From Chloroflexota bacterium (GTDB taxonomy: Bacteria; Chloroflexota; UBA11872): a stretch of 64,000 nucleotides of DNA. This document shows positions 1-64,000 of the stretch, piece by piece; the first letter of the stretch is position 1; the number at the start of each line of letters is the position of its first letter. Both the position numbers and the translations under genes were made by a program. The stretch spans positions 1 through 64,000 of the forward strand of contig JAPOWQ010000066.1 of assembly GCA_026707585.1 (NCBI GenBank), given 5' to 3'. The notes beneath the pieces were generated by a model. That model had not been told where the DNA came from, did no database searches, and worked only from the letters and a program-made list of their open reading frames with translations.

Positions 1-76
1 TGCTGCAGCGTTACAGGAACGACATTCTCTGGCCTCTCTTGAAACCGGATTGCCATCACAAGAATTGAGGACAACC

Positions 77-925
77 ATGACCTCCAACGCCTGCGGCGAG
101 TTTCCCGAGTTCGAGAAGTTTGCTTTTCTGGAATTGGCTTGGAAGCAAGAAGATGAATGTGAAGCCGAGACCGACGATTTAATCCCAAACATGGGAGTAA
201 GGGCTCCGGCGTGTCTAGAACAGGTTGGCACAGTACTATCGCTCCTTGATCGAATGGCAACATGTTGGTGGGTATGTCGACGTGGTGATCATCTTGTGGA
301 GTATCTTTGCGGCAGAGTCGTATCAAATGCTCGAGCTACACTCCGTATGCTTAGGTTCGGGTTTTATGACGAAGCGCTACTTCTGTGTAGAGCTATGGGT
401 GAGACTTCAAACTTGCTCCAGCTGTTCGCGACCGACAAGGAGTCTCTCAGGAGCTGGAAGTCCGCTTCAAGAAGTGAGCGCATCAGGGAATTCGGCCCTG
501 CCAAGGTTCGCATACGCCTCGAGAAGCAAACGGGACCTTCTGTGAACAAGGAGCGCTACCGGCTATTGAGCGAACGGGCTGCCCATGTTACCCCTGACAC
601 CAAGCCGCAGTCTCACAATGCATTAGGAATGCCTACGGCAGTACCGATCATTCAAGAAGCGGGTCTACTAGTCTGCCTGAACGAGCTCGCATTAGCGTTG
701 TCGACAGCCACGGCCTTTGGTGCTTTGGTCCTTGAGCTAGACGACGAGCTAAGGAAACGAATTACCTCGGAGGCTCGGGCGCTTATCGAGAACATCGGAG
801 GCGCGACAATAACGGAGATTGACGAATACCATCGACGCGTCATGGAAAGTTCACGAGCCCAAGAACATCGCAAGTACGTTGCTGAGATGTTGCGGCGCAT
901 CCATGATGACAGACGAAACAGTTGA
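77..925 (+). CDS. hypothetical protein, unrecognised
   Basis: I do not recognise this 282-residue protein. It is soluble, with no signal peptide or membrane segment, and appears mostly helical. The middle has an Arg/Glu-rich helix around FYDEALLLCRAMGE, and the C-terminus is charged. The ATG at 77 is preferred over the TTG at 50 because GAGG lies about 8 nt before it. Base composition is visibly more A/T-rich than the genes from 2.5 kb on, as in the next gene, which suggests acquired DNA. The next gene follows 45 nt later on the same strand, so the two may be co-transcribed. Confidence 0.6.
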   Translation: MTSNACGEFPEFEKFAFLELAWKQEDECEAETDDLIPNMGVRAPACLEQVGTVLSLLDRMATCWWVCRRGDHLVEYLCGRVVSNARATLRMLRFGFYDEALLLCRAMGETSNLLQLFATDKESLRSWKSASRSERIREFGPAKVRIRLEKQTGPSVNKERYRLLSERAAHVTPDTKPQSHNALGMPTAVPIIQEAGLLVCLNELALALSTATAFGALVLELDDELRKRITSEARALIENIGGATITEIDEYHRRVMESSRAQEHRKYVAEMLRRIHDDRRNS

Positions 926-970
926 TCAAGGTGGATGTATTCCAGAGATCAATGAGCGGGGAAGGACCAC

Positions 971-1606
971 GTGGTGGCTGACATTCTGGAGGTTGCACAG
1001 AGTTTAGGGGCTTTGTCTGGTGTTATCGCTTTGGCTAGACAGTTGGGCGTCTCCAGGATGCTTTTCTTTTGGCGTTATCCAGAATCGCCATATGCTCTTA
1101 CTGAGTTAAGTCGCGGTGCCGGGCTTCCATGGGATCAGTTTGAAGATGCTCACTGTCCCGAAGGGTGGTCAAAGGAGTTTCGCAAGTACTCTATAAGGTT
1201 CCAAGTGTTCAATGAGTCCGAAGATAACGTACACCTAGAGAGCTTTGAAGTGTGCCATCGTAGACTGTTTCGGGTGCGAAGTCTCAATTTGTCGCCGCTT
1301 GGCAGATACCGGATGTGGTGTGCAATTCGCAAGGGTCACTTCAGTCCGCATATTCGCGAATTCTCCGATTCACTATCGGCACCACTGCTACGCAACCTAG
1401 TCATTCCGGCTAAAGGCTATGCCAGATTCGAGGCAAGGTTTAAGTGCATGCCTCCATTTGATTCTGAGTGGGCTCTATTGATATCAGAGGCTAATGTACA
1501 GAGGATCACGGAACATCAGCTAAACAGATTTCACGATGATCCTACTTTCAAGACAATACAAAGCCCAAAACTGATTCCATCTGAATCTGTTAGGAATACG
1601 CAATGA
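971..1606 (+). CDS. hypothetical protein, unrecognised
   Basis: This 211-residue ORF starts at GTG 971, with a purine-rich GGGGAAGGA just upstream. The N-terminus has one hydrophobic helix (about residues 5-25, including SLGALSGVIALARQLG) that could be a weak membrane anchor. The rest is soluble and rich in Arg and Phe. No family motif was recognised. Like the preceding gene it is A/T-richer than the genes downstream, and the two probably belong to one imported segment. It could be a partner of the upstream gene, but nothing in the sequence shows a function. Confidence 0.5.
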   Translation: MVADILEVAQSLGALSGVIALARQLGVSRMLFFWRYPESPYALTELSRGAGLPWDQFEDAHCPEGWSKEFRKYSIRFQVFNESEDNVHLESFEVCHRRLFRVRSLNLSPLGRYRMWCAIRKGHFSPHIREFSDSLSAPLLRNLVIPAKGYARFEARFKCMPPFDSEWALLISEANVQRITEHQLNRFHDDPTFKTIQSPKLIPSESVRNTQ

Positions 1607-1795
1607 GCCACTATTCGCGCGCATACAAGAGAAGACGAGTTGCTTAGAGGACTCTTGGAGGGCATACGCGGACCGGCTCGACAGGTACTCAACCTCCCGG
1701 CAACAGTGAAGCCGTGCCTTTGATGCTGGGGCGCGCCGCATTGATAGCGGCGACCGGCTAGGACCGATGAAGGCTGGGGCGGGTGCTGGGGGTCG
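1607..1795. other. gap with no supported gene at island edge
   Basis: About 190 bases separate the A/T-richer pair of unknown genes from the GC-rich VOC/ArsR operon. No ORF with coding character or hairpin stood out. Base composition changes across this stretch, so it may be the edge of an acquired segment. Confidence 0.3.
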
Positions 1796-2191
1796 TTAGG
1801 GTTGGGGTTTTTGCTCCTGGATCTGGATGAGGTTGCCGCAGGTGTCGTCGAGGACGGCGGTGATGACGGGGCCGAGGTCGGTTGGGGGCTGGACGAATTT
1901 CACACCTGCTGCCACGAGACGGTCGTATTCGGCGTGGACGTCGTCGACGGCGAAGGAGGTGCTGGGGATGCCGTCTGCCACTATCGCGTCTACGAACGGA
2001 CGGACCGCGGGATGGTTATCCGGCTCAAGCAGAAACTCGGTCCCCTCCGGGTCTTCCGGGGATACGACCGTGATCCAGGAGAACTCGCCCAGGGGAATGT
2101 TGTGCTTGAGCTGGAAGCCAAGCGTTTCGGTGTAAAAGCGGAGCGCCTTCTGTTGGTCGTCCACGAAGACGCCGGCGAGGTGGATTCTCAT
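1796..2191 (-). CDS. VOC (glyoxalase/bleomycin-resistance fold) family protein
   Basis: This 131-residue protein has the single-subunit VOC pattern of two beta-alpha-beta-beta-beta modules. The first begins HLAGVFVDDQQKALRFYTET, the second SFAVDDVHAEYDRLVAAGV, and it ends with GNLIQIQEQ. Metal-ligand candidates are His4, a Glu in the FLLEPD strand and the late Glu in IQIQE. It lies 3 nt downstream of an ArsR-family regulator on the same strand. ArsR plus VOC pairs are a common small operon. The substrate cannot be read from sequence; lactoylglutathione lyase, dioxygenase or resistance roles are all possible. Confidence 0.85.
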   Translation of the reverse strand: MRIHLAGVFVDDQQKALRFYTETLGFQLKHNIPLGEFSWITVVSPEDPEGTEFLLEPDNHPAVRPFVDAIVADGIPSTSFAVDDVHAEYDRLVAAGVKFVQPPTDLGPVITAVLDDTCGNLIQIQEQKPQP

Positions 2192-2194
2192 CGT

Positions 2195-2497
2195 TCACGT
2201 GTCCCTTTCATCTGTTGCGATCGGCCAACGCTCGGCGATGGCCTTGAGCGGGTCGCCCTGATACCAATGGAGCTTGGACCTGCCCACGCGCCTGGTGCGA
2301 ATCAGCCCGGCGGCCTCCAGGACGCCCAGGTGCTGAGCGATGGCCTGCCGCGAGGAGTTGATGCCGTGTTTCATGGTCAGGCGTGCGCAGAGTTCGAAGA
2401 GCGATTGACCTGACCGATCGACGAGCTCATCCAGGATGGCCCGGCGGGTTGGGTCAGCGATCGCGCGATAGACGTCCACACGACTAGCCTCAGGCAA
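2195..2497 (-). CDS. ArsR-type winged-helix transcriptional regulator
   Basis: This 100-residue winged helix-turn-helix protein opens with DPTRRAILDEL, the usual start of the ArsR/HTH_20 type. The recognition region SSRQAIAQHLGVLEAAGLI is followed by the wing TRRVGRSKLHWY. No Cys pair is present, so it is not a classical metal sensor. Its start lies just beside a 20-bp palindrome and repeated GCTTGCAT motifs, which suggests autorepression. It would co-regulate the VOC gene 3 nt downstream, and possibly the divergent aminotransferase gene. Confidence 0.88.
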   Translation of the reverse strand: MPEASRVDVYRAIADPTRRAILDELVDRSGQSLFELCARLTMKHGINSSRQAIAQHLGVLEAAGLIRTRRVGRSKLHWYQGDPLKAIAERWPIATDERDT

Positions 2498-2503
2498 GTA
2501 TTG

Positions 2504-2550
2504 GCTTGCATGTCAGGGCTTACGATATGCAAGCGTGTGCTTGCATGTCA
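2504..2550. promoter_or_regulatory. probable ArsR operator cluster
   Basis: GCTTGCAT occurs at 2504-2511 and 2539-2546, and its reverse complement ATGCAAGC at 2527-2534. The last two form a perfect 8-4-8 palindrome around gtgt (2527-2546). The 12-mer gcttgcatgtca is directly repeated at 2504 and 2539, 35 bp apart. The block lies between the ArsR start (2497) and the divergent DegT gene (2619), where an autoregulatory operator is expected. Confidence 0.7.
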
Positions 2551-2618
2551 ACTGGTCAGCTTCACGCGTTACAGTCCGTTGATCGGTGGGCAGCGGGTGG
2601 GTGGTGCAGGAGGGGGCG

Positions 2619-3914
2619 ATGAGCGAGCGGCTGGCGATGCATGGTGGGGCGCCGGTGCGGTCGAAGCCGTTTGGGCCGGGGCATGTGTTTGGGGATGAGG
2701 ATATTGCGGCGTTGACGGAGGTGGTGCGGTCGGGGCACGTGGGGAAGGGGCCGAAGGTGGAGGCGTTCGAGCGGGCGTTTGCGGCGCGTCACGGGGTGAA
2801 GCACGCGATTGCGGTGACGTCGGGGACGGCGGCGATGCACGTGTGTGTCGGGGCGATCAATCCGGAGCCAGGCGACGAAGTGATCGTGACGCCGTGGACG
2901 GCCGGCGGGACGATCATCGGCGCGCTGCTGCAGAACTGCGTGCCGGTGTTTGCCGATATCGACGAGACGTACACGCTGGATCCGGCGGACGTGGAGGCCA
3001 GGATCACGCCGCGCACGCGGGCCATCATCGCGGTGCACTACCTGGGCAATCCGTGCGACATGGGCGCCCTGCAAGACATCGCGCGGCGGCATGACCTGGC
3101 GCTGATCGAGGACTGCGCGCAGGCGCATTTCGCGGAGTACCAGGGGCAGGTGGTCGGGAGTATCGGCGACATTGCCGGGTACAGCTTCGGGGGGAAGCAC
3201 CTGTCGGCGGGCACGGGCGGCGCGGTGCTGACGAACGACACCGAGCTATGGGAGCGGGCGGTGCTGTTCCACGATGTGGCGCTGCCGCGGGCGGGCGGGC
3301 CGTATGCGGAGCGTCCGTACGGTCATTACTTCCTGGCGCCGCACTACATCATCAATGACCTGACGGCGGCGGTGCTGCTGGTGCAACTGGAGAAGGTTGA
3401 CGGGTATATCGCCAGCAAGATCAGGGCGGCCGAGCGGATCATCGAGGGCCTGGCCGATATCGACGAGCTGACCCCGCAGGCGGTGCGGCCGGGCGACCGG
3501 CATACGTACTGGATCCTGGGGTTCAGCCTGGATACCGAACGCCTGGGCTGCTCGGCTGACGTGTTTGCGGACGCGGTACGGCACGAGGGCGTGCTGCTGA
3601 TCAAGGCCGAGAACAGCGTGGACGCGCGGCACCCGTCAACAGGACTGCCGCGCATGGGCGGGGGCGGGCCGCTGTACAACGATCCGTTCCTGGCGGGACC
3701 CGACTGCTATGGCGACAGCCGCTTCCCCTTCGATTACGGGCGGGAGCAGGTGGTCGAATACGGGCCGGGCGCGTGTCCGAAGGGGGAGGCGCTGATGGGT
3801 CGGACGGTTGGGTTCAATATGTGGCCGAATTTGAGCGATGGGGATGTTGAGGACATCGTGCGGGCGTTTCGGAAGGTGGCGTTGTACTACCGGGGGCGAG
3901 GAGTGAGCAGTTAG
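2619..3914 (+). CDS. DegT/DnrJ/EryC1/StrS-family PLP aminotransferase
   Basis: This 431-residue fold-type I PLP enzyme belongs to the sugar-aminotransferase/AHBA-synthase family. The PLP lysine is Lys193 in SFGGKHLSAGTGGA, and the cofactor-nitrogen Asp is Asp165 in LIEDCAQAH. The N-terminal GHVFGDEDIAALTEVVRSGHVGKGPK matches the family opening. ATG 2619 is chosen over the upstream GTG at 2586 because an aggaggggg ribosome site lies 3 nt before it. The family usually makes amino sugars or amino-cyclitols. An acetyltransferase of AAC(3) type lies nearby on the other strand, but no sugar-nucleotide genes accompany it. Confidence 0.88.
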   Translation: MSERLAMHGGAPVRSKPFGPGHVFGDEDIAALTEVVRSGHVGKGPKVEAFERAFAARHGVKHAIAVTSGTAAMHVCVGAINPEPGDEVIVTPWTAGGTIIGALLQNCVPVFADIDETYTLDPADVEARITPRTRAIIAVHYLGNPCDMGALQDIARRHDLALIEDCAQAHFAEYQGQVVGSIGDIAGYSFGGKHLSAGTGGAVLTNDTELWERAVLFHDVALPRAGGPYAERPYGHYFLAPHYIINDLTAAVLLVQLEKVDGYIASKIRAAERIIEGLADIDELTPQAVRPGDRHTYWILGFSLDTERLGCSADVFADAVRHEGVLLIKAENSVDARHPSTGLPRMGGGGPLYNDPFLAGPDCYGDSRFPFDYGREQVVEYGPGACPKGEALMGRTVGFNMWPNLSDGDVEDIVRAFRKVALYYRGRGVSS

Positions 3915-3969
3915 AGGGACTGCCTGGGAGCAATGGGGGCGGCGAACGGCCTGTGTGGCCCTGGGGTTG

Positions 3970-4292
3970 GGTGCGCGGAAGACCCCTCACCGATTTCGGC
4001 CGAAGACGGCCGATTCTGCCTCTCCCCTCGGAGAGGGTGAAGAGCGGCGTGGGCCGGAGGGAAAGGCTATCGCCCGAGGCAGAGTGCTAGGGCTGGCAGC
4101 CACCCTCACCCCCGGATCGAGTCCGGGGCAGGCTCTGCCCTCCCCTCAAGGGCGAGGGTAAGAACGGCGGCCCCGGGAGTGGGATGCGTAAGGGCACTGG
4201 TGGTGTGGGATGTGGGGTGCGCGGAAGACCCTCACCCCAGCCCTCTCCCACGGGGAGAGGGGGCAAGAGCCGCCCTTCCTTCGAAGACGAGG
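3970..4292. repeat. cluster of three dispersed-repeat modules
   Basis: The 380-base gap 3915-4296 holds no gene. It carries three modules of the family recurring through the window. Module one (about 3970-4049) begins gtgcgcggaagacccctcacc and has a cggccg-aaga-cggccg core. Module two (about 4098-4165) has ccctcacccccgg and a gggcgaggg end. Module three (about 4213-4292) has gtgcgcggaagaccctcac and a ctctccc/gggagagg hairpin. No clear terminal inverted repeat or target duplication is visible here, so these look like decayed or partial copies. It separates the convergent DegT and AAC(3)-like genes. Confidence 0.7.
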
Positions 4293-4296
4293 TGCG

Positions 4297-5181
4297 TTAG
4301 GTGGCGTGGTAGATGCGGGATGGATTGACGACGCAGTGTTCGCCTTTGGGTGATTGGATTGTGTGGCCGTGGGTGAGTTTGGTGACGGCGGGGCCTTGTT
4401 GGAGGAAGCCGTTGGGGTCGTGGCGGGTGAGGTCGCGGGCTGCGGAAAGAAAGTCGTGGGCGTTGAGGAGGCGGGCGATGGCGTTGCCTATGGGGCCGAG
4501 CTTGACCAGGCCGGCGTCTTCCATGCGCTGGCCGAGGCGGTTGTAGTCGCTGCCGGGGTTTCCGGGCAGGGGCGGGGTGCCGATGCTGACGAGGGGGGTG
4601 GTGGAGCCGTCGGGCCGGCGCATGCGGCCTTGTGAGATGCGGGGCTTTCGGTAGGGCAGTTCGAGCCACACTTCGCACAGGTGCATGGCGGTGAGGTTCT
4701 GGTAGGGGACGCCGATGAGCAGGTAGCGGCCGTTGCGATCGAAGACCTGGCGCATGGGGCTGTGGGCGTCCCAGCCCGAGGCGCCGCCGGAGGTGGCGAT
4801 GGTCCCGGCCAGCGGGCCGATGGCGGCGATGCTGTGGGCGAGGTGGATGCTGCGGAGGGCGTGGGGGCGGCGGCGGGCCGCCTCGGAGATCGCGCCCATT
4901 TGGGAGGGGGTGTGGGCCGGATCGAAAACGAATTCGGGGTTTCCGGCCGTCGGGTAGGTGAACGTGGGGACGACGAGGGTGCCGTGGGGGCCGAGGGCCT
5001 GCAGGAGGGCGTCGATGACGGTTTCCGGGCCGCCCTCGCCGAGTCCGATGCTGCGGAGGGAGCTGTGGACCATGAGGAGGTCGCCGGGGCGGACGCCGAG
5101 GGCGAGGAGATCGCGGACGAGGTCGGAAAGGCGCAGCGGTTGGTGGGCTTCGCCTGTCCTGCTGTCCGTGTTTCGTGGCAC
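4297..5181 (-). CDS. AAC(3)-family N-acetyltransferase
   Basis: This 294-residue enzyme belongs to the aminoglycoside 3-N-acetyltransferase/YokD family, which moves acetyl from acetyl-CoA to an amino group. Family blocks visible in order are GDLLMVHSSLRSIG, VIDALLQALGPHGTLVVPTFTY, ISEAARRRPHALRSIHLAHSIAAIG and LLIGVPYQNLTAMHLCEV. GTG 5181 is preferred because AGGAG lies about 7 nt upstream; a longer GTG start at 5220 is possible. Chromosomal homologues often act on unknown amines rather than conferring resistance. It is adjacent and convergent to the DegT aminotransferase, which may hint at amino-sugar chemistry, but this is inference. Confidence 0.88.
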   Translation of the reverse strand: MPRNTDSRTGEAHQPLRLSDLVRDLLALGVRPGDLLMVHSSLRSIGLGEGGPETVIDALLQALGPHGTLVVPTFTYPTAGNPEFVFDPAHTPSQMGAISEAARRRPHALRSIHLAHSIAAIGPLAGTIATSGGASGWDAHSPMRQVFDRNGRYLLIGVPYQNLTAMHLCEVWLELPYRKPRISQGRMRRPDGSTTPLVSIGTPPLPGNPGSDYNRLGQRMEDAGLVKLGPIGNAIARLLNAHDFLSAARDLTRHDPNGFLQQGPAVTKLTHGHTIQSPKGEHCVVNPSRIYHAT

Positions 5182-5282
5182 TTCTCGCTCCTGCTGATCG
5201 CGAACCAGCCCGGCGGGCACGCTGATTCGGCATCTGGCATCAGTACTCTAGTCGCGCCGACTCAGGCGCAGGTTTCACGCCG

Positions 5283-6680
5283 ATGAAGAAGCTGCTGTTT
5301 CTGGACTACCGCGAGTTGGAGTACGCGGACGGATTTGCTCGCGCGGTGGAGTCGCCGGTGAAGGATGCGGGGGCGCCGTTGCTGCGGCCGGAGTTGCCGT
5401 GGGAGCACGGGAACATGCAGATGTTCGGGAGCGTGCTGCAGGGGGCGGACGGGCGGTTTCGGGCCTGGTATGAGGTGGTGGAAGCGCCCTGGCGGGTGCG
5501 GCTGGCGTACGCCGAGAGCGAGGACGGACTGCGCTGGCAGAAGCCGGACCTGGATGTGTTCAGGGACGGTGGGCGAGCGACCAACATCGTGTTCGACGGG
5601 GAGCCGCTGGGGTCCGCGGTGATCGAGGACCGGCAGGATCCCCGGCCGGAGTACCGGTTCAAGCTGCTGACGGGGGCGGCGCCGTCGGGGTGCGTGTCGG
5701 CGTTTCATAGCGCGGACGGGATGCACTGGGAATCGGCGCGGATGTTTGGCGGCCGGGTCCAGCCGGTGATTGCGACGGCACCGGACTGCCCGATCGGCTT
5801 CCTGCGAGCGCCGGATGGGCGGTTTGCGGCCTATCACCGGATGGCGGGGTATGGGCGACGGGTGTTTCGGAGCGAGTCGTGGGACTTTGCGCATTGGTCC
5901 GGTGAGCCGCAGATGGTGCTGGAGCCTGATGCGGGGGATCCGCCGCAGACGCAGTTCTACGGGTTGGGCGCCGGCGCCTATGGGTCGTACGAACTGGGCA
6001 CGCTGTGGATCTATGCGACCGATCCCGAGGACCGGGAATCGGGCAAGCCTCATGGGCTGCAGACGCCGGAGCTGACCTATGCGCGGGTGGGGACGGCGTG
6101 GCACCGGGCCGAGCCGGGGACGGCGTTCATTCCCAATGGGGCCGCCGGCGAGTGGGATTGCGGGAATTTGCAGGCGGCCTCGCAGCCGGTGTTTCTGGAC
6201 GATGAGATTCGCTACTACTACGCGGGGACGAACGTGCGGCATTCGCGGCACTGGGAGCTGGAGCCGCAGGAGGCCGGGCTGGGCATGGCGCGGCTGAAGC
6301 CGGATCGGTTCGTGGCGTTGCGGGCGGGCGAGGCGCCGGCGGAGCTGGGGACGATTGCGTTCAAGCCGCCGTCGGTGGACGTGTTCGTGAACGCGCGGAC
6401 GGCGGACGACGGCGAGGTGCGGGTGGAGCTGCAGGACGCGGAGGCGCGGCCGCTGGCGGGGTTCACGGCGGGGGACTGCCGGCCGATCAATGGGGACTCG
6501 ACGGCGCACCGGGTGGAGTGGCGGGGCGTTGGGCAGGCCGAAGCGCCGGTGGGCCAGCCGACGCGGATACGGGTGACGGCGCGGGGGGCCAGCGTGTACT
6601 CGGTGTTCGTGACCGAGCCGGGCGAGTCGCCGGTGTATCACCAGTTCGAGGCGCTGCGGCCCGACAGCCAGGCCATGTAG
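5283..6680 (+). CDS. five-bladed beta-propeller glycosidase-like protein (copy 1)
   Basis: This 465-residue protein begins MKKLLFLDYRELEYADGF. It carries the blade signatures PWEHGNMQMFGSVL, GRFRAWYEV, LAYAESEDGLRWQKPDL and AFHSADGMHWE, typical of a GH32/GH43-fold propeller group usually annotated as hypothetical in Planctomycetes-like and marine genomes. Residues about 355-465 form a separate beta-rich domain (PPSVDVFVNARTADDGEVRV). No signal peptide is present, so it should act in the cytoplasm. It closely resembles the intact copy at 14876-16273 and the truncated copy at 13606. Substrate and catalysis are unproven. Confidence 0.78.
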   Translation: MKKLLFLDYRELEYADGFARAVESPVKDAGAPLLRPELPWEHGNMQMFGSVLQGADGRFRAWYEVVEAPWRVRLAYAESEDGLRWQKPDLDVFRDGGRATNIVFDGEPLGSAVIEDRQDPRPEYRFKLLTGAAPSGCVSAFHSADGMHWESARMFGGRVQPVIATAPDCPIGFLRAPDGRFAAYHRMAGYGRRVFRSESWDFAHWSGEPQMVLEPDAGDPPQTQFYGLGAGAYGSYELGTLWIYATDPEDRESGKPHGLQTPELTYARVGTAWHRAEPGTAFIPNGAAGEWDCGNLQAASQPVFLDDEIRYYYAGTNVRHSRHWELEPQEAGLGMARLKPDRFVALRAGEAPAELGTIAFKPPSVDVFVNARTADDGEVRVELQDAEARPLAGFTAGDCRPINGDSTAHRVEWRGVGQAEAPVGQPTRIRVTARGASVYSVFVTEPGESPVYHQFEALRPDSQAM

Positions 6681-6740
6681 CAGGACCGCGGATCCCGCCG
6701 TACCCCTGGACAGCCGTTGGCCCAATACCTGGGAGAACAG

Positions 6741-6770
6741 ACTGGGCTAGACTCGGGCGCCTGGGGCGGC
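6741..6770 (+). promoter_or_regulatory. upstream block with -10-like TAGACT, duplicated downstream
   Basis: The sequence ACTGGGCTAGA-C/A-TCGGGCGCCTGG occurs here and again at 7112-7141. In each case it lies 60-90 bases before one of two matching small genes. It contains TAGACT here (6748-6753) and TAGAAT in the second copy (7119-7124), which resemble -10 hexamers. No good -35 is visible at normal spacing. Confidence 0.4.
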
Positions 6771-6832
6771 GATGGTCCGTAGGAGCACTCGTGGGGGCCA
6801 CCCACCGCTCGCCATGCGCAGGGGACGCATCG

Positions 6833-6997
6833 ATGCGGGAGAAACGCGATCGCAAGCTTGGCCGTCGCCGTCTGCTCGCGGCTTCTGTTCTGATCCTCGG
6901 AGTCGCGGTGGCGTCCACCGTTGGGGCCTGCGCTGACAGCGACGAGTTCGATTTCAAGCCGCGTGGCACGAGGACGCCAGTCAGCCAGGGCGGCTAG
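6833..6997 (+). CDS. 54-residue lipoprotein-like peptide, copy A
   Basis: This short gene encodes a basic N-terminus with GRRRLL, a hydrophobic stretch (about residues 14-31) and a Cys33 after TVGA. That fits a lipoprotein signal, possibly Tat-type because of the Arg run. Only about 21 residues follow the Cys, containing EFDFKPRGT. A matching gene (7203-7367) follows 370 bases downstream together with its leader, so this is a tandem duplication. The mature peptide would be among the smallest lipoproteins. Function is unknown. Confidence 0.55.
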   Translation: MREKRDRKLGRRRLLAASVLILGVAVASTVGACADSDEFDFKPRGTRTPVSQGG

Positions 6998-7111
6998 AGC
7001 CCGATACCCAGCCTAATACGTGACGTGGCCGGCGCATTGACGGCCACTCGGCCCAAACTGCACTTTCGGGGTCGAGCTATTCGGGCCTTGATAGTGCTGT
7101 GAGGAAACCGG

Positions 7112-7141
7112 ACTGGGCTAGAATCGGGCGCCTGGGGCGGC
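7112..7141 (+). promoter_or_regulatory. second copy of the duplicated upstream block (TAGAAT)
   Basis: This matches the block at 6741-6770 with few changes, including TAGAAT at 7119-7124 in place of TAGACT. Conservation of both the leader and the short ORF suggests the whole transcription unit was duplicated. Confidence 0.4.
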
Positions 7142-7202
7142 GCAGGCTCGTCGCAGCGATCGGCGGGGCACTTGAGACGCGTGATGCGCAGGGGACACAT
7201 CA

Positions 7203-7367
7203 ATGCAGACAACTCGTGATCGCAGACTTGGCCGCCGCCGTCTGCTCGCGGTCGCCGTGCTGATCCTTAGCGTCACGGCCGCGTCCACCGTTGCGGCCTG
7301 TGCCGAGAGCGACAAGTTCGATTTCAAGCCGCGAGGGATGGAATCGCCAATCAGGCACCAGGGCTAG
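7203..7367 (+). CDS. 54-residue lipoprotein-like peptide, copy B
   Basis: This gene is too short for ordinary gene calling. It has the same length and layout as copy A: basic start with RRLGRRRLL, hydrophobic segment, TVAAC with Cys33, then a short tail with KFDFKPRG. Most differences from copy A are conservative, and both keep the FDFKPRG motif, which suggests selection on the peptide. The leader is shared too (gcaggggacrcatc just before ATG). No known family is recognised. Confidence 0.55.
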   Translation: MQTTRDRRLGRRRLLAVAVLILSVTAASTVAACAESDKFDFKPRGMESPIRHQG

Positions 7368-7373
7368 GGCCCG

Positions 7374-7437
7374 ACGCCCCACGCGCATCTCGGGTGCCGG
7401 CTCGGAGGTCAGTCGTCTGTTCGAGTCGAAGCCCAAC
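7374..7437 (-). pseudogene. relic of a GH32 gene
   Basis: About 64 bases match the inside of the GH32 gene at about 10742-10803. Read on the minus strand it encodes MGFDSNRRLTSEPAPEMR, against MGLDSNGRLTSEPAPEVR in the intact enzyme. Similarity stops abruptly on both sides. It is a gene scrap, presumably from duplication and decay of a second GH32 gene. Confidence 0.7.
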
Positions 7438-7549
7438 AGCAGCTCTGGACCGCTCCGTCGCCTTCGTGTCTAGAGATCGGACCCCGGAAGGCCTGATATC
7501 GCCCCACGCGCGGCTTCCACGTTGGCGGCGCTAAGCCGGATCGACACCG

Positions 7550-8683
7550 CTAGGCTGACGCGACGAGCGTGGCCGGGAGTTCGACGTCAACTGGCCGATG
7601 TTCGAGCACACTCGTGGTCAGGGCCTCCAGGGTGTACATGTTGACCACGGACTGCGTCAGTGGGACGACGGGCTGCGAGACTCCGCGCGCCACATCGACA
7701 AAATTCTCCATCTGCAGGCGGAAGATGTCGGCCGACGGAACCTCATATCGGTCGTACAGTCGGCTACCGTACTGGTGCTCGATAACCGTATCGTCGTACG
7801 GTCGCCAAGCCCTCTTTACGTACAACCTTCCCTCGCTGCCAGTAATGCTTAAAGCCTCACTTGTGTACGCTTGGCTGCTGCTTTCTACGATGCCGATACA
7901 GCCACTGTCGTATTCGATCAATCCGAATTGACGGAAGATCGTCCCATACTTCTCGCTCAATCTTCCGCTGCAGAAGACGCGCACCGGTCGGGCCGCCATC
8001 AGACCGGCGTCGGCAGGAATTTCTTCGCTGCTGCCGTTGACACCAAGCCCGGTCCACCGACCCCCTGCCGCGACCGATGCGAAGTGATTCGCGGCGTTGA
8101 CCGCATAGCACAAGGTATTCCATGGGGTCCCGCCGGCACGCGCTGTGTCACGCGACCAATTTCGATCCGGGTCTGTTGGATCATCCTCCTCGGGATCGAA
8201 GTTGCTGAACGTGGCGTTCACCGAGTCCACACGGCCGATCTTGCCCGCGCCGACCAGTCGCTCGAGCTTGGCCATAAGCGGGTGGTGCCGGTACATAAAC
8301 CCTTCCATGAGAACCGCGCCTGCCGATTCGACTAACTCGGCAATCTCCACGGCGTCCTGACCGGTGACGGTCAGGGCCTTCTCGCACAGAATGTTGCGTG
8401 CGCCGGCGTTCAGACAGCGCTCAATCTGCTCCCGGTGTTGACTGGGCCACGTCACCAATGCCACGCCGTCCAGATCGTGCACACGGATCATTTCCTCGAA
8501 GTCGGTATAGAAGGCCTCGCACCCGTACTCCGCGGACCATTCCTTAGCCACAGCTTCGCGGATATCACAGCAAGCCACGATCCGTGCCTTATCCGACGCA
8601 GTGCCGGCGCGACCATGGCGGTAGCTGATCCCGCCGCATCCAATCAGTCCGATGCGAAATAGCTCTTGATTGCCCTGCGTCAT
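7550..8683 (-). CDS. Gfo/Idh/MocA-family NAD(P)-dependent dehydrogenase
   Basis: This 377-residue protein has the N-terminal Rossmann motif IGLIGCGGISYRHG and the family CEKAL segment in place of the usual EKP (Lys kept). The C-terminal alpha/beta domain follows from about residue 135. Family members oxidise or reduce sugars, inositols or amino sugars. It is divergent from another Gfo/Idh/MocA gene at 8838, with 154 bases between them. Base use is slightly less GC-rich than its neighbours. The substrate cannot be assigned. Confidence 0.88.
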   Translation of the reverse strand: MTQGNQELFRIGLIGCGGISYRHGRAGTASDKARIVACCDIREAVAKEWSAEYGCEAFYTDFEEMIRVHDLDGVALVTWPSQHREQIERCLNAGARNILCEKALTVTGQDAVEIAELVESAGAVLMEGFMYRHHPLMAKLERLVGAGKIGRVDSVNATFSNFDPEEDDPTDPDRNWSRDTARAGGTPWNTLCYAVNAANHFASVAAGGRWTGLGVNGSSEEIPADAGLMAARPVRVFCSGRLSEKYGTIFRQFGLIEYDSGCIGIVESSSQAYTSEALSITGSEGRLYVKRAWRPYDDTVIEHQYGSRLYDRYEVPSADIFRLQMENFVDVARGVSQPVVPLTQSVVNMYTLEALTTSVLEHRPVDVELPATLVASA

Positions 8684-8837
8684 GAGTCGTCCGTTTGCCG
8701 GTCTGACCGCTCAGCTCGAACGGGTTACCGGTACAGCGACTACTCTACCGTCGCAATTGGCGCGGCGTGGCGAAAAAAAGACGGCGACCGCGGCGGCGTC
8801 AACGCCACGCGGTTCAACCGGTAGGGACTGACAGGGC

Positions 8838-9935
8838 ATGAGCTTCAGGATCGGGATCATCGGACATACCGGCCGGGGCAACTACGGCCACAGCCTGGAC
8901 ATGGCCTTCGTGGGCGTCGAGGGTGCCGAGATCGTGGCCCTGGCCGACCCAGATGACGAAGGGCGAGCGGAAGCCGCCGCCCGCACCGGCGCCGCCACGG
9001 CGTACGCGGACTACCGCGAGATGTTGGATAGGGAAAAGCTCGACATCGCCGTGGTGGCTTCGTCAGAAGTCGGCGACCACCGCGAGCTCGTTGTAACGGC
9101 GGCCGAGACGAGAGCCAACATCTACCTGGAGAAACCGGTAGCTGCCGCACCGGAGGATGTTGACGCGATGATGGCAGCTTGCGACCGGTCCTCGGTGCTG
9201 TGCGTGGTCGCCCACCCGTGGCGGGGCCATCCGCCGATCCAGCGAGTGGCGATCGACCTGATCAGGTCCGGCAAGATCGGCGAGCCGAGGCTCGCACGGA
9301 TCTATGGCAAGGGGGGCGAGCACGGAGGCGATCCGCTGTTCCTTGACCTGTATCCCCACTTCTTCGATTTCCTGTGGCAGCTCTTTGGCGCCCCGCTGTG
9401 GTGTCACGCGCATCTGACCCAGGACGGCCGCACCTGCGAGCCCGCCGACCTCAAGCCCGGATGGACTGGCGTAGGGCTCGTCGCCGGTAATGGGATTAAG
9501 GCCTACTACTGTTTCGAGGGAGGCTTCGCGGCGGAATACGAATCGTACCGGGGCGACGGCATCGAGACCCCGTATCGCCTCGACATCCACGGCACTGCGG
9601 GCACGCTGTCGCTACCAGGGCCGATGGGGAGAGGACCGGACATCTTCTTTCATCCGCTGGCGAATCCTGGACTCATCGGCGACGACCGCTGGGAGGTCAT
9701 CCCCTCAGAGCCGCCGCCGGATCAGCATAAGTGGGTGAACGCGCATCGGCGCATGGCCAGGTCCATGATGGACATGCTCGAGGGTAAGGCGCCGGAATGG
9801 GAGTTGGTGCAACTTCCCGACGCGAAGCGCCACCTGGAAATGGCCATGCTGGCCCACGCGTCACATATGCAAGGGGCGCGAGTGTCCCCGCCGTTGCCAG
9901 ACGGTAAGAACCCCTTCGACCATTGGACGGCGTAG
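8838..9935 (+). CDS. Gfo/Idh/MocA-family dehydrogenase
   Basis: This 365-residue protein opens with the Rossmann motif GIIGHTGRGNYGHS and has the canonical EKPVAA Lys motif near residue 99. It then has a C-terminal domain with LFLDLYPHFFDFLWQLFG, where the His is in the usual catalytic position. It is transcribed divergently from the family member at 7550-8683, and the two may share control from the 154-base gap. The gap contains acgggttaccggta and ggttcaaccggta, near-repeats that could be operator half-sites. Substrate unknown. Confidence 0.9.
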   Translation: MSFRIGIIGHTGRGNYGHSLDMAFVGVEGAEIVALADPDDEGRAEAAARTGAATAYADYREMLDREKLDIAVVASSEVGDHRELVVTAAETRANIYLEKPVAAAPEDVDAMMAACDRSSVLCVVAHPWRGHPPIQRVAIDLIRSGKIGEPRLARIYGKGGEHGGDPLFLDLYPHFFDFLWQLFGAPLWCHAHLTQDGRTCEPADLKPGWTGVGLVAGNGIKAYYCFEGGFAAEYESYRGDGIETPYRLDIHGTAGTLSLPGPMGRGPDIFFHPLANPGLIGDDRWEVIPSEPPPDQHKWVNAHRRMARSMMDMLEGKAPEWELVQLPDAKRHLEMAMLAHASHMQGARVSPPLPDGKNPFDHWTA

Positions 9936-10097
9936 ATCGGTAAACCGCCACTGGCGGACCCCAACGCCCCTTGCGCCGGGTCCGTAGCGTGGATAGCGAC
10001 GGCCACCGGCAGGCCGGATAGCCAGATGGCCCTGCGATCCTCCTGGCTTTCGACACCACGCATTACGTGGCGTTGCCGTGCCCGCTGACTCCCTAGG

Positions 10098-10220
10098 GAG
10101 ACCTTTGCGTAACCCTGGGAATGGGTGCCCGGAAGACCCTCACCCCAACCCTCTCCCGGAGGTAGAGGGAGAAAGAGCGGCCCGGCTTTCGAAGTCGAGG
10201 CGGGGTTTCGCAAAGGTCTC
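10098..10220. mobile_element. MITE-like element, copy 1 (123 bp)
   Basis: The left end is GAGACCTTTGCGTAACCC, and the right end is its inverted match with about two differences (…GGGTTTCGCAAAGGTCTC). The centre holds gtgcccggaagaccctcacc and a ctctccc/gggagagg-type hairpin. CTAGG is duplicated on both sides (10093-10097 and 10221-10225), as expected of a transposition target duplication. It carries no ORF, so it must have been mobilised in trans. The right target copy contains the stop codon of the GH32 gene. Confidence 0.82.
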
Positions 10221-11681
10221 CTAGGCGTGTACCGGGACACTCTCCGTTCCATCCCAGATGGCAGCGAGTTCCCAGACGTCCAGCGAGGTCAGGCCTGGCT
10301 GGCCAATGACGTCGAAGGTCGCACTCGGGCGTGCTTTGCGGCTAAAGACGTGCAGCCCCAGGCTGTCGGACCGCGTCGGGTAGATGCGGCTGGTCGCAGC
10401 CCGTCCGTGCGCAAATACCTCGAGGACCGAAGCGTCCAGGAATACGTGCAGGCGCAGCGGCGTGTGCGGCGGCCGGTGCAGCGGCCCTCCGCTGTTTGGG
10501 CGATCGGTCGACAGATCGAGGGATGACTGCTCGCAGTCGATCGTGAGCCGGTCGTCCGCGAAGTTGTATTCGATCCGCGTCTCCTCCACGCCGTCCGGGG
10601 AGCGCCGCACGGCCAGACCGACCGTGCCGTTTGGCGCGGGCGTGAACTCGGCCACGATCTCGAGTTGCGCACCCGCCACGCCCTGGATCTGGTGGGTCGA
10701 GTCGTGCGCAAGCGCGATGGCGCCAACCGCGTGGTGCGCACGTCGTAGTGCGCGCACTTCGGGCGCCGGCTCGGAGGTGAGCCGTCCGTTCGAGTCGAGG
10801 CCCATCACACGCGGCAACGACATCAGGCCGGACCAGCCGGCCTCGGCCTGCGCTGCGCGCGTCCGCCCCTCGCGGATCCATCCCCAGGCGAGGCGCCGGC
10901 CCTGCGAATCGAGCAGGGTTTGCGGGGCCGCGTAGTGCGCCCCAAGGTCAACACGGCCCCGGAATTCGCCGTGGTACCGGTGGTCGTCATACGAGCCGAC
11001 GAAGTACGGAAACCACCATTCCGGATGCGCATGCACCATCAGCACGTGCTGGTCACCCAGCGGGAAGAATTCAGGGACTTCCCACATCGAGCCGGTCAGG
11101 TTGGCGTCGCCCGTGCACATCAACCCCAGGTACTCCCAGCGCACCAGGTCCGGCGACCGATAGAGGGGCAGGGCGCCGCCGACGCCTCGAACGCCGCAGC
11201 CGATCACCTGGTACCAGGCATCGTCGTCCCGCCACGCGCAGTGGTCGCGCCAGCCCGGCACCTCCAGTCCCTCCGGAGGCGCCGGGATGACCGGATTAGC
11301 GGGGTGCTTGGTCCACGTGAGCAAGTCGTCGTCGCTGGTGGCGATGCAGGCCTTCTGTGGCATCACGCCGGTGTAGATCAGCGTCGGCACGCCAGCGTGA
11401 TCCACGGCGCAGCCGGAGTAGCACCCGGTCGGATCGGCTCCGCCGGGGGTCGGCGCCAGCGCAATGGGCAGGTGCTCCCAGTGCACCAGATCGTCGCTGA
11501 CCGCGTGCCCCCAATGCGCGCCGGGCAAGGTCGCCCCCTGGTTGGGAAGCCCGGAGAACATTCCCGGCGAAAACTGGTAGAAGAGGTGGAAGCGTCCGGC
11601 CCACTGAATGAGCCCGTTGGGGTCGTTCATCCAGTCCGATGGCGGCAGAAAGTGGTAGCGCGGCCGTTGCGGATCGCTCAT
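10221..11681 (-). CDS. GH32 beta-fructosidase (levanase/invertase type)
   Basis: The three GH32 signatures are present. WMNDPNG holds the nucleophile (Asp20), WRDHCAW keeps the Arg-Asp of the RDP motif with Pro changed to His, and WEVPEFF keeps the acid/base Glu of the EC motif with Cys changed to Val. The catalytic five-bladed propeller is followed by a C-terminal beta-sandwich with VFLDASVLEVFAHG. No signal peptide is seen, so fructans or sucrose-like oligosaccharides would be cut in the cytoplasm. Start 11681 (MSDPQRPRYHF) is preferred; an upstream in-frame start at 11741 is possible. A MITE-like element abuts its stop codon. Confidence 0.92.
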   Translation of the reverse strand: MSDPQRPRYHFLPPSDWMNDPNGLIQWAGRFHLFYQFSPGMFSGLPNQGATLPGAHWGHAVSDDLVHWEHLPIALAPTPGGADPTGCYSGCAVDHAGVPTLIYTGVMPQKACIATSDDDLLTWTKHPANPVIPAPPEGLEVPGWRDHCAWRDDDAWYQVIGCGVRGVGGALPLYRSPDLVRWEYLGLMCTGDANLTGSMWEVPEFFPLGDQHVLMVHAHPEWWFPYFVGSYDDHRYHGEFRGRVDLGAHYAAPQTLLDSQGRRLAWGWIREGRTRAAQAEAGWSGLMSLPRVMGLDSNGRLTSEPAPEVRALRRAHHAVGAIALAHDSTHQIQGVAGAQLEIVAEFTPAPNGTVGLAVRRSPDGVEETRIEYNFADDRLTIDCEQSSLDLSTDRPNSGGPLHRPPHTPLRLHVFLDASVLEVFAHGRAATSRIYPTRSDSLGLHVFSRKARPSATFDVIGQPGLTSLDVWELAAIWDGTESVPVHA

Positions 11682-11891
11682 CGAACTCCATCCATTTGCC
11701 CCGTGCCGTGCAGCAGCGTCGGGGCTGATCGGCAGCGCCACGCGCCCGACCGGCCGAACGAACCTGGGCGGGCAGCTCCCGAGCTTCGCTCGGACGGCGC
11801 GCGCTCCACCGGGATCGGGGACGACAACTGCGACTGCTCAGGGAGATTGATCTTTAGAGAACCTGATTGTTAGGATTCAAATCATTCTAGC

Positions 11892-11909
11892 TGCACCCTT
11901 CCGGGTGCA
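11892..11909. promoter_or_regulatory. hairpin before the ABC binding-protein gene
   Basis: A perfect 7-bp inverted repeat TGCACCC-ttcc-GGGTGCA lies 28 bases before the ATG of the substrate-binding lipoprotein. It could be an operator, an mRNA leader hairpin or a weak terminator; no T-run follows it. Confidence 0.35.
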
Positions 11910-11936
11910 CGGTTCGAAGGCTGTATGGAGGTTGCT

Positions 11937-13433
11937 ATGCGTCGAATGCTGACTAGACGCCAGGCACTGATCGTGGCTGGTGGGACGGCGCTGGGAGCTA
12001 CGGCTGGGATCGCGCTGGCCGCTTGCGGTGAGGCCGAGGTCGCCGAGACCCCCGCCGAGCCGGCGCCAGCCACAGCGGCCCCGGCCGCGACACCGGCCCC
12101 GGCCGTTGAGGTCCAGCCACAGCAGAAGGCCGTGGAAATCGAGTTCGTGCACGACCACGTCTCCGGACCGCGCGGCGAAGCGATGCGGTGGGGGCTCGCA
12201 AACTTTGCGAGCCAGTTCCCTGAAATCAATGTCCGGTTCGTCGTTCAACCGGCTGACTTCGAAGATTCGTTCGCCATCCAGCAGGCCGCCAATTCGCAGG
12301 GCGAGGTCGCCTTGCTTAGTGGGGCCTTCTTCATGTCGTGGGTAGAAGGTGGGGCCTTCACACAAATCAACGACGCCTTGAGCAAGAACCCTCGATATGA
12401 CGCGAGTGCCCAATTCTTTGGGCCTGACGCGTACTCAATAAACTTCTGGAATCGAATTCCGTCGTCGCACCTCGAGCCAATCTCAGGTCCGACATTCGGT
12501 CTGCCCTACCAGGGCAACATGATTGGCTACTTTTTCAACGTCGACATGATGACCAAGGCGGGCATCGAGTTTCCCACCGCAGGCCAGTGGGGGATCGAGA
12601 CGGAATACCTTGAGGCGTTGCAGAAGGGCACTGATCCCGAAATCGGTCAGTGGGGTACGCGAGGGTTAACCGGTGCGTGGCCCCACGGCCTGTTCCTGCC
12701 GCTGGCGCTGTCGGATCGGGACGACCTCATGCCCGTGTACAACAGCGATGCCACGCGCTTCGAGGCCTACGACGAAGGCGGGGATCGAGGCCTGCAGTTC
12801 ATCATTGACATGGCCCGCACACACAAGGTCTCTTACCCGCCCGGGGACTACCGAGAGATCGCGGGCGAGTTCGGCGACCCGTTCTCGGCCGGCAAGCAGA
12901 TGATCTGGAATGCCGGCGGTGCGGTGGGCACCCTGGCAAACCGGATCAAAGACAGGTTTGAGTGGTCAATGGGTCCGATTCCGGAAGGCAGAACGGGTGA
13001 GCCGCATCCGAACAACTTCGACGGACAGCCGCATTTGATCACCAACACTGCGCAACGTCGGGGCACGGTCGAGCAGGCGGTCGAACTCATCAATTTCTTC
13101 GTCGGGCCGGGAGTTCAGGGACGCATCGCCATCGATCGTGGGTCCCTCCCCTACAACAAGGAGGCGATCGCCTCAGCCGAGATGGCGGCGGGGCCGCCGG
13201 CGAACCACAGTCTGTGGAACGACCAGGCGCAGCGCACCGATCACCGACATCTGCAGTGGGCGCACCCCAATTGGAGTGAGATGTGGCCGATTTTCAGGTG
13301 GGACAAGACCTTTCTTGGTGAGGAGACGGTAGAAGAAGGCCGCATAAGGGTGACCACCGAGGCGGACAGATTCCTTGAGAGGAACCACGAGAACTGGGAG
13401 TCGCTCAAGCGATATGCGGAGGCGGCCTCCTGA
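11937..13433 (+). CDS. ABC-transporter sugar-type substrate-binding lipoprotein (family 1)
   Basis: This 498-residue extracellular solute-binding protein has a Tat-like TRRQALIVAGG signal and a lipobox ending LAAC (Cys30). An Ala/Pro/Thr linker follows to about residue 62, then a two-lobed binding fold. Typical features are PTFGLPYQGNMIGYFFNVDMM and the hinge region FSAGKQMIWNAGGA. ATG 11937 is chosen because GGAGG lies 5 nt upstream. It should capture a carbohydrate outside the membrane. No permease or ATPase gene is in the window, so it is an orphan and must use partners elsewhere. Confidence 0.88.
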   Translation: MRRMLTRRQALIVAGGTALGATAGIALAACGEAEVAETPAEPAPATAAPAATPAPAVEVQPQQKAVEIEFVHDHVSGPRGEAMRWGLANFASQFPEINVRFVVQPADFEDSFAIQQAANSQGEVALLSGAFFMSWVEGGAFTQINDALSKNPRYDASAQFFGPDAYSINFWNRIPSSHLEPISGPTFGLPYQGNMIGYFFNVDMMTKAGIEFPTAGQWGIETEYLEALQKGTDPEIGQWGTRGLTGAWPHGLFLPLALSDRDDLMPVYNSDATRFEAYDEGGDRGLQFIIDMARTHKVSYPPGDYREIAGEFGDPFSAGKQMIWNAGGAVGTLANRIKDRFEWSMGPIPEGRTGEPHPNNFDGQPHLITNTAQRRGTVEQAVELINFFVGPGVQGRIAIDRGSLPYNKEAIASAEMAAGPPANHSLWNDQAQRTDHRHLQWAHPNWSEMWPIFRWDKTFLGEETVEEGRIRVTTEADRFLERNHENWESLKRYAEAAS

Positions 13434-13466
13434 CAAGCTAGACGCGCTAGCGCCACGGAAGCGCCA

Positions 13467-13524
13467 TGAGAGCCTCCTCTCGGTTGGGCCGGTCGATTCC
13501 ACCCGCCGAGTCTGGAGGCTCTCA
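13467..13524. terminator. long-stem inverted repeat after the binding-protein gene
   Basis: TGAGAGCCTCC (13467-13477) is repeated in inverse as GGAGGCTCTCA (13514-13524), a perfect 11-bp stem around a 36-base loop, 34 bases after the stop codon. There is no T-run, so it may protect the transcript 3' end rather than act as an intrinsic terminator. Confidence 0.4.
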
Positions 13525-13605
13525 GCTGTTACCAAGGCTCATGGGAAGGACGTCCAGGGACTGCCGGAATGGCCCAGGCGCCGCAAAGGCGCGGGGGTCG
13601 TGGTG

Positions 13606-13785
13606 ATGAAGTGGCTGCACTTCTTTGACTATCGCGAGCTGAAGCACCTGGACGGCTTTGTGCGGGCGGTGGAGTCGCCGGTGAAGCATTCGGATGCGCC
13701 ATTGCTGACGCCAGACCTGCCGCGGGAGCACGGCAACAACCGGCTGTCGGGCAGCGTGGTCCTGGCGGTGAAGTGGGGTCACTAA
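13606..13785 (+). pseudogene. truncated propeller protein, third copy (N-terminal fragment)
   Basis: The frame from ATG 13606 encodes MKWLHFFDYRELKHLDGF, then VESPVKHSDAPLLTPDLP and REHGNNRLSGSV. This aligns with residues 1 to about 50 of the 465-468-residue propeller proteins at 5283 and 14876. It then runs into VLAVKWGH and a stop. About 90 percent of the gene is missing. It lies 1.1 kb before the intact copy 2, in the same direction, and looks like a duplicate cut short by deletion. Confidence 0.75.
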
Positions 13786-13849
13786 CTCACTTCCATACAC
13801 TTGACCTCGCGGATTCCCACCAGGCAGGCCAACCGAGAGCAGGATTCAC

Positions 13850-14381
13850 ATGGCCGTGGACAGAAGCGACAAGTACCGCCAGATGGTGCTCCGTGGCAAG
13901 TATCAGCGGTTGTACTCCTACCTGCACAGACTTGAGGCCCAGGAGTGGAGGGCCTCTTTTGGCGAGGTCGAGGCAGTTGTTGGATTCCAACTGCCGCCGT
14001 CCGCGCGACTCCACCGCCCCTGGTGGAGACCTTTGCGTAACCCCAGGCTGGTTGCCCGGAAGACCCTCACCCCAACCCTCTCCCACGGGGAGAGGGAGCA
14101 AGAGCGGCCCCGATTTCGAAGTCGAGGCGGGGTTTTGCAGAGGTCTCTGGTGGGGAAACCAGAAGCGCAGCAACGGACATAGGCACGCGCTGGCGTGGAG
14201 TGTCGCGGGATGGGAGACGGCGGAGGTCGACATGGATGCGGAGACGCTGCTGTTCCGGCGAAGGCACCCCAGGCCCGCAGCCAGGCCTTCGCTCGACGAG
14301 GCATGGCCGGTGCATCCAACCGCTTCGTGGCCGGAGGGCCTGAGCCTCAGGCGAGAGGACCTCTACGAGGAGCGGGTCTAG
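13850..14381 (+). pseudogene. DUF7662-like gene with antitoxin-like tail, split by a MITE
   Basis: Frame 13850-14025 encodes KYQRLYSYLHRLEAQEW, FGEVEAVVGFQLPPSARLHR and PWW. After the inserted element, frame 14153-14381 resumes with GNQKRSNGHRHALAWSVAGW and ETAEVDMDAETLLFRR. Removing 14026-14152 (element plus one TGGTG) joins them in frame as one 134-residue protein with the family layout …LPPSAR-H-WW-N…AW-AGW…V.F.R. I recall this as the DUF7662 pattern. The last 40 residues end WPEGLSLRREDLYEERV, resembling the C-terminal toxin-binding tail of some antitoxins, and a PIN toxin starts 9 nt later. Now frameshifted and presumably dead. Confidence 0.78.
14026..14147. mobile_element. MITE-like element, copy 2 (122 bp), inside a gene
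   Basis: The left end GAGACCTTTGCGTAACCCC and right end GGGGTTTTGCAGAGGTCTC are inverted matches. The 5-bp target TGGTG is duplicated at 14021-14025 and 14148-14152. The core carries ggttgcccggaagaccctcac and a ctctcccacggggagaggg hairpin. It interrupts the gene at 13850-14381 at codons for Trp-Trp, which fixes both element ends to the base. Confidence 0.9.
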
Positions 14382-14389
14382 CCGCCGCC

Positions 14390-14812
14390 ATGTTTATCGA
14401 CACCAACGTGCTGGTGAATTCCCGCATTCCCGGCGCGCCGGACCACGACGCCGCCCGGGCAAGGCTGGAGCGCGCATTTCGCGACCCTGAGCCGCTGAGA
14501 ATCAGCCGGCAGGTCATACGCGAGTACCTGTCCGTGGTCACTCGTCCGCAGACCTGGCCGGCGGGTATTACCCGGGAGGATGCCCTGTACGACGTGGGCA
14601 GGCTGATTCGCAGCTTCGAGATTCTTGAGGATGGCCCGCGGGTTACCGAGTCGCTGGTGGGCCTGTGCCGCGAAGTGCCTGTTGGCGGTCGGCAGATTCA
14701 CGACGCCAACATCGTGGCGACAATGCTCGCCCACGGCGAACGCCGGCTGCTGACGTTCAACGGCGCGGACTTTCGCCCGTACGGTGACCGCATCGAGTTG
14801 GTGGACGCTTAG
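14390..14812 (+). CDS. PIN-domain ribonuclease, VapC-like toxin
   Basis: This 140-residue PIN protein starts MFIDTNVLVNSR with catalytic Asp4. Further acidic residues lie in REYLSVVTR (Glu), IHDANIVATML (Asp) and LLTFNGADF (Asp). PIN toxins cleave RNA and are held inactive by an antitoxin encoded just upstream. The upstream gene 9 nt away is split by a mobile element, although its C-terminal RREDLYEERV segment is still encoded in frame up to the junction. The toxin frame is intact, so either it is poorly expressed or another antitoxin covers it. Confidence 0.85.
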   Translation: MFIDTNVLVNSRIPGAPDHDAARARLERAFRDPEPLRISRQVIREYLSVVTRPQTWPAGITREDALYDVGRLIRSFEILEDGPRVTESLVGLCREVPVGGRQIHDANIVATMLAHGERRLLTFNGADFRPYGDRIELVDA

Positions 14813-14875
14813 GCGAACGCGAGGGGCCGTAAGCTCGAAGTCTGTCGGGGTTGCGAGGCGGCTGGAGTGGTGGCG

Positions 14876-16273
14876 ATGAAGAAGCTGCTGTTTCTTGACT
14901 ATCGAGAGTTGGAGTTCGTGGCGGGCTTTACGCGGGCGGTGGAGCCGCCGGTGAAGCATCCGGGTGGGCCGCTGATGCGGCCGGACCTGCCGTGGGAGCA
15001 CGGGAACATGCAGCTGTACGGCAGCGTGCTGCGGGCGTCGGACGGGCGGTTTCGGGCCTGGTACGAGGTGTGCGTGCCGCCGTTCACGACCCGGCTGGCC
15101 TACGCGGAGAGCGACGATGGGCTGACCTGGCGCAAGCCGGAGCTGGACACCTTCAGCCAGGACGGGCAGCGAACGAATGTCGTGTTCGACGCGGAGCAGA
15201 CCAGTCCGGCCCTGATCGAGGACCGGGAGGACCCGCGGCCGGACGGGCGGTACAAGATGCTGATGGGCGCCGAGCCATCCCGGTGCATTGCCGCAATGCA
15301 CAGCGCGGACGGCATCCACTGGAAGCCCGTGCGCACGCTGGTGGGGCGGATCCATCCGGTGATTACGACGAATCCGGACTGCCCGATCGGCTTCCTGCGG
15401 GCGCCGGACGGGCGGTTTGCGGCGTATCACCGCATGGACGGGTACGGGCGACGGGTGTTCCGAAGCGAGTCGTGGGACTTTGCGCATTGGTCGGGCGAGC
15501 CGCGCATGGTGCTGGAGCCGGATGCCGGCGACTCGCCGCAGACGCAGTTCTACGGACTGGGGGCCTGCGCCTACGGTCCGTACGAAGTGGGCACGCTGTG
15601 GATCTACGCCACCGATCCGGACGACCGGGGGCGGCACAAGATGCGGGGGTTGCAGACGCCGGAGCTGGCGTATGCACGGGCGGGGACGGCATGGCACCGA
15701 GCCGAGCAGGGCACCGCGTTCATTCCGAACGGCGCGCCTGGCGAGTGGGACTCGGGCAATTTGCAGCCAGCCTCGCAGCCGGTGTTCCTGGAGGACGAGA
15801 TTCGCTACTACTACGCGGGAACGAACGCGCGGCACGCCATGCGCTGGGAGGTGGAGCCGCAGACGGCCGGGCTGGGCCTGGCGCGATTGAAGCCGGACCG
15901 GTTTGTGGCGCTGCGGGCGGGTGAGGCGCCGGCAGAATTGGGCACGATTACCTTCAAGCCGCGTTCGGCGGACGTGTTCGTGAACGCGCGGACGGCGGAC
16001 GATGGCGAGATTCGGGTGGAGTTGCAGGACGCGGAGGCGCGGCCGCTGGCGGGGTTTACCGCGGGAGACTGCCGGCCGATCAACGGAGACTCCACGGCGC
16101 ACCGGGTGGAGTGGCGGGGCGATGGGCAGGCCGACGCGCCGGTGGGGCGGCCGACGCGGATGCGGCTGACGGCGCGGCGGGCCAGCGTGTACTCGGTGTT
16201 CGTGATAGAGCGGGGTGAGACGCCGGTGTATCACCAGTTCGAGGCGCTGCGGCCGGAGAACGAGGCCTGGTAG
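14876..16273 (+). CDS. five-bladed beta-propeller glycosidase-like protein (copy 2)
   Basis: This 465-residue close paralogue of the protein at 5283 begins MKKLLFLDYRELEFVAGF, and long blocks such as FRSESWDFAHWSGEP are identical. The same C-terminal beta domain is present (SADVFVNARTADDG). ATG 14876 is preferred over GTG 14867 because it matches copy 1. Both intact copies keep PWEHGNMQ, AYAES-DGL-W and HSADG-HW motifs, so both are probably functional. A composite MITE-like element begins at the base following TA of its TAG stop codon. Cytoplasmic; substrate unknown. Confidence 0.78.
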   Translation: MKKLLFLDYRELEFVAGFTRAVEPPVKHPGGPLMRPDLPWEHGNMQLYGSVLRASDGRFRAWYEVCVPPFTTRLAYAESDDGLTWRKPELDTFSQDGQRTNVVFDAEQTSPALIEDREDPRPDGRYKMLMGAEPSRCIAAMHSADGIHWKPVRTLVGRIHPVITTNPDCPIGFLRAPDGRFAAYHRMDGYGRRVFRSESWDFAHWSGEPRMVLEPDAGDSPQTQFYGLGACAYGPYEVGTLWIYATDPDDRGRHKMRGLQTPELAYARAGTAWHRAEQGTAFIPNGAPGEWDSGNLQPASQPVFLEDEIRYYYAGTNARHAMRWEVEPQTAGLGLARLKPDRFVALRAGEAPAELGTITFKPRSADVFVNARTADDGEIRVELQDAEARPLAGFTAGDCRPINGDSTAHRVEWRGDGQADAPVGRPTRMRLTARRASVYSVFVIERGETPVYHQFEALRPENEAW

Positions 16274-16514
16274 AGACCTTTGCGTAACCCGAAGCCGGGT
16301 GCCCGGAAGACCCTCACCCCAACCCTCTCCCAGAGGGAGAGGGAGAAAGAGCGGCCCCGCTTTCAAAGCCGAGGCGGGGTTTCGCAAGGGTCTCAGGAGA
16401 GGGGAAAGACCGGCCTCCCCTTGAGTGAATTGACACCGAACACCGTTGCTAGCCCCCGGCATGGCGAGAGGGCGTCCGCGAGTTCGAGGACCAAGGGAGT
16501 CTCGCAAGGGTCTC
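16273..16514. mobile_element. composite MITE-like element, copy 3 (242 bp)
   Basis: The left end is GAGACCTTTGCGTAACCC at 16273. There are two right ends: an inner one at 16389-16394 (GGTCTC, giving a 122-bp unit) and an outer one at 16509-16514. The 6-mer CTGGTA directly flanks the outer unit (16267-16272 and 16515-16520), so the longer form was probably the inserted one. Its extra half contains ccttgagtgaattgacaccg, related to the composite at 29174-29439. The target includes the TAG stop of the propeller gene. With flanks this accounts for the 364 bases between that gene and the sulfatase-like gene. Confidence 0.75.
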
Positions 16515-16637
16515 CTGGTAGGGAAACCGGATGCCCCGCACGGAGGCTCAGTCTCCGGGTACGTCACTATGCTGGCCCCGCGCGATCAATCCCGTCTGGC
16601 GCGCCCGGCCACGGTGACCCGGAAGGCGAGCATCGCC

Positions 16638-18152
16638 ATGGACAAGCTGAACATCGTCGTTATCTGCATCGACACGTTTCGCGCCGACATCGTGGGTCCG
16701 GGCAAGAAGCTCAGCGGTGTGGCGACTCCGGCGCTGGATGGGCTGGCGGCGGAGTCGGTGCGCTTCAACCGCTGCTTCACCGAGCCCGGTCCGACGCTGC
16801 AGGTGCGTAACGGCTGCTTCACCGGGATGCGGGGGTTTCCGTATCAGGACGGGTACTACGGGTGGCACAAGATTCCCGATGAGCAGCCGACTATCGCCGA
16901 GATCCTGCTGGCGGAGGGCTACGCCACCGGGCTGATCGGCGACACGCCGCATCTCTTCAAGCCCAACATGAACTATTCCCGCGGATTCATATCGTGGGAG
17001 CACATCCGGGGCGCCGGGGGCGATGGGTGGCGCACGGGGTCGTGGGATCAGATCCGCGAGATCTTCAAGGACTACTTCGGGGCGTACGAGCCGGCCGTGC
17101 CCGAGGCATCGGCGTCGTCGCTGCACGGCGAGAGCGCCTTTCTGCAGCACCTGCACAACGCGCGGGACCGACGTGACGAAGCGGACTGGCCGGGAGCGCA
17201 GGTGTTTGCCTCGGCGCGACGCTGGGTGCGCGAGAACGCGCGAAACGCGCCGTTCTTCCTGTGGGTCGACTGCTTCGAGCCGCATGAGGTGTTCGATCCG
17301 CCGATCGACTACGTGCGGCCATACAACGACTGGTGGCAGGGCCCCAAATACCAGCAGCCGCGCCACATCCTGCACCCATCGTTTTCGTCGAACATGCAGG
17401 GGGCGGACCTGCAGGTCACGTCAAACGAATTCATCGACTACTACACGGCCTGCTACAAGGGCGAGATCACGTTCACGGATCGGCACGTCGGGTTGCTGCT
17501 GGAGGACTTGCAGACGCTGGGGCTGATGGACGACACGGTGGTGATCTTCTTTACGGACCACGGCACCGAGCTGGCGGATCACACCGGGTGGGGGAAGCGC
17601 GAGACGGAGCTGCATCCCTTCAACACGCAGCAGAATCTGACCATCCGGTACCCGGACCCTGGCTATCGCGACCGCGACGTCGGCGCCTGGGTGCAGAACT
17701 ACGACCTGGGGCCAACGATCCTGGATTTGGCGGGGATCGGGTCGGCCGGCGAGTCAATGGACGGAGCGAGCGTCTGGTCGCTGGTGACCGGGGAGCAGGC
17801 GGCGATCCGGCCGTACAGCACCACGGCCTGGGCCGGCCGGGTGGCGATTCGGGACAAGCGCTGGGTCTATGCGACGGGGTGGGACTTTGAGGATCCCACG
17901 CCTGAGTTGTATGACCTCATGTCCGACCCGGAGGAGCTTCAGAACGTGCACGCCGATCAGCCGGATGTCGTGGGGGAGATGCGCGCCCGGGTCGAGGGGC
18001 TGCTGGGCACGCCGATCCCGCAGCCCTACTCGCAGGATCGATTCGACGCCACGGACGGGTACCACCACCGGCCGCTGTACTCCTCGTCGTACGCCCCGGT
18101 GTTTTACAGCGCGCGGCGGCGGTTGGAGGATCCGAAGGCGCTGCCGGGCTAG
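16638..18152 (+). CDS. sulfatase-superfamily hydrolase with Thr at the formylglycine position
   Basis: This 504-residue alkaline-phosphatase/sulfatase-fold protein has a first metal motif VVICIDTFRAD (Asp12) and a later metal motif FFTDHGTELADHTGWGKRE, with WVDCFEPHEVFDPP between them. In true sulfatases a C/S-x-P-x-R motif supplies formylglycine. Here the aligned segment is PTLQVRNGCFTGM, with Thr53 at the Cys/Ser position and Arg57 retained. Thr is the nucleophile in related phosphodiesterases and phosphotransferases, so sulfate-ester cleavage is doubtful. ATG 16638 follows GGAAGG at about 11 nt. No signal peptide, so cytoplasmic. Confidence 0.85.
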   Translation: MDKLNIVVICIDTFRADIVGPGKKLSGVATPALDGLAAESVRFNRCFTEPGPTLQVRNGCFTGMRGFPYQDGYYGWHKIPDEQPTIAEILLAEGYATGLIGDTPHLFKPNMNYSRGFISWEHIRGAGGDGWRTGSWDQIREIFKDYFGAYEPAVPEASASSLHGESAFLQHLHNARDRRDEADWPGAQVFASARRWVRENARNAPFFLWVDCFEPHEVFDPPIDYVRPYNDWWQGPKYQQPRHILHPSFSSNMQGADLQVTSNEFIDYYTACYKGEITFTDRHVGLLLEDLQTLGLMDDTVVIFFTDHGTELADHTGWGKRETELHPFNTQQNLTIRYPDPGYRDRDVGAWVQNYDLGPTILDLAGIGSAGESMDGASVWSLVTGEQAAIRPYSTTAWAGRVAIRDKRWVYATGWDFEDPTPELYDLMSDPEELQNVHADQPDVVGEMRARVEGLLGTPIPQPYSQDRFDATDGYHHRPLYSSSYAPVFYSARRRLEDPKALPG

Positions 18153-18155
18153 CGG

Positions 18156-19379
18156 CTAGGCGGCCTCGTTCCAGGAGGCGATGAAGTCGTCGACCTCGAA
18201 GTCGGGCGGCATGTGTTCGAATCGGTGGCGGGTGGGACCGCTCTGGAAGCCGGGGACGAACTGCTCGGTTTCGGTGTGGAGCCTGGCGTGCAGCGGAGCG
18301 AAGCGCTGTGCAAGTCGATCGGTCTCGGCGGCCGTGAAGCGGTTGGCCAGGGCGTCGATATTGCTGATGCTGAACGGCAGCTCGCCGACGGCCGCGGCAC
18401 GCTGAGGTTCGGGCAGGCCGGCGACTTCGGGACGCTTGAGCGTGCCGAGGTTGGCCGCCAGCTTGGACAGCAGGACCACACAGACCATGCGCCCGGTCTC
18501 ACCGGGATGCAGCAGGGCCAAGTATTCGCGGAATCCGTCTGCATTCTTATCGAGGATCGCGCGGAAGAAGGACTCGATCCGATCATCCTCGCGTTCAGCC
18601 AGCTCGGCGAACCGCTGGAACGTGGCCTGCGCCTCAGCCGACAGGTGCGCGACAAAGCCGGGCTCCCACGAGAAGCGCACGCCGTAGGGGTACAGCCGAC
18701 CGCCGAATGAGCGGTAGGCGAGATGGATGATGCGCCGCAGCTTAGTGCTGTAGTTGCTGGGCCAGTGCAGGATGGAGTTGATGTACATGACGCCGTCGCC
18801 GGCCTTGAGCTTGACCTGCATTCCGTTCGACAGCGGCGCGGTTCGGTCTTCCATCAGCTCGCGGTTTTCCTGGGCCGTGTTCAGGCGGCAATGGCTGCCG
18901 GGAACGATCCAAAGCACGTCGTCGTCGTACAACGCGATGTTCCACTGCACCAGGCCCGGCCCGTTGGCCAGCATGTCGGCCTGCAGTCCCGCCAGCGGGG
19001 CCTGGCTGGTTGGCTGGCTGTCGCGGTGCCATAGGTCCGGCCCGTAGTGGGTGGCCGGGTTGCACATGAGAAACATCTGTTTCAGCCCCACATCGGGCGT
19101 GCGCAGGGCCTGGCGGCTGACTCCCAGGGTGTTTGCGTGCAGGCAGAACTCGACCGTGTTAGCCGTTGATGGGTCTACAAGGGTCTGGAACGCCAGGCGC
19201 GGCTGCTTGACTTTGTAGGCCATGCCACGCGGGTCTTCGGGGTCGCGCGCCCAGATTGCCTGCTGCCGGTCGACCAGCGTCTCGAAGCTGGCGCGCAGCT
19301 CGTCCAGCCGGTCGGGCGGGATGACGTTTTCCAGGATTACGTAGCCGTCGTGGAGGAATCGCTCGGGATCGATCTGCAT
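18156..19379 (-). CDS. phytanoyl-CoA dioxygenase (PhyH)-family Fe(II)/2-oxoglutarate oxygenase
   Basis: This 407-residue protein has FLHDGYVILENVIPPDRLDEL at the start, the usual PhyH opening. The iron facial triad is His-x-Asp in DLWHRDSQ (about residue 117) with the distal His in NSILHWPSNYS (about 205). A downstream Arg in KLRRIIHLAYR would bind 2-oxoglutarate. The C-terminal third is an added helical region longer than in typical members. It ends 3 bases from the stop of the convergent sulfatase-like gene. It probably hydroxylates a small organic substrate; which one is not visible. Confidence 0.87.
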   Translation of the reverse strand: MQIDPERFLHDGYVILENVIPPDRLDELRASFETLVDRQQAIWARDPEDPRGMAYKVKQPRLAFQTLVDPSTANTVEFCLHANTLGVSRQALRTPDVGLKQMFLMCNPATHYGPDLWHRDSQPTSQAPLAGLQADMLANGPGLVQWNIALYDDDVLWIVPGSHCRLNTAQENRELMEDRTAPLSNGMQVKLKAGDGVMYINSILHWPSNYSTKLRRIIHLAYRSFGGRLYPYGVRFSWEPGFVAHLSAEAQATFQRFAELAEREDDRIESFFRAILDKNADGFREYLALLHPGETGRMVCVVLLSKLAANLGTLKRPEVAGLPEPQRAAAVGELPFSISNIDALANRFTAAETDRLAQRFAPLHARLHTETEQFVPGFQSGPTRHRFEHMPPDFEVDDFIASWNEAA

Positions 19380-19602
19380 GGCCTGCGCTCAGCCGGTGCG
19401 GCTGCGTCAGTCTAGCCCGGATGTTCCCGACCCAAAGTAGTTGGATGCCGTGACAAGGCATGCGCCGCCGGAATAGCGGGCGCCACCCGGGCTAGGATGC
19501 CGCTGCGAGACACGCCCGCCGGTGCATGGCGACTTTCTGCGCGGTCGGCAGGCGGCCTGCCTTGAGCGTTCCAGCAAGCGAACGCTGGTTGGAGAAGCAC
19601 AC

Positions 19603-20688
19603 ATGGCCCTGCGAATGATCCAGGTTGGGACCGGCGGGATGGGGACGACGTGGTGCCGGGACTTCCTGCCACCGCACGTTGCGGCGGGGCGGATCGAGGT
19701 CGTGGCCGCGGTGGATACGAACCCCGAGGTGCTGGCGAACGCCCGGGAGCACCTGGGCCTGGCTGAGGCGCAGTGCTATACGGACATCCAGCGGGCGTTT
19801 GACGAGAACCCGGCCGATTTCTGCACCGTGGTGGTCCCGCCGTATTCGCACGAGGAGGTCGTTGACCAGGCGGTGGCGCACGACCTGCACGTCCTTTCGG
19901 AGAAGCCGATCGCGGACACGCTGGTGGGGTCGGTGCGGATTGCCGACAAGGTGACGAAGGCCGACCGAAAGATGGCGGTGACGATGAGCCATCGCTTCAA
20001 CCAGTACAAGACGACGATGCGCGAGAGCCTGCGGTCGGGTCGCTACGGAGACTTGAACTACCTGGTGTTCCGGTTCACGCAGGAGGCGCGGAATACGGGC
20101 TCGTGGGGGTTCGGGTTCCGCTACGAGATGGAGGATCCGCTGCTGGTGGAAGGGTCGGTGCACCACCTGGACATCCTGGCCGATCTGGCCGGCGCGAAGT
20201 GCGACACGATCTACGCCCGGACCTGGAATCCCGCCTGGAGCGAATTCGCCGGCGACGCGCAGGCGCTGGTGACGATGGACTTCGAGAACGGCGTGCGAGC
20301 CACCTACGAGGGCTCCAAGGTGAACGCCGTGGGGCTGGACGGCTGGGGCCGCGAGAACACAAGGGCGGAGTGCGAAGGAGCAACGCTGGTGCTCGGATCG
20401 GACCGCCTGGAGTGCTTCCCGTTCGATCCGGCCCGCCAAGCTCGCATCAAGGCCGAAGGCGACGGCCACACCGTTCCCTGGCTGGAGCAGCCGTTCTGGG
20501 GCCACGTGTGGTTGATCGAGAAGTTCGTGCACTGGCTGGAAGGCGGCGAGCCGATGGAGACGAACGTGATCGACAACCTGCAGTCGGTGGCGCTGGTGAC
20601 GGCCGCGATCGAAAGCAGCCAAACAGGGCTGCCGGTCAAGGTGCAGGAGCACTTGGCTGAAGCGTGGTGGGAGGTGGGGGCGGGCTAG
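19603..20688 (+). CDS. Gfo/Idh/MocA-family dehydrogenase
   Basis: This 361-residue protein has the Rossmann motif IQVGTGGMGTTW, the Lys motif LSEKPIADT (about residue 98) and a C-terminal domain with VEGSVHHLDILADLAGA bearing the expected His pair. ATG 19603 follows GGAGAA. It is divergent from the PhyH-like gene 223 bases away, and the two may form a catabolic pair, which is only inferred. It is the last GC-rich gene before an A/T-richer island. Confidence 0.9.
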   Translation: MALRMIQVGTGGMGTTWCRDFLPPHVAAGRIEVVAAVDTNPEVLANAREHLGLAEAQCYTDIQRAFDENPADFCTVVVPPYSHEEVVDQAVAHDLHVLSEKPIADTLVGSVRIADKVTKADRKMAVTMSHRFNQYKTTMRESLRSGRYGDLNYLVFRFTQEARNTGSWGFGFRYEMEDPLLVEGSVHHLDILADLAGAKCDTIYARTWNPAWSEFAGDAQALVTMDFENGVRATYEGSKVNAVGLDGWGRENTRAECEGATLVLGSDRLECFPFDPARQARIKAEGDGHTVPWLEQPFWGHVWLIEKFVHWLEGGEPMETNVIDNLQSVALVTAAIESSQTGLPVKVQEHLAEAWWEVGAG

Positions 20689-20946
20689 GGCTGCCTTATC
20701 CTCTTACAGACCCTCCCAGCCATCGACAACTGGCCGCTGAGGCATTCAGCGCCTTGATCGCCTCTAACGCTTCCCAAGCGATGCGATATCCCACCTGCCT
20801 CCCTCCTGTGTGTCGGCCGCGCATCGGTACACGAACATCCATCACTCTCAACGAACCGTCGCCACAACCGATCGACCTCAAGCACCCAACTCAGTCCTTC
20901 ATGCTAAAGTCGTTGAAGATGTTCCGCAGACGCGCAGCGAGATCAC

Positions 20947-22074
20947 ATGCCAATAATCGAACGCCCGGCGGTCGAGATTCAACAAGGCCATCTGAAGGTC
21001 TACCTCACTTATATCACACCAAAAGACCTTTTGATTCCAAAGTTCTATGACGTAGATCACCTTGAACCACGCCGCGGTGGCTTCCAGAGAATCCTCGACA
21101 CTCGACGAGCAAGGCGTCTTTCGAGACATCTCACCGAAGCGTTCGACGAGGGCTACGCTAACCTACCTACCACAATCTTCCTTGCTACGGAGAAACACCT
21201 TCAGTTCAACCCCGACACTGCTACGCTATGTATCAATACCGACGAGGCCTGCCCTTTCAGCGTCGTTGATGGACAACACCGAATTTAAGGTCTTGTGATG
21301 TCTGCGAAGAGAGAGCGCGGCTTACTGAATTTCAAGTTGCCTGCCACAATTGCAGCATCTTTAGACGATACTCACCAGATGTATCACTTTTACATCGTGA
21401 ATACAACCCAGCGACCTGTCGAGCGTGCCTTAGAACAGCAGATCACTCGACGGTTTACCGACATGCAGAGCGTTCAAGACCTTCCCTATCTCCCCTATTG
21501 GGTTGAAAAACGGGTGTCGAGTGGTACTGAGGCGCAAGCTTTAAAACTGGCCGAGTTCCTCAACGACCGTCAAGAGTCACCTCTGTTCAAGCGCATTCAG
21601 ATGGCAAATGACCCGATTGGTGGTCGCAACAAGATTCGGCAGGCTAGCCTGGTAACAATGCTAAAAGACAATGTATTTTCGGGCACCAATCCCATCGCAA
21701 TCCGAGAATCCGATCCCGATAAAGTCCACAAGATCATGCTCAACTACTTCCGTGCCGTAGATAGTTTGTTCGTAGATCCTGACAAGAGGGATCAGACGAT
21801 TGCTTTCAAGACTAGCGGGTTATTCTTCTTCCTCTTGGTGTCAAAGTGGATCTTTACAGAGATGTATGCCGGCGCCCGAAACTTTACTGAGGAGCAAATC
21901 AGTACCGTCATCGGATCTGCTCTTGAGGGCATGGACGACTATTACGAAATTGCGGATTCAGGCTGGTGGCTCACCGGGCACGGTGCCAGTTCACTCAACC
22001 GAGCCAATGCACGCCTCATCGCCGAAGAGTTTTTCCAGGGCCTGCGTCGATCGAATGATCCGACTCAGAACTAG
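20947..22074 (+). pseudogene. DGQHR-domain protein interrupted by one in-frame TAA
   Basis: Frame 20947-21288 ends VVDGQHRI-stop. The same frame continues with GLVMSAKRERGLLNFKLPAT to 22074, giving about 375 residues in total. DGQHR-domain proteins (the group that includes DndB-like factors) carry this motif followed by x-GL, so the TAA at 21286-21288 replaces one ordinary codon, for example by CAA to TAA. Downstream sequence QQITRRFTDMQ and GLFFFLLVSKW is intact, with no other frameshift. A start for the second half alone (ATG 21298) exists. Possible explanations are a recent nonsense mutation, readthrough, two split proteins or a sequence error. The segment is A/T-richer than its surroundings. 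Confidence 0.7.
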
Positions 22075-22406
22075 TGAAGGTATTCGATCTCGAGCCGCGC
22101 ATAGTTTGTCGAGCACCCTTCCTGCTGCGTTCAGTGAATCGGGTTCCTAGGGAATCGGGATGCTACGTCCTCGCGACAATGTACGACGAGGTCGTGTACG
22201 TCGGCATGACCAATAGCCTGCGTAGGCGTATGGAGGACCATCTAGCGGACGAACGAATGGTCCAGACTACGCCTGTAGGGTTAGCTACGTGGTTCTACTA
22301 CCAGTGCCTGCCTGGCCACTGCTTACACCAGACAGAGCGTCACTTGCTTTCAGAGTTCAAGTTTCGCGAGGGCGTTTTGCCCCCTCTCAATCGTGTTGGA
22401 CCCTGA
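22074..22406 (+). CDS. GIY-YIG nuclease-domain protein
   Basis: This 110-residue protein is almost only a GIY-YIG domain. GCYVLATMYDEVVYVGMTN carries the two Tyr motifs, SLRRRMEDHL the Arg, QTERHLLSEF the Glu, and PPLNRV the Asn. All catalytic positions seem present, so metal-dependent DNA nicking is plausible. GTG 22074 shares its G with the TAG stop of the DGQHR gene, so the two are translationally coupled. No DNA-binding domain is attached; specificity would have to come from a partner. Candidate defence or mobile-DNA function, unproven. Confidence 0.82.
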   Translation: MKVFDLEPRIVCRAPFLLRSVNRVPRESGCYVLATMYDEVVYVGMTNSLRRRMEDHLADERMVQTTPVGLATWFYYQCLPGHCLHQTERHLLSEFKFREGVLPPLNRVGP

Positions 22407-22792
22407 TTGAACTACGCCAGAAAGCGGATGAAACATTAGGGTAAGAGAGATCTGAACCACCCAGATTCTAGTGGCTTTCAAGTGCTGCCGTTGAAGTTGT
22501 GGGACACGGCTGGCCACTACGCGAGGACCGGTCCTTTTGGTGATCTATCCCGGAGCGGTCCTCAGAGGTATCGACGTGGCATAGTCCATACTGCTACGGA
22601 CGCTGAGCTTGTCAGTCGTAGCTCTCATGGGACTGTTTCACAAAGGAAAAGAGGAGTTTCCCGCCGCCTTCAATGTGATGCAGACCCCGGGCCTAAAGCT
22701 TCGGTAAGTATTCAGATCACAGACGCGGTGCTGGCAAAATGAGCGGGGCCAAATGACTAAGCCAGCTTGGCGAGATCGGCCATGGCGCCTGG
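22407..22792. other. gap in A/T-richer island, no supported gene
   Basis: About 385 bases lie between the GIY-YIG and pentapeptide-repeat genes. A 26-codon frame at 22627-22707 (MGLFHKGKEEFP…) exists but has no ribosome site and no recognised relative. No tRNA, strong hairpin or dispersed repeat was seen. It may hold decayed sequence. Confidence 0.3.
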
Positions 22793-23854
22793 GTGCGTAG
22801 GGCGCTCGGCTTTCTTGGCTTGAGTCGAGGTCGAATAACTCTATTCGTCATTCTAGCAGTCGCGGGCTTCGGATTCTGGAGGCTGACCACCTCTTGGGAC
22901 TGGCTGAGCACTGACTTTTGGGACTGGCTTCGCGCTGAGTCTAGCGTGATGGAGTCCGGCAGCTCAACGCTCCGTAATTTCGGCTTGGTTATTGCTGGTG
23001 CTCTCGCGTTGCTGCTTGCTATATGGCGGAGCTGGGTCGCGCATCGGCAAGCCGCCACAGCCGAACAGCATCTACTAAACGAGCGCTACCGGCAGGGTGC
23101 AGAAATGCTTGGCAGCGACATTCTTTCGGTCCGTCTTGGCGGCATCTACGCTCTTCATCATCTCGCGGTAGAGTATCCAAATCAGTACCACCTTCAAATC
23201 ATGGAACTGCTTTGTGCTTTTGTCCGCCATCCGACCGTGGCTGGATGCGGTGTGCGTCAGCCAAACCTATTGGGTAAACCCGGGCTGCGCGAAGATCTTC
23301 AAGCCATTCTGACAGCGATCGGGGCCCGTCACGGGAGGCAACTTAAGCTCGAGAAAGGCGCCAGGTTTCGCCTGGATCTCCGAAGCGCACGCATAGCAGG
23401 TGCGTGGCTTGAAGGCGCATGCCTGGCCAGCGCAAATCTCCATGACGCAGACTTAACAGACTCCACTCTCCTTGCAGCAGACCTGTCCGGCGCACGCCTC
23501 CCCCGAGCGGATCTGTCCAACGCAGATCTCACGAATTCCGACTTGACATGTACGACTCTCGTTCGGGCGAAGCTACCCGGCGCTTGCCTCGATGATGCAA
23601 GCCTTGTGAATGCGCGCCTTAACAACGCGACTCTGTCCCGAGCGTCACTCGCCGGCTCAGACTTGTCCGGGGCGACCCTCTACCAAGCAAAGCTGTACCG
23701 CGCGGAGCTTTCTCAAGAAACCCGCCTGACTCAAGCTCAACTCAATCAGGCTCGGGCCGACCCCGACGACCCACCCATCCTGGATGGCGCCGTTGACGCT
23801 GAGACCGGCGAGCCGCTGGTCTGGCGCGACGATCTTCTGGATGGCCAGATGTAG
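22793..23854 (+). CDS. membrane-anchored pentapeptide-repeat protein
   Basis: This 353-residue protein has two N-terminal membrane helices (about residues 15-33 and 63-82). A soluble segment RYRQGAEMLGSDILSVRLGG follows and recurs in many pentapeptide-repeat proteins. The A(D/N)Lxx repeats run from about residue 200 to 315 (ADLSGARLPRADLSNADLTN). They fold into a right-handed quadrilateral helix. Start is GTG 22793, without a clear ribosome site. Pentapeptide proteins of this membrane type have no settled role. It belongs to the same A/T-richer island as the DGQHR and GIY-YIG genes. Confidence 0.85.
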   Translation: MRRALGFLGLSRGRITLFVILAVAGFGFWRLTTSWDWLSTDFWDWLRAESSVMESGSSTLRNFGLVIAGALALLLAIWRSWVAHRQAATAEQHLLNERYRQGAEMLGSDILSVRLGGIYALHHLAVEYPNQYHLQIMELLCAFVRHPTVAGCGVRQPNLLGKPGLREDLQAILTAIGARHGRQLKLEKGARFRLDLRSARIAGAWLEGACLASANLHDADLTDSTLLAADLSGARLPRADLSNADLTNSDLTCTTLVRAKLPGACLDDASLVNARLNNATLSRASLAGSDLSGATLYQAKLYRAELSQETRLTQAQLNQARADPDDPPILDGAVDAETGEPLVWRDDLLDGQM

Positions 23855-23893
23855 ATCCGGGAAAATGCCGCAAGGTCAACCGGAACTTCTGTC

Positions 23894-24020
23894 GTGACAA
23901 ACACTTCCAGTCCCCGCATCGGCTCAAGCTTGGACGACTTGCTGGAAGCGGATGGCGTGCTTGCCGAAGCTCAGGCTGTCGAGGTCAAGCACGTCGGAGC
24001 TAGGCAGGCCGAACAGCCTG
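23894..24020 (+). pseudogene. remnant of a HigA-like antitoxin N-terminus
   Basis: The frame from 23894 (GTG) reads SSPRIGSSLDDLLEADGVLA and then AEAQAVEVKHV. This resembles the opening of small XRE antitoxins that start with an IGSSFDDFL-EEGI-type segment. After about 35 residues the resemblance ends, with no HTH region, and the frame runs antisense into vapC. Probably a truncated gene; weak evidence. Confidence 0.35.
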
Positions 24021-24027
24021 CAACCGG

Positions 24028-24414
24028 TCAGGCCGGCTCGATGTCGGTGCGGGCGAAGTCCCGGCCTTTGAACAGCAAAGGCTCGCGGGACACCGCCGCC
24101 AGCGCATAGGCAAAGCAGTCGCCGAAGTTCAGTCCGGCCGGATGGTTGCCCTTGCCGAAGCGTCGCCAGGCTCCGCGCGCCGCTCGCGCATGGTCGGGAG
24201 TGACCGGCGCCAGCTCGATCGCCGCAGCTTCCAGGAAGGCGTCAAGCTCATGCCCGGCCGCAGCGCCACTGCGGCTTTCGAGGACGATCGCTGCTTCCAG
24301 GAAGTTGACAACCGACATGCGGCAGTGCGGAGCTTTCGCGACGGCTTCGTGGTACCGCTCCGCTCCGGGCTCGCCGAACAGGATGGCCATCACCGCCGAC
24401 GTGTCGACGATCAC
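24028..24414 (-). CDS. vapC: VapC-type PIN ribonuclease toxin
   Basis: This 128-residue PIN domain starts MIVDTSAVMAILFGEPGAE with catalytic Asp4. It has the Glu in NFLEAAIVLE and Asp in GLNFGDCFAYALA, then a LLFKGRDFARTDI end. This is the standard VapC layout, with all acidic residues present. Its ATG overlaps the stop of the upstream VapB gene by 4 bases (ATGA), indicating coupled translation. It should cut specific RNAs when released from the antitoxin. Confidence 0.92.
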   Translation of the reverse strand: MIVDTSAVMAILFGEPGAERYHEAVAKAPHCRMSVVNFLEAAIVLESRSGAAAGHELDAFLEAAAIELAPVTPDHARAARGAWRRFGKGNHPAGLNFGDCFAYALAAVSREPLLFKGRDFARTDIEPA

Positions 24415-24668
24415 TTGGGCAGCCCGCGGTCGTCGTAGAGCAGTTCGCCATGGTCGACCGGCGGACCTCCCTCGCGCACGAGCTCGGCGCAGCGCCGGGC
24501 GATAGCACGCATCTCCTTGAGTCGCGCCTCGACGCTGCGTTGGCGGCGCTCACGCGCCAAGCGCTCCTGAAGCGCGACGGTGATGGCGCCGGTCATGGTT
24601 TCACCGGTGAGGTAGCTTAGTTCTCGCGCCAGCCGGCAGGTCTCGTCGTTCTTGATGTTCAGGCTCAT
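24411..24668 (-). CDS. vapB: VapB antitoxin, Rv0623-like
   Basis: This 85-residue antitoxin begins MSLNIKNDETCRLARELSYL, then TGETMTGAITVALQERLARE. This is the pattern of the Rv0623-like (PSK) transcription-factor family, in which the N-terminus binds DNA. The C-terminus (HGELLYDDRGLPK) would wrap the VapC active site. It overlaps vapC by ATGA. Autorepression from the region just above 24668 is expected; no clear palindrome was identified there. Confidence 0.92.
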   Translation of the reverse strand: MSLNIKNDETCRLARELSYLTGETMTGAITVALQERLARERRQRSVEARLKEMRAIARRCAELVREGGPPVDHGELLYDDRGLPK

Positions 24669-25070
24669 CGAGATTCCGCTGGGTAGAAGGGCTTAGCCCC
24701 TTTCTACCACACCCGATCCTCCGGCAGGCTCAAGTCGAGCCGAACAGGTACCTGCGGGCGCGGTGTGTTGTAGCGCGGATCGTTGCGTTGGGAGGGGCGG
24801 AAGCGTCCGAGCTAGCGGGTGGCGACGGTGGGAGCGTCGTTTGCAAGGGTATCCCGGAGTGAAGTTTCGATCAGGGACGAGAGGGACGGGCCGTGCGTGT
24901 GCTCGAAGCGCTCAGCTTCAAGAGCTAGCCCTTCGTCCAAGTCAACTGTGAGTTACCGCTTCATGGCGGTATGACGGTTCCGTGGCGGGCAGACGGGGCG
25001 GGGGATTCGAGTTTAGTCGCGTCCCGGGGCGGGTCCCAGGCTGCGCGCAGCCTGGGCCACATTCAGACCG
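24669..25070. other. gap between vapB and sbcC, decayed sequence
   Basis: No convincing gene is seen in these 400 bases. Around 24890 one frame reads RVLEALSFKS and then a stop, faintly like the start of an AAA ATPase gene. This is too little to call. The right end holds a perfect 22-bp palindrome (see separate entry). Confidence 0.3.
25035..25056. terminator. perfect 22-bp palindrome downstream of sbcC
   Basis: CCCAGGCTGCG is followed immediately by its reverse complement CGCAGCCTGGG, 15 bases beyond the sbcC stop. It would fold a strong hairpin in the sbcDC transcript. No T-run follows on that strand, so it may be a Rho-assisted terminator or an RNA-protecting structure. Confidence 0.45.
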
Positions 25071-27875
25071 CTAGCCCACTTCTACGGTACTGGCCTGGCT
25101 GGTGTGGGTGACGCGGAGGATGTTGTCGATGTGGCGTTCGAAGGTGTCGTCGTGGGAGATGACGACGAGCTGGCTGAAGCCGCGGACGGCGAGGATTTGC
25201 TGGGCGAGGTTTTCGCGGCGTTCGGCGTCCAGGTGTTGGGTGGGTTCGTCGAAGAAGGCGATGTCGAGGTTGAGCAGGTCGCGGAGCAGGGCCAGGCGGA
25301 CGGCCAGGGCGGCGGCCATCTGCTCGCCGCCGGAGAGCTGACCAAAGCGCCGTTCCAGGCCGCTGCGGCCGAGCACGATGTCGTAGTCGGCCGCCCAGCG
25401 CAGGCGGCCGCCGGGCGCGCCCATGATGTCGCTGTAGATCTCGTCGGCGCTGTCGGACACGCTGGCCAGCAGGATTTCGGTGACCCGGGGGCCGGCGTCG
25501 CGTAATAGGCGTCGGATGAACTCGGTGCGGTCCTCGAGCCGGGTGACGCGGGCGATGCCGGCCTGGGCGGCTTCCAGGTCGGCGCGCACCTGGCGGAGGG
25601 CGTCCACGTCGGCGGCGAGCCGCTGCACGTCGGCTTGCATGCGGGCGGTGCGTTCGGCCAGCTGGCGGGCGAGGCCGAGGGCGGCGTCGCGGGCCTGGCG
25701 GGCTGACGCCAACGCGGTCGGATCGAAGCTGGCGCGGGCTTCACGAAGGGCCGATTCGGCGCCGGCCGCAGCGGTTTCGGCCTGGGCGGCGCCTTGTCGG
25801 GCCGTTGCAAGCTCGGCGGTGCGGGGCTTGAGTTGACCGGCCACGACTTCGTGCTTGAGAAACCAGTCGTGCGCGTCGGCGTGCGCGGCCAGCGCGGCGC
25901 GGGCCGCGGCCAGGGCGGCGAGGTCGTCGCGCAGGGCTCGCAGTTCGCGGCGGGTTGCCTGGAGCGAGGTCTCGGCCAGTTCGCGGCGGCGCCTGGCGAT
26001 CGCCAGCAGGTCGGCGGCGGCGGTATCGACGGCAGGATCCCGGGTTGACGCCAGCTCGGCCAGGGCGTCGACAGCGCGGTGGGCGGACTGGGCCAGCGTG
26101 TCGCGGGCGCTCGACGCCTGATGCCGGCCGTTCGCCAGGGCCGCCAGGTCGGCCGTGTTGCGGGCTTCCAGCGCGTCCATAAGAGCAGTGGCGGCGGCGA
26201 TGTCGAGGTCGGCGGAATCCAGGCGCCGGTGCAAGTCGGCCACGCGCTGGCGGGCCACGTCGGCCTGGCGGGCTTCGGTTTCGGCCTGCTCGGCTTCGGC
26301 GACGCCGCGCTGGGCCTGAGAGATGGCCGCGTTGAGCGCCAGCAGCCGCTGCTCGCGTTCGACCGCCTGGCGCCGAAACACGCCGGCGACGTCCGGGATG
26401 GTTTCCAGGTTGCGGCAGAGATCGGTGAAGAACGGGCAGGTGCGGGTGTCGGTGAGCAGGCGCTGGGCGTGGCGATCGGCTTCCAGCAGGGCCGCTTCGC
26501 GGGCGTGCTCTTCGCGCCGCGCGTGCAGCAGGGCGCGCCGGTGCGTCAGCTCCGCGGCTACCGACGCGCGGGCTTCCAGCAGCTCCAGCTTGCGGCGGCC
26601 GTCGTCGTAGGCCTGAACGACCGCCTCGCGTTCGCGCATCCAGCGGGTGTGCAGGGCGTAGGCGTCTTCGCGGGCCTGGCGCAGGGAGATGTTGGCGGCC
26701 GCCTTGCGTGCCTCGGCCTCGGCGATGCCGTGTCGGACATCGCGCCGCACCCGGCGGAAGCGGGTTTCGAGATCGCCGTCGAGTTGAAGGACGGACGACG
26801 CGTGGGCGGGCCGGCCGGCCTCGCGGCGTACTTCCGAGAGATCGTCCTGCGCGCGATCCAGCGCTGCCGCCCGCCGGGCGCGTTGGAGGTCCAGGTCACG
26901 GGCGCGTTGATCCACGGGCTGGAGCTGGGCTACGCGGGCCTGCGCGGCCTGATAGGCGGAGTGCGCGGCGCGGGAAACTTCCAGTTCTTCTGCTGCGGCG
27001 CGGGCTTCTGCTTCGGCCGCGGCGGCGCGGTGGGCTCTTTCCGCAGCCTGCTTGCATCGCTCCACGGCGGCCGAGTGCTCGCGCCTGGCCTCTTCGAAGG
27101 CCTGACGGTGGGCGTCGTGTGCGGCCAGGTGTTTGGTGGCGGTTTCCAATTCGGCTGCTGCCTGCGTTTCCGCCTTACGGGTCTGTTCAAGCGCCTGTTG
27201 GGCCGCGGACAGGCGGGCGAGGAGTTCCGGTTCGGCGGCCAGGCGGCCTTCCAGGTGGGAGGCCTTGACCTCGAGCGCGTGGCGGCCCTGGGCGTAGTGC
27301 TGGGTGAGGCGGCGCAGCAGATCGGCGGCCTGCTGGTACTCGGCGGTGCGCAGGATGGGATCGAAGCGGGCCTTGCGCAGGCGCGGCGAGTCCAGGAAGT
27401 CGGCGGTGAGGCGCCCCTGGGGCACGCCGACGACGTGTTCGAAGACGTCGGCCGGACTGCTGAGGCCTTCCACGCCCAACTGGCCCGCCAGCCAGGCCTC
27501 GAGCTCGGTGGCCGGCTGGTCGATGGATCGATTCAGCTCGACGTCGAATAGCGAGACCGTGGTCGTGGCGTTGTCGGCCAGGGCGCCCGTGGCCCGCGAG
27601 CGGGCGCGGCGCATGGTGCGTTCCACGCGGTAGACGCGGCCGTCGCGCGGGGAGGTGAATTCAACCTGGACCGCAGCTTCGGTCGTGCCGTGGCGCATGA
27701 AGCGGACCTGTGGGCGGTGCGGCATGAAGCCGAAGAGGCCGTAGCCGATGGCTTCCAGCAGGGTGGTTTTGCCGGCGCCGTTGGGTCCGACGATGGCGGT
27801 GAGGCCGGGCTGAAAGCGCACCGTGGCCTGGACGAAGCTCTTGACGTTGCGCAGCGCGACCTCGTGGACGAACAC
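25071..27875 (-). CDS. sbcC: SbcC/Rad50-type SMC ATPase, exonuclease subunit
   Basis: This 934-residue protein has Walker A GPNGAGKTT (residues 30-38) and long coiled coils either side of an apex near residue 480. The C-terminal ABC signature is LSGGEQMAAALAVRLAL, followed by Walker B LDIAFFDEPTQHLD. With SbcD it forms the nuclease that opens hairpins and double-strand ends. The apex carries TCPFFTDLCRNL, a Cys-x6-Cys arrangement rather than the usual CPxC zinc hook. Start is GTG 27875, one base after the sbcD stop, so the two form an operon. Confidence 0.93.
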   Translation of the reverse strand: MFVHEVALRNVKSFVQATVRFQPGLTAIVGPNGAGKTTLLEAIGYGLFGFMPHRPQVRFMRHGTTEAAVQVEFTSPRDGRVYRVERTMRRARSRATGALADNATTTVSLFDVELNRSIDQPATELEAWLAGQLGVEGLSSPADVFEHVVGVPQGRLTADFLDSPRLRKARFDPILRTAEYQQAADLLRRLTQHYAQGRHALEVKASHLEGRLAAEPELLARLSAAQQALEQTRKAETQAAAELETATKHLAAHDAHRQAFEEARREHSAAVERCKQAAERAHRAAAAEAEARAAAEELEVSRAAHSAYQAAQARVAQLQPVDQRARDLDLQRARRAAALDRAQDDLSEVRREAGRPAHASSVLQLDGDLETRFRRVRRDVRHGIAEAEARKAAANISLRQAREDAYALHTRWMREREAVVQAYDDGRRKLELLEARASVAAELTHRRALLHARREEHAREAALLEADRHAQRLLTDTRTCPFFTDLCRNLETIPDVAGVFRRQAVEREQRLLALNAAISQAQRGVAEAEQAETEARQADVARQRVADLHRRLDSADLDIAAATALMDALEARNTADLAALANGRHQASSARDTLAQSAHRAVDALAELASTRDPAVDTAAADLLAIARRRRELAETSLQATRRELRALRDDLAALAAARAALAAHADAHDWFLKHEVVAGQLKPRTAELATARQGAAQAETAAAGAESALREARASFDPTALASARQARDAALGLARQLAERTARMQADVQRLAADVDALRQVRADLEAAQAGIARVTRLEDRTEFIRRLLRDAGPRVTEILLASVSDSADEIYSDIMGAPGGRLRWAADYDIVLGRSGLERRFGQLSGGEQMAAALAVRLALLRDLLNLDIAFFDEPTQHLDAERRENLAQQILAVRGFSQLVVISHDDTFERHIDNILRVTHTSQASTVEVG

Positions 27876-27876
27876 G

Positions 27877-29172
27877 TCAGGCCAGCCGCCGTTCCAGGTG
27901 TTGGGCCAGCGCCTCGGGGGATTGGCCCTCGAGGGCGGCGGCCTTGAGGTCGAGCGCGGCGGCGGTGAGCGCCTCGGCCTCGTCGGCGTGGGGCGACTCC
28001 GCGATCAGCTGGCTCAGCACCTCGCGTTCGATGGCGCGCACATTGGTTCCGTAGCGGGCGGCGGCGGTGCGGCGCCGGTCGCCGGCCAGCTGCAGGGTCA
28101 CGCGCACGTGGAGCGGCTGGAAGGCCGCATGGACTATTTCGGCAAGCTGATCAGTGTCGAGGTGAATGCGCTCGAAGCGCAGGCGGCCGGTCAGCCGCAG
28201 TTCGACCACGGGGGGCTCACTGAAGAGTTCGAGGGGGCCCGAGACGGCCGCCTCGACATCGGCGGCGAGTTCGTCGAAGTCCGCCGCTTCGCCGGCTTCC
28301 ACGCTCAGGCGGCGGAACGGGCGGCGGGCAATGACGTCGTCCCTGAACCGGGCGTCGATCGCCGCGGGGCGGCCGGGGCGAAGCGTTACGTCGTAGAGGC
28401 CGCGGGCCCGGCCCTCGCCCTCGTTTGGCTGGCCGGCCAGACCTTCCAGGATGTTGTGGGCTTCCAGCGCTCCGGGGTTGAAGATCCAGGGGGTGTGGTC
28501 CGGCAGGCTGTAGGCGTAGTGGACATGGCCCAGCGCCAGGTAGTCGGTGAAGGCGCGGATGGGGGCCAGGTCTTCGAGCGTGACTCCGCCGACGCCCAGG
28601 TGGACGGCTTCGTCCACGCCGGTATGCAGCAAGCCCACGACGGCGCGCTGGCCGCCAGCGGGCACGGCGGAGAGCGAGGCAGCGATTTCGGGGATATGGG
28701 CCGCCAGGCGAGCGCCCAGATACTCCACGCCGAAGACGCGGACCGGGCCGATGTCGGTGTAGGCGCCGAAGCCGCGTTGGCTGGTCCAGGGCTGGGCCTG
28801 GAGCCGGCCGGTCAGCGGGTCGAACTGCCGCAGCAGGCGCAGGTGGCCGTGGCGGCTCAGCTGCCAGAGCCAGGAGCGCTCGCCGCGCCGGAACCAGCGT
28901 TCGTGGTTGCCCTCGTTGGCGACGACCGGGATGCCGGCGCGGGCCAGGCGCTCCAGCGCGATGTCGGCGGCGGCGTAGGTTGACGGCTCGATGGACTTGG
29001 AGTCGAAGAGATCGCCGGCGATGGCTACGAAGTCCGGCTCGACCCGCAGGCAGTAGTTCACCGCTTCATCGAAGGCGCGGACGAAGTCGGCGGCGCGTTC
29101 GGTCAGCCCGTACTGGCGGAAGCCCAGGTGAACATCCGCGAGGTGGACGAAGCGGATCGGGGCGTCGCTCAT
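27877..29172 (-). CDS. sbcD: SbcD/Mre11-type exonuclease subunit
   Basis: This 431-residue calcineurin-fold nuclease has phosphoesterase motifs HLADVHLG, AIAGDLFDS, NEGNHERW and LGHVHYAY in order. They hold the two metal ions. ATG 29172 is preferred over an in-frame ATG at 29187. The extra five residues (MQRSR) are encoded by the inverted-repeat element that begins at 29174, and family members start close to this Met. The element separates the gene from its original upstream region. It is co-transcribed with sbcC. Confidence 0.92.
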   Translation of the reverse strand: MSDAPIRFVHLADVHLGFRQYGLTERAADFVRAFDEAVNYCLRVEPDFVAIAGDLFDSKSIEPSTYAAADIALERLARAGIPVVANEGNHERWFRRGERSWLWQLSRHGHLRLLRQFDPLTGRLQAQPWTSQRGFGAYTDIGPVRVFGVEYLGARLAAHIPEIAASLSAVPAGGQRAVVGLLHTGVDEAVHLGVGGVTLEDLAPIRAFTDYLALGHVHYAYSLPDHTPWIFNPGALEAHNILEGLAGQPNEGEGRARGLYDVTLRPGRPAAIDARFRDDVIARRPFRRLSVEAGEAADFDELAADVEAAVSGPLELFSEPPVVELRLTGRLRFERIHLDTDQLAEIVHAAFQPLHVRVTLQLAGDRRRTAAARYGTNVRAIEREVLSQLIAESPHADEAEALTAAALDLKAAALEGQSPEALAQHLERRLA

Positions 29173-29173
29173 G

Positions 29174-29439
29174 CGAGACCGTTGCATAGCTCAGAGCTGG
29201 TTGCCCGGAAGACCCTCACCCCAGCCATCTCCCAGAGGAGGCCTTCGCGTAACCCGAGCTTGGTTGCCCGGAAGACCCCTCACCGAATTCGGCCGAAGAC
29301 GGCCGAGTCTGCCTCTCCCCTTGGAGAGGGTGAAGAACGGCGTCCCCTTGAATGGGTTGACATCGAACACCGTTGCGCTCCGCCGGGGCAGGAGGAGGAG
29401 CGGCCGCAGCTTCGAGGACGCCGGGCGTGTTGCAGAGGG
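29174..29439. mobile_element. composite MITE-like element before sbcD
   Basis: It begins GAGACC at 29175. It holds two nested units (ggttgcccggaagacc at about 29200 and again at about 29264, the second preceded by a decayed ggccttcgcgtaaccc end) and finishes gttgcagaggg. The direct repeat CGCTCATG flanks it (29166-29173 and 29440-29447). Its extra half (ccttgaatgggttgacatcg) matches the composite at 16273-16514. The left repeat contains the ATG of sbcD. It fills most of the 378-base gap between sbcD and the isochorismatase-like gene. Confidence 0.7.
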
Positions 29440-29550
29440 CGCTCATGGCTGGCAATTGGGCAGGTTCGAAGGGGTGCCAAGAATACCAAACAAAAAGCGA
29501 ACACGGGCGCGAGCGTATGCTCGCCCTGATCGCATCCGAGGACTGACCCC

Positions 29551-30333
29551 ATGCAACTGACGCTGCGTTACCAGGCGATGCACAGCACCGGCCCCGACGA
29601 CAACGTGGAGGCCAACATCGTGCCGACCGAACTGCGGGCCGAGCTTGATCCGGCGGAGACGGCCCTGGTGCTGGTGGATACGTGGGGCGAGCATCCGATC
29701 GCGTCCCATCGTGCGCGCACCAGCGACATTACGGTGCAGCGTATCCGGCCGGCGCTGGATGCGGCGCGGACGGTGGGCGTGACGCCGATTTACGCTCCAT
29801 CGCCGCCCATTGCCGCCACGTATCCGCAGTGGTCCCGCTGGGCCGGGGTGGAGGAGTTGCAGCCGACGCCGGAGCCGGATGACGGCTGGCCGCCGGCGGC
29901 CTATCGCGCCCTGGCCGGACCGTACGAGTCGCTGCAGCGCGCGCCGGGGGAGCTGCCGCCGGACAGCGCCGGCAAGCCGCCGGAAGACTGGCACCGATTC
30001 CGCACGATTCACCAGGCGGTGGCACCGCGGGAGGACGACATCGTGATCGCGACCGGCGAGCAGATGCAGCGCGTGCTGCGCGACCTGCGGCTGGTGCACC
30101 TGGTCTACGTCGGGTTCGCCACCAACATCTGCGTGCGCTTCCGCGACTACGGGATACACGCCATGCGCAATCGCGGTTACGCGCCGATCCTGATGCGCGA
30201 CTGCACCAGCGGAATCGAGACGCGCGAGACCTACGACGGCCTGCAGGTCACCAGCGCGGTGCTGCACGACCTGGAGCGCTGGTGCTTCACGGCGGACTCG
30301 CGGGACTTTATCGCGGCGTGTGCGAGCGCTTGA
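29551..30333 (+). CDS. isochorismatase-like cysteine hydrolase
   Basis: This 260-residue member of the cysteine-hydrolase superfamily has an N-terminal Asp in TALVLVDTWGEH (about Asp43) and a nucleophile Cys in VGFATNICVRF (about Cys194, with the cis-peptide segment before it). The usual middle Lys of the catalytic triad, normally in a K-x-x-x-SAF stretch, is not evident; the region reads DDIVIATGEQMQRVL. A large insertion rich in Pro and Trp lies at about residues 95-150. It may hydrolyse an amide or be inactive. Divergent from sbcD across a mobile element. Confidence 0.83.
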   Translation: MQLTLRYQAMHSTGPDDNVEANIVPTELRAELDPAETALVLVDTWGEHPIASHRARTSDITVQRIRPALDAARTVGVTPIYAPSPPIAATYPQWSRWAGVEELQPTPEPDDGWPPAAYRALAGPYESLQRAPGELPPDSAGKPPEDWHRFRTIHQAVAPREDDIVIATGEQMQRVLRDLRLVHLVYVGFATNICVRFRDYGIHAMRNRGYAPILMRDCTSGIETRETYDGLQVTSAVLHDLERWCFTADSRDFIAACASA

Positions 30334-30366
30334 CGGGCCGACGCCGCTCGCCGGCCGGGCCGGCGG

Positions 30367-32112
30367 CTAAAACGGCAGCGTTAGTTCCTCGCGTTCGCAG
30401 GCGACCCGCCGTTCGTCCGGGTATCTGCCGTCGATCAGCGCCCGGTGCACGTGCTCGTTCACGCAGGAGTTGTTGGGATAGACGCCGTGCGTGGCGTGGT
30501 CGACCTCCACCAGGTACCCGTTGGTGAGCTGCTCCGTCATCAACTCCTCCGACTCAATGAACGGGGTGAATGGGTCGCCGTGGTTGCCGATAACGAGGAT
30601 GGGTACGCCGCCGCCGTCCAGTCGCCCTTCGAGCGGCTCGGGGGCAAACTGGTCGTAGAACGCGCAGGCGGAGAATAGCGGGGGGCCCAGCAGCGCCAGC
30701 AGGGGAAACGCCTCGTCCTGGGCGGCCTGAAAGACTTCCCCGTCGGCCAGGCGAGTTTCACGGTCATGCTCGGGATGCAGCACCCAATCGTCCAGGCAGC
30801 CGATGTGCTCCGGCATTCGCGCCACGCTGGGGCCGTCGTCCTCCCATTGGAACTCGGCAATCTCGAGCAGGATCGACGGATCGTCGTACTCGTTGAGCTG
30901 GTACAGGGCCTCCCAGAGGATCGGCCAGAGGAATTCGGCGTACAGGGTCGTAATGACCCCGTAGGCGGCCGCATCGGGATGATTGCCGGCCCCCTCGTTG
31001 ACCAGGTGCAGCTTTTCGGCGGCCTGCCGGAAGTAGGCCAGCGGGTCGCCATCGTTGTAGATCGGGCACTCGGGGCTATCGCAGGCGGTCAGCGCCCTTT
31101 CAAGAAGAATGGCGATCGGCGCGGTTTCCTCAATCGCGTCGGCTATTCGCCCTTCCTGGTCAGCTTCAGCGTCGACCGGGTTGTCGGCCGCGTCGATGAC
31201 CATGGCGCGCACCGAGTCGGGGAAGAGCGTGGCGTACCAGACGCCCACCGCGGAGCCATAGGAGAAGCCCAGGTAGGAGACCTGCTCGACGCCCAGCGCC
31301 TTGCGGATTTCATCCATGTCGCGGGCGACGTAGGCGGTGTGCAGCAGGCCGCCGACCGGCCCCATGGACTTGATGCAAAGCCTGGCGGCGGCTTCGCCGG
31401 CTGCGATTTCTTCGGGGGTGTCGGCGGGCGCGTCGATGGAGCGACGCAGGTCGAGCTGTTCGCCCGGCTCGCCACACTCGAACTTGGGCTCGGACGCCTT
31501 CACGCCGCGGGGGTCGAAGCCCACGATGTCGAAGCGTTCGACGAGTTCCGGTGCGAACGCCGAGAAGCCGGACCTGATGGACTCGACCAATTCGAGGCCG
31601 CTGCCGCCGGGTCCGCCGGGGTTGACGAGCAGGTAGCCGACCCGCTCGTCGGGCAGTCTGGCCCGATGCACGTTGAGGGCGATGCTGAGGCTGCCGGCGT
31701 CCGGGTCGCGGTAGTCCGCCGGGACTTGCAGGAAGGCGCACTCGAAGGCGCGGCCGGACTCACAGGGCTCCCACTCGATCCCAACGACAGCCGGAGCAGG
31801 CTCCGGCGTCGATGTCGGCGTGGGGGTCGGGGTGGGCGTGGGCTCTGGCGTAGGCGTTGCGGGCGGTGTCGGGGTGGGCGTGGGCTCCGGCGTGGGCGTG
31901 GCCGGTGGGGTTGGGGCCCTGGTAGGCGTTGGCGTGCTGGGCGGCGGCGTGGGCGGGACGCCGGACGCCTGGGTGAGGGCCGTGGGCGTAGCGGCGGGGG
32001 CGGACTCGGACTCGCCGCAGGCCAGGCCCGCAAGGGCGACCAGCGCCAAAACGCCGACAACAGCCGTCTGCTTGAGTGTTCGATTAAAGATTCTCAATGC
32101 GCTTCCTTCCAT
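30367..32112 (-). CDS. exported alpha/beta hydrolase lipoprotein, tripeptidyl-aminopeptidase-like
   Basis: This 581-residue protein has a lipoprotein signal ending LAGLACGE. A Thr/Pro spacer of about 90 residues follows (PTPTPEPT repeats), then the hydrolase. The oxyanion segment is NPGGPGGSG, the nucleophile elbow GFSYGS, the late acid lies in IGNHGDPFTPF, and the His in VDHATHGVYPNNSC. This order fits the TAP-like C-terminal family of secreted peptidases. The spacer would hold the enzyme away from the membrane. It should release short peptides outside the cell. Convergent to the isochorismatase-like gene. Confidence 0.88.
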   Translation of the reverse strand: MEGSALRIFNRTLKQTAVVGVLALVALAGLACGESESAPAATPTALTQASGVPPTPPPSTPTPTRAPTPPATPTPEPTPTPTPPATPTPEPTPTPTPTPTSTPEPAPAVVGIEWEPCESGRAFECAFLQVPADYRDPDAGSLSIALNVHRARLPDERVGYLLVNPGGPGGSGLELVESIRSGFSAFAPELVERFDIVGFDPRGVKASEPKFECGEPGEQLDLRRSIDAPADTPEEIAAGEAAARLCIKSMGPVGGLLHTAYVARDMDEIRKALGVEQVSYLGFSYGSAVGVWYATLFPDSVRAMVIDAADNPVDAEADQEGRIADAIEETAPIAILLERALTACDSPECPIYNDGDPLAYFRQAAEKLHLVNEGAGNHPDAAAYGVITTLYAEFLWPILWEALYQLNEYDDPSILLEIAEFQWEDDGPSVARMPEHIGCLDDWVLHPEHDRETRLADGEVFQAAQDEAFPLLALLGPPLFSACAFYDQFAPEPLEGRLDGGGVPILVIGNHGDPFTPFIESEELMTEQLTNGYLVEVDHATHGVYPNNSCVNEHVHRALIDGRYPDERRVACEREELTLPF

Positions 32113-32303
32113 TCAGCCCGGGACAGAGATACTGGTTGTCGATTGACCGTGGCAGGCCGCGAAGCTACGTCGAGTAATCCGCGACGCAGCCCTCGGCGTG
32201 GCGGTCGCGACCGCAACCGCCATCGTTAATCACTGTAGGGGGTCCGGGTCGCCGGATCGTGAAATGACCAACCGAGCGCGCGAACCACATGGCTGAACGC
32301 GAC

Positions 32304-33176
32304 CTAGTCGGCGCTGACGAATTCGCGCTCGAGTTCGCCGTAGGCGGGCACGCCGATGATGTCCTTGAACTCTTCCAGGCCCGCCAGCGGACCGGCCGAC
32401 GCGGTGGTGCCGTCGGCTACGAGCGCCGCATAGGTGCGTTGCAGGGCGGCGGTGGCCGCGAACAGGCCGGAGAGCGGGTAGACCACCATCATGTAGCCCA
32501 GGTCCTGAAGCTCGGAGGCCGAGAGGAAGGGCGTGACGCCGTCCTCGATCATGTTGGCGAAGAGGGGCACCTCGGGGGCGAAGGCGGCGCGGACGGCGCG
32601 CAGTTCGTCCAGGGAGCGGGGTGCTTCGATGAAGACGACGTCGGCGCCGGCCTCGACATTGGCGTGGCTGCGGGCAATGGCGTCGTCCAGCCCGTTGACG
32701 GCGCGGGCGTCGGTGCGGGCGATGATGACCAGGTCGTCGTCGCCGCGGGCGTGGACGGCCGCGCGCAGCTTTTGCACGTGATCATCGGCAGGCACCACGC
32801 GCTTGCCTTCGAGGTGGCCGCAGCGCTTGGGCCACTCCTGGTCTTCCAGGATGATGCCGGCGATGCCGGCCTGCACGCACTCGCGCACGGTGCGGATGAC
32901 GTTGATGGGGTTGCCATAGCCGGTGTCCATGTCGGCCACCAGCGGGATGTCCACGGTGTGGGCGATGCGGCGGGCGCGGTCCAGCGTCTCGGTCTGGGTC
33001 AGCAGGCCAATGTCCGGCTCGCCGAGGGTGCTGGCGGCCAGGCCGAAGCCGGTGGTGAAGAACTGCGCGAAGCCGGCTTGCTCGATCAGCTTGGCGGACA
33101 GGGCGTCGTAGGCGCCCGGCAGCACGATGATCTCGTCGCCGGCCAGCCGGTCGCGAAGGATGGTCGCTTTGGTCAT
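32304..33176 (-). CDS. isocitrate lyase/PEP mutase-family C-C lyase (PrpB-like)
   Basis: This 290-residue alpha/beta-barrel enzyme carries LPGAYDALSAKLIEQAGF, the metal-binding VADMDTGYG, EDQEWPKRCGH with the catalytic Cys of lyases, and IIARTDA. The KRCGH loop marks methylisocitrate or related 2,3-dimethylmalate lyases rather than PEP mutase. No methylcitrate-cycle partner is nearby, so the substrate is open. Its start faces the dehydrogenase gene at 33297. Confidence 0.88.
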   Translation of the reverse strand: MTKATILRDRLAGDEIIVLPGAYDALSAKLIEQAGFAQFFTTGFGLAASTLGEPDIGLLTQTETLDRARRIAHTVDIPLVADMDTGYGNPINVIRTVRECVQAGIAGIILEDQEWPKRCGHLEGKRVVPADDHVQKLRAAVHARGDDDLVIIARTDARAVNGLDDAIARSHANVEAGADVVFIEAPRSLDELRAVRAAFAPEVPLFANMIEDGVTPFLSASELQDLGYMMVVYPLSGLFAATAALQRTYAALVADGTTASAGPLAGLEEFKDIIGVPAYGELEREFVSAD

Positions 33177-33296
33177 GAATTTGCGTCCACGGCGTCAACG
33201 TCGCCGCGATTGTGCCGAATGGACGGTGGCCGGGCAGGTTGCCGCCGCGGGGTGACTGGGTGAGCATGGCGCGGCGGTGGGTAGGGAGGTGGGTTG

Positions 33297-34397
33297 ATGG
33301 CAGGCAAGTACCGGGTCGCGATTATTGGGACGGGCCGGATGGGCGGGTTGATCGAGGACGAGATTCCGCTGGGGGACCCGAACCTCCCGTACGGCCATTT
33401 CTCGGCATACGAGTACATCGAGGAAACCGAAGTCGTGGCCGTGGCCAACCGCGGCGCGGAGCGGCTGCAGCGCTTCAGCGAGCGGTTCGGCGTCACCAAC
33501 ACGTACCTCGACTACCGGGAGATGATCGACAAAGAACAGCCGGATATCGTGAGCGTCACCACGCCCTCGTTCGCGCGAGCCGAGCCGCTGATCTATTGCG
33601 CCGAGCACGGCGTGCGGGCCATCTACAGCGAGAAGGGGCTGTGCGCCTCGCTGGCGGAGGCGGACCGGATCAGGGATGCGATGCACCGCAACGGCGTGGC
33701 GTTCAACTGGGGCGCCATGCGCCGGCACAACGTGGGCTTTCGGTTGCTGGCGGACGCCATCGCCGCCGGGGAGATCGGCGAGCCCGAGGCCGTGTTGATG
33801 CTCACTTACACCGACCTGATCAAGCACCACCCGCACACGCTGGACCTAGTCTCGATGCTGCTGGGCGACCCGCAGCCGCAGTGGGTGAGCGGCCGGCTGA
33901 TCCAGGCCGGGGATCCGTTCGACCCCGAGCCGCGGCGCGCGCACCCGGAATACGACGCCGAGAACCATCGATACCTGCCCTCACCGGGCTGGGAGGTCGC
34001 AGACCCGTATGTCGGTCACTTCCAGGTGGGGTACGCCAGCGGGGCGGTGGGCTACTTCATCCCGCACCGCGGGTTCCTGGACGTGCACGTGCTGGGCAGC
34101 GAAGGCACGGCCTACTCGCTGGATAACGGCCTGATGTTCGAACTCCGCCGCAGCACCGGCTCCAACCCCGACGACGTCACCACGCGCAAGCTCTACCCGG
34201 AGGGTGAAACGCCGACCGTCAACACCATCCGCGACCTGATCAACTCGCTGGAAACCGGCGAGCCGACGCGCGGCAATATCGACGTGACGATGCAGTCGGT
34301 GGAAGTGCAGTTCGCCATCGCGCACTCGCACCTGGCCGGCGGCGTGCGGGTGGAGGTGCCGGTGGCGGATCGGAGTCTTTACATCCCAGGGGGCTGA
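33297..34397 (+). CDS. Gfo/Idh/MocA-family dehydrogenase
   Basis: This 366-residue protein has the Rossmann motif VAIIGTGRMGG. The EKP motif reads SEKGLCAS (Lys kept, Pro replaced), and the Tyr/His region is TYTDLIKHHPHTLDLVSML. ATG 33297 is used because GGGAGGTGGG lies just upstream; a TTG one codon earlier is the alternative. It is divergent from the lyase gene 120 bases away. The substrate is probably a sugar or related polyol; none is shown by sequence. Confidence 0.9.
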   Translation: MAGKYRVAIIGTGRMGGLIEDEIPLGDPNLPYGHFSAYEYIEETEVVAVANRGAERLQRFSERFGVTNTYLDYREMIDKEQPDIVSVTTPSFARAEPLIYCAEHGVRAIYSEKGLCASLAEADRIRDAMHRNGVAFNWGAMRRHNVGFRLLADAIAAGEIGEPEAVLMLTYTDLIKHHPHTLDLVSMLLGDPQPQWVSGRLIQAGDPFDPEPRRAHPEYDAENHRYLPSPGWEVADPYVGHFQVGYASGAVGYFIPHRGFLDVHVLGSEGTAYSLDNGLMFELRRSTGSNPDDVTTRKLYPEGETPTVNTIRDLINSLETGEPTRGNIDVTMQSVEVQFAIAHSHLAGGVRVEVPVADRSLYIPGG

Positions 34398-34430
34398 GCC
34401 GTGACCGACGGCCCTTCCGGGCTGCGTGTG

Positions 34431-34471
34431 TTGACAACATGACATCATGGTGTAATGCTTACATGAGTCAT
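34431..34471 (+). promoter_or_regulatory. promoter and operator of an RHH/PIN toxin-antitoxin pair
   Basis: TTGACA at 34431-34436 is followed after 16 bases by TAATGC, a fair -35/-10 pair. Overlapping it, TGACATCATG (34439 on) and CATGAGTCA (34463-34471) form an imperfect inverted repeat, a reasonable site for a ribbon-helix-helix antitoxin to repress its own operon. Confidence 0.5.
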
Positions 34472-34488
34472 CGCACGGAGCCGAGGGC

Positions 34489-34737
34489 ATGCGGCGCACG
34501 CAGATTCAACTGGACGAGCCGCTGTACGAACTGACGAAGCAGCGCGCCTTTGCCGAGGGAAAGTCCATGTCGGCGGTGGTGCGCGAGGCGGTGGCGCAGT
34601 ACGTGGCCACGCCCACCAGGCGGCCGGACTCGCTGGCGAGCTTTTCCTTTATCGGCTCCGGCCGGTCGGAGCCCGGCGGTCCGCAGCCGCTGTCGGAGCG
34701 TCATGACGACGCGCTGGCCGAGGACTTTGGCGGCTGA
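34489..34737 (+). CDS. ribbon-helix-helix antitoxin
   Basis: This 82-residue protein has the RHH pattern RRTQIQLDEPLYELTKQRA at residues 2-20 (DNA-reading strand, then helix A). The second helix is GKSMSAVVREAVAQYVA, and an acidic flexible tail ends ALAEDFGG, which would bind the toxin. It is coupled to the downstream PIN gene, whose first codon overlaps its TGA stop (CTGA). It lies just after a promoter/operator block. Confidence 0.87.
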   Translation: MRRTQIQLDEPLYELTKQRAFAEGKSMSAVVREAVAQYVATPTRRPDSLASFSFIGSGRSEPGGPQPLSERHDDALAEDFGG

Positions 34738-35126
34738 TCTTTTTCGACACGTCGGCCGCGCTGGCGCTGGCCGACGTCAACGACCTGCACCACAGCCGCG
34801 CCGTACGTGCCATGCAGCGCGTGGTGGCCAGCGGCGAGCCGCTGCTGACGCACAACTACGTGCTGATCGAGACCGTCGCGCTTCTACAGCGGCGCCTGGG
34901 CATGCCGAGCGCCCGCGCGTTTCTATCCGACGCGCGGAACTTCACGGTTCACTGGGTCACGCCGGACGACCATTCCGAGGCTGTGATGCTGTTCGAGCAG
35001 CACAACCGGCGAGGCCTGAGCCTGGTGGACTGCATGAGCTTCGTGGTGATGCGGAAATACCAGGCCGCCACCGCCCTCGCCTACGACTCGGACTTTCAGG
35101 CCGAAGGGTTCGACGTCTTCGATTAG
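34734..35126 (+). CDS. PIN-domain toxin with apparent CTG start
   Basis: The family opening (I/M)FFDTSAALALAD is encoded from 34734. The frame upstream holds no ATG, GTG or TTG back to a TGA at 34704, so translation most likely begins at CTG 34734, overlapping the antitoxin stop as CTGA. The first ATG (34812) would remove the catalytic Asp5. Other acidic residues are the Glu in YVLIETVALLQ and Asp in SLVDCMSFVVM, with a final AYDSDFQAEGF. The product is 130 residues. Standard type II PIN ribonuclease. Confidence 0.83.
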   Translation: MIFFDTSAALALADVNDLHHSRAVRAMQRVVASGEPLLTHNYVLIETVALLQRRLGMPSARAFLSDARNFTVHWVTPDDHSEAVMLFEQHNRRGLSLVDCMSFVVMRKYQAATALAYDSDFQAEGFDVFD

Positions 35127-35177
35127 GCCGTGGCGGCGCGCCTCCAGAGTGAGGCGGCCGGCGGCCGGCCTGGAGCT

Positions 35178-35555
35178 CTAGCGCTCCAGCAGTTCGATCT
35201 CGTAGCCGTCGGGGTCGTCGACGAAGGCCATTTTGAGGCCGGTGGGGAAGGACTCACGCCAGTGGTCGGGCCAGATTTCCAGGCCCTTGCCTTCCAGCTC
35301 GTCGCAGAAGGCGATCAGGTCTGGCACGCCGATGGCGAAGTGCATGAGGTCCTCGGGGACGTTGAGCTCGTAGTCCGCCGAGTAGGTGAGCTCGATGGTG
35401 TGGTCGTTGCCCGGCAGTTCCAGGTGGACGATCTGGTTGCCGTGCGGCGACCGCTCGGAGCGGCTGAAGACCTTGAAGCCGAGGTTGTCTTCGTAGAAGC
35501 GGATCGATTGTTCCAGGTCGCTGACGCGGATGCGGGTGTGCAGGAGCTTGTACAT
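35178..35555 (-). CDS. lactoylglutathione-lyase-like VOC protein
   Basis: This 125-residue glyoxalase I-like protein starts MYKLLHTRIRVSDLEQSIRF with the metal His6. The rest follows the family closely: YEDNLGFKVF, GNDHTIELTYS (Glu), LMHFAIGVPDL (His) and MAFVDDPDGYEIELLER (Glu). All four likely metal ligands are present, unlike many VOC relatives, so glyoxalase activity on a methylglyoxal adduct is credible. The Met at 35555 is preferred to 35585 by family length. Confidence 0.9.
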   Translation of the reverse strand: MYKLLHTRIRVSDLEQSIRFYEDNLGFKVFSRSERSPHGNQIVHLELPGNDHTIELTYSADYELNVPEDLMHFAIGVPDLIAFCDELEGKGLEIWPDHWRESFPTGLKMAFVDDPDGYEIELLER

Positions 35556-35684
35556 GGGGCCTCTGGATTGCGGTTGGCGCGCCATCGTCGCACGTTCCCG
35601 CGGTGGACGGTACGGCGCCTGGATCCAGCTTGCCGCCCTGTGCGCTGGTGCGTGGTACTTTGAAATCAGCCGCCCGTCCCATCG

Positions 35685-36140
35685 TTGGAGCGCCCTCCCC
35701 TGAGCGTTGAGGTCTGGACCATCATTGGAACGACTCTAGGTACAGGGGCGGTGGTGCTTGGTGGGGTTATCGGCCTCATGCTTAAGCTCTGGAGCGACAC
35801 CAACCGTCGGATTGACCACCTGGAAGTCAGCCTGCGCGCGGAAATTCGCGCCATGCGAGACGAGTTGAAGGGCGACATCGCGGCGGTGCGTGACGAATTC
35901 CACCGTGAAGTCAGCGCGGTGCGGGCCGATACCACCGCCAGTATCGAACGCCTGAGCGACCGCCAGCACGCCGACGCCAACGCAATCAACGCGCGGCTGG
36001 ACGTCCTGCTGCTCGCCCGCGGTTCGCTCGCGGGGGTGCCCGATGCCGCTATCGCTTCAGGTGCGCAACAGCCCGCAGCCGAAGCCGGGCCCGAGTATCG
36101 GGTTCCCTCACCCGACGACGGCGGTTCGGACCGGCCCTAG
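35685..36140 (+). CDS. single-pass membrane protein with coiled coil
   Basis: This 151-residue protein has one membrane helix near the N-terminus (about residues 10-33, TIIGTTLGTGAVVLGGVIGL). A charged coiled-coil follows (residues 38-105, heptads such as RAEIRAMRDELKGDIAAVRD) and then a low-complexity tail. The start is TTG 35685 and is uncertain. No enzyme motif is present. A shorter protein of similar design is at 58557. It may be a structural or phage-derived membrane protein; function unknown. Confidence 0.6.
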   Translation: MERPPLSVEVWTIIGTTLGTGAVVLGGVIGLMLKLWSDTNRRIDHLEVSLRAEIRAMRDELKGDIAAVRDEFHREVSAVRADTTASIERLSDRQHADANAINARLDVLLLARGSLAGVPDAAIASGAQQPAAEAGPEYRVPSPDDGGSDRP

Positions 36141-36164
36141 GCGCCGGCGTCTCCACCCGAGTCG

Positions 36165-36887
36165 TCAAGTCCTTTTAGCGAAAGGGTTGGTCCAGAACGG
36201 AACGATGGCACGGCCGCGCCGCTTGGCCAGGGCGACGTAGAGGGCGGGACCGCCGAATGCCACCAGCCATGGAATCACGTGTTCGAACCAGAGGCTGGGC
36301 GTCAGGAAGTCGTGCACCAGCTTGTCGTCCACGATCAGCACCACGGCGATGCGGAAGATGAGCGCGCTGCCGATGTAGATGATGATCGGCGCCTTGTCCG
36401 TGGCCAGGGCAATCAGGCCGGCGCCCACGAACAGCAGCGGGATCGACAGCGCCAGGCCGAAGACCAGCAGCGGGATGTTGCCGTGGGCGGTGCCGGCGAC
36501 GGTGAGCACGTTGTCCAGGCTCATGACCACGTCGGCCAGGATGATCAGGCGGATAGCCTCCGGGAACGATGTCGCGGCGTCGTGCTCCTCGTCACCCTCA
36601 GGTTTGAGCAAGCGCCAGGCGACCCAGAACAGGGCCAGGCCCCCGATCATCGATATGGCGGGCGCCTGCAGGAGCAGGGTGGCAATGGAGGCCAGCGCGA
36701 TGCGCAGCACGACGGCGCCGCCGGCCCCGATGATGATGGCCCAGCGCCGCTGGCGACCCTGCAAGCGGCTGGCGACGACTCCGATGACCACGGCGTTGTC
36801 GCCGCTGAGAATCAGGTCGAAGAGGATGATCTGCCCGAGCGCGGCCGGGTCCTTGACGATGTCCTGAACGATCTGCCCGAGGTCCAT
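36165..36887 (-). CDS. TerC-family (YjbE-type) membrane protein
   Basis: This 240-residue protein has about seven membrane helices. The family Asp motifs LFDLILSGDNAVVIG in the first helix and LADVVMSLDNVLTVAG in the middle are the likely metal-coordinating residues of TerC proteins. These proteins are linked to metal-ion export, especially manganese, or to tellurite resistance. No yybP-ykoY riboswitch was recognised upstream. It is a single gene convergent to the coiled-coil protein. Confidence 0.92.
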   Translation of the reverse strand: MDLGQIVQDIVKDPAALGQIILFDLILSGDNAVVIGVVASRLQGRQRRWAIIIGAGGAVVLRIALASIATLLLQAPAISMIGGLALFWVAWRLLKPEGDEEHDAATSFPEAIRLIILADVVMSLDNVLTVAGTAHGNIPLLVFGLALSIPLLFVGAGLIALATDKAPIIIYIGSALIFRIAVVLIVDDKLVHDFLTPSLWFEHVIPWLVAFGGPALYVALAKRRGRAIVPFWTNPFAKRT

Positions 36888-37032
36888 CAGGCCCGCCCGG
36901 TCCGATTCACCTGCAGCACGTCTTCTTTAGCTATTCGTGAGGGCCGGGACGCCGTCCGCGGCCGGCACAAAGCGCGGCTAGTTTACGTGGGCCAGCCCGA
37001 TCCGTGGCCGGGCCGGGATCACTCGATGTCGT

Positions 37033-38001
37033 CTACTGGAGCCGCGCCCGGCTGGCGCGGAGTTCGTGGGCGCCGCTGGCGGTGGAGGTCTCGTAGACGT
37101 AGAAGAGGCTGTCGCCCAGCACGGCGTAGTCCAGGTAGCGCAGGCAGCCGGTGCCGGCGTGGCCCTGTAGCAGGGGACCGTCGTCGGAATGGCGCACGGT
37201 GGTGCTGAGGTCTTGCGAGAAGACCATGCCGGTGCGGTCCTCGTACACGTCGCCTTCGGTGGTGCGGCCGTCGTAGTAGATGAGGAAGCCGGCATCGGTG
37301 GGCATGACGGTGCTGACGCGAGTGACGTTGGCGTCCCAGCCTTTGCCTGGGGTCACGATGTCGCGCTCGAAGCCGAAGCGGCGGCCGTCGGCCGAGACCC
37401 AGAGGCCGGTGGGGTGCTCCACCAGCCCCGTGGTGAAGACGTTGCCGGTGCCGTGCAGCTGTTCGCGGGTTGCGCCGCCGGCCACGCGGTCGCGCGGGCC
37501 GTAGCCGGCGAACAGGTAGAACAGGCCGTCCAGCAGGAGCACCACGGGGTCCTTGACGCCTTCCGAGAACGTGTTGGCGGCGTCAAGGACGGGGATGCGT
37601 TGGGCGGGATCAAGGGCGGTGAGGTCGTCTGCTTCGAGCAGGTCGATGCGCCAGCGGCGGTCGGCGGGGTCCAGGTAGCTGACGTAGTAGCGCCAGGCGC
37701 CGCCGGGGATGCGGACAAGGGCCGAGCGTTCGAGGGACTCGGTGTCGAACTGGTCGGCCGTGCAGGCCCAGACGGGCTCCAGCGTGGCGATGTCGCGTAG
37801 CCGGAAGATCTCGGACTTCCAGCCGCGCCCCTGGTCCAACGGCCGCCGCCAGCGGACGCTCAGGTACAGGGCGTCCTCATCCAGCCAGAGGGCGGGCGCA
37901 CCCACCCAATAGCCGGGAGCGTCGACCTCAGGGCTCAGAAGCGTGACGCCATCGGCCGAATCGAAGAGCGGCACACCGCCAATCGGCGCGCGCGGCGGCA
38001 T
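37033..38001 (-). CDS. five-bladed propeller, glycosidase-like protein
   Basis: This 322-residue protein reads as a GH43/GH32-type propeller: GYWVGAPALWLDEDALYLSVR, FSEGVKDPVVLLLDGLFYLF and DAGFLIYYDGRTTEG are blade-like repeats. An Asp/Glu pair such as GVKDP could be catalytic. The Met at 38001 is chosen because the longer frame to 38244 would overlap the divergent aldo/keto reductase and has a low-complexity, non-family N-terminus. No signal peptide. Distinct from the propeller paralogues at 5 and 15 kb. Confidence 0.65.
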   Translation of the reverse strand: MPPRAPIGGVPLFDSADGVTLLSPEVDAPGYWVGAPALWLDEDALYLSVRWRRPLDQGRGWKSEIFRLRDIATLEPVWACTADQFDTESLERSALVRIPGGAWRYYVSYLDPADRRWRIDLLEADDLTALDPAQRIPVLDAANTFSEGVKDPVVLLLDGLFYLFAGYGPRDRVAGGATREQLHGTGNVFTTGLVEHPTGLWVSADGRRFGFERDIVTPGKGWDANVTRVSTVMPTDAGFLIYYDGRTTEGDVYEDRTGMVFSQDLSTTVRHSDDGPLLQGHAGTGCLRYLDYAVLGDSLFYVYETSTASGAHELRASRARLQ

Positions 38002-38116
38002 GGGCAGTCCAAGGGATGGCGTGGGCGGGCAGTCTCCCACAGGCGGGGTGCGGGGATTCGACAGGGCCGGCGGTCGCCGCCATAGTCCTACGGGACAGCC
38101 CGCACGTGAGCGCGCC

Positions 38117-38893
38117 ATGGAATACCTGCCACTCGGACGAACGACGACCCAGATTCCCAAGATTGGATTCGGCGCCTGGCAGTACCGGGGCGGCGCCGGT
38201 GTGCTGCGCCGGGCACACGAGCTGGGTGCCGCGTTTGTGGACACCGCCGAGGCTTACGGCTCCGAGGCCCAGGTGGCGCGGGACATCGGCGAATTGCGCG
38301 ACGAGTACTTCATCGCCACCAAGGTCTCGCCGGCAAACCTGGCCTATGACGACGTGCTGTCCCACGCCGACGCGAGCCTGGAGCGGCTGGAGACGGACCG
38401 GATCGACCTCTACCAGGTGCATCACCCGAATCCCGACATCCCGATCCCCGAGACGATGCGGGCCATGCGGCAACTGGTGAGCGACGGCAAGGTTCGCTTT
38501 GTGGGTGTGAGCAATTACTCGGTCGACGACATGAAGGAGTCGCAGGACGCGCTGGGCGACGTTCCGCTGGTGGCCAACCAGGTGCGCTACAGCGTGGCCG
38601 CCCGCCAGATCGAGGACGCGATCCTGCCGTATTGCCAGGAGCACGGGATCACCGTCATCGGCTTCAGTCCGCTGGTGAAGGGGGAGTTCGGAGACCCGGC
38701 CCTGGAACGGCTTGACGACGTGGCGGCGGAGGTGGGCAAGACTCCGGCGCAGGTGCTGCTGAACTGGGTGATCGATCGGCCCGGCGTGATGGCGATTCCC
38801 AAGACCGACCGCGTGGAGCGGGTGGACGAAGCCGTGGGCGCGGTGGGCTGGTCGCTTACGCCGGAGCAGCGGCGGACGCTGACGGGGGACTAG
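38117..38893 (+). CDS. aldo/keto reductase
   Basis: This 258-residue protein begins MEYLPLGRTTTQIPKIGFGA. Catalytic residues are in order: Asp and Tyr in FVDTAEAYGSE, Lys in FIATKVSPA and His in LYQVHHPNPD. The NADPH-binding end carries IPKTDRVERVDE. All four tetrad residues are present. Its last 38 bases overlap the 3' end of the convergent pseudouridine synthase gene. The nearby propeller and sugar-enzyme genes suggest a sugar or aldehyde substrate, which is inference. Confidence 0.92.
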   Translation: MEYLPLGRTTTQIPKIGFGAWQYRGGAGVLRRAHELGAAFVDTAEAYGSEAQVARDIGELRDEYFIATKVSPANLAYDDVLSHADASLERLETDRIDLYQVHHPNPDIPIPETMRAMRQLVSDGKVRFVGVSNYSVDDMKESQDALGDVPLVANQVRYSVAARQIEDAILPYCQEHGITVIGFSPLVKGEFGDPALERLDDVAAEVGKTPAQVLLNWVIDRPGVMAIPKTDRVERVDEAVGAVGWSLTPEQRRTLTGD

Positions 38894-39665
38894 CGACCGC
38901 GGCCTGCAGTTCGGCGCACTGGTCTGCGTTGAGCACGCGGACCGCGCCGGGCGCCAGCGCGCCCAGGCGGACGGTAGCAATGCGCAGCCGGCGAAGGGTC
39001 ACGACCTTGACCCCAACGGCGGTGAGCATGCGTCGGATCTGGCGGTAGCGGCCTTCGCGCAGGACCAGGCGCAGCGTGGCGCCGCCGCGGTGCTGGCGCA
39101 GGTTGCGCACTTCCGCGCGGGCCGGACGCGGGTCGCCGATGGATATGCCGTCGGCGAAGAGCCTGGGCAGGTCGCGCGGCGGATTGCCGCGCACCTCCGC
39201 CGAGTACTCGCGCTCGTGCCCGTAACGCGGGTGCATCAGGCGCTCGGCCAGTTCGCCGTCATTGGTTAGCAGCACCAGCCCTTCGGAGGGCGCGTCGAGG
39301 CGTCCTACGGGATAGAGGCGTACCTCGCGCAGGTCCGGCGGCAGCAGGTCCAGGACGGTGGGGCGGCCCTCGGGATCGCGCGCGGTGGTGATGACCCCGG
39401 GCGGTTTGTGGACGGCCACGACCAGGCGGCAGCCGGGCAACGTGCTGATCGGCTGACCGTCCAGGCGCACGTCCGCGCGCGCCGGGTCGATCCGCGTGCC
39501 GAGCGTTCGCACGACCTGGCCGTCGACCTGGACGCGGCCGGCAGCGATGGCCGCTTCCATGGCGCGGCGCGAGCCGGCGCCGGCGCGGGCCAGGAAGACG
39601 TGCAGGCGCACCGACCCGGATCGGTTCTCCGATTGATCGCCGGACCCGGTGGGCGCAGCTTTCAT
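38856..39665 (-). CDS. RsuA/RluB-family pseudouridine synthase
   Basis: This 269-residue RNA-modification enzyme has an N-terminal S4 RNA-binding domain (RLHVFLARAGAGSRRAMEAAI). The catalytic core has the motif GRLDAPSEGLVLLTNDGELA with catalytic Asp, then the family's EGRYRQIRRMLTAVG. It should isomerise one uridine in 23S (RluB-like) or 16S rRNA. Met at 39665 is used; 39722 is an alternative with an odd Pro/Arg-rich extension. The 3' end overlaps the convergent aldo/keto reductase by 38 bases. Confidence 0.9.
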   Translation of the reverse strand: MKAAPTGSGDQSENRSGSVRLHVFLARAGAGSRRAMEAAIAAGRVQVDGQVVRTLGTRIDPARADVRLDGQPISTLPGCRLVVAVHKPPGVITTARDPEGRPTVLDLLPPDLREVRLYPVGRLDAPSEGLVLLTNDGELAERLMHPRYGHEREYSAEVRGNPPRDLPRLFADGISIGDPRPARAEVRNLRQHRGGATLRLVLREGRYRQIRRMLTAVGVKVVTLRRLRIATVRLGALAPGAVRVLNADQCAELQAAVASPPSASAAAPA

Positions 39666-39756
39666 GACCGGCTCGGGAGGCCGAGGACCTCGGCCAGTGG
39701 GCCATGGCGGCCGACGGCTCATGGCTAACCGCAGTCTTGCGATGGATATCCGACCA

Positions 39757-39815
39757 CGAAAGGCCCTTCTGGCGGAGCCGGCTGACTCGCAGCCACGCAG
39801 CGTGCATGCTAAGGC
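39757..39815 (+). pseudogene. relic of a PspC-domain gene start
   Basis: This stretch (gaaaggcccttc…ccggctgactcgcagccac…) aligns with the ribosome site and first codons of the PspC gene at about 41005-41065 (gaaaggcccttc-ATG…ccggctgacccgcagccac). It encodes RLTRSHAACML against RLTRSHSDRML. The ATG is lost and the similarity fades within 60 bases. It sits just before the LiaF-like gene, as if the cluster had once been duplicated. Confidence 0.6.
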
Positions 39816-39962
39816 GTGGCCGGCCGTTCGGCGGCCCCGCGGCCGATTCGGCCCTTATCCTGACGGGCGCCCAGCCCCTGGTGGACGGGTTCTACGAGGG
39901 CATGGCCGTCGGGGCGAGGGTCACGCCGATAGTCAGCTAGACGGGGAGCAGCGGGGGCAGCA

Positions 39963-40889
39963 ATGAAGGAGCGGGTCCAGCGGCAGGGTTTTGGACTGCC
40001 CGGCAGTTTGCTTTTGCTTGGGGCCTTTGTGCTGCTGTGGCATTTCGAGATCCTGCCCGATGGCTATTGGGGGGAGTTCTTCCTCTTGTGGCCATTCTGG
40101 CTGGCGGCGACGGCGGCCAGCCTGCTGTTGTCGCGCTTGCACCCGTGGGCAGGTTCGCTGGCGGCCCTGGGCATCATGGCCGGCGCCCTGGCGGGGGCCT
40201 GGTGGGTGGCTGACAGTGACGATCGGAAGCCGATTCTGCCGGTGACCCCTGAGTCCATCTCGTTGCCGCTGGGCGGCGTGCAGACGGCGCAGGTGAACCT
40301 GACCGTCTCGAGCGGCGTGCTCGCGCTGAGCGGCGGAGCACCGTCGGGGCAGTTGCTGGTCGGCAGATTCGAAGGGATGGCCTTCCCGGCGGCGCAGTAT
40401 TCGGTGCGCGTGGGTACGGCGGGCGACCGACAGACGCTGGAGGTCAATCTGCAGGGTTCCTGGGAGGTTGCTTTCCCACCAGAGCGGCCCATCTCAAACG
40501 GACGTTGGAAGCTGCAACACGCCAGCGGCGTGCCGACCGACATCGGGGTGTACGGCGGCGCGACGACGCTGGACCTCGACCTGCAAGGGTTGAACGTACG
40601 AAGTCTGATTGTGGAGGCGGGCGCCGCGGACATCGCGGTGGCGCTGCCCGCCAGCGCGGGGCGCACGGACGCCAGCTTCATGCTGGGCGCGGGCAGCCTG
40701 GACATACGGATTCCGGCAGGCGTAGCGGCCCGAATCGAGTTGGAGGGCGGCGTGTCGAGCGTCGACATCGATACGGCGCGCTTCCCGTCACAAGGCGACG
40801 GCCGCTATGCCTCCCCGGACTTTGGGAATGCCGCCAACCGGGTGACGATCACGATCGGCACAGGCGCGGTCGACATCACCGTCCGCTAG
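39963..40889 (+). CDS. LiaF-like envelope-stress membrane protein 1
   Basis: This 308-residue protein has four short membrane helices (residues about 10-80) of the DUF5668 kind, with LLGAFVLLWHFEILPDGYWG repeated in its paralogue at 41892. A large C-terminal beta-rich domain follows (AGAADIAVALPASAGRTDAS, LDIRIPAGVAARIELEGG) of the LiaF/toast-rack type. Such proteins tune cell-envelope stress responses, usually through a two-component system not present here. It opens a four-gene cluster with PspC and a second LiaF-like protein. Confidence 0.82.
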   Translation: MKERVQRQGFGLPGSLLLLGAFVLLWHFEILPDGYWGEFFLLWPFWLAATAASLLLSRLHPWAGSLAALGIMAGALAGAWWVADSDDRKPILPVTPESISLPLGGVQTAQVNLTVSSGVLALSGGAPSGQLLVGRFEGMAFPAAQYSVRVGTAGDRQTLEVNLQGSWEVAFPPERPISNGRWKLQHASGVPTDIGVYGGATTLDLDLQGLNVRSLIVEAGAADIAVALPASAGRTDASFMLGAGSLDIRIPAGVAARIELEGGVSSVDIDTARFPSQGDGRYASPDFGNAANRVTITIGTGAVDITVR

Positions 40890-41016
40890 CCGCGACGGGC
40901 CTAGTCCTTTTGGCCGATTCGGCGGGAGGAAAATTACGGCCTTGGGGCGATGGCGGGGCGCCGCTCTCGGCTTACCGTGACCATGCACGACACACACAAC
41001 CGCGGAAAGGCCCTTC

Positions 41017-41655
41017 ATGGATAACCGGCTGACCCGCAGCCACTCGGACCGAATGCTCACCGGCGTGGCCGGCGGGATGGCGGAGTACTTCGACGTCGAC
41101 CCGGTGATCATCCGGCTGCTCTGGGTGCTGGGCGCCGTCTTCACGGGCGGGCTGTTGCTGGTCGTCTACTTCGTGATGGCGATCATCATGCCCGCGCCGC
41201 CGGACGACGAAGACGAGTACGAGGATGACGAGGAGGACGACGACCTCGAGGAGGAGGACGAGGCCGAGACTGCCGGCGACGAGTCGGACGCCGAGGTGTC
41301 CTCGGAGGATCAGGGCGAGGAAGCGACCGACGATGAGGCCGACACCAAGACCAGCGGCGCGGCAACGACCGCAACCGCTTCAACGGCGGCGGCCTCAGAC
41401 GCGCCGCTCGCCGAATCTCCGCGCGAGCCGAGGCGAAAGGCCCGCCGGGCCCGCAGGGGGTCGCGTCGGCGTGCCCGGCACCGCCGGGCGGCAGCCCGTC
41501 GCCGCGGCCAGGGCGCGCTCGTCATCGGCTCCATCCTGATCGGGATCGGCGCGTTGGCCCTGGTGGACCAGTTCAGCCTGTTCAGCTTCTGGCAGTTCTG
41601 GCCCCTCATTCTGATCGGGATCGGCGGCGCGCTGATCCTCGGCCGGATGCGTTAG
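41017..41655 (+). CDS. PspC-domain membrane protein
   Basis: This 212-residue protein begins with a PspC domain, RLTRSHSDRMLTGVAGGMAE, then YFDVDPVIIRLLWVLGAVF with two membrane segments. A highly acidic stretch (residues about 68-110, many Asp and Glu) and a basic Arg-rich stretch (132-170) follow. Two C-terminal helices match DUF5668. PspC proteins sense membrane stress. The juxtaposed acidic and basic segments are unusual and could self-associate. A ribosome site GGAAAGG precedes ATG 41017. Confidence 0.85.
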   Translation: MDNRLTRSHSDRMLTGVAGGMAEYFDVDPVIIRLLWVLGAVFTGGLLLVVYFVMAIIMPAPPDDEDEYEDDEEDDDLEEEDEAETAGDESDAEVSSEDQGEEATDDEADTKTSGAATTATASTAAASDAPLAESPREPRRKARRARRGSRRRARHRRAAARRRGQGALVIGSILIGIGALALVDQFSLFSFWQFWPLILIGIGGALILGRMR

Positions 41656-41664
41656 GGGGTCGTG

Positions 41665-41895
41665 ATGGCTCGAAACGACACGCACGACGACTCGGCGCCG
41701 GCTCGCAAGCGACGGCGACGGCGACGCGGGGACGGCGCCCTGGTCGGCGGCACGGCTCTCGTCTTGCTTGGTTCGGTCTTCCTTGCGGATGAGCTCGGCT
41801 GGGTCGAATTCGGCGACCTGTGGCCCGTGATCCTGATTGGGATCGGCCTGGTGATGATCGTCAGCTTCTTCGCCGACGCCAGGAGGTCCTCATGA
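41665..41895 (+). CDS. small DUF5668-type membrane protein
   Basis: This 76-residue protein has an Arg-rich cytoplasmic N-terminus (KRRRRRRGDG) and two membrane helices, GGTALVLLGSVFLADELGW and LWPVILIGIGLVMIVSFF. These match the C-terminal helices of the PspC protein just upstream. The stop codon overlaps the next start as ATGA, so it is coupled to the second LiaF-like gene. It is probably a helper of the envelope-stress complex. Confidence 0.75.
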   Translation: MARNDTHDDSAPARKRRRRRRGDGALVGGTALVLLGSVFLADELGWVEFGDLWPVILIGIGLVMIVSFFADARRSS

Positions 41896-42830
41896 ACGAC
41901 TCACGAACCCTGGCCAGGCAGTCCGGCTTTGGTTTCGCCGGCGGCCTGATCCTGCTGGGCGTGTTCGGGCTGCTCTGGAATTTCAATGTGCTGCCCGACG
42001 GTTTCTGGGGCGAGTTCTGGACGCTGTGGCCGCTGTTGCTGGTGGCCATCGGCGTGAACCTGGTGCTGTCCCGGCAGCGCGCCTGGCTGGGCTCGGTGGC
42101 GGCGCTGGCGGTCGTGACCGGCTCACTGGTCGCGGCCTGGGTATTGGCCGCGGCCAACCCACCGTCACGGGCAGTCCTGACGATCAGCCCCGATTCGATC
42201 GCGGTCATGAGCGACGGCGCGGAGTCGGCGCGCCTGAACCTGACCCTGGCCGCAGGCGATCTTGCGCTGACGGGCGGCGCGCCGGCGGGCCTGCTGTTGA
42301 CCGGCGGATCCCAGGGCTTTGTTGCCGAGATGATGGACCAGCGCGTAAGCGTCAGGACGTCGGATGGCCGACGGACGGTGGACGTGCGGCTCAATACCGG
42401 CTGGGGCTTCGACTTTCCGCCGCGCCGCGGTCGCTTGCCGGACGGACGGTGGGTGCTGCGTCACGCCGAGGGCATTCCTACCGATATCAGAGTAGAGACA
42501 GGAGCATCGGACCTCGATCTGGACCTACGGGAGTTGAACGTGCAGAGCCTGAACGTGGACGGGGGCGCGGCGGACATCGATGTAGTGCTGCCGGCCAACG
42601 CCGGTCGCACGAGCGCCGAGTTCAGCATCGGCGCGGCCGACCTGGACATCACGGTTCCGGACGGCGTGGCGGCGCAGATCGACTTCGAGGGCGGCATTTC
42701 AAGTCTCAACATTGACGAGTCGCGGTTCCCGAAGGTGGGCGACCGCTACGTCTCTCCGGACTTCGAGAGCGCCACCAACCGCGTCACGATCAAGATCGAA
42801 GCCGGGGTGAGCGACATCACTATCAATTAG
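41892..42830 (+). CDS. LiaF-like envelope-stress membrane protein 2
   Basis: This 312-residue paralogue of the protein at 39963 has the same four-helix DUF5668 head (LLGVFGLLWNFNVLPDGFWGEF). The C-terminal beta domain carries GAADIDVVLPANAGRTSAEF and GVAAQIDFEGGISSLNIDES. ATG 41892 overlaps the preceding stop (ATGA) and follows AGGAGG by 5 nt, an excellent start. Conservation of both copies with a PspC protein between them suggests hetero-oligomeric function in envelope stress sensing. It ends just before a strong terminator. Confidence 0.82.
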   Translation: MNDSRTLARQSGFGFAGGLILLGVFGLLWNFNVLPDGFWGEFWTLWPLLLVAIGVNLVLSRQRAWLGSVAALAVVTGSLVAAWVLAAANPPSRAVLTISPDSIAVMSDGAESARLNLTLAAGDLALTGGAPAGLLLTGGSQGFVAEMMDQRVSVRTSDGRRTVDVRLNTGWGFDFPPRRGRLPDGRWVLRHAEGIPTDIRVETGASDLDLDLRELNVQSLNVDGGAADIDVVLPANAGRTSAEFSIGAADLDITVPDGVAAQIDFEGGISSLNIDESRFPKVGDRYVSPDFESATNRVTIKIEAGVSDITIN

Positions 42831-42858
42831 CTAATCCACATCCCCCTCCCTCCCCCAG

Positions 42859-42889
42859 CGGGCCGGGTCGCCGAGAGCGGCCCGGCCCG
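42859..42889. terminator. bidirectional terminator between convergent genes
   Basis: A 13-bp stem CGGGCCGGGTCGC / GCGGCCCGGCCCG with one mismatch closes a 5-base loop (cgaga). It lies between the stops of the LiaF-like gene (+) and the Nudix gene (-), 29 and 7 bases away. GC-rich, with no long T-run. Confidence 0.7.
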
Positions 42890-42895
42890 TCAGGT

Positions 42896-43570
42896 TTAAG
42901 CCCGGAGGTCGAAGCGGGGGTCGTAGCGCAGGTTGCGCTCGCCGGCCAGGGCACGGCGGGACAATTCGGCCAGGTGCGCCGCGAACGGACCGAGGCCGGG
43001 GGTCAGTTCGGGCGAAGTGATAAAGGCGGCGGCAATCTCCCGGCTCATTGCATCCATGCGCCGGGCCGGCGTGCGGGCGCCCGGTTTCTGCAGATCCGGC
43101 ACAACCGCAAGGTCCAGGCTCAGCAGGGCCTCGATTTCAACAGGCTGCGGGCGCAGATCGTCCAAGCAGAGCGGGGCCAGCCAGAGCCAGAGGTCCTGGA
43201 GTTCGCGGTCCACGAGTCCGTCCTTGATATGCAGGCCCTCGACGCGGCGGGTGCCGAGTTGAATCAGCGGCCCCTCGGTGGGCCGCACGCCCAGTTCCTC
43301 CTCCAGCTCGCGCCACGGATCCGGATCGTCGGGCGCCAGGTGGCCGGCGCTGCTGACGTCCAGCAGACCGCCCCAGGTGTCCTTGGTGAACCCGCGTTGC
43401 TGGAGCACCAGGCCGGGGCCGTTTGGCTCGCCGGTCAGGACCACCCAGACCGTGCGCGTGAGGTGCCAGTGGCCCTCGCGGTGAATCTGCAGTCGCGGCA
43501 GCAGGCGTCCGGTCGAGCGGCCGTCGGGCGTTGTGACCTCCAGCAGTTCGCTTTGGTCGTCGTAGGTCAT
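42896..43570 (-). CDS. Nudix hydrolase
   Basis: This 224-residue protein has a Nudix box GHLAPDDPDPWRELEEELGV. It matches GX5EX7REUXEEXGU except that the first Glu is Asp. The N-terminal region RTVWVVLTGEPNGPGLVLQQRG resembles the IPP-isomerase-like/YfcD Nudix type. It would hydrolyse a nucleoside diphosphate-linked compound or isomerise a diphosphate; the exact substrate is open. Divergent from the TIM-barrel gene 62 bases away. Confidence 0.87.
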   Translation of the reverse strand: MTYDDQSELLEVTTPDGRSTGRLLPRLQIHREGHWHLTRTVWVVLTGEPNGPGLVLQQRGFTKDTWGGLLDVSSAGHLAPDDPDPWRELEEELGVRPTEGPLIQLGTRRVEGLHIKDGLVDRELQDLWLWLAPLCLDDLRPQPVEIEALLSLDLAVVPDLQKPGARTPARRMDAMSREIAAAFITSPELTPGLGPFAAHLAELSRRALAGERNLRYDPRFDLRA

Positions 43571-43632
43571 TCGGCCGTTGCCCCGGGTTTGGACGGGCGC
43601 TCGCGTACCATGCCGGGCAGCCTGGCCTCAGG

Positions 43633-44433
43633 ATGGAAACGCGCCCTATGCGATTCGGCTGCTGCGGACCTATCGAGAACATGCCGGCCATGCGAGCGGC
43701 CGGCTACGACTACGCCGAGTTGCGCGTGGTGGACCTGCGACCCGACGACGACGAGACCGTGTACGCCCCGATCAAGCGACAGATCGAGGACGCCGGGCTG
43801 CCGCCGGAAGCCCTGAACGTGTTCATCCCGCCGCACCACCCCGTGGTGGGACCGGACCGCGACCTGGAGGGCCTGCGCGCCTACGTGACGACGGCCATGG
43901 GCCGCATGCGCGACCTGGGCACGAAACTGGTGGTGTTCGGGAGCGGCGGGGCCCGCTCCACGCCGCCTGGATTCGACCACCACCTGGTGCCGGGGCAGCT
44001 GCAGGATTTCCTGCTGCTGGCCGGCGGCATCGCGGCCGATCACGACATGGACCTGGTGATCGAACCGCTGTGGCGGGAGGTCTGCGACACCATCAACACC
44101 ATCGTGGAGGGCTTCGTGGCGGCCCGCCAGAGCGGACATCCGCGGGTATGGACGCTGGCGGACTGGTTCCACGTCTTCCACAACGACGAGCCGCTGGAAA
44201 CCCTGGCCGAAGTCGCGCCGCGGTTGCGCCATATCCACGTGCCCGTGCCTCCCATACCCGGCGCGCCGGAGCAGCCGACGGATCCCGGGTTCGACGCCTT
44301 TCTGGACGCCCTGCTGGCTACAGGCTATGACCTGCGGATGAGCGTGGAGGACAACGGGAAGCGGTTCACCGACTTCGCGTCCCAGGCCGGGCCGGCGCTG
44401 GACTACCTGCGGGCGCGCGTGCCGGCGTCGTGA
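43633..44433 (+). CDS. sugar-phosphate isomerase/epimerase-like TIM barrel (AP2Ec family)
   Basis: This 266-residue xylose-isomerase-like barrel opens MRFGCCGPIENMPAMRAAGYDY. It has metal-ligand candidates in LVIEPLWREV (Glu), FHVFHNDEP (His, Asp), LRHIHVPVP (His) and RMSVEDNGKRF (Glu). These positions match the family's divalent-metal site. It overlaps the next gene (TGATG), so the two form an operon: isomerase plus esterase. The substrate is probably a modified sugar. Confidence 0.82.
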   Translation: METRPMRFGCCGPIENMPAMRAAGYDYAELRVVDLRPDDDETVYAPIKRQIEDAGLPPEALNVFIPPHHPVVGPDRDLEGLRAYVTTAMGRMRDLGTKLVVFGSGGARSTPPGFDHHLVPGQLQDFLLLAGGIAADHDMDLVIEPLWREVCDTINTIVEGFVAARQSGHPRVWTLADWFHVFHNDEPLETLAEVAPRLRHIHVPVPPIPGAPEQPTDPGFDAFLDALLATGYDLRMSVEDNGKRFTDFASQAGPALDYLRARVPAS

Positions 44434-45467
44434 TGGCGATGGATCCGCCGGCGTACGACTTCGACCGGTTCATCAACGGGCTGGACGGGGCGCGGGAGCC
44501 CTCGCTGGCGTTTCATCCGGGGATGGACTTCGACGCCTGGCGGGCGGCGCTATTGGAGCGAGTTCAATGGCTACTGGGCGAACTCCCGGCGCTGACCGGG
44601 GCCGAGCCGGAAATCCTTGAGACCAGGGACTGCGGCGCCTACGTCCAGCACAAGCTGGTCTACGAGACCATTTCCGACGTCCGGGTTCCGGCCTGGTTGC
44701 TGATTCCGAGCTCCGCGACGCCCGAGCGGCCCGCGTCCGGAGTCCTGGCGCTGCACGGCCACGGGGACGGCAAGGATCAGCTGGTGGCTCGCGATGACGG
44801 TCCCAACATCTACCGAAGCTTCGCCCGGCGCTATGCGGAGCGCGGGCACGTGGTGCTGGCGCCAGACGCGATCGGCTTCGGCGAGCGCGCCGAGGAGTTC
44901 CGCCGTTACGGGCAGCGCGACGGCTGCAACATCAACTTCATGCGCGCGCTGTTGTTCGGCATCAACCTGATGGCGCTCAATATCCAGGACGACCGCCGGG
45001 GCCTGGACATCCTGGGCGCGCTACCGGAGGTGGACGCGGGGCGGCTGGGCTGCGCCGGGCTGTCGTTTGGGGGCACGCGCACGATGTACCTGGGCGCGCT
45101 GGACACGCGAATCAGGGCGGCGGTGGTGAGCGGCTACCTGACGACGTTCCGCGCCTACGCGCTGGAGACCGGGAACTTCTGCGGTTCGCAGTTCCTGCCG
45201 GGGATCTATGCCTATGCCGACGTCCCGGACCTGCACGGGTTGATCGCGCCGCGGCCGTTGCTGATCGAGGCCGGTCGCGCGGACCGTGGGTTCCCTATTG
45301 AGGCCTCGCGCGACGCGCACGCACGCGTGGCCGCGATTTATGCGGCGGCGGGCGTGCCGGAGCGGCTGGAACGCGACGAGTTCGACGGCGGGCACGAGTA
45401 CCGCGCGGAAGCCTCGCTCGACTTCATGGACCGCTGGCTGGCGCCGGGCAGCCCGGCCGTTTCCTGA
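44433..45467 (+). CDS. alpha/beta hydrolase, dienelactone-hydrolase/acetyl-xylan-esterase-like
   Basis: This 344-residue protein has the oxyanion segment GVLALHGHGDGKDQ and nucleophile elbow LGCAGLSFGGTRTMY. The acid lies in LLIEAGRADRGFP, and the His in FDGGHEYRAEASLDFM. The fold and an insert of about 60 residues around residues 130-190 match the abhydrolase_7/acetyl-esterase group, which removes ester groups from sugars. ATG 44433 shares a base with the preceding stop. It is convergent to the LysM gene and ends at a strong terminator. Confidence 0.85.
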   Translation: MAMDPPAYDFDRFINGLDGAREPSLAFHPGMDFDAWRAALLERVQWLLGELPALTGAEPEILETRDCGAYVQHKLVYETISDVRVPAWLLIPSSATPERPASGVLALHGHGDGKDQLVARDDGPNIYRSFARRYAERGHVVLAPDAIGFGERAEEFRRYGQRDGCNINFMRALLFGINLMALNIQDDRRGLDILGALPEVDAGRLGCAGLSFGGTRTMYLGALDTRIRAAVVSGYLTTFRAYALETGNFCGSQFLPGIYAYADVPDLHGLIAPRPLLIEAGRADRGFPIEASRDAHARVAAIYAAAGVPERLERDEFDGGHEYRAEASLDFMDRWLAPGSPAVS

Positions 45468-45479
45468 GCGCCTAGCAAG

Positions 45480-45504
45480 AGGGGCGCTCCCGAGGAGCGC
45501 CCCT
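45480..45504. terminator. bidirectional terminator hairpin
   Basis: A perfect 11-bp stem AGGGGCGCTCC / GGAGCGCCCCT with a 3-base loop (cga) lies between the stop of the esterase gene (45467, +) and that of the LysM gene (45525, -). No T-run, but the stem is strong enough to end transcription both ways. Confidence 0.8.
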
Positions 45505-45524
45505 CCTGGAACAGGCGGCGACCG

Positions 45525-46550
45525 TTAGCCGAACTTGAGGAACTGGCCCTGGACCCAGTTGCCGTCGGTGAGCTGCCACCAGGTGACGCCGTTGACGACC
45601 TGGGTCTCGCCGGTGAGTTCAAGCTCCGACGCGCCGGGTGCGACGTAGGCCACGGTGGCGTTCGGGTCGGCGGAATTGCGCACGTTCAGGCCGGCCTGCG
45701 GAACCACGGTGGCGCGCACGGTTTCGCCGGCGGGCGGTTGTGTGGCCGCGGGAGCGGGCGTAGCGGTGGGGGCGGGGGCCGGGGCCTCCTGGGGCGCGGC
45801 CGTTGGGGCGGGGGCCGGGGCCGGAGCGGCGCGCACGCCGATTTCCAGGTATTGCGCCTGCACCCAGTTCCCGTCCTCGACCTCGCGCCATTCGATGCCG
45901 TCAATAACCTCGGTCACGCCCGTGAGCGCCAGCTCGCTGCCACCGGGCGCGACGTACTGGATCTCGCCGGTCTCGGTACTGGGCGCGGCCCGCACGTTCA
46001 GTCCGTCGCTGGGCACCACGACGGCCGTGGTCGGGACGGGCCGCGACTCGCGGCGCTCGATGACCTGGGCCGGATCCGTCGGAACCTCGAGGACCTGGCC
46101 CACGAAGATGAAGTTCTCATCGGCCAGCCCGTTGAATTCGACCACGTCTTCCACGCTCACGCCGTAGGCCGAGGCGATGGAGAAGAGCGTGTCGCCCTCC
46201 TGGACTTCGTACTCGATAGGCCCTTCGGGCGTGGGGGTGGGCGTCGGGACCGGCGGCTCGGTAGGCGTGGGGGTGGGTTGCGGCACGGGGGTGGGCTCCG
46301 GCACCGGCGGCTGGGTGGGAGCAACCGCGATCGGCGTCGCGACCGGCGTTCGGCCGACCGAAGGCGTAATGTGCGGGCCGCTCACGGCCGTGGTCGGCGT
46401 GGGCGTGGCGCTTCCCGCGTCGGGCTCCTCGGCCTCGCCGCCCGTCAGGGCCCGGACCAGCAGCACGATTAGAATGATGGCCAGCACCGGCAGAACCAAA
46501 AGCGTCACGAAGAGTCGATACTGGCGCAAGCTCCTCACCGCAGCCCCCAA
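45525..46550 (-). CDS. membrane-anchored LysM plus SH3-like protein
   Basis: This 341-residue protein has one N-terminal membrane helix (FVTLLVLPVLAIILIVLLVR). A Thr/Pro-rich spacer (residues about 45-112) follows, then a LysM domain (YEVQEGDTLFSIASAYGVSV). Two bacterial SH3 domains come after, each with a LNVRAAPS/LNVRNSAD motif and a GNWVQ-QFL end. They are separated by an Ala/Pro linker. It should face outward and bind peptidoglycan. The same strand carries the PBP gene upstream, consistent with a wall role. Confidence 0.88.
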   Translation of the reverse strand: MGAAVRSLRQYRLFVTLLVLPVLAIILIVLLVRALTGGEAEEPDAGSATPTPTTAVSGPHITPSVGRTPVATPIAVAPTQPPVPEPTPVPQPTPTPTEPPVPTPTPTPEGPIEYEVQEGDTLFSIASAYGVSVEDVVEFNGLADENFIFVGQVLEVPTDPAQVIERRESRPVPTTAVVVPSDGLNVRAAPSTETGEIQYVAPGGSELALTGVTEVIDGIEWREVEDGNWVQAQYLEIGVRAAPAPAPAPTAAPQEAPAPAPTATPAPAATQPPAGETVRATVVPQAGLNVRNSADPNATVAYVAPGASELELTGETQVVNGVTWWQLTDGNWVQGQFLKFG

Positions 46551-46917
46551 TCTCCGGGGTCGCCGGGATTACGGCGTTCCCGGATCAACAACTGCCGGCG
46601 GTCTCGCGCCACGGAGCCTCCCCTTTTACGCCTGGGGCCCAAGAACGCGCGCTACAGACGAGAACGTAGCCGCATTGTACACGCGGAGGCCGACCGTTGA
46701 ATGCGGGGGCGTGCGTCCCTTTGAGCCCTGGGTGCTCGGAAGACTTCTCACTCCAACCCTCGCTCCTGTGCAGACCGGGAACATTATCTGCACGCGTTCG
46801 GAGACATGGTTTACACGTGCGGCGATAGGGTGGCGGACCGGGATGTGCCGTTGCGGAGCCCCGGTGGGGTGGTCGGCAGGGGCCCGTGCTCCCCACCGGC
46901 CGGGCGTGGCGCCTCCC
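46551..46917. other. gap between LysM and PBP genes, no gene
   Basis: No supported gene is seen in 366 bases. It carries a decayed copy of the dispersed repeat (see 46728-46770) and otherwise featureless GC-rich sequence. It presumably holds the LysM gene promoter near its left end and the PBP transcript 3' end near its right end. Confidence 0.35.
46728..46770. repeat. decayed dispersed-repeat module
   Basis: Sequence gggtgctcggaagacttctcactccaaccctc matches the family core gtgcgcggaagaccctcaccccaaccctc with several changes. It has lost the hairpin and any inverted ends, so it looks like an old copy. Confidence 0.55.
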
Positions 46918-49782
46918 TCAGCCTGCACGAAACCTGACGGGCTCGGAGGTTGACGTGTTGCCGGCCCGGTCGGTCGCAATCACCGCCACCTCGTGCTCGC
47001 CCGGCTCGCTGGCCCAGGCCACCTGGTAGGGCGCGAAACGGGCCGTGCCAACCGATTCGCCGTTGACGAAGAACTCCACGCTGGCCACGCCCCCGGCATC
47101 CTCCACGTCGGCCCCCAGGGGCACGGTTCCGGCGGCCACGGCGGCGTCGGCGCCCAGGCCCACGACCGCCACGACCGGCGGCGTGTTGTCCACCAGGAAT
47201 CGCCGAAAGGCCATCTCGGCGCCCCCGTCGGCCGCCCGCACCGTGAGCCGCAGCGTGTAGGCGCCATCCGGCAGCTGGATCGTGTCGACGGCCCCCAATT
47301 GCTCCTCGACGCGGGGCGCGTCCAATGGCGAACCGATTCGCGTCCAGGTCCCGGGCGCGGGTCCCACGCCGTAGTGCAACTCGGCCGCGACGAACCCGCC
47401 AATCGTGGCGGTGCCAAAAACCTCCATGATGGTGCGGACGGCCTGGCCTTCGGCCGGGGCCGTAACCTGCGCGCCGCTGCCCTCGGCCGTGCTGACGGCC
47501 GAGACGGTTGCGCCGGCGAAGAGTTCGGGTGGGAGCCGGAACGGCGAGTCCTCGTCCACCCCGCGCTGCCAGGCCTCCGCTTCGGTCGGCAGGACCACGA
47601 ACACCTGTTCTTCGACCTCGTCGGGCGGCGAATCCGGCGTCGCCAGCAGCCCGGTGGGGACATGGATGCGGAAGGGCTGGTGCACGACGTCGCGCTGCGT
47701 TGGCACGGTTCCGCGCGCGAATTCCTCTCTGCGGGTTTCCGGCGTGAATGGGGAGGGCAGGAGTCCGGAGAGCGCGTCGACCTCCTGGTCGATCACGGTG
47801 GGGGGCCGCGTCCAGTCGACGATGTCCAGGCCGGCATGCGCGTGATCCATGAAGCGTTGCCAGATCGGCCCGGCGCCGCGCACGCCGGTCACGTCGTCCA
47901 TGGGCGTGCCGTCGGCGTTGCCTACCCACACGCCCGTGGCCAGTTGCGGCGTAAAGCCCACGGTGAGCGCGTCGCGCGTGTTCTCGGTCGTGCCGGTCTT
48001 CACGGCCGCCGGGCGGTCGGCCAAGTCCAGCAGTTCGCGGACCTGGCCGAAGCCGACTTCGCGGGCTGCGCGATCGGAAAGGATCGACGTCACCAGGTAG
48101 GCGACATCGGGCGCAAGCACGCGTGCGCTGAGCGGTACGCGGGCAAGCGCCAACGGCGGCTCGGCGCCGGCCAGCGAGCAGCCATTGCCCAGCTGTTCCA
48201 CGATGAGCCCCCGCGCGTCGCGGATACACAGGACCGCGGTCGGCATCACCCGCCGCCCGCCGCTGGCCACGGCGGCGTAGGCGCCGGTCAGCTCGAGCAA
48301 GCGCACCTCGTTGGATCCCAGGGATACGGCCGGGCCGATGCGCGACCGGTCCGTGAGCGAGGTGATGCCGAGCCGGTCCGCGACGTCCAGGGTGGCGTCG
48401 ATGCCGGCGAACAGCTGCGTGCGCACGGCCGGGATGTTGAGCGAGCTGCCGAGGGCGGTGCGGAGGCTCACCGGGCCGCGGAACTTCCGGTCGTAGTTGC
48501 GCGGCCGGTAGGGCTCCTGGCCGGCGATCGGCACGGTGGTGGGGATGTCCAGCAGCATGGTGGCGGGGCTGTAGCCCTGTTCCAGCGCGCTGGCGTAGGT
48601 GAAGAGTTTGAAGGCCGAGCCCGGCTGCCGCAGGGCCGTGGTGACGTTGACCTGGCCGTCGATGGCCTCGTCGTTGAAGTCCAGGCTCCCGACCATGGCC
48701 AGGATTTCGCCGGTGGCCGGGCGGAGGGCGACCAGCGCACCATTGGTGACGTCGCGGTCCGCCAGGGTGGCGACGTGGTCGCGGACCGCGGCGTCGGCCG
48801 CGGCCTGCAGGTCCAGGTCCAGCGTGGTGGTGATCTCCCAACCCTGGCGGCTGATTTCGGGGCCGTAGCGGTCCTGCAGGTCGCGGACGACGTAGTCGAG
48901 GAAGTGGGGGGCCGGCGACGTGGTCTCGCGCGGCGGCGCAATGCGCAGCTGCTCCTCGCGCGCGGCGGCCACCGCCCCGGCGGGCGCCAGGCCGTGGCGG
49001 GCGATGGCCGCCAGCACGCGCAGCTGTTCGCGCCTGGCGGCCTGCGGGTCGACGTGCGGGTTGTGCAGGGAGGGCGCCGGCAGCAGGCCGACCAGCAGGG
49101 CGGCCTCGGCCAGCGTCACGTCGGCCAGGTTCTTGTCGAAGTAGGTGTCGGCCGCCGCGGCCACCCCGTAGGTCAGGCCGCCGTAGTGATTCTGGTTGAG
49201 GTACAGGCCGAGGATCTCGTCCTTGGAGAACCGCTGGCTGATCTGCCAGGCCAGCACGGCCTCGCGCAGCTTGCGCTCGTAGGTTTCCTCGGGCGTGAGC
49301 AGCGCGTTTTTGACCAATTGCTGGGTAATCGTGCTGGCGCCGGAGACAACCTCGCCGCCCCGCCAGTTATTCCAGAACGCGCGCGCGATGGCGCGGACCT
49401 CCACGCCGGGGTTGTCGTAGAAGGTGGCGTCCTCGGCCGCGACCACGGCGATCTTGACGACCTGGGGAATCTCGTCCGGCGGCACGACCCGGCGGCGGCC
49501 TTCGCCCAGCAGTTCACCCAGCGGCCGGCCCCGGCGATCGTGAATGGTGGTGGTCTGGAAGAGTTGACCGCCGACCGTGGCGATCTCATCCACCGGCGGC
49601 AGATCGGTAAGGAAGGTGGCGGCGACGTTTAGCCCAATCGCTACCGCGGCGCCGGTGGCGATGACCGCGGCGACCAGGACGGCGGCCAAGCCGGCCAGCC
49701 CGGCGGCGGCCAGGCTGAGCCACAGCCAGATGCGGCCGCCGCGCTTGCGCGGTCGCGCGATCAGGCGACTAGGCTTGCGCAT
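46918..49782 (-). CDS. class A penicillin-binding protein with Ig-like C-terminus
   Basis: This 954-residue protein has a membrane anchor (residues about 18-50), then a GT51 glycosyltransferase (EDATFYDNPGVEVRAI with Glu117, SGASTITQQLVKN). The transpeptidase has SxxK in PGSAFKLF (about 388), SxN in SSLNIPAVR and KTG in VKTGTTENT (about 596). The last 100 residues form an Ig-like domain (VASVEFFVNGESVGTA). It builds and crosslinks peptidoglycan outside the membrane, so this cell has a wall. Start 49782 overlaps the start codon of the divergent VTT-domain gene; an internal start is possible. Confidence 0.92.
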   Translation of the reverse strand: MRKPSRLIARPRKRGGRIWLWLSLAAAGLAGLAAVLVAAVIATGAAVAIGLNVAATFLTDLPPVDEIATVGGQLFQTTTIHDRRGRPLGELLGEGRRRVVPPDEIPQVVKIAVVAAEDATFYDNPGVEVRAIARAFWNNWRGGEVVSGASTITQQLVKNALLTPEETYERKLREAVLAWQISQRFSKDEILGLYLNQNHYGGLTYGVAAAADTYFDKNLADVTLAEAALLVGLLPAPSLHNPHVDPQAARREQLRVLAAIARHGLAPAGAVAAAREEQLRIAPPRETTSPAPHFLDYVVRDLQDRYGPEISRQGWEITTTLDLDLQAAADAAVRDHVATLADRDVTNGALVALRPATGEILAMVGSLDFNDEAIDGQVNVTTALRQPGSAFKLFTYASALEQGYSPATMLLDIPTTVPIAGQEPYRPRNYDRKFRGPVSLRTALGSSLNIPAVRTQLFAGIDATLDVADRLGITSLTDRSRIGPAVSLGSNEVRLLELTGAYAAVASGGRRVMPTAVLCIRDARGLIVEQLGNGCSLAGAEPPLALARVPLSARVLAPDVAYLVTSILSDRAAREVGFGQVRELLDLADRPAAVKTGTTENTRDALTVGFTPQLATGVWVGNADGTPMDDVTGVRGAGPIWQRFMDHAHAGLDIVDWTRPPTVIDQEVDALSGLLPSPFTPETRREEFARGTVPTQRDVVHQPFRIHVPTGLLATPDSPPDEVEEQVFVVLPTEAEAWQRGVDEDSPFRLPPELFAGATVSAVSTAEGSGAQVTAPAEGQAVRTIMEVFGTATIGGFVAAELHYGVGPAPGTWTRIGSPLDAPRVEEQLGAVDTIQLPDGAYTLRLTVRAADGGAEMAFRRFLVDNTPPVVAVVGLGADAAVAAGTVPLGADVEDAGGVASVEFFVNGESVGTARFAPYQVAWASEPGEHEVAVIATDRAGNTSTSEPVRFRAG

Positions 49783-50431
49783 GGCTGAGTCTGAACAGGC
49801 GCCAGACGCCCTCCGGTCCGCAACCCCTCAAGGCTACGCCGCGGGCGCCGGCGGCGGGACGGTGGACGAACCTCCCGCGCCCCGGTCCCGCTGGCGGCTG
49901 GCGGCGCAGGCGCTGGGGCTGGTGGGCGTGTTCGCGATCGCGATTCTTGCCGTGGTCTACGCGGACGTGCTGCGCGAGCGGCTGGCGGGGGCGGGTTACG
50001 CGGCGGTATTCGTGATTACGGCCGTGGGCGCGGCCACCCTTATCCTGCCGGCGCCCGCGGCGGTGAGCGTGGGGGCCTTTGCCGCTGCCCTGGACAGCAT
50101 CTGGGCCGTGGGCCTGGTTGCCGCCACGGGTCAGATGGTGGGCGAGCTCGGCGGCTACTACGTGGGCTGGTCCGGCAAGGGCGCCCTCAGCCATGTGCGG
50201 GGCTACGCGCGTCTCAGCGGCTGGATGCAGCGGTACGGCGTTGCGACGCTGTTCGTGATGGCCGCGATTCCCAACCCCTTCTTCGACGTGGCCGGCATGA
50301 TCGCCGGCGCCACGCGGGTCGGCGTGCTGCGCTTCGTCCTGGCGTCATGGCCGGGCCTGGTCATCAAGAACATCGGCTTCGCCTGGGCCGGGGTGGCGGG
50401 CCTGCAGCTGCTGGGCTGGCTGAACCACTAA
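49781..50431 (+). CDS. VTT-domain (DedA/SNARE-associated) membrane protein
   Basis: This 216-residue protein has about five membrane segments after a soluble 40-residue head. It contains the VTT signature regions AATLILPAPAAVSVGAFAAA, GELGGYYVGWSGKGAL and AAIPNPFFDVAGMIAGATRV. The family moves lipids or affects membrane charge. Its start codon shares two bases with the divergent PBP start, leaving no promoter space between them. A GTG at about 49860 is an alternative start. Confidence 0.85.
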   Translation: MAESEQAPDALRSATPQGYAAGAGGGTVDEPPAPRSRWRLAAQALGLVGVFAIAILAVVYADVLRERLAGAGYAAVFVITAVGAATLILPAPAAVSVGAFAAALDSIWAVGLVAATGQMVGELGGYYVGWSGKGALSHVRGYARLSGWMQRYGVATLFVMAAIPNPFFDVAGMIAGATRVGVLRFVLASWPGLVIKNIGFAWAGVAGLQLLGWLNH

Positions 50432-50434
50432 CGG

Positions 50435-50590
50435 CTAGGCGCCGGCCCCATCGGCGGGCGGCTCGGGTGCAAACTCGTCACCCACCAGGCGCCGCCTGGC
50501 CTCGTCGTAGGCGAAGACGCCGACCGCCAGGACGATGATCAGCACGACCACCAGACCGATGGCGGCCAGCGCTCCAGTGAAGAACCGCAT
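50435..50590 (-). CDS. 51-residue single-pass membrane protein
   Basis: This short gene encodes MRFFTGALAAIGLVVVLIIV, then LAVGVFAYDEARRRLVGDEF and an acidic Pro-rich tail. It has one membrane helix of about 22 residues. GGGGGAG stands 8 nt before the ATG, a good ribosome site. It is convergent to the VTT gene, with only 3 bases between stops. No relative is recognised; it is likely a small membrane regulator. Confidence 0.65.
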   Translation of the reverse strand: MRFFTGALAAIGLVVVLIIVLAVGVFAYDEARRRLVGDEFAPEPPADGAGA

Positions 50591-51051
50591 GGGACATGCT
50601 CCCCCGCGTGGGCCCGCAAGGCCGTGTGCCCTGGGCCTGATTCTAGTCCTCCATCACCAATGGCGCGCCGAAGAGTGCCGCAACGTGTTACTCGGATAAT
50701 CGCGGGTTCGCAACGGTGCGTTGTTTACAGGTTCGGAGCCACCGCACACGTGCCGAGAACTCACCCAATCAGCCACGGACCGATTAACTGCAATTCAAGT
50801 CGACGCGCTTCGACTTGTCGCGCGTAACGCGAGCGTGGACGCGTTGCGGGCCGCGACTTGAAGTAGCCGCCACGAGTCCCGGCGAGCGAGGCGGCCGCCC
50901 TGCCTCCACGGGGCTCGCATCGTGACAAAGATAAGCCCAACCGTCCCAACTGGTCCCTTTTTAACAGGTTGGCGGAGTCACAGCCTCGTGCGCGCCGTCT
51001 GCTAGCCTCTCGGTCCCGCATCAAAGGCGCGGTGCGGGCTCCAGGGATGGG
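50591..51051. other. dnaA upstream region
   Basis: This 460-base gap is without a supported gene. It contains related inverted motifs: ttcaagtcg (50793 region), cgacttg (50813 region) and cgacttgaa (50857 region), which could bind a regulator. It presumably holds the dnaA promoter; no consensus DnaA box was seen on this side. No tRNA or other RNA gene was recognised. Confidence 0.4.
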
Positions 51052-52416
51052 ATGCTGAGTCAACGGACGTGGGAGGCGGCCCTCGGCGCGCTGCAAGTCG
51101 AGGTTCCAAAAGCCGATTTTGCCGCTTGGTTTCGGGACGCACGGTTCGTCCGAGCAGGCGGGCGCGAGATCGTGGTCGCGGTGCCGACCGTCTTTGCCAA
51201 GGAGATCGTGACGCGCCGCTACCGGGAAATGGTCGCGCGCGCGGTCTCGGCGGCGCACGGTGGTGATGTTGACGTTACATTTGTCGTGCAGGCCGAACGG
51301 CCGACGACGCCGCCGGCCTGGCTGACGGATTCCCCGCCGCCGCCCGCGCCCGCGCCGCGCGCGGCGGGGACCTCCGACGTCCGCCTCAACCCGCGCTACA
51401 CGTTTGAGCGCTTCGTGGTGGGCTCGTCGAACCGCCTGGCGCACGCGGCGGCGCTGCGGGTGAGCGAGCGGCCGGGCGATGTCTACAACCCGCTGTTTCT
51501 ATACAGCGGCGTGGGGCTGGGCAAGACCCATCTGCTGCACGCCATCGGCCACGCCATCCTGGCTCGCCGGCCGGATACGCGGCTGCGGTACGTGCCCTGC
51601 GAGACGTTCGTCAACGACCTGCTCTATGCCATCCGCACCGAGAGCCACGGCGAGAGGCTGCGCCGCTTCCGCGAGCGCTACCGCGCGGTTGATCTCCTGA
51701 TGGTTGACGACGTGGAATTCCTTTCGCGCACGGAAGCCTCGCAGGAGGCGCTGTTCCACACCTTCAACGCCATCTACGAGGCGGGCGGGCAGATTGTGCT
51801 CACCAGCGATCGCCCGCCACGCGAGATTGCGCGCCTTGAGGCGCGCCTGCGCAGCCGGTTCGAAGTCGGCCTGGTGGCCGACATCCAGGCGCCGGACCTG
51901 GATTTGCGCCGCATGATCCTGCACCAGCAGGCATCGGCCGCCGGTAGCCAAGTTCCCGAAGACGTGGTGGACTTTCTGGCCGACCGGATCACCCGCAACG
52001 TGCGCGAACTGGAAGGCGCCCTGACCCGCACGTTGATCTACGCCGAGTTGCACGGGCTGGATCTCCAGCCGTCCACCGCTGCGCAGGCGCTCTCGGGACT
52101 GGGGCGCGCGGCGGCTGACCGGCCGCCGGCCACCGACGCAATCCTGGCGGCGACGGCCAGCCACTTCGACATCCCGCAGGGCGACTTGCTCAGCAAGCGG
52201 CGCGACGCCCGCACGGCGGGGGCGCGCCAGGTCGCCATGTACCTCATGCGCAACGACGGCCGGGAAACGCTGCCCGAAATCGGCCGGGTGCTGGGCGGTC
52301 GCGATCACACCACGGTCCTGCACGGGTGCGCCAAGATCGAGCGGCGACTGAAGCTGGAGGACCGCCTCAAGGCCGACCTTGAGGCAATCCGCGCTCACCT
52401 GGCCGACGGCTCCTAA
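51052..52416 (+). CDS. dnaA: chromosomal replication initiator DnaA
   Basis: This 454-residue protein has domain I (residues 1-85, QRTWEAALGALQVEVPKADF) and a Pro-rich linker. The AAA+ domain has Walker A GVGLGKTH (153-160) and Walker B LLMVDDVEFL (about 214-223). Domain IV has the DnaA signature GGRDHTTVLHGCAKIE (about 415-430). It opens the origin by binding DnaA boxes, which lie in the next 520 bases. Length is typical. No second replication gene (dnaN) follows within the window. Confidence 0.97.
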   Translation: MLSQRTWEAALGALQVEVPKADFAAWFRDARFVRAGGREIVVAVPTVFAKEIVTRRYREMVARAVSAAHGGDVDVTFVVQAERPTTPPAWLTDSPPPPAPAPRAAGTSDVRLNPRYTFERFVVGSSNRLAHAAALRVSERPGDVYNPLFLYSGVGLGKTHLLHAIGHAILARRPDTRLRYVPCETFVNDLLYAIRTESHGERLRRFRERYRAVDLLMVDDVEFLSRTEASQEALFHTFNAIYEAGGQIVLTSDRPPREIARLEARLRSRFEVGLVADIQAPDLDLRRMILHQQASAAGSQVPEDVVDFLADRITRNVRELEGALTRTLIYAELHGLDLQPSTAAQALSGLGRAAADRPPATDAILAATASHFDIPQGDLLSKRRDARTAGARQVAMYLMRNDGRETLPEIGRVLGGRDHTTVLHGCAKIERRLKLEDRLKADLEAIRAHLADGS

Positions 52417-52962
52417 CCCCTCCCTGTGTGGATAACTAGCCGTCCTGTGTGGACAACTACCCCTTGCTGTGGATACACACGGCTCGCCGGCGGGTCCCCT
52501 CCCGTAAACTGTCGCTACCGTCGCCAAGTATCCACGGCCGCCTCCGACCAACCCACAGCCCGCGGGTCGGCGGCCGACCCTTAAGCGCATCCCCCCACCA
52601 GAAGGGCTTGCCGAGCGTTCGCCGTTGCCTCCACACACTTCACGCCCTTCTTAAGATTGTTCTTAGATTCTTTATATGCTTCGTTGGTTCTGGGATAACC
52701 GCCAACAGGCGACCATTCAAGGCGGCTCGCGGCTGACTCCTCCGTGTCCTGGATTCACCGGCAGCAACCAGCCGGGCCGCACACTCGCGGCTCCTTCAGC
52801 AGGTGAAGGGAATGCCGACGGTGTGGTGAGCGCCGGGAACGGCGTTCCGCGGGCGCGGGCGGGATCCCTGGACAGATCCCCGGCCTTTCCCAGCCTGAGC
52901 GTGTACGAGGTGCGCGCCGGAGATTGCCGGTGACGCCTTCCGGCAAGGGCGCAGGTCGCGGC
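52417..52962. other. replication origin (oriC) region
   Basis: No gene lies between dnaA and parB. DnaA boxes TGTGGATAA (52427), TGTGGACAA (52448) and TGTGGATAC (52468) stand 20-21 bases apart on the same strand. An inverted CGTGGATAC lies at 52528-52536. An A/T-rich tract runs at about 52649-52684 (ttcttaagattgttcttaga and tctttatatgctt), the expected unwinding element, in otherwise GC-rich DNA. Together with dnaA on one side and parB on the other this is a standard bacterial origin. Confidence 0.88.
52427..52476 (+). promoter_or_regulatory. cluster of three in-phase DnaA boxes
   Basis: TGTGGATAA at 52427-52435 is the consensus box. TGTGGACAA at 52448-52456 and TGTGGATAC at 52468-52476 each differ by one base. 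Spacing of 21 and 20 bases puts all three on the same DNA face. Confidence 0.9.
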
Positions 52963-53757
52963 ATGGGTGACTCCTCCGAGGGCGTGTCGGGTGATCAGCG
53001 CTCTATGCCGCTGGACCAAATCAAGCCGAACGCCCGGCAGCCGCGCCGTCGATTCGACCCCGCGGATGAGGATGCGCTGGCTGCGTCCATCCGGCGGCAC
53101 GGCGTACTTCAGCCGGCACTCGTCACACCGTCTGCCTCCCGGCCCGGACAGTTCGTCCTGGTGGCCGGCGAACGCCGCTGGCGGGCGGCGCGGAAGGCGG
53201 GCCTGGCGGAGGTTCCGGTTGTTATCGTCGCCGCGGATGCTCAGCGGCGAGCCGAGCTGGCGCTGGTGGAAAACATGCAGCGCACCGACCTAGGGCCGCT
53301 GGAACGCGCGTGCGCCTTCCAAGCGCTGATTGACGACTTCGGCCTGACGCAGGCGCAGGTGGCGGCCGTTGTGGGCGTCAGCCGCTCAGCGGTCGCCAAC
53401 ACGCTGCGGCTTCGGAAGCTGAGCGCGGAGATGCGGCAAGCGGTGGCTGAAGGCCGCATTACGGAGAGCCACGGGCGCACGCTGGCCGGCATCCCGGACC
53501 CCGCGACGCGGCAGCGGCTGTTCCTGCAAATGCTGGGCGGTCGCCTGAACCTGCGCCAAGCCGAGCGCACGGCCCGCCGCCTGGCGGGCGCGTCGCGACA
53601 GCCTGATGTGGAGCTTGAGCACGTCGCCGAGCGCTTGCAGTGGCGGTTGGGCACGCGCGTGCGCTTTGTGGGGACCCGAAGACGCGGGCGCATCCAAATT
53701 GACTACCGAGACGCGGAGGACCTCGACGCCTTGCTGAGCATGCTCTTGCCGGAATAG
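52963..53757 (+). CDS. parB: ParB/Spo0J-family chromosome-partition protein
   Basis: This 264-residue protein has the CTP-binding N-terminal domain (LDQIKPNARQPRRRFD, GERRWRAARKAGL, ENMQRTDLGPLERA). The parS-reading HTH is LTQAQVAAVVGVSRSAVANTL, and there is a C-terminal dimer domain. It should load at parS sites such as 53759-53774 and 63136-63151 and slide outward to organise the origin. An in-frame TTG at 52924 could extend it by 13 residues. The usual parA gene is not beside it. Confidence 0.95.
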   Translation: MGDSSEGVSGDQRSMPLDQIKPNARQPRRRFDPADEDALAASIRRHGVLQPALVTPSASRPGQFVLVAGERRWRAARKAGLAEVPVVIVAADAQRRAELALVENMQRTDLGPLERACAFQALIDDFGLTQAQVAAVVGVSRSAVANTLRLRKLSAEMRQAVAEGRITESHGRTLAGIPDPATRQRLFLQMLGGRLNLRQAERTARRLAGASRQPDVELEHVAERLQWRLGTRVRFVGTRRRGRIQIDYRDAEDLDALLSMLLPE

Positions 53758-54471
53758 ATGTTTCACGTGAACCGTTGGCGGCCCGGCCCCTGGCGACCCG
53801 CTCCGGTCACCGGCGTACTGCTGGCGGCCAACACCGCGGTCTTCCTGCTGCAGGCTGCCCAGGGCCCGGTCGGGCAGGAGTGGATCGTGCGCTACGGACT
53901 CATCCCCGCGGTGCTTATGCAGGGCGAGCGGTTCTCGATCCCCGGCTCGCCCACCCCGTACGCGCTCACGCTGCTGAGTTCATCGTTTTTGCACGGCAAC
54001 CTGGGGCACCTGGTCGTGAACCTCGCGTTTATCGCGGTCCTCGGGTCGTTGGTTGAGCGCGCGGTAGGCGCGTGGCGGGTGGCCGTGCTCTGGACGGCAG
54101 CCGTCGTTCTCGGCGGGGTCTTCCACGTGCTCATGAACAGCGGGTCGCTCGTGCCGACCGTGGGCGCCAGCGCCGGCGTGGCCGGCCTGATCGGGGTGGT
54201 TACTGTAGGGGGGTGGGGCGGTCTGATAGCCGGCGGGTTGTGGCTGTCGGTGCAGGTCGCCGGGGCCATGGCCCGGGCGCCCCAACTGCTGGATCCCGAG
54301 GTGGCGTGGCAGGCTCACCTTGCGGGGTATACGGTGGGTGTCGTGGGAGGACTGCTTGTGCGGTGGGAGATTCGACGGCGACGCCGAGCTGCAAGGCGTG
54401 TGGGGGCCGCGCCCCGGGCGCCTGGCACGGCGGCATCGCGTGCCGGCGGTCAGGGAGGCAGGCGTGGCTAA
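53758..54471 (+). CDS. rhomboid-family intramembrane serine protease
   Basis: This 237-residue protein has about six membrane helices. Signature regions are FLHGNLGHLVVNLAF, the nucleophile Ser in PTVGASAGVAGLIG, and the base His in WQAHLAGYTVGVVGGLL. A basic Arg-rich C-terminal tail follows. It cleaves membrane proteins within the bilayer. It follows parB with no gap (TAG then ATG), and its first codons form a parS-like site. The next gene overlaps its end by 8 bases. Confidence 0.92.
   Translation: MFHVNRWRPGPWRPAPVTGVLLAANTAVFLLQAAQGPVGQEWIVRYGLIPAVLMQGERFSIPGSPTPYALTLLSSSFLHGNLGHLVVNLAFIAVLGSLVERAVGAWRVAVLWTAAVVLGGVFHVLMNSGSLVPTVGASAGVAGLIGVVTVGGWGGLIAGGLWLSVQVAGAMARAPQLLDPEVAWQAHLAGYTVGVVGGLLVRWEIRRRRRAARRVGAAPRAPGTAASRAGGQGGRRG
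53759..53774. promoter_or_regulatory. near-consensus parS site at a start codon
   Basis: TGTTTCACGTGAACCG matches the parS consensus TGTTTCACGTGAAACA at 14 of 16 positions, with the central palindrome intact. It begins inside the ATG of the rhomboid gene, immediately after parB. Confidence 0.75.
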
Positions 54472-54721
54472 CCGCCGCCGATCGACCCGCCGCCGCCGCC
54501 GCGCTCCGATTCGACGGGCCGTGCGCAGGCCCACACCTACCGCCGAGGCCCAAGCCCGGCCCGTCTCGGCGGGGGCCGCGCCCACGCCGGCGACTGCGGC
54601 CGGCCCTCGCGCGGCCTCGCTACCCTCGCTACCTCAGCTGCGCCGGGACCTGCTGCTGAGCGCGACCCTGGGCCTCGGCCTCACGTTGGTCGTGATCGTC
54701 GTCGGGCTGGCCACGGGCTAG
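54464..54721 (+). CDS. small basic single-pass membrane protein
   Basis: This 85-residue protein has a strongly basic N-terminal third (RRRSTRRRRRAPIRRAVRR), an Ala/Pro-rich middle and one C-terminal membrane helix (LLLSATLGLGLTLVVIVVGL). GTG 54464 is preceded by GGGAGG. It overlaps the rhomboid gene by 8 bases, so the two are coupled. The composition could suit nucleic-acid or phospholipid-headgroup contact; no family is recognised. Confidence 0.6.
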   Translation: MANRRRSTRRRRRAPIRRAVRRPTPTAEAQARPVSAGAAPTPATAAGPRAASLPSLPQLRRDLLLSATLGLGLTLVVIVVGLATG

Positions 54722-54750
54722 CCACCGGTGGCGGCGCACAGGCCGTTACA

Positions 54751-54756
54751 TATAAT
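54751..54756 (+). promoter_or_regulatory. consensus -10 hexamer
   Basis: TATAAT occurs within ttacatataatcc, rare in such GC-rich DNA and ideally placed before the exported propeller gene. No clear TTGACA-type -35 lies 16-18 bases upstream. Transcription would start near 54763. Confidence 0.6.
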
Positions 54757-54849
54757 CCTGCTCGGTTGAGGCGGTGCCGGCCCTGGGCATCCTCCGTCGG
54801 GTGCGCCGCTCACGGAACCGTCGATAGCGCCGAAGGAAGGGTCGCCGAC

Positions 54850-56706
54850 CTGACCCGCGTACGCGTCACGCTCGGAATAGCCGCCGCCGCATTGCTGATG
54901 GCCCTAGCCCTTGGCCCGGTATCGCTGACCGCCCAGGTCACCTCCGGCTTCGGGCCAATCACGGTCCTGAACAACACCTTCCTCAGCGCGCCGGGCAACC
55001 CGGAGTTGCAGCACAACATTCCGCAGTTGAGCGTGTCCCTTGGGGCCGAGACGCTGACCGCCGACTTCCAGGAGTTCTTCGAGCGCACCGGTGGGCTCCA
55101 GCGCTGGGGCTTCCCGACCTCCGAGGTTCACGTTGAGGAAACCGGCACGCTGACGCAGTACTACCAGCGTGGCGTCGTCGACTTCCACCGACGGCCCGAC
55201 CTTGGCGACATCTATGTCCTCGAGCGGCGGCTTACCTGGGACTACTTCGGCGGCGGCCAGGGCGGCAGCCCCGACCTGGGTGCGGAACAGGGAACGGTCA
55301 ATAACAACACCGGCGAGCAGCTTGGGCCCTGGAACCACAAGGTCTCTAACTTCTCGGTTGGCGGCGTACGCACCGGTTTCCTTGATTTCTTTCACGCGTT
55401 CGGCGGCGTGCAGGCGTTCGGGTTCCCGAAGACCGAGGCTCGGAGAGATACAAACGCGCCCGGGACCGTGCATATACCGGCGGCTACACCGGAGTTCATT
55501 CGCCAGTACTTTCAAGCCGCGGTGATGGAGCACCACCCGCAGAATCCGGAGGCTCCGGTGCAGTTGCGGCTGCTGGGCGACGACTTGCGAGACCAGAAGT
55601 ATCCGGCGCGCGCCTGGGCCAACTTCGGCGCCTTCCGCGCCGCCGTGGCGCTGACGGCCGGGCAGGCGTTCACGCCGTCGGTCATTGACTTCACCCCGCC
55701 GAGCCCCTCGCCCACGGCAACCGCGGCGGCCACGCCCAGTCCCGCGTCACCGACCGCGCTGGAGCCGCTGCGGGCCACCGGCGAGGTCATTGTGGTCGGA
55801 ACGACGGACGGCGGCGTTTTGCTCTACGACGGGGCCAACTGGCGGCAACTCGACAAGGATCGCTCGGTGCTCACCACCAACCGGGTCCAGGCCGTGCTGG
55901 TGGACAGGGACGGCCAGATCTGGGCCGGAACCGATGCCGGCCTCTTCCGCTTTAACCGGAACGGCGACGGCGCGGTCTTCGATCAGGCGAGCACGAATAA
56001 CGGAATCGGGTCCGGCAACGTCTCCTCGCTGGCCGGGCGACAGGTAGGGGACGTCCTGTGGATGAGCCACCCGCGCCAGGGCGCCAGCCGCTTCGACGGC
56101 CACACCTGGGAGCGGGTCCGCTCCGACAACACGCAACTGCCGAACTCCGACGTGCGCCAGGTGCGCGCGGTAACGGGCACTGAAGGCGGCCTGTCGTTTG
56201 CCACCGCGAACGGCGCCGCGCTGTACGACGAGGACGCCAATACGTGGTTCTTCTACAACACCGATACGTCGGCGATCGCCAGCAACGACATCACTACCGT
56301 GGAAGCGGACGCGGACGGGGCCTTGTGGTTCGGCACGGGCAACGCGGGCGTGTCGCGGACCCTGAATCCGCTGGCGTGGGACCACTTCGCCACCGGTGAC
56401 GGGCTTGCCAGCAACAACGTTCGCGACATCCTGGTCGCGAGTGACGGAACGGTCTGGATTGCGACGGCCGGAGGCGTGAGTTGGTTCCGGAACAACGAGC
56501 TCTCGACCGCCAATGTCGTGAACGCGGGGCTGCCCTCCAACAGCGCCCGGGCGCTGGCAGAGGACAGCCAGGGACACATCTGGGTGGCGACCGACGGCGG
56601 GGTGGGGCGCTTTGACGGGTCCACGTGGACGGCGTTCACGACCGTCCAGGGACTGCCCACGAACAGCGCGAGCTCAATAGCCGCGGGCGTCGTGGTCACC
56701 AGCTGA
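54850..56706 (+). CDS. exported protein with C-terminal beta-propeller (Reg_prop-type repeats)
   Basis: The protein is about 618 residues from CTG 54850. It has a signal peptide (RVTLGIAAAALLMALALGPV), two N-terminal modules with LQRWGFPTSEV and VQAFGFPKTEA, and a Pro/Thr linker. C-terminal propeller repeats of two-component-regulator type follow (DGQIWAGTDAGLFRF, DGTVWIATAGGVSWF, QGHIWVATDGGVGRF). It is outside the membrane and probably binds a ligand. CTG 54850 is favoured because GGAAGG ends 9 bases before it; the first in-frame standard start is TTG 54766, only three bases after the predicted transcript start. Confidence 0.8.
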   Translation: MTRVRVTLGIAAAALLMALALGPVSLTAQVTSGFGPITVLNNTFLSAPGNPELQHNIPQLSVSLGAETLTADFQEFFERTGGLQRWGFPTSEVHVEETGTLTQYYQRGVVDFHRRPDLGDIYVLERRLTWDYFGGGQGGSPDLGAEQGTVNNNTGEQLGPWNHKVSNFSVGGVRTGFLDFFHAFGGVQAFGFPKTEARRDTNAPGTVHIPAATPEFIRQYFQAAVMEHHPQNPEAPVQLRLLGDDLRDQKYPARAWANFGAFRAAVALTAGQAFTPSVIDFTPPSPSPTATAAATPSPASPTALEPLRATGEVIVVGTTDGGVLLYDGANWRQLDKDRSVLTTNRVQAVLVDRDGQIWAGTDAGLFRFNRNGDGAVFDQASTNNGIGSGNVSSLAGRQVGDVLWMSHPRQGASRFDGHTWERVRSDNTQLPNSDVRQVRAVTGTEGGLSFATANGAALYDEDANTWFFYNTDTSAIASNDITTVEADADGALWFGTGNAGVSRTLNPLAWDHFATGDGLASNNVRDILVASDGTVWIATAGGVSWFRNNELSTANVVNAGLPSNSARALAEDSQGHIWVATDGGVGRFDGSTWTAFTTVQGLPTNSASSIAAGVVVTS

Positions 56707-56780
56707 GCGCAAGGGACGCGCCGCCGCGAATCTGACAGGCGGACATCCCGGCGATCCCGGCGAAAACCTGCCGGAACGCG

Positions 56781-57476
56781 CTATTCGGCCAGGCCGGCCC
56801 CCTGGCGGCTGTGACGGTCACGGATGCGCGCCAGCCGCGCGAACTCCAGCGTCATTCGGCGCGACTCGGTCGAGAGCACGATGTCGTCGGCCAGGAACTG
56901 GCTCAAGCCCACCTCGAACAGCAGGTCGTCAACCTCGGAGGTGGCGAGGCCGTAGCCCCCGGCGAGCACGTGTGCCAGGTCCACGGACCTGGATGGCTCG
57001 CGCCCGGCCTCGAGATCCGTGATGACACTGACGCGCACGCCGGCCTTACGCGCGACCTGCCGGGTCGTATGGCGGGCGGTGCGCCGTCGCGTGCGCAGCC
57101 GTTCCGCCAGCAGCGCGCGATCCACGTGGAGCTGCTCGTCGTCGGTGTCGTCCTGGTCGGGGTTGAGCGTGGAATTGACGGTGCGCGAGATGGAGCGGAT
57201 GGCCGATTCGGCGACGCTGGCGATGGTCTCTTCGGCAAAGCGGCGGCGGGTGCTGGCTATGTCGTCCGGCACGTAGCCCGCCAGGACCAGCAACTCGCGG
57301 GGATCGACCTCAAGACCCTGGGCCAGCGTTACGAGCGTGGCCACGGTTGGACTCTTGTAATCACCGCTTTCCAACCGGGAAAGGTAGGAGGGCGCCAACC
57401 CGCAACGCGCGGCGAGCGCTGCCTTGGTGAGGCGACGCTGCTCGCGGAGCTGACGGACGGCGTTGGCGAAACCCAT
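56781..57476 (-). CDS. XRE-family regulator with two HTH domains
   Basis: This 231-residue protein has an N-terminal XRE helix-turn-helix (FANAVRQLREQRRLTKAAL, LAPSYLSRLESGDYKSPT) and a second, more divergent HTH (RHTTRQVARKAGVRVSVITD). An acidic linker (DQDDTDDEQ) separates them. Two DNA-binding domains in one chain suggest it bridges sites or reads a long operator. Start at 57476 (MGFANAV) is preferred; 57518 is possible. Divergent from the OsmC gene. Confidence 0.85.
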   Translation of the reverse strand: MGFANAVRQLREQRRLTKAALAARCGLAPSYLSRLESGDYKSPTVATLVTLAQGLEVDPRELLVLAGYVPDDIASTRRRFAEETIASVAESAIRSISRTVNSTLNPDQDDTDDEQLHVDRALLAERLRTRRRTARHTTRQVARKAGVRVSVITDLEAGREPSRSVDLAHVLAGGYGLATSEVDDLLFEVGLSQFLADDIVLSTESRRMTLEFARLARIRDRHSRQGAGLAE

Positions 57477-57673
57477 GTCGGGGACAGGCACTATAGCGAG
57501 CCCGCCAGCCGCATCCAAACCAACGGGTGCGTTTCGGCCATCAAACCTGTACCGGCGCGGTGGCCCGCAACCGCTGCGGCGCGGTGACGCGCGGCGCGTG
57601 TAGTTAGCATGGTCCCGCAGAGGGGACCGATCGCGGTGCGAACACCGCGAGCATGACAGGGGAAGGAAGCGAT

Positions 57674-58120
57674 ATGGCGGACATCGTTCGACGCGCGGAT
57701 GTCGTTTGGCGAGGGAACTTGATTGAAGGAACGGGAAAGTTCGACGTGGGAAGTGGCGCGATGAGCGGGCAGGCCGTGAGTTGGCCCGCGCGCACGGAGG
57801 GGCCTGGCGGCAAGACCAGCCCGGAGGAATTGCTGGCGGCCTCGCACGCCAGCTGCTACGCCATGGCGTTCTCGCACACGCTGGCCGAGGCTGGACATCC
57901 GCCGGAAGAGCTACGCGTCTCGGCGTCCGTGACGTTTGAGCCTTTGCCCGCCGGCGGGTTCAAGGTGGGCAGCAGCTCCCTGAGCGTGGAAGGCGTGGTC
58001 CCGGGACTCGACCAGGCGGGGTTCGCAGACCTGGCCGCGCAAGGCGAGGCCGGCTGCCCGATCTCCAACGCCATCCGCGGCAACGTGGAGATCTCGGTCG
58101 AGGCCACGCTGGCGGGCTGA
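57674..58120 (+). CDS. osmC: OsmC-family peroxidase
   Basis: This 148-residue protein has the two redox Cys of OsmC: SHASCYAMAFSHTL (about Cys59) and EAGCPISNAI (about Cys125). The Arg of the active site is at the N-terminus (VVWRGNL). It reduces organic hydroperoxides using thiols or lipoyl proteins. GGAAGG before ATG 57674 supports the start. A small helical protein gene follows after 5 bases. Confidence 0.93.
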   Translation: MADIVRRADVVWRGNLIEGTGKFDVGSGAMSGQAVSWPARTEGPGGKTSPEELLAASHASCYAMAFSHTLAEAGHPPEELRVSASVTFEPLPAGGFKVGSSSLSVEGVVPGLDQAGFADLAAQGEAGCPISNAIRGNVEISVEATLAG

Positions 58121-58125
58121 GCGCG

Positions 58126-58338
58126 GTGAGCGACGGCCGCGCCGAACTGACGCAGGCGCTGGAGGCTTTGCTGCAGGCCATCGGCCCGCCGCCGGCCCCG
58201 GCCGACGAACTTCAGGCCGCCCTGCGCCACGTGGACGGGCTGACCCAGTCCCTGGGCCCTGACACCCCGGCCCAACTCCGCCACTTCCTGCAACGCCGCA
58301 GCTACGTGAAGGCGCTGGAGTACCTGCAAAGCGGCTAG
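58126..58338 (+). CDS. small helical protein downstream of osmC
   Basis: This 70-residue ORF from GTG 58126 is Leu-, Ala- and Gln-rich (ELTQALEALLQAIGPPPAPA, HFLQRRSYVKALEYLQSG) and probably folds as a helical hairpin. Only 5 bases separate it from osmC, so it may be co-transcribed. No Cys and no known motif. Its biased composition resembles its surroundings, so a real gene is likely but not certain. Confidence 0.55.
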   Translation: MSDGRAELTQALEALLQAIGPPPAPADELQAALRHVDGLTQSLGPDTPAQLRHFLQRRSYVKALEYLQSG

Positions 58339-58556
58339 GACTGCGGGTTTGCGGGTGTCGGGCGCACGTTCCGGTGTGTCCGTCCGTGGAGCCTGTCATC
58401 CATGGCGTCCGTCGGCGCGTCGCGTGATTGACGACGCGGAACGCGGCTGATAGAACAGTTCAACGGGTTTCAGGGCGGAAGACTCGCGCCTGAAGTGGTA
58501 GTGGCCTGAGGTGAGAAGGGCGGTCCTCAACGCAGGCGTTCTGATAGGAGAACCGA

Positions 58557-58793
58557 ATGTCCGCCGAATCGACCGCCGAAACCCTGACCCGCGCCGAGTT
58601 GCGCGAGGAGTTGGATCGAAGCCTCACGCACTACGCGACCAAGGCCGACCTTAAGGACCTCGAGCTTCAACTGACCACAGCGATCAGCGCGGTCCAGATC
58701 CGCCTGATGATGTGGACGCTGTTCCTGGTGAGCGTTGCCACCGGCGTCCTGATCGCCGTCGACAAACTGACGGGACCCGTGACTAGCGGCTGA
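58557..58793 (+). CDS. small coiled-coil membrane protein (DUF1640-like)
   Basis: This 78-residue protein has a charged coiled-coil (RAELREELDRSLTHYATKAD, DLKDLELQLTTAIS) ending in a membrane helix (LMMWTLFLVSVATGVLIAV). ATG 58557 follows aggagaac. Similar short proteins occur widely in bacteria with no assigned role. It recalls the longer protein at 35685. Confidence 0.75.
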   Translation: MSAESTAETLTRAELREELDRSLTHYATKADLKDLELQLTTAISAVQIRLMMWTLFLVSVATGVLIAVDKLTGPVTSG

Positions 58794-58857
58794 GCGACGG
58801 CACCGGCGGGGCAATCGGCTAACGCGCGGTACTGACCTCGAGGCGACGTCGCATCAG

Positions 58858-59826
58858 CTAGCGCATGTCCGCCGCGATCTGGTCGACGAGGCGCATGGTT
58901 TTGGCGGCTTCGGCGAAGTTGGTGAGGGGTTGGGCGCCGGCCTGGATGCTGTCCATGAAGTGCCGGCTCTCCGCATGGAAGCCCGAGACGCGGTGCCGGA
59001 CATCGCCAACCAGGTCGGCACCCCGTACGAACTCAGGGGTGGTCGAGTCGTCGCGGTAGATCATGCCCTCGACACCGTCCTCCCAGTAGGCGGAGACGTC
59101 GCCGCCGTGGATTTCGAAGGTGTGGCGGCGGGCGCCGGCGCGGCGGCTGGCCAGCAGCACGCCGGAGCAGCCGGTGGAGAACTCGATCAGCGCGGCGTGC
59201 ACGTTCATGTAGGGGCGGCCCAGCGCTCGAGTGTGGGCGTTCACCTCCACCACCTCGCCGCCGGCCAGGAAGCGCAGCGCGTCGACCGCGTGGACGATGT
59301 CCGAGTTCAGGTGGCTGACGGAGCCCCGGTAGAAGCCGTACTGGTCGGGCCAGGTGTCGAACTTGTGGAACCGCGCGGCGGCCATGTGGATAGGTCCCGC
59401 GGCCTCCACGACCGACTTGCAGTGGCGTAGCAGGGGGATGAAGCGGCGGTTGAAGCCGGTCATGGTCAGGCAGCCGTGCTGTTCGGCGTACCAGGCAAAG
59501 GCCTCCGTCTCGTAGGTGGAGACGCCGGGCGGCTTTTCGATGAAGACGTGCTTTCCGGCCTGCAGGCAGTCAATCACGATGTCGTGCAGCAGGTGCGGCG
59601 GCATGACCACATAGACGGCGTCCAGGTCCTCGCGCTCCAGCATCTGGCGGTAGTCGGTGTAGCGGCCGGGCACGTCGTACTGGTCGGCGGTGGCGGTTAG
59701 CTTGTCCTCGTCCAGCTCCGATATCGCCCGCAGGTCCGTCGCCTCGATCTCATCCAACGACGGGTAATGCACCAGGCTCGCCAAGTTCCCCGCCCCAACA
59801 AATCCAACTTTCACCGGATCACTCAT
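58858..59826 (-). CDS. Gfo/Idh/MocA-family dehydrogenase
   Basis: This 322-residue protein has the Rossmann motif VGFVGAGNLASLVH and the canonical FIEKPPGVS. The C-terminal domain carries GSVSHLNSDIVHAVDALRFL with the His pair expected for catalysis. It is shorter than the other four family members in this window. Divergent from the helicase gene across 181 bases that contain a TATACT hexamer (59951-59956). Substrate unknown. Confidence 0.9.
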   Translation of the reverse strand: MSDPVKVGFVGAGNLASLVHYPSLDEIEATDLRAISELDEDKLTATADQYDVPGRYTDYRQMLEREDLDAVYVVMPPHLLHDIVIDCLQAGKHVFIEKPPGVSTYETEAFAWYAEQHGCLTMTGFNRRFIPLLRHCKSVVEAAGPIHMAAARFHKFDTWPDQYGFYRGSVSHLNSDIVHAVDALRFLAGGEVVEVNAHTRALGRPYMNVHAALIEFSTGCSGVLLASRRAGARRHTFEIHGGDVSAYWEDGVEGMIYRDDSTTPEFVRGADLVGDVRHRVSGFHAESRHFMDSIQAGAQPLTNFAEAAKTMRLVDQIAADMR

Positions 59827-60007
59827 GCGTTGCTCCCTGACTGCGCCCCGTCCGCGGTGATCCTACGTCCCAGACTGACGGAGTGGCAGCGGCCCAGCCT
59901 GCGCCGACTTGGGCGCTTGCACCGATAGAGAACAGTCGGGTCGCCGTCCCTATACTTCGCGTCGGGCGGTACTCGAACGCGCGGCCTAGAGCGGGCGGGA
60001 TGGGTCA

Positions 60008-61888
60008 GTGACGGACGCGAACTTCAATTCCAGGCGTCCGTTCGTGTTTCTCCCTTTCGCGGGGCCACGCTTTGAGCGGGCGATCAGGCAGCTGCGCGAT
60101 TCCCGCCTGAAGCGGCAAGCGTTCAGGACCATCAAGCGGCTCTGCCAGGACGACCGCAGCGCGGGCCTGAACAGCGAAGTGCTGCGGTTGCTCGGCGATG
60201 CGTTGGAATCCCGGTCGGCACGGGTGACCCAGAGCCAGGGAGCGCCCCGGCTGATCTTCGCCCGTGACGATGCTCGGATCGTGGCCCTGTGGGTCGATTA
60301 TCACGACGCAGCCTATGACTGGGAGCGGCGCAACCGCGCACGTATACCTGAGTACGCCAAAGCGGCGGCACCGTTGCGGCTGGAAGGGATGCCCCCGCCA
60401 GTTCCGCGCACTGTGCCTGGCGCGGAGATCCATGCGCCTGACCCCGACCTGCTGGGCGGCCTGGAGGCGGCAAGTTACGAGGAGTACTTCGCGGCACTCG
60501 ACGACTACCAGCGCGCCTATGTCTACAGCGAAGGGGTGTCCTTCCTCACCGCCGGCGCGGGCACAGGCAAGACCTCGATCGCGATCCGGCGCGCGCTGCA
60601 CCTGGCCGCACAGCCGGAGCTTGGCGGCGGGCGGGTGCTCTACCTCTGTTACAACCGTGCACTGATGCTCACCGTCCGCCGCGCTGTCAACACGCTTGGC
60701 ACGCCGGAGATGGCGCACGAGATTGAAGTGAACACGGTTCATGGCTGGGCGGATGCATACCTGCAGAAGCGGGAGGCCGGGTTTTCCGTCGAGGCGTCCG
60801 TTGACATCGACGGCGCATGGCTGCGTTCAGCGATTCCGCAGGAGGTTCCCCGACTGTCGGAAGAGGAGCGACAGGCGCTCGCGGGGCTTTCCGCGCGCGA
60901 TGTCCTCGAAAATGAGATCAAGCACGTGCTGAGCCCCAACCAGTTCGACACTATCGCGCCCTATCTGAACCTCACGCGACCTGAGAGCCAAGGCCTGATA
61001 CGGCTACGACGGCCGCAGCGGCAGGCGATGTGGGCGCTGCACCAGCGCATCCGCCGCCGGCGCGACGCCAAGGGGACGTGGGACGACCTGATCGAGCGGG
61101 CGCGCGTCGTCCTGGCGGCTGACGCCGAGCCGCCGCGCTACCGCGCCGTGATCGTGGACGAGGGGCAGGACTGCTCGCCGGCAATGGCAAGGCTGGCCAA
61201 GGCGTTGGCAGCCGACGACGCGCGGCGTCTGCTCGTGTTGGCGGATCCGGCGCAAGAACTCTATCCGGGCACTTTCCTCTGGGCGCGGCGAGAGTTCCGC
61301 CCTCGCGGCGGACGGGCCCGCGTATTGCGTCGACCCTATCGATCGACTCGGCAGATCCACGCCCTGGCCGCTTCCCTGTACGCCGGGATAGAGGAGACGC
61401 GACGTGAAATCGATGAGATGACCGAGTCCGCACGCGAAGGCCCGCTGCCGCGGCTAGCCAAGTTCGCCACGGAGCGCGAGGGCCTTGAGGCCATTGTTGG
61501 ATGGATTGACGCGGAAATCGCGCACGGCCGACCCGCAGGCCAGATCGCGGTGCTAACGGGTAGCAACCGACAGCGCGACGAAGCGTTCACCGCGCTCGAC
61601 CTCGCTGGCGTGCCCGTGACTACCGTGGACCGCGCCGCACCGCCGGATGGTGTATCGGTTTCGCTCGCTACTGTGAATGCCGCGAAAGGTCTGGACTTCA
61701 CATCGGTCTACCTGCTGGACCCCGGTCTGAGATTCGGCTCGCCCAACAGCCGGCGGGCGCGGTTCTACGTGGCCCTTACGCGGTCCAGCCGCTACTTGTG
61801 CATCGTCTGCTGCCGCGAGGCCGACTCGCCGCTGCTCGACGACCTTGATCCCGCGTGCTACGTGCGGATTGGCGGGGCAGCGACCTAG
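60008..61888 (+). CDS. SF1 (UvrD/Rep-like) helicase with an extra N-terminal domain
   Basis: This 626-residue protein has SF1 motifs: Walker A TAGAGTGKTS (about 182-190), LYLCYNRALMLTVRR, VNTVHGWAD, motif II VIVDEGQDCSP (about 383-392), motif IV LRRPYRSTRQI, SLATVNAAKGLDF and YVALTRSS. Before the helicase, residues 1-110 form an additional domain (AIRQLRDSRLKRQAFRTIKR, RLIFARDDARIVALWVDYHD, AAYDWERRNRA) that resembles RelE/ParE-type toxin folds in layout. Start is GTG 60008. The helicase would unwind DNA; the fusion suggests a defence or RNA-linked role, which is inference. Confidence 0.85.
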   Translation: MTDANFNSRRPFVFLPFAGPRFERAIRQLRDSRLKRQAFRTIKRLCQDDRSAGLNSEVLRLLGDALESRSARVTQSQGAPRLIFARDDARIVALWVDYHDAAYDWERRNRARIPEYAKAAAPLRLEGMPPPVPRTVPGAEIHAPDPDLLGGLEAASYEEYFAALDDYQRAYVYSEGVSFLTAGAGTGKTSIAIRRALHLAAQPELGGGRVLYLCYNRALMLTVRRAVNTLGTPEMAHEIEVNTVHGWADAYLQKREAGFSVEASVDIDGAWLRSAIPQEVPRLSEEERQALAGLSARDVLENEIKHVLSPNQFDTIAPYLNLTRPESQGLIRLRRPQRQAMWALHQRIRRRRDAKGTWDDLIERARVVLAADAEPPRYRAVIVDEGQDCSPAMARLAKALAADDARRLLVLADPAQELYPGTFLWARREFRPRGGRARVLRRPYRSTRQIHALAASLYAGIEETRREIDEMTESAREGPLPRLAKFATEREGLEAIVGWIDAEIAHGRPAGQIAVLTGSNRQRDEAFTALDLAGVPVTTVDRAAPPDGVSVSLATVNAAKGLDFTSVYLLDPGLRFGSPNSRRARFYVALTRSSRYLCIVCCREADSPLLDDLDPACYVRIGGAAT

Positions 61889-61951
61889 ACCATCCGGGCT
61901 GGCTGCCCGTCAGCCCGCCGCCACTCGTCAGGCCAAGGTAAATCGGCGGGA

Positions 61952-62953
61952 CTAGCTGGCGGTGGCCTGGATGAGGGCGCGGAGGTAGCCGACGCACCAG
62001 GCGCGGGCGCGTTCGCGGGCTTCGTTGTCGCCCAGCAGGCCGGGGTAGTGGTCGGGCATGACGAAGCCGTCGAACCCGACCTCGTGAAGGGTTCGCATCT
62101 GGTCGGCGGCGTTGTAGTCGCCCTCGTCCTGGAAGACCTCTTCGAAGCGCGGAATGATGCCGCGAACGTTGCGGAAGTGAATGTTGAAGAGCTTGCCGCG
62201 CTCGCCGAACCTGCGCAGGGCGGCGGGCATGTCCTCCCCGGTCTCCTGCATGGTCCCCAGGCAGAACAGCAGGCCGACGTTGGGGCTGTCGTAGCGGTCC
62301 AGCAGCTGCGCCAGCCCGTCGGGATTGATGAACGGCTGCTCGACGCCGCGATAGAGCCGCAGGGGCGGGTCGTTGGGATGGAAGGCCAGCCGCACGCCGG
62401 CGGACTCGGCGGCGGGCAGCACGCGCTCCATGAAGCCGTCCATGCGGCGCCAGACCTCACCTATCGGCACGCGCACGGCCGGGTCGCCGGTGTCGATGCC
62501 CCAGGTGACCAGGTCCGATTCCTCAACCCAGGCGGCGTCGAAGGTGCGTAGCTCGGTGCCGGCACGGCCGCCTGGCAGGTCCTTGTAGCCGCGCCAGGCC
62601 TGGATGTGCTCGTCGGCATGGGCCACAGCAAAGCCGCAGGTGACCAGCGGGGCGCCCTCGCCGCCGAGGACGCGGATGGTCTCGCACAAGTCGTCGATTT
62701 CCTGTGCGCCCTCGGGATCGCCGCGAAGCACGCCGGCGATACGAGCGCGGCGCAACTCCATGCCGGCCAGTTCGAGCCCCATGGCGTCCAGGCGCTGGAG
62801 CAGGTCACGCAGTCCGGCGGCGTCGACCTTTCCCGTTTCGGCCACGCCCGGCAGTTCGTCGGTGCGCAGGGTGCCGCCGTCCACGCCAATCTGCGCCGCG
62901 TATTGCAGGTGGTCGTTCGAGAGGTCGACGAGACGCAAGCCGATCTTGATCAT
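61952..62953 (-). CDS. mannonate-dehydratase-like (UxuA-family) enzyme
   Basis: This 333-residue xylose-isomerase-fold enzyme has UxuA features: LAFHPNDPPL (metal His), LLFCLGTMQETGEDM, LFNIHFRNVRG (His and Arg) and GFVMPDHYPGLLGDNEA. In the true enzyme a metal ion activates D-mannonate for water loss to 2-keto-3-deoxygluconate. The large middle insert common in UxuA is partly absent, so a related sugar-acid dehydratase is possible. No uxaC or uxuB gene is nearby. Confidence 0.85.
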   Translation of the reverse strand: MIKIGLRLVDLSNDHLQYAAQIGVDGGTLRTDELPGVAETGKVDAAGLRDLLQRLDAMGLELAGMELRRARIAGVLRGDPEGAQEIDDLCETIRVLGGEGAPLVTCGFAVAHADEHIQAWRGYKDLPGGRAGTELRTFDAAWVEESDLVTWGIDTGDPAVRVPIGEVWRRMDGFMERVLPAAESAGVRLAFHPNDPPLRLYRGVEQPFINPDGLAQLLDRYDSPNVGLLFCLGTMQETGEDMPAALRRFGERGKLFNIHFRNVRGIIPRFEEVFQDEGDYNAADQMRTLHEVGFDGFVMPDHYPGLLGDNEARERARAWCVGYLRALIQATAS

Positions 62954-63013
62954 GCGGGCAGGGTACCTGCGGGGACCGTTGGGGGGCTACCAGGCGGTGG
63001 GTCACTTTGAGCT

Positions 63014-63094
63014 TTGGGTGCGCGGAAGACCCCTCACCCCAACCCTCTCCCCCAGGAGAGGGAGGAAGACGGCTGCCTGCTTCGAAGTGCGGGG
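63014..63094. repeat. dispersed-repeat module beside parS
   Basis: Contains gggtgcgcggaagacccctc and accccaaccctctccc with a ctctcccccaggagagg hairpin, then cgaagtgcgggg. This is the family core without inverted ends or target duplication. It ends about 40 bases before the parS site. Confidence 0.65.
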
Positions 63095-63135
63095 AACGAT
63101 CAAGGTGACTGACTGCCGCTACGGGCCGGCTCGAA

Positions 63136-63151
63136 TGTTTCACGTGAAACA
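63136..63151. promoter_or_regulatory. perfect parS site
   Basis: TGTTTCACGTGAAACA is a perfect 16-bp palindrome identical to the bacterial parS consensus, extended to 18 bp by flanking A and T. It lies in a 264-base gap, 10.2 kb from parB and 10.7 kb from oriC, where ParB should nucleate. Confidence 0.95.
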
Positions 63152-63217
63152 TCCGGACTTCCATTCGGTTAGTCGCGGCCGCGTAGCATGGCGCCATCGG
63201 TTGCCGGGGACTAACGC

Positions 63218-64000
63218 GTGACGGCTTTCATTGACGGGTTGCCGGACTTCACGATTGGGGTGGAAGAGGAGTACCTGATCGTCGATCCCGATACGCGGGA
63301 CCTGGTGGCCAATCCGCCGCGGGCGTTGCTGCACGAGTGCGAGGCGGCCATTGCACCCGAGGTGGGCAGCGTCAGCCCGGAACTGCTTCGCTCGCAGATC
63401 GAGGTTGGCACCAGCGTGTGCGGCTCGATCGCCGAGGTTCGCGAACGACTGGCGACGTTGCGACGCACCCTGGCGGAGACGCTGGCGGCGCACGAACTGC
63501 GAATCGTGTCGGCGTCCACTCACCCGTTCGCGCTCTGGTCGCGGCAGTTGCCTACGGACCGGGAGCGCTACAAGGCGCTGACGGAGGACATGCAGACGCT
63601 GGCGCAACGGATGGTGATCGGCGGGATGCACGTGCACGTGGGCATTCCGGATCCGCAGGACCGGATCGACGTGCTGAACCAGGTGACCTACTTCCTGCCG
63701 CACTTGCTGGCGCTGAGCACGTCGTCGCCCTTCTGGCAGGGTCGAGACACCGGCCTGCGCAGTTACCGCCTGACGATCCTGCACGAGCTGCCGCGCACCG
63801 GGCTGCCGGAGCGGTTCGAGAGCGACGGCGAGTACCAGCGCATGATCCAGAGCCTGCTGGACGCCGGGCTGATCGACGACCCGACGAAGGTCTGGTGGGA
63901 CGCGCGGCCGCACGCGCGGCTGCCGACCCTGGAGATGCGGATTACCGACGCCTGCACCAGCCTGGACGACGCGGTCTGCATCGCGGCGCTGTACGTCTGT
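63218..64000 (+). CDS. carboxylate-amine ligase (GCS2/YbdK-type), partial
   Basis: The frame from GTG 63218 stays open to the window edge (261 codons), so the 3' end is missing. It begins FTIGVEEEYLIVDPDTRDLV, the hallmark of the YbdK/GCS2 family. SPELLRSQIEVGTSVCGSIA, GGMHVHVGIPDPQDR and LPTLEMRITDACTSLDDAV follow in family order. It joins glutamate to an amine such as cysteine with ATP. Full family length is about 360-380 residues, so roughly 70 percent is present. Confidence 0.92.
   Translation, partial: MTAFIDGLPDFTIGVEEEYLIVDPDTRDLVANPPRALLHECEAAIAPEVGSVSPELLRSQIEVGTSVCGSIAEVRERLATLRRTLAETLAAHELRIVSASTHPFALWSRQLPTDRERYKALTEDMQTLAQRMVIGGMHVHVGIPDPQDRIDVLNQVTYFLPHLLALSTSSPFWQGRDTGLRSYRLTILHELPRTGLPERFESDGEYQRMIQSLLDAGLIDDPTKVWWDARPHARLPTLEMRITDACTSLDDAVCIAALYVC

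Follow-up and report, generated by a model that had tools for sequence, protein, structure and literature searches.

The stretch of DNA analysed here (the window) covers 64,000 nucleotides of contig JAPOWQ010000066.1 from a Chloroflexota bacterium, whose group is probably associated with marine sponges, judging from the isolate names of related MAGs. It contains three short plus-strand elements with the ends GAGACCTTTGCG...CGCAAAGGTCTC, located at 10098-10220, 14026-14147 and 16273-16514. Their positions and their flanking duplications, CTAGG, TGGTG and CTGGTA, are exactly those given in the initial annotation of this DNA. The first element is a complete copy of 123 bp, with TIRs at 10098-10109 and 10209-10220 and a BoxC core that starts at 10137. 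It is supported by the genome search and by the duplication test. The CTAGG repeats occupy 10093-10097 and 10221-10225, and the target is present as a single copy in the sister genome G011. A minus-strand gene at 10221-11741, which we take to encode a family 32 glycoside hydrolase from its MNDPNG motif, has its TAG stop codon within the right-hand repeat.

The second element, a complete copy of 122 bp with its BoxC core starting at 14064, is likewise supported by genome search and duplication test and folds into a single long hairpin. Exact TGGTG repeats flank it at 14021-14025 and 14148-14152. This copy interrupts a plus-strand DUF7662 gene (134 aa; 13850-14381) that is intact in G011 (L183:4640-5044); the element and its duplication add 127 bases, which shifts the reading frame. 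Immediately 3' of the interrupted gene lies a PIN-domain gene (PF01850; 14375-14809), and the two might constitute a toxin-antitoxin-like pair.

The third element is a 242-bp composite flanked by exact CTGGTA repeats at 16267-16272 and 16515-16520. The composite had been recorded before; its precise structure is a complete MITE (16273-16394) fused to an older copy of which the right half (16395-16514) is left. A new copy probably inserted into the loop of the older one, whose left half was lost later. The left CTGGTA, followed by G, preserves the TAG stop codon of the gene at 14867-16273. At both the 10098 and the 16273 insertion, the stop codon of the adjacent gene lies inside the duplicated target, and both reading frames are intact.

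Further traces of the family occur on the plus strand of the window. The BoxC core at 10137-10174 has the form CCCTCACCC-CAA-CCCTCTCCC-loop-GAGGGAG, with one imperfect arm; identical cores begin at 14064 and 16311. Cores without ends had been listed at 3970, 46728 and 63014. The intact cores lacking recognisable TIRs are instead at 4229-4266 and 63031-63070, whereas 3970-4050 is a variant module in which another hairpin interrupts the triplex core, and 46728-46766 is a decayed fragment truncated at 46767, where the end of a different insertion sequence begins. The earlier count of at least three copies holds, but it overlooked decayed nested copies at 29175-29440 (right limit approximate), in which a TIR-like end at 29175 and a BoxC core at 29213 are accompanied by a second TIR-like end at 29238, within the hairpin loop. 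No Rfam match to positions 9000-18000 was found at E up to 1. Separately, L001:4290-4360 contains two closely spaced copies of a short GC-rich hairpin, TAGGGGCGCCCCTTGTGGGTGCCC, which looks like a further dispersed repeat.

Copies, target duplications and empty sites

Across the 3.92-Mb genome (75 contigs), a search for the 12-base end GAGACCTTTGCG gives 22 occurrences, as compared to one for a reversed-pattern control. When the 123-bp copy is used as the query, 52 places are recovered; 19 cover all 123 bases, and 4 more are nearly full. In this genome the family comprises 19 full copies plus dozens of partial ones; the elements measure 120-124 bp and contain no transposase. The family is found in 12 of the 13 genomes of the genus, this one included, and its ends are conserved throughout the genome as well as across the genus.

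Over all the loci analysed, and with nested mispairings counted, 37 of 199 candidate end pairs are bordered by exact direct repeats 5 bp or more in length; approximately 2.8 would be expected from shuffled flanks. Among the pairs with an exact duplication, 14 have repeats of 5 bp and 20 have repeats of 6 bp. There are also MITE copies with no duplication, which is what one would expect if they are old or recombined. To look for empty sites, the two flanks of seven insertions were joined around a single target sequence and searched across the genus. In G011 all three window sites are uninterrupted and the target is present only once at each (for 10098, at L176/L183); an empty site at 14026 is seen in six sister genomes. 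The sites at C23:11897 and C60:61349 are contiguous and empty in several more genomes, with drifted target bases; the C23 empty site is less exact than that at C60. The element is short and has shared ends, target duplications above chance and empty sites; it is a MITE of an IS5-family element, which bears out the initial view that the ends define a movable unit. All the checks suggested in the initial annotation gave favourable results.

The partner insertion sequence

The window itself holds no matching transposase, as first noted, and all transposase relatives lie on other contigs. The full-length element that the initial annotation proposed to look for, with matching ends and a transposase gene, is a 1193-bp insertion sequence (IS) at G000:C68:1335-2527. 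Its intact gene encodes a 325-aa DDE transposase that matches NF033581.1 (E 4e-86, 288.8 bits, cut-off 140), placing it in the IS5 family; it carries the Pfam domains DUF772 and DDE_Tnp_1 and falls below the cut-off of the IS1182 model. Residues D144, D226, R273, E277 and K284, which make up the DDE triad and the R-3-E-6-K signature of the IS5 family, are invariant in the seven proteins aligned. The two ends of the IS are unlike each other, and both are retained by the MITE: the IS right end is identical to the MITE left end over 15 of 15 bases (GAGACCTTTGCGTAA), and the IS left end agrees with the MITE right end at 17 of 18.

Duplications in the clade of the C68 IS and the MITE are 5-6 bp long; those of the described IS5 subgroups are 2-4 or 8-9 bp. 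Two relatives of the C68 IS have 6-bp duplications that coincide with hairpin loops. At L074:162-1352 the duplication CTCAAG is the loop of a BoxC hairpin (CCCTCTCC-CTCAAG-GGAGAGGG), and at L079:1347-2536 the duplication CCTTCG is that of another hairpin (TTCCCG-CCTTCG-CGGGAA). For ISPg elements, a range of 2-9 bp has been reported (PMC4596501).

A clear duplication was looked for at the flanks of the intact C68 IS and was not found. A decayed neighbour has only the imperfect repeat CCACGA/CCATGA, and two other IS copies in the genome are broken. Because the intact copy has no duplication of its own, we infer its activity rather than observe it. The MITE very probably owes its movement to a full-length relative located elsewhere in this genome. 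A 2.4-kb stretch on contig C7 between two ends was also considered as an autonomous element and was rejected, as it contains an oxidoreductase gene and separate MITE copies.

BoxC as cargo and as landing site

Knowledge of the widespread BoxC repeats dates back to the 1990s. The core CCCTCACCC-CAA-CCCTCTCCC-nnn-GGGAGAGGG fits the BoxC/PIT/TMECO consensus when read as its reverse complement, and reading the copies at 14064 and 16311 against the published consensus confirms the agreement. The repeats of unrelated genomes to which the core had been likened are BoxC, an identification that goes beyond the initial annotation, as does the finding below that insertions favour BoxC. Allowing up to 3 mismatches, a search with one core gave 118 sites (control, 0). 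A TIR lies near 51 of 108 BoxC cores in the genome, as compared to 1.2% for a shuffled TIR, at distances that are mostly fixed (38 bases on the left, 72-73 on the right). The other 57 have no recognisable TIR. Some of these carry the MITE inner flank CGGAAGA and look like decayed MITE copies; others form a class with a different flank, GGCAGCCA. The second BoxC class, which lacks GAGACC ends and has a conserved left flank (CACCGAGGCAGCCA-BoxC-TCAA), was seen at L052, L252, L265, L271, L275 and other loci, and it too is hit by MITE insertions. The E. coli motif forms an intrastrand triplex in vitro, and a 2015 study described BoxC as widespread and of unclear origin, with transposase remnants never found nearby (PMC4666352).

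BoxC hairpin loops are preferred by the element as insertion sites. They host 9 of 36 duplication-verified insertions. In this genome, a BoxC arm lies within 16 nt of 36 of 104 TIR ends, whereas randomly chosen positions are this close to one in 1.7% of cases within those loci and in 0.3% within the window. The wider set gives a similar picture, with 95 of 327 unique ends (29%) at a BoxC arm versus 2.2% of control positions. This preference leads to nested copies, and nested chains are present, for instance, at L014, L048, L006 and window position 29175. More weakly, the element also prefers an ATTCYCG hairpin repeat (ATTCCCGC-loop-GCGGGAAT), which hosts 6 of 327 ends of the IS clade (control, 0.16%) at L079:1335-1346, L199, L219, L080 and L077. 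The perfect hairpins at L079 and L223, together with the BoxC targets, agree with insertion into loops. However, a general rule of insertion into any hairpin loop was dropped, because targets other than BoxC, taken as a group, do not exceed shuffled flanks in palindromy (mean stem 3.67 versus 3.56). For this reason, we claim only the preference for BoxC and the weaker one for ATTCYCG.

An unrelated IS481-family element (NF033577; 1264 bp, ends TGTGCRGACCGGGGACAT) also inserts mostly into BoxC hairpin loops. At least 9 of its 12 recognised ends adjoin a BoxC hairpin, and one complete copy, at L293:1501-2764 (G000:C30:174667-175930), is flanked by the duplication GTGGG. The insertion sequence end at window position 46767 is one of 11 further ends of this type. 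BoxC is a landing site common to two unrelated IS families, IS5 and IS481.

A search of 84,980 species genomes for the combined pattern of end plus BoxC returned 67 stretches, nearly all from Chloroflexota MAGs; the remainder are single Nitrospirales, Omnitrophota and Gemmatimonadetes matches plus unnamed MAGs, and viral contigs gave none. In several Chloroflexota species (L223, L219, L185 and L194), the TIR and BoxC are separated by quite different linkers, and at L223 the duplication is again a loop (CCCCG-CCTTCG-CGGGG). The right end was sought within 420 bases at the Nitrospirales (L193) and Omnitrophota (L222) loci and was not found. A 60-base query bearing BoxC matches 5,342 of 5,426 E. 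coli genomes (E up to 10), and at the four E. coli BoxC loci examined, ends with GAGACCTTTGC were not found. The proposal that all BoxC repeats derive from MITEs with these ends was rejected, since the combined pattern is nearly confined to one group of Chloroflexota MAGs and the four E. coli loci lack the ends; because of the latter, our finding covers BoxC mobility in this clade, not everywhere. One E. coli sequence, NZ_CP169399.1 (L283:288-420), has two inverted BoxC copies between GTGCGCGC and GCGCGCAC, which are possibly the ends of another composite repeat.

Proposed mechanism and known systems

The matching ends, target duplications, empty sites, intact transposase gene with its catalytic residues and excess of ends at BoxC loops allow us to propose a mechanism. 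IS5-family transposases would recognise ends beginning with GAGACCTTTGC and mobilise the MITE in trans, the likely partner in this genome being the 1193-bp IS at G000:C68:1335-2527. The transposase would cut the target with a stagger of 5-6 bp, and gap repair would generate the duplications. Loops of BoxC-type hairpins would be preferred, probably through recognition of the extruded hairpin or of its sequence. With a BoxC hairpin inside the MITE, every copy would become a new landing pad, and nesting in older copies would be more frequent than chance, so that genes would sometimes be spared. We hold this explanation as a whole, with mobilisation in trans, a preference for BoxC loops and self-made landing pads, with high confidence. 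The parts of it that we infer are the role of the C68 transposase as the mover, its present activity and the recognition of structure, not sequence, at the target.

The strongest alternative concerns the cargo. BoxC could have been resident for longer and act solely as a target, and the MITE could have gained it when IS ends came to flank a BoxC copy by chance, with no role in mobility. TIR-less BoxC copies with other flanks exist, such as the ...GGCAGCCA-BoxC-TCAA class; almost every E. coli genome contains BoxC-like sequence, with none of these ends at the four loci examined; and the IS481-family element uses BoxC loops as well. The combination of TIR and BoxC with different linkers in several Chloroflexota species argues against this alternative, as it suggests repeated origin or retention. 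We give it slightly less than an even chance; it is compatible with the main mechanism, from which it departs only in what the cargo does. It is improbable that the mover is a transposase from a different IS family that has been lost or is encoded on an unassembled contig. The missing duplication at the intact C68 IS and an assembly that is 95.6% complete would allow for it, but the MITE and IS ends agree over 15-18 bases per side and the IS relatives give the same 6-bp duplications, whereas the cousin ISs of these genomes, about 40% identical (L084 and L091), differ in their ends, GAAACCTCTGA, and in their 4-bp CTAG-type duplications. Spread as REP/BIME-like palindromes, driven by gene conversion or a RAYT (Y1) transposase and with ends that merely resemble TIRs, would suit the high copy number, the core hairpin, the mostly intergenic location and the roughly half of BoxC cores without a TIR, but we find it scarcely credible. 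For TIR-bearing copies it is refuted: single-strand transposition of the RAYT type leaves no target duplication, and these copies have exact 5-6 bp duplications, clean empty sites and ends shared with a DDE element. The refutation does not extend to TIR-less BoxC copies.

Returning to the preferred mechanism of MITE mobilisation by an IS5-family transposase, a broader version can be envisaged in which BoxC hairpins are a structural landing pad common to unrelated transposases, here of the IS5 and IS481 families, and short elements with BoxC between IS ends profit from it by landing in each other. We regard this extension as rather unlikely. If it is true, cycles of capture and nesting, involving other ISs in other phyla, would explain how BoxC is scattered over many bacteria without visible transposase remnants.

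Several known systems resemble parts of this one. BrickBuilt and MITEPgRS of Porphyromonas gingivalis and ATR of Neisseria meningitidis are MITEs of the IS5-family elements ISPg1/ISPg9 and ISNme1 (PMC4596501). They share with the present MITE the terminal repeat GAGACCTTTGCA, an IS5-family partner and the lack of an internal transposase, and filled and empty sites are known for the P. gingivalis MITEs (PMC4596501). Their interiors, however, are unrelated (a minisatellite or an AT-rich repeat), with no BoxC core reported, and the published BrickBuilt duplications of 2-5 bases differ from the constant 5-6 bp seen here (PMC4596501). Classic IS5 elements with CTAR targets, represented by the cousins L084 and L091 of the same clade, share with the C68 IS an IS5-family DDE transposase but not its ends or duplication length. 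The BoxC/PIT/TMECO motif is dispersed and intergenic, and the reverse complement of our core fits its formula of three G/C-rich blocks, CCCTCNCCC-N3-6-GGGNGAGGG-N3-GGGNGAGGG (PMC4666352). For E. coli BoxC, the authors found no transposon association (PMC4666352), in contrast to the present BoxC, which lies inside a MITE with target duplications. The REP-targeting elements IS1397, ISKpn1, ISPsy8, ISPa11, ISPpu9/10 and ISRm22 likewise insert into a repeated palindrome, on its symmetry axis or close to it, and REP targeting is known in five IS families, including IS5 (PMC1525189). They have not been described as carriers of the palindrome that they target (PMC1525189), whereas the present non-autonomous element carries its own. 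It is a natural example of a transposon that carries its preferred target, and part of its insertions consequently hit its own kind rather than genes. A MITE of an IS5-family element is a known type; BoxC cargo together with BoxC-loop targeting is new. BoxC is demonstrably transposon-borne here, which offers a concrete, testable route for its dispersal and for the reported instability linked to the motif.
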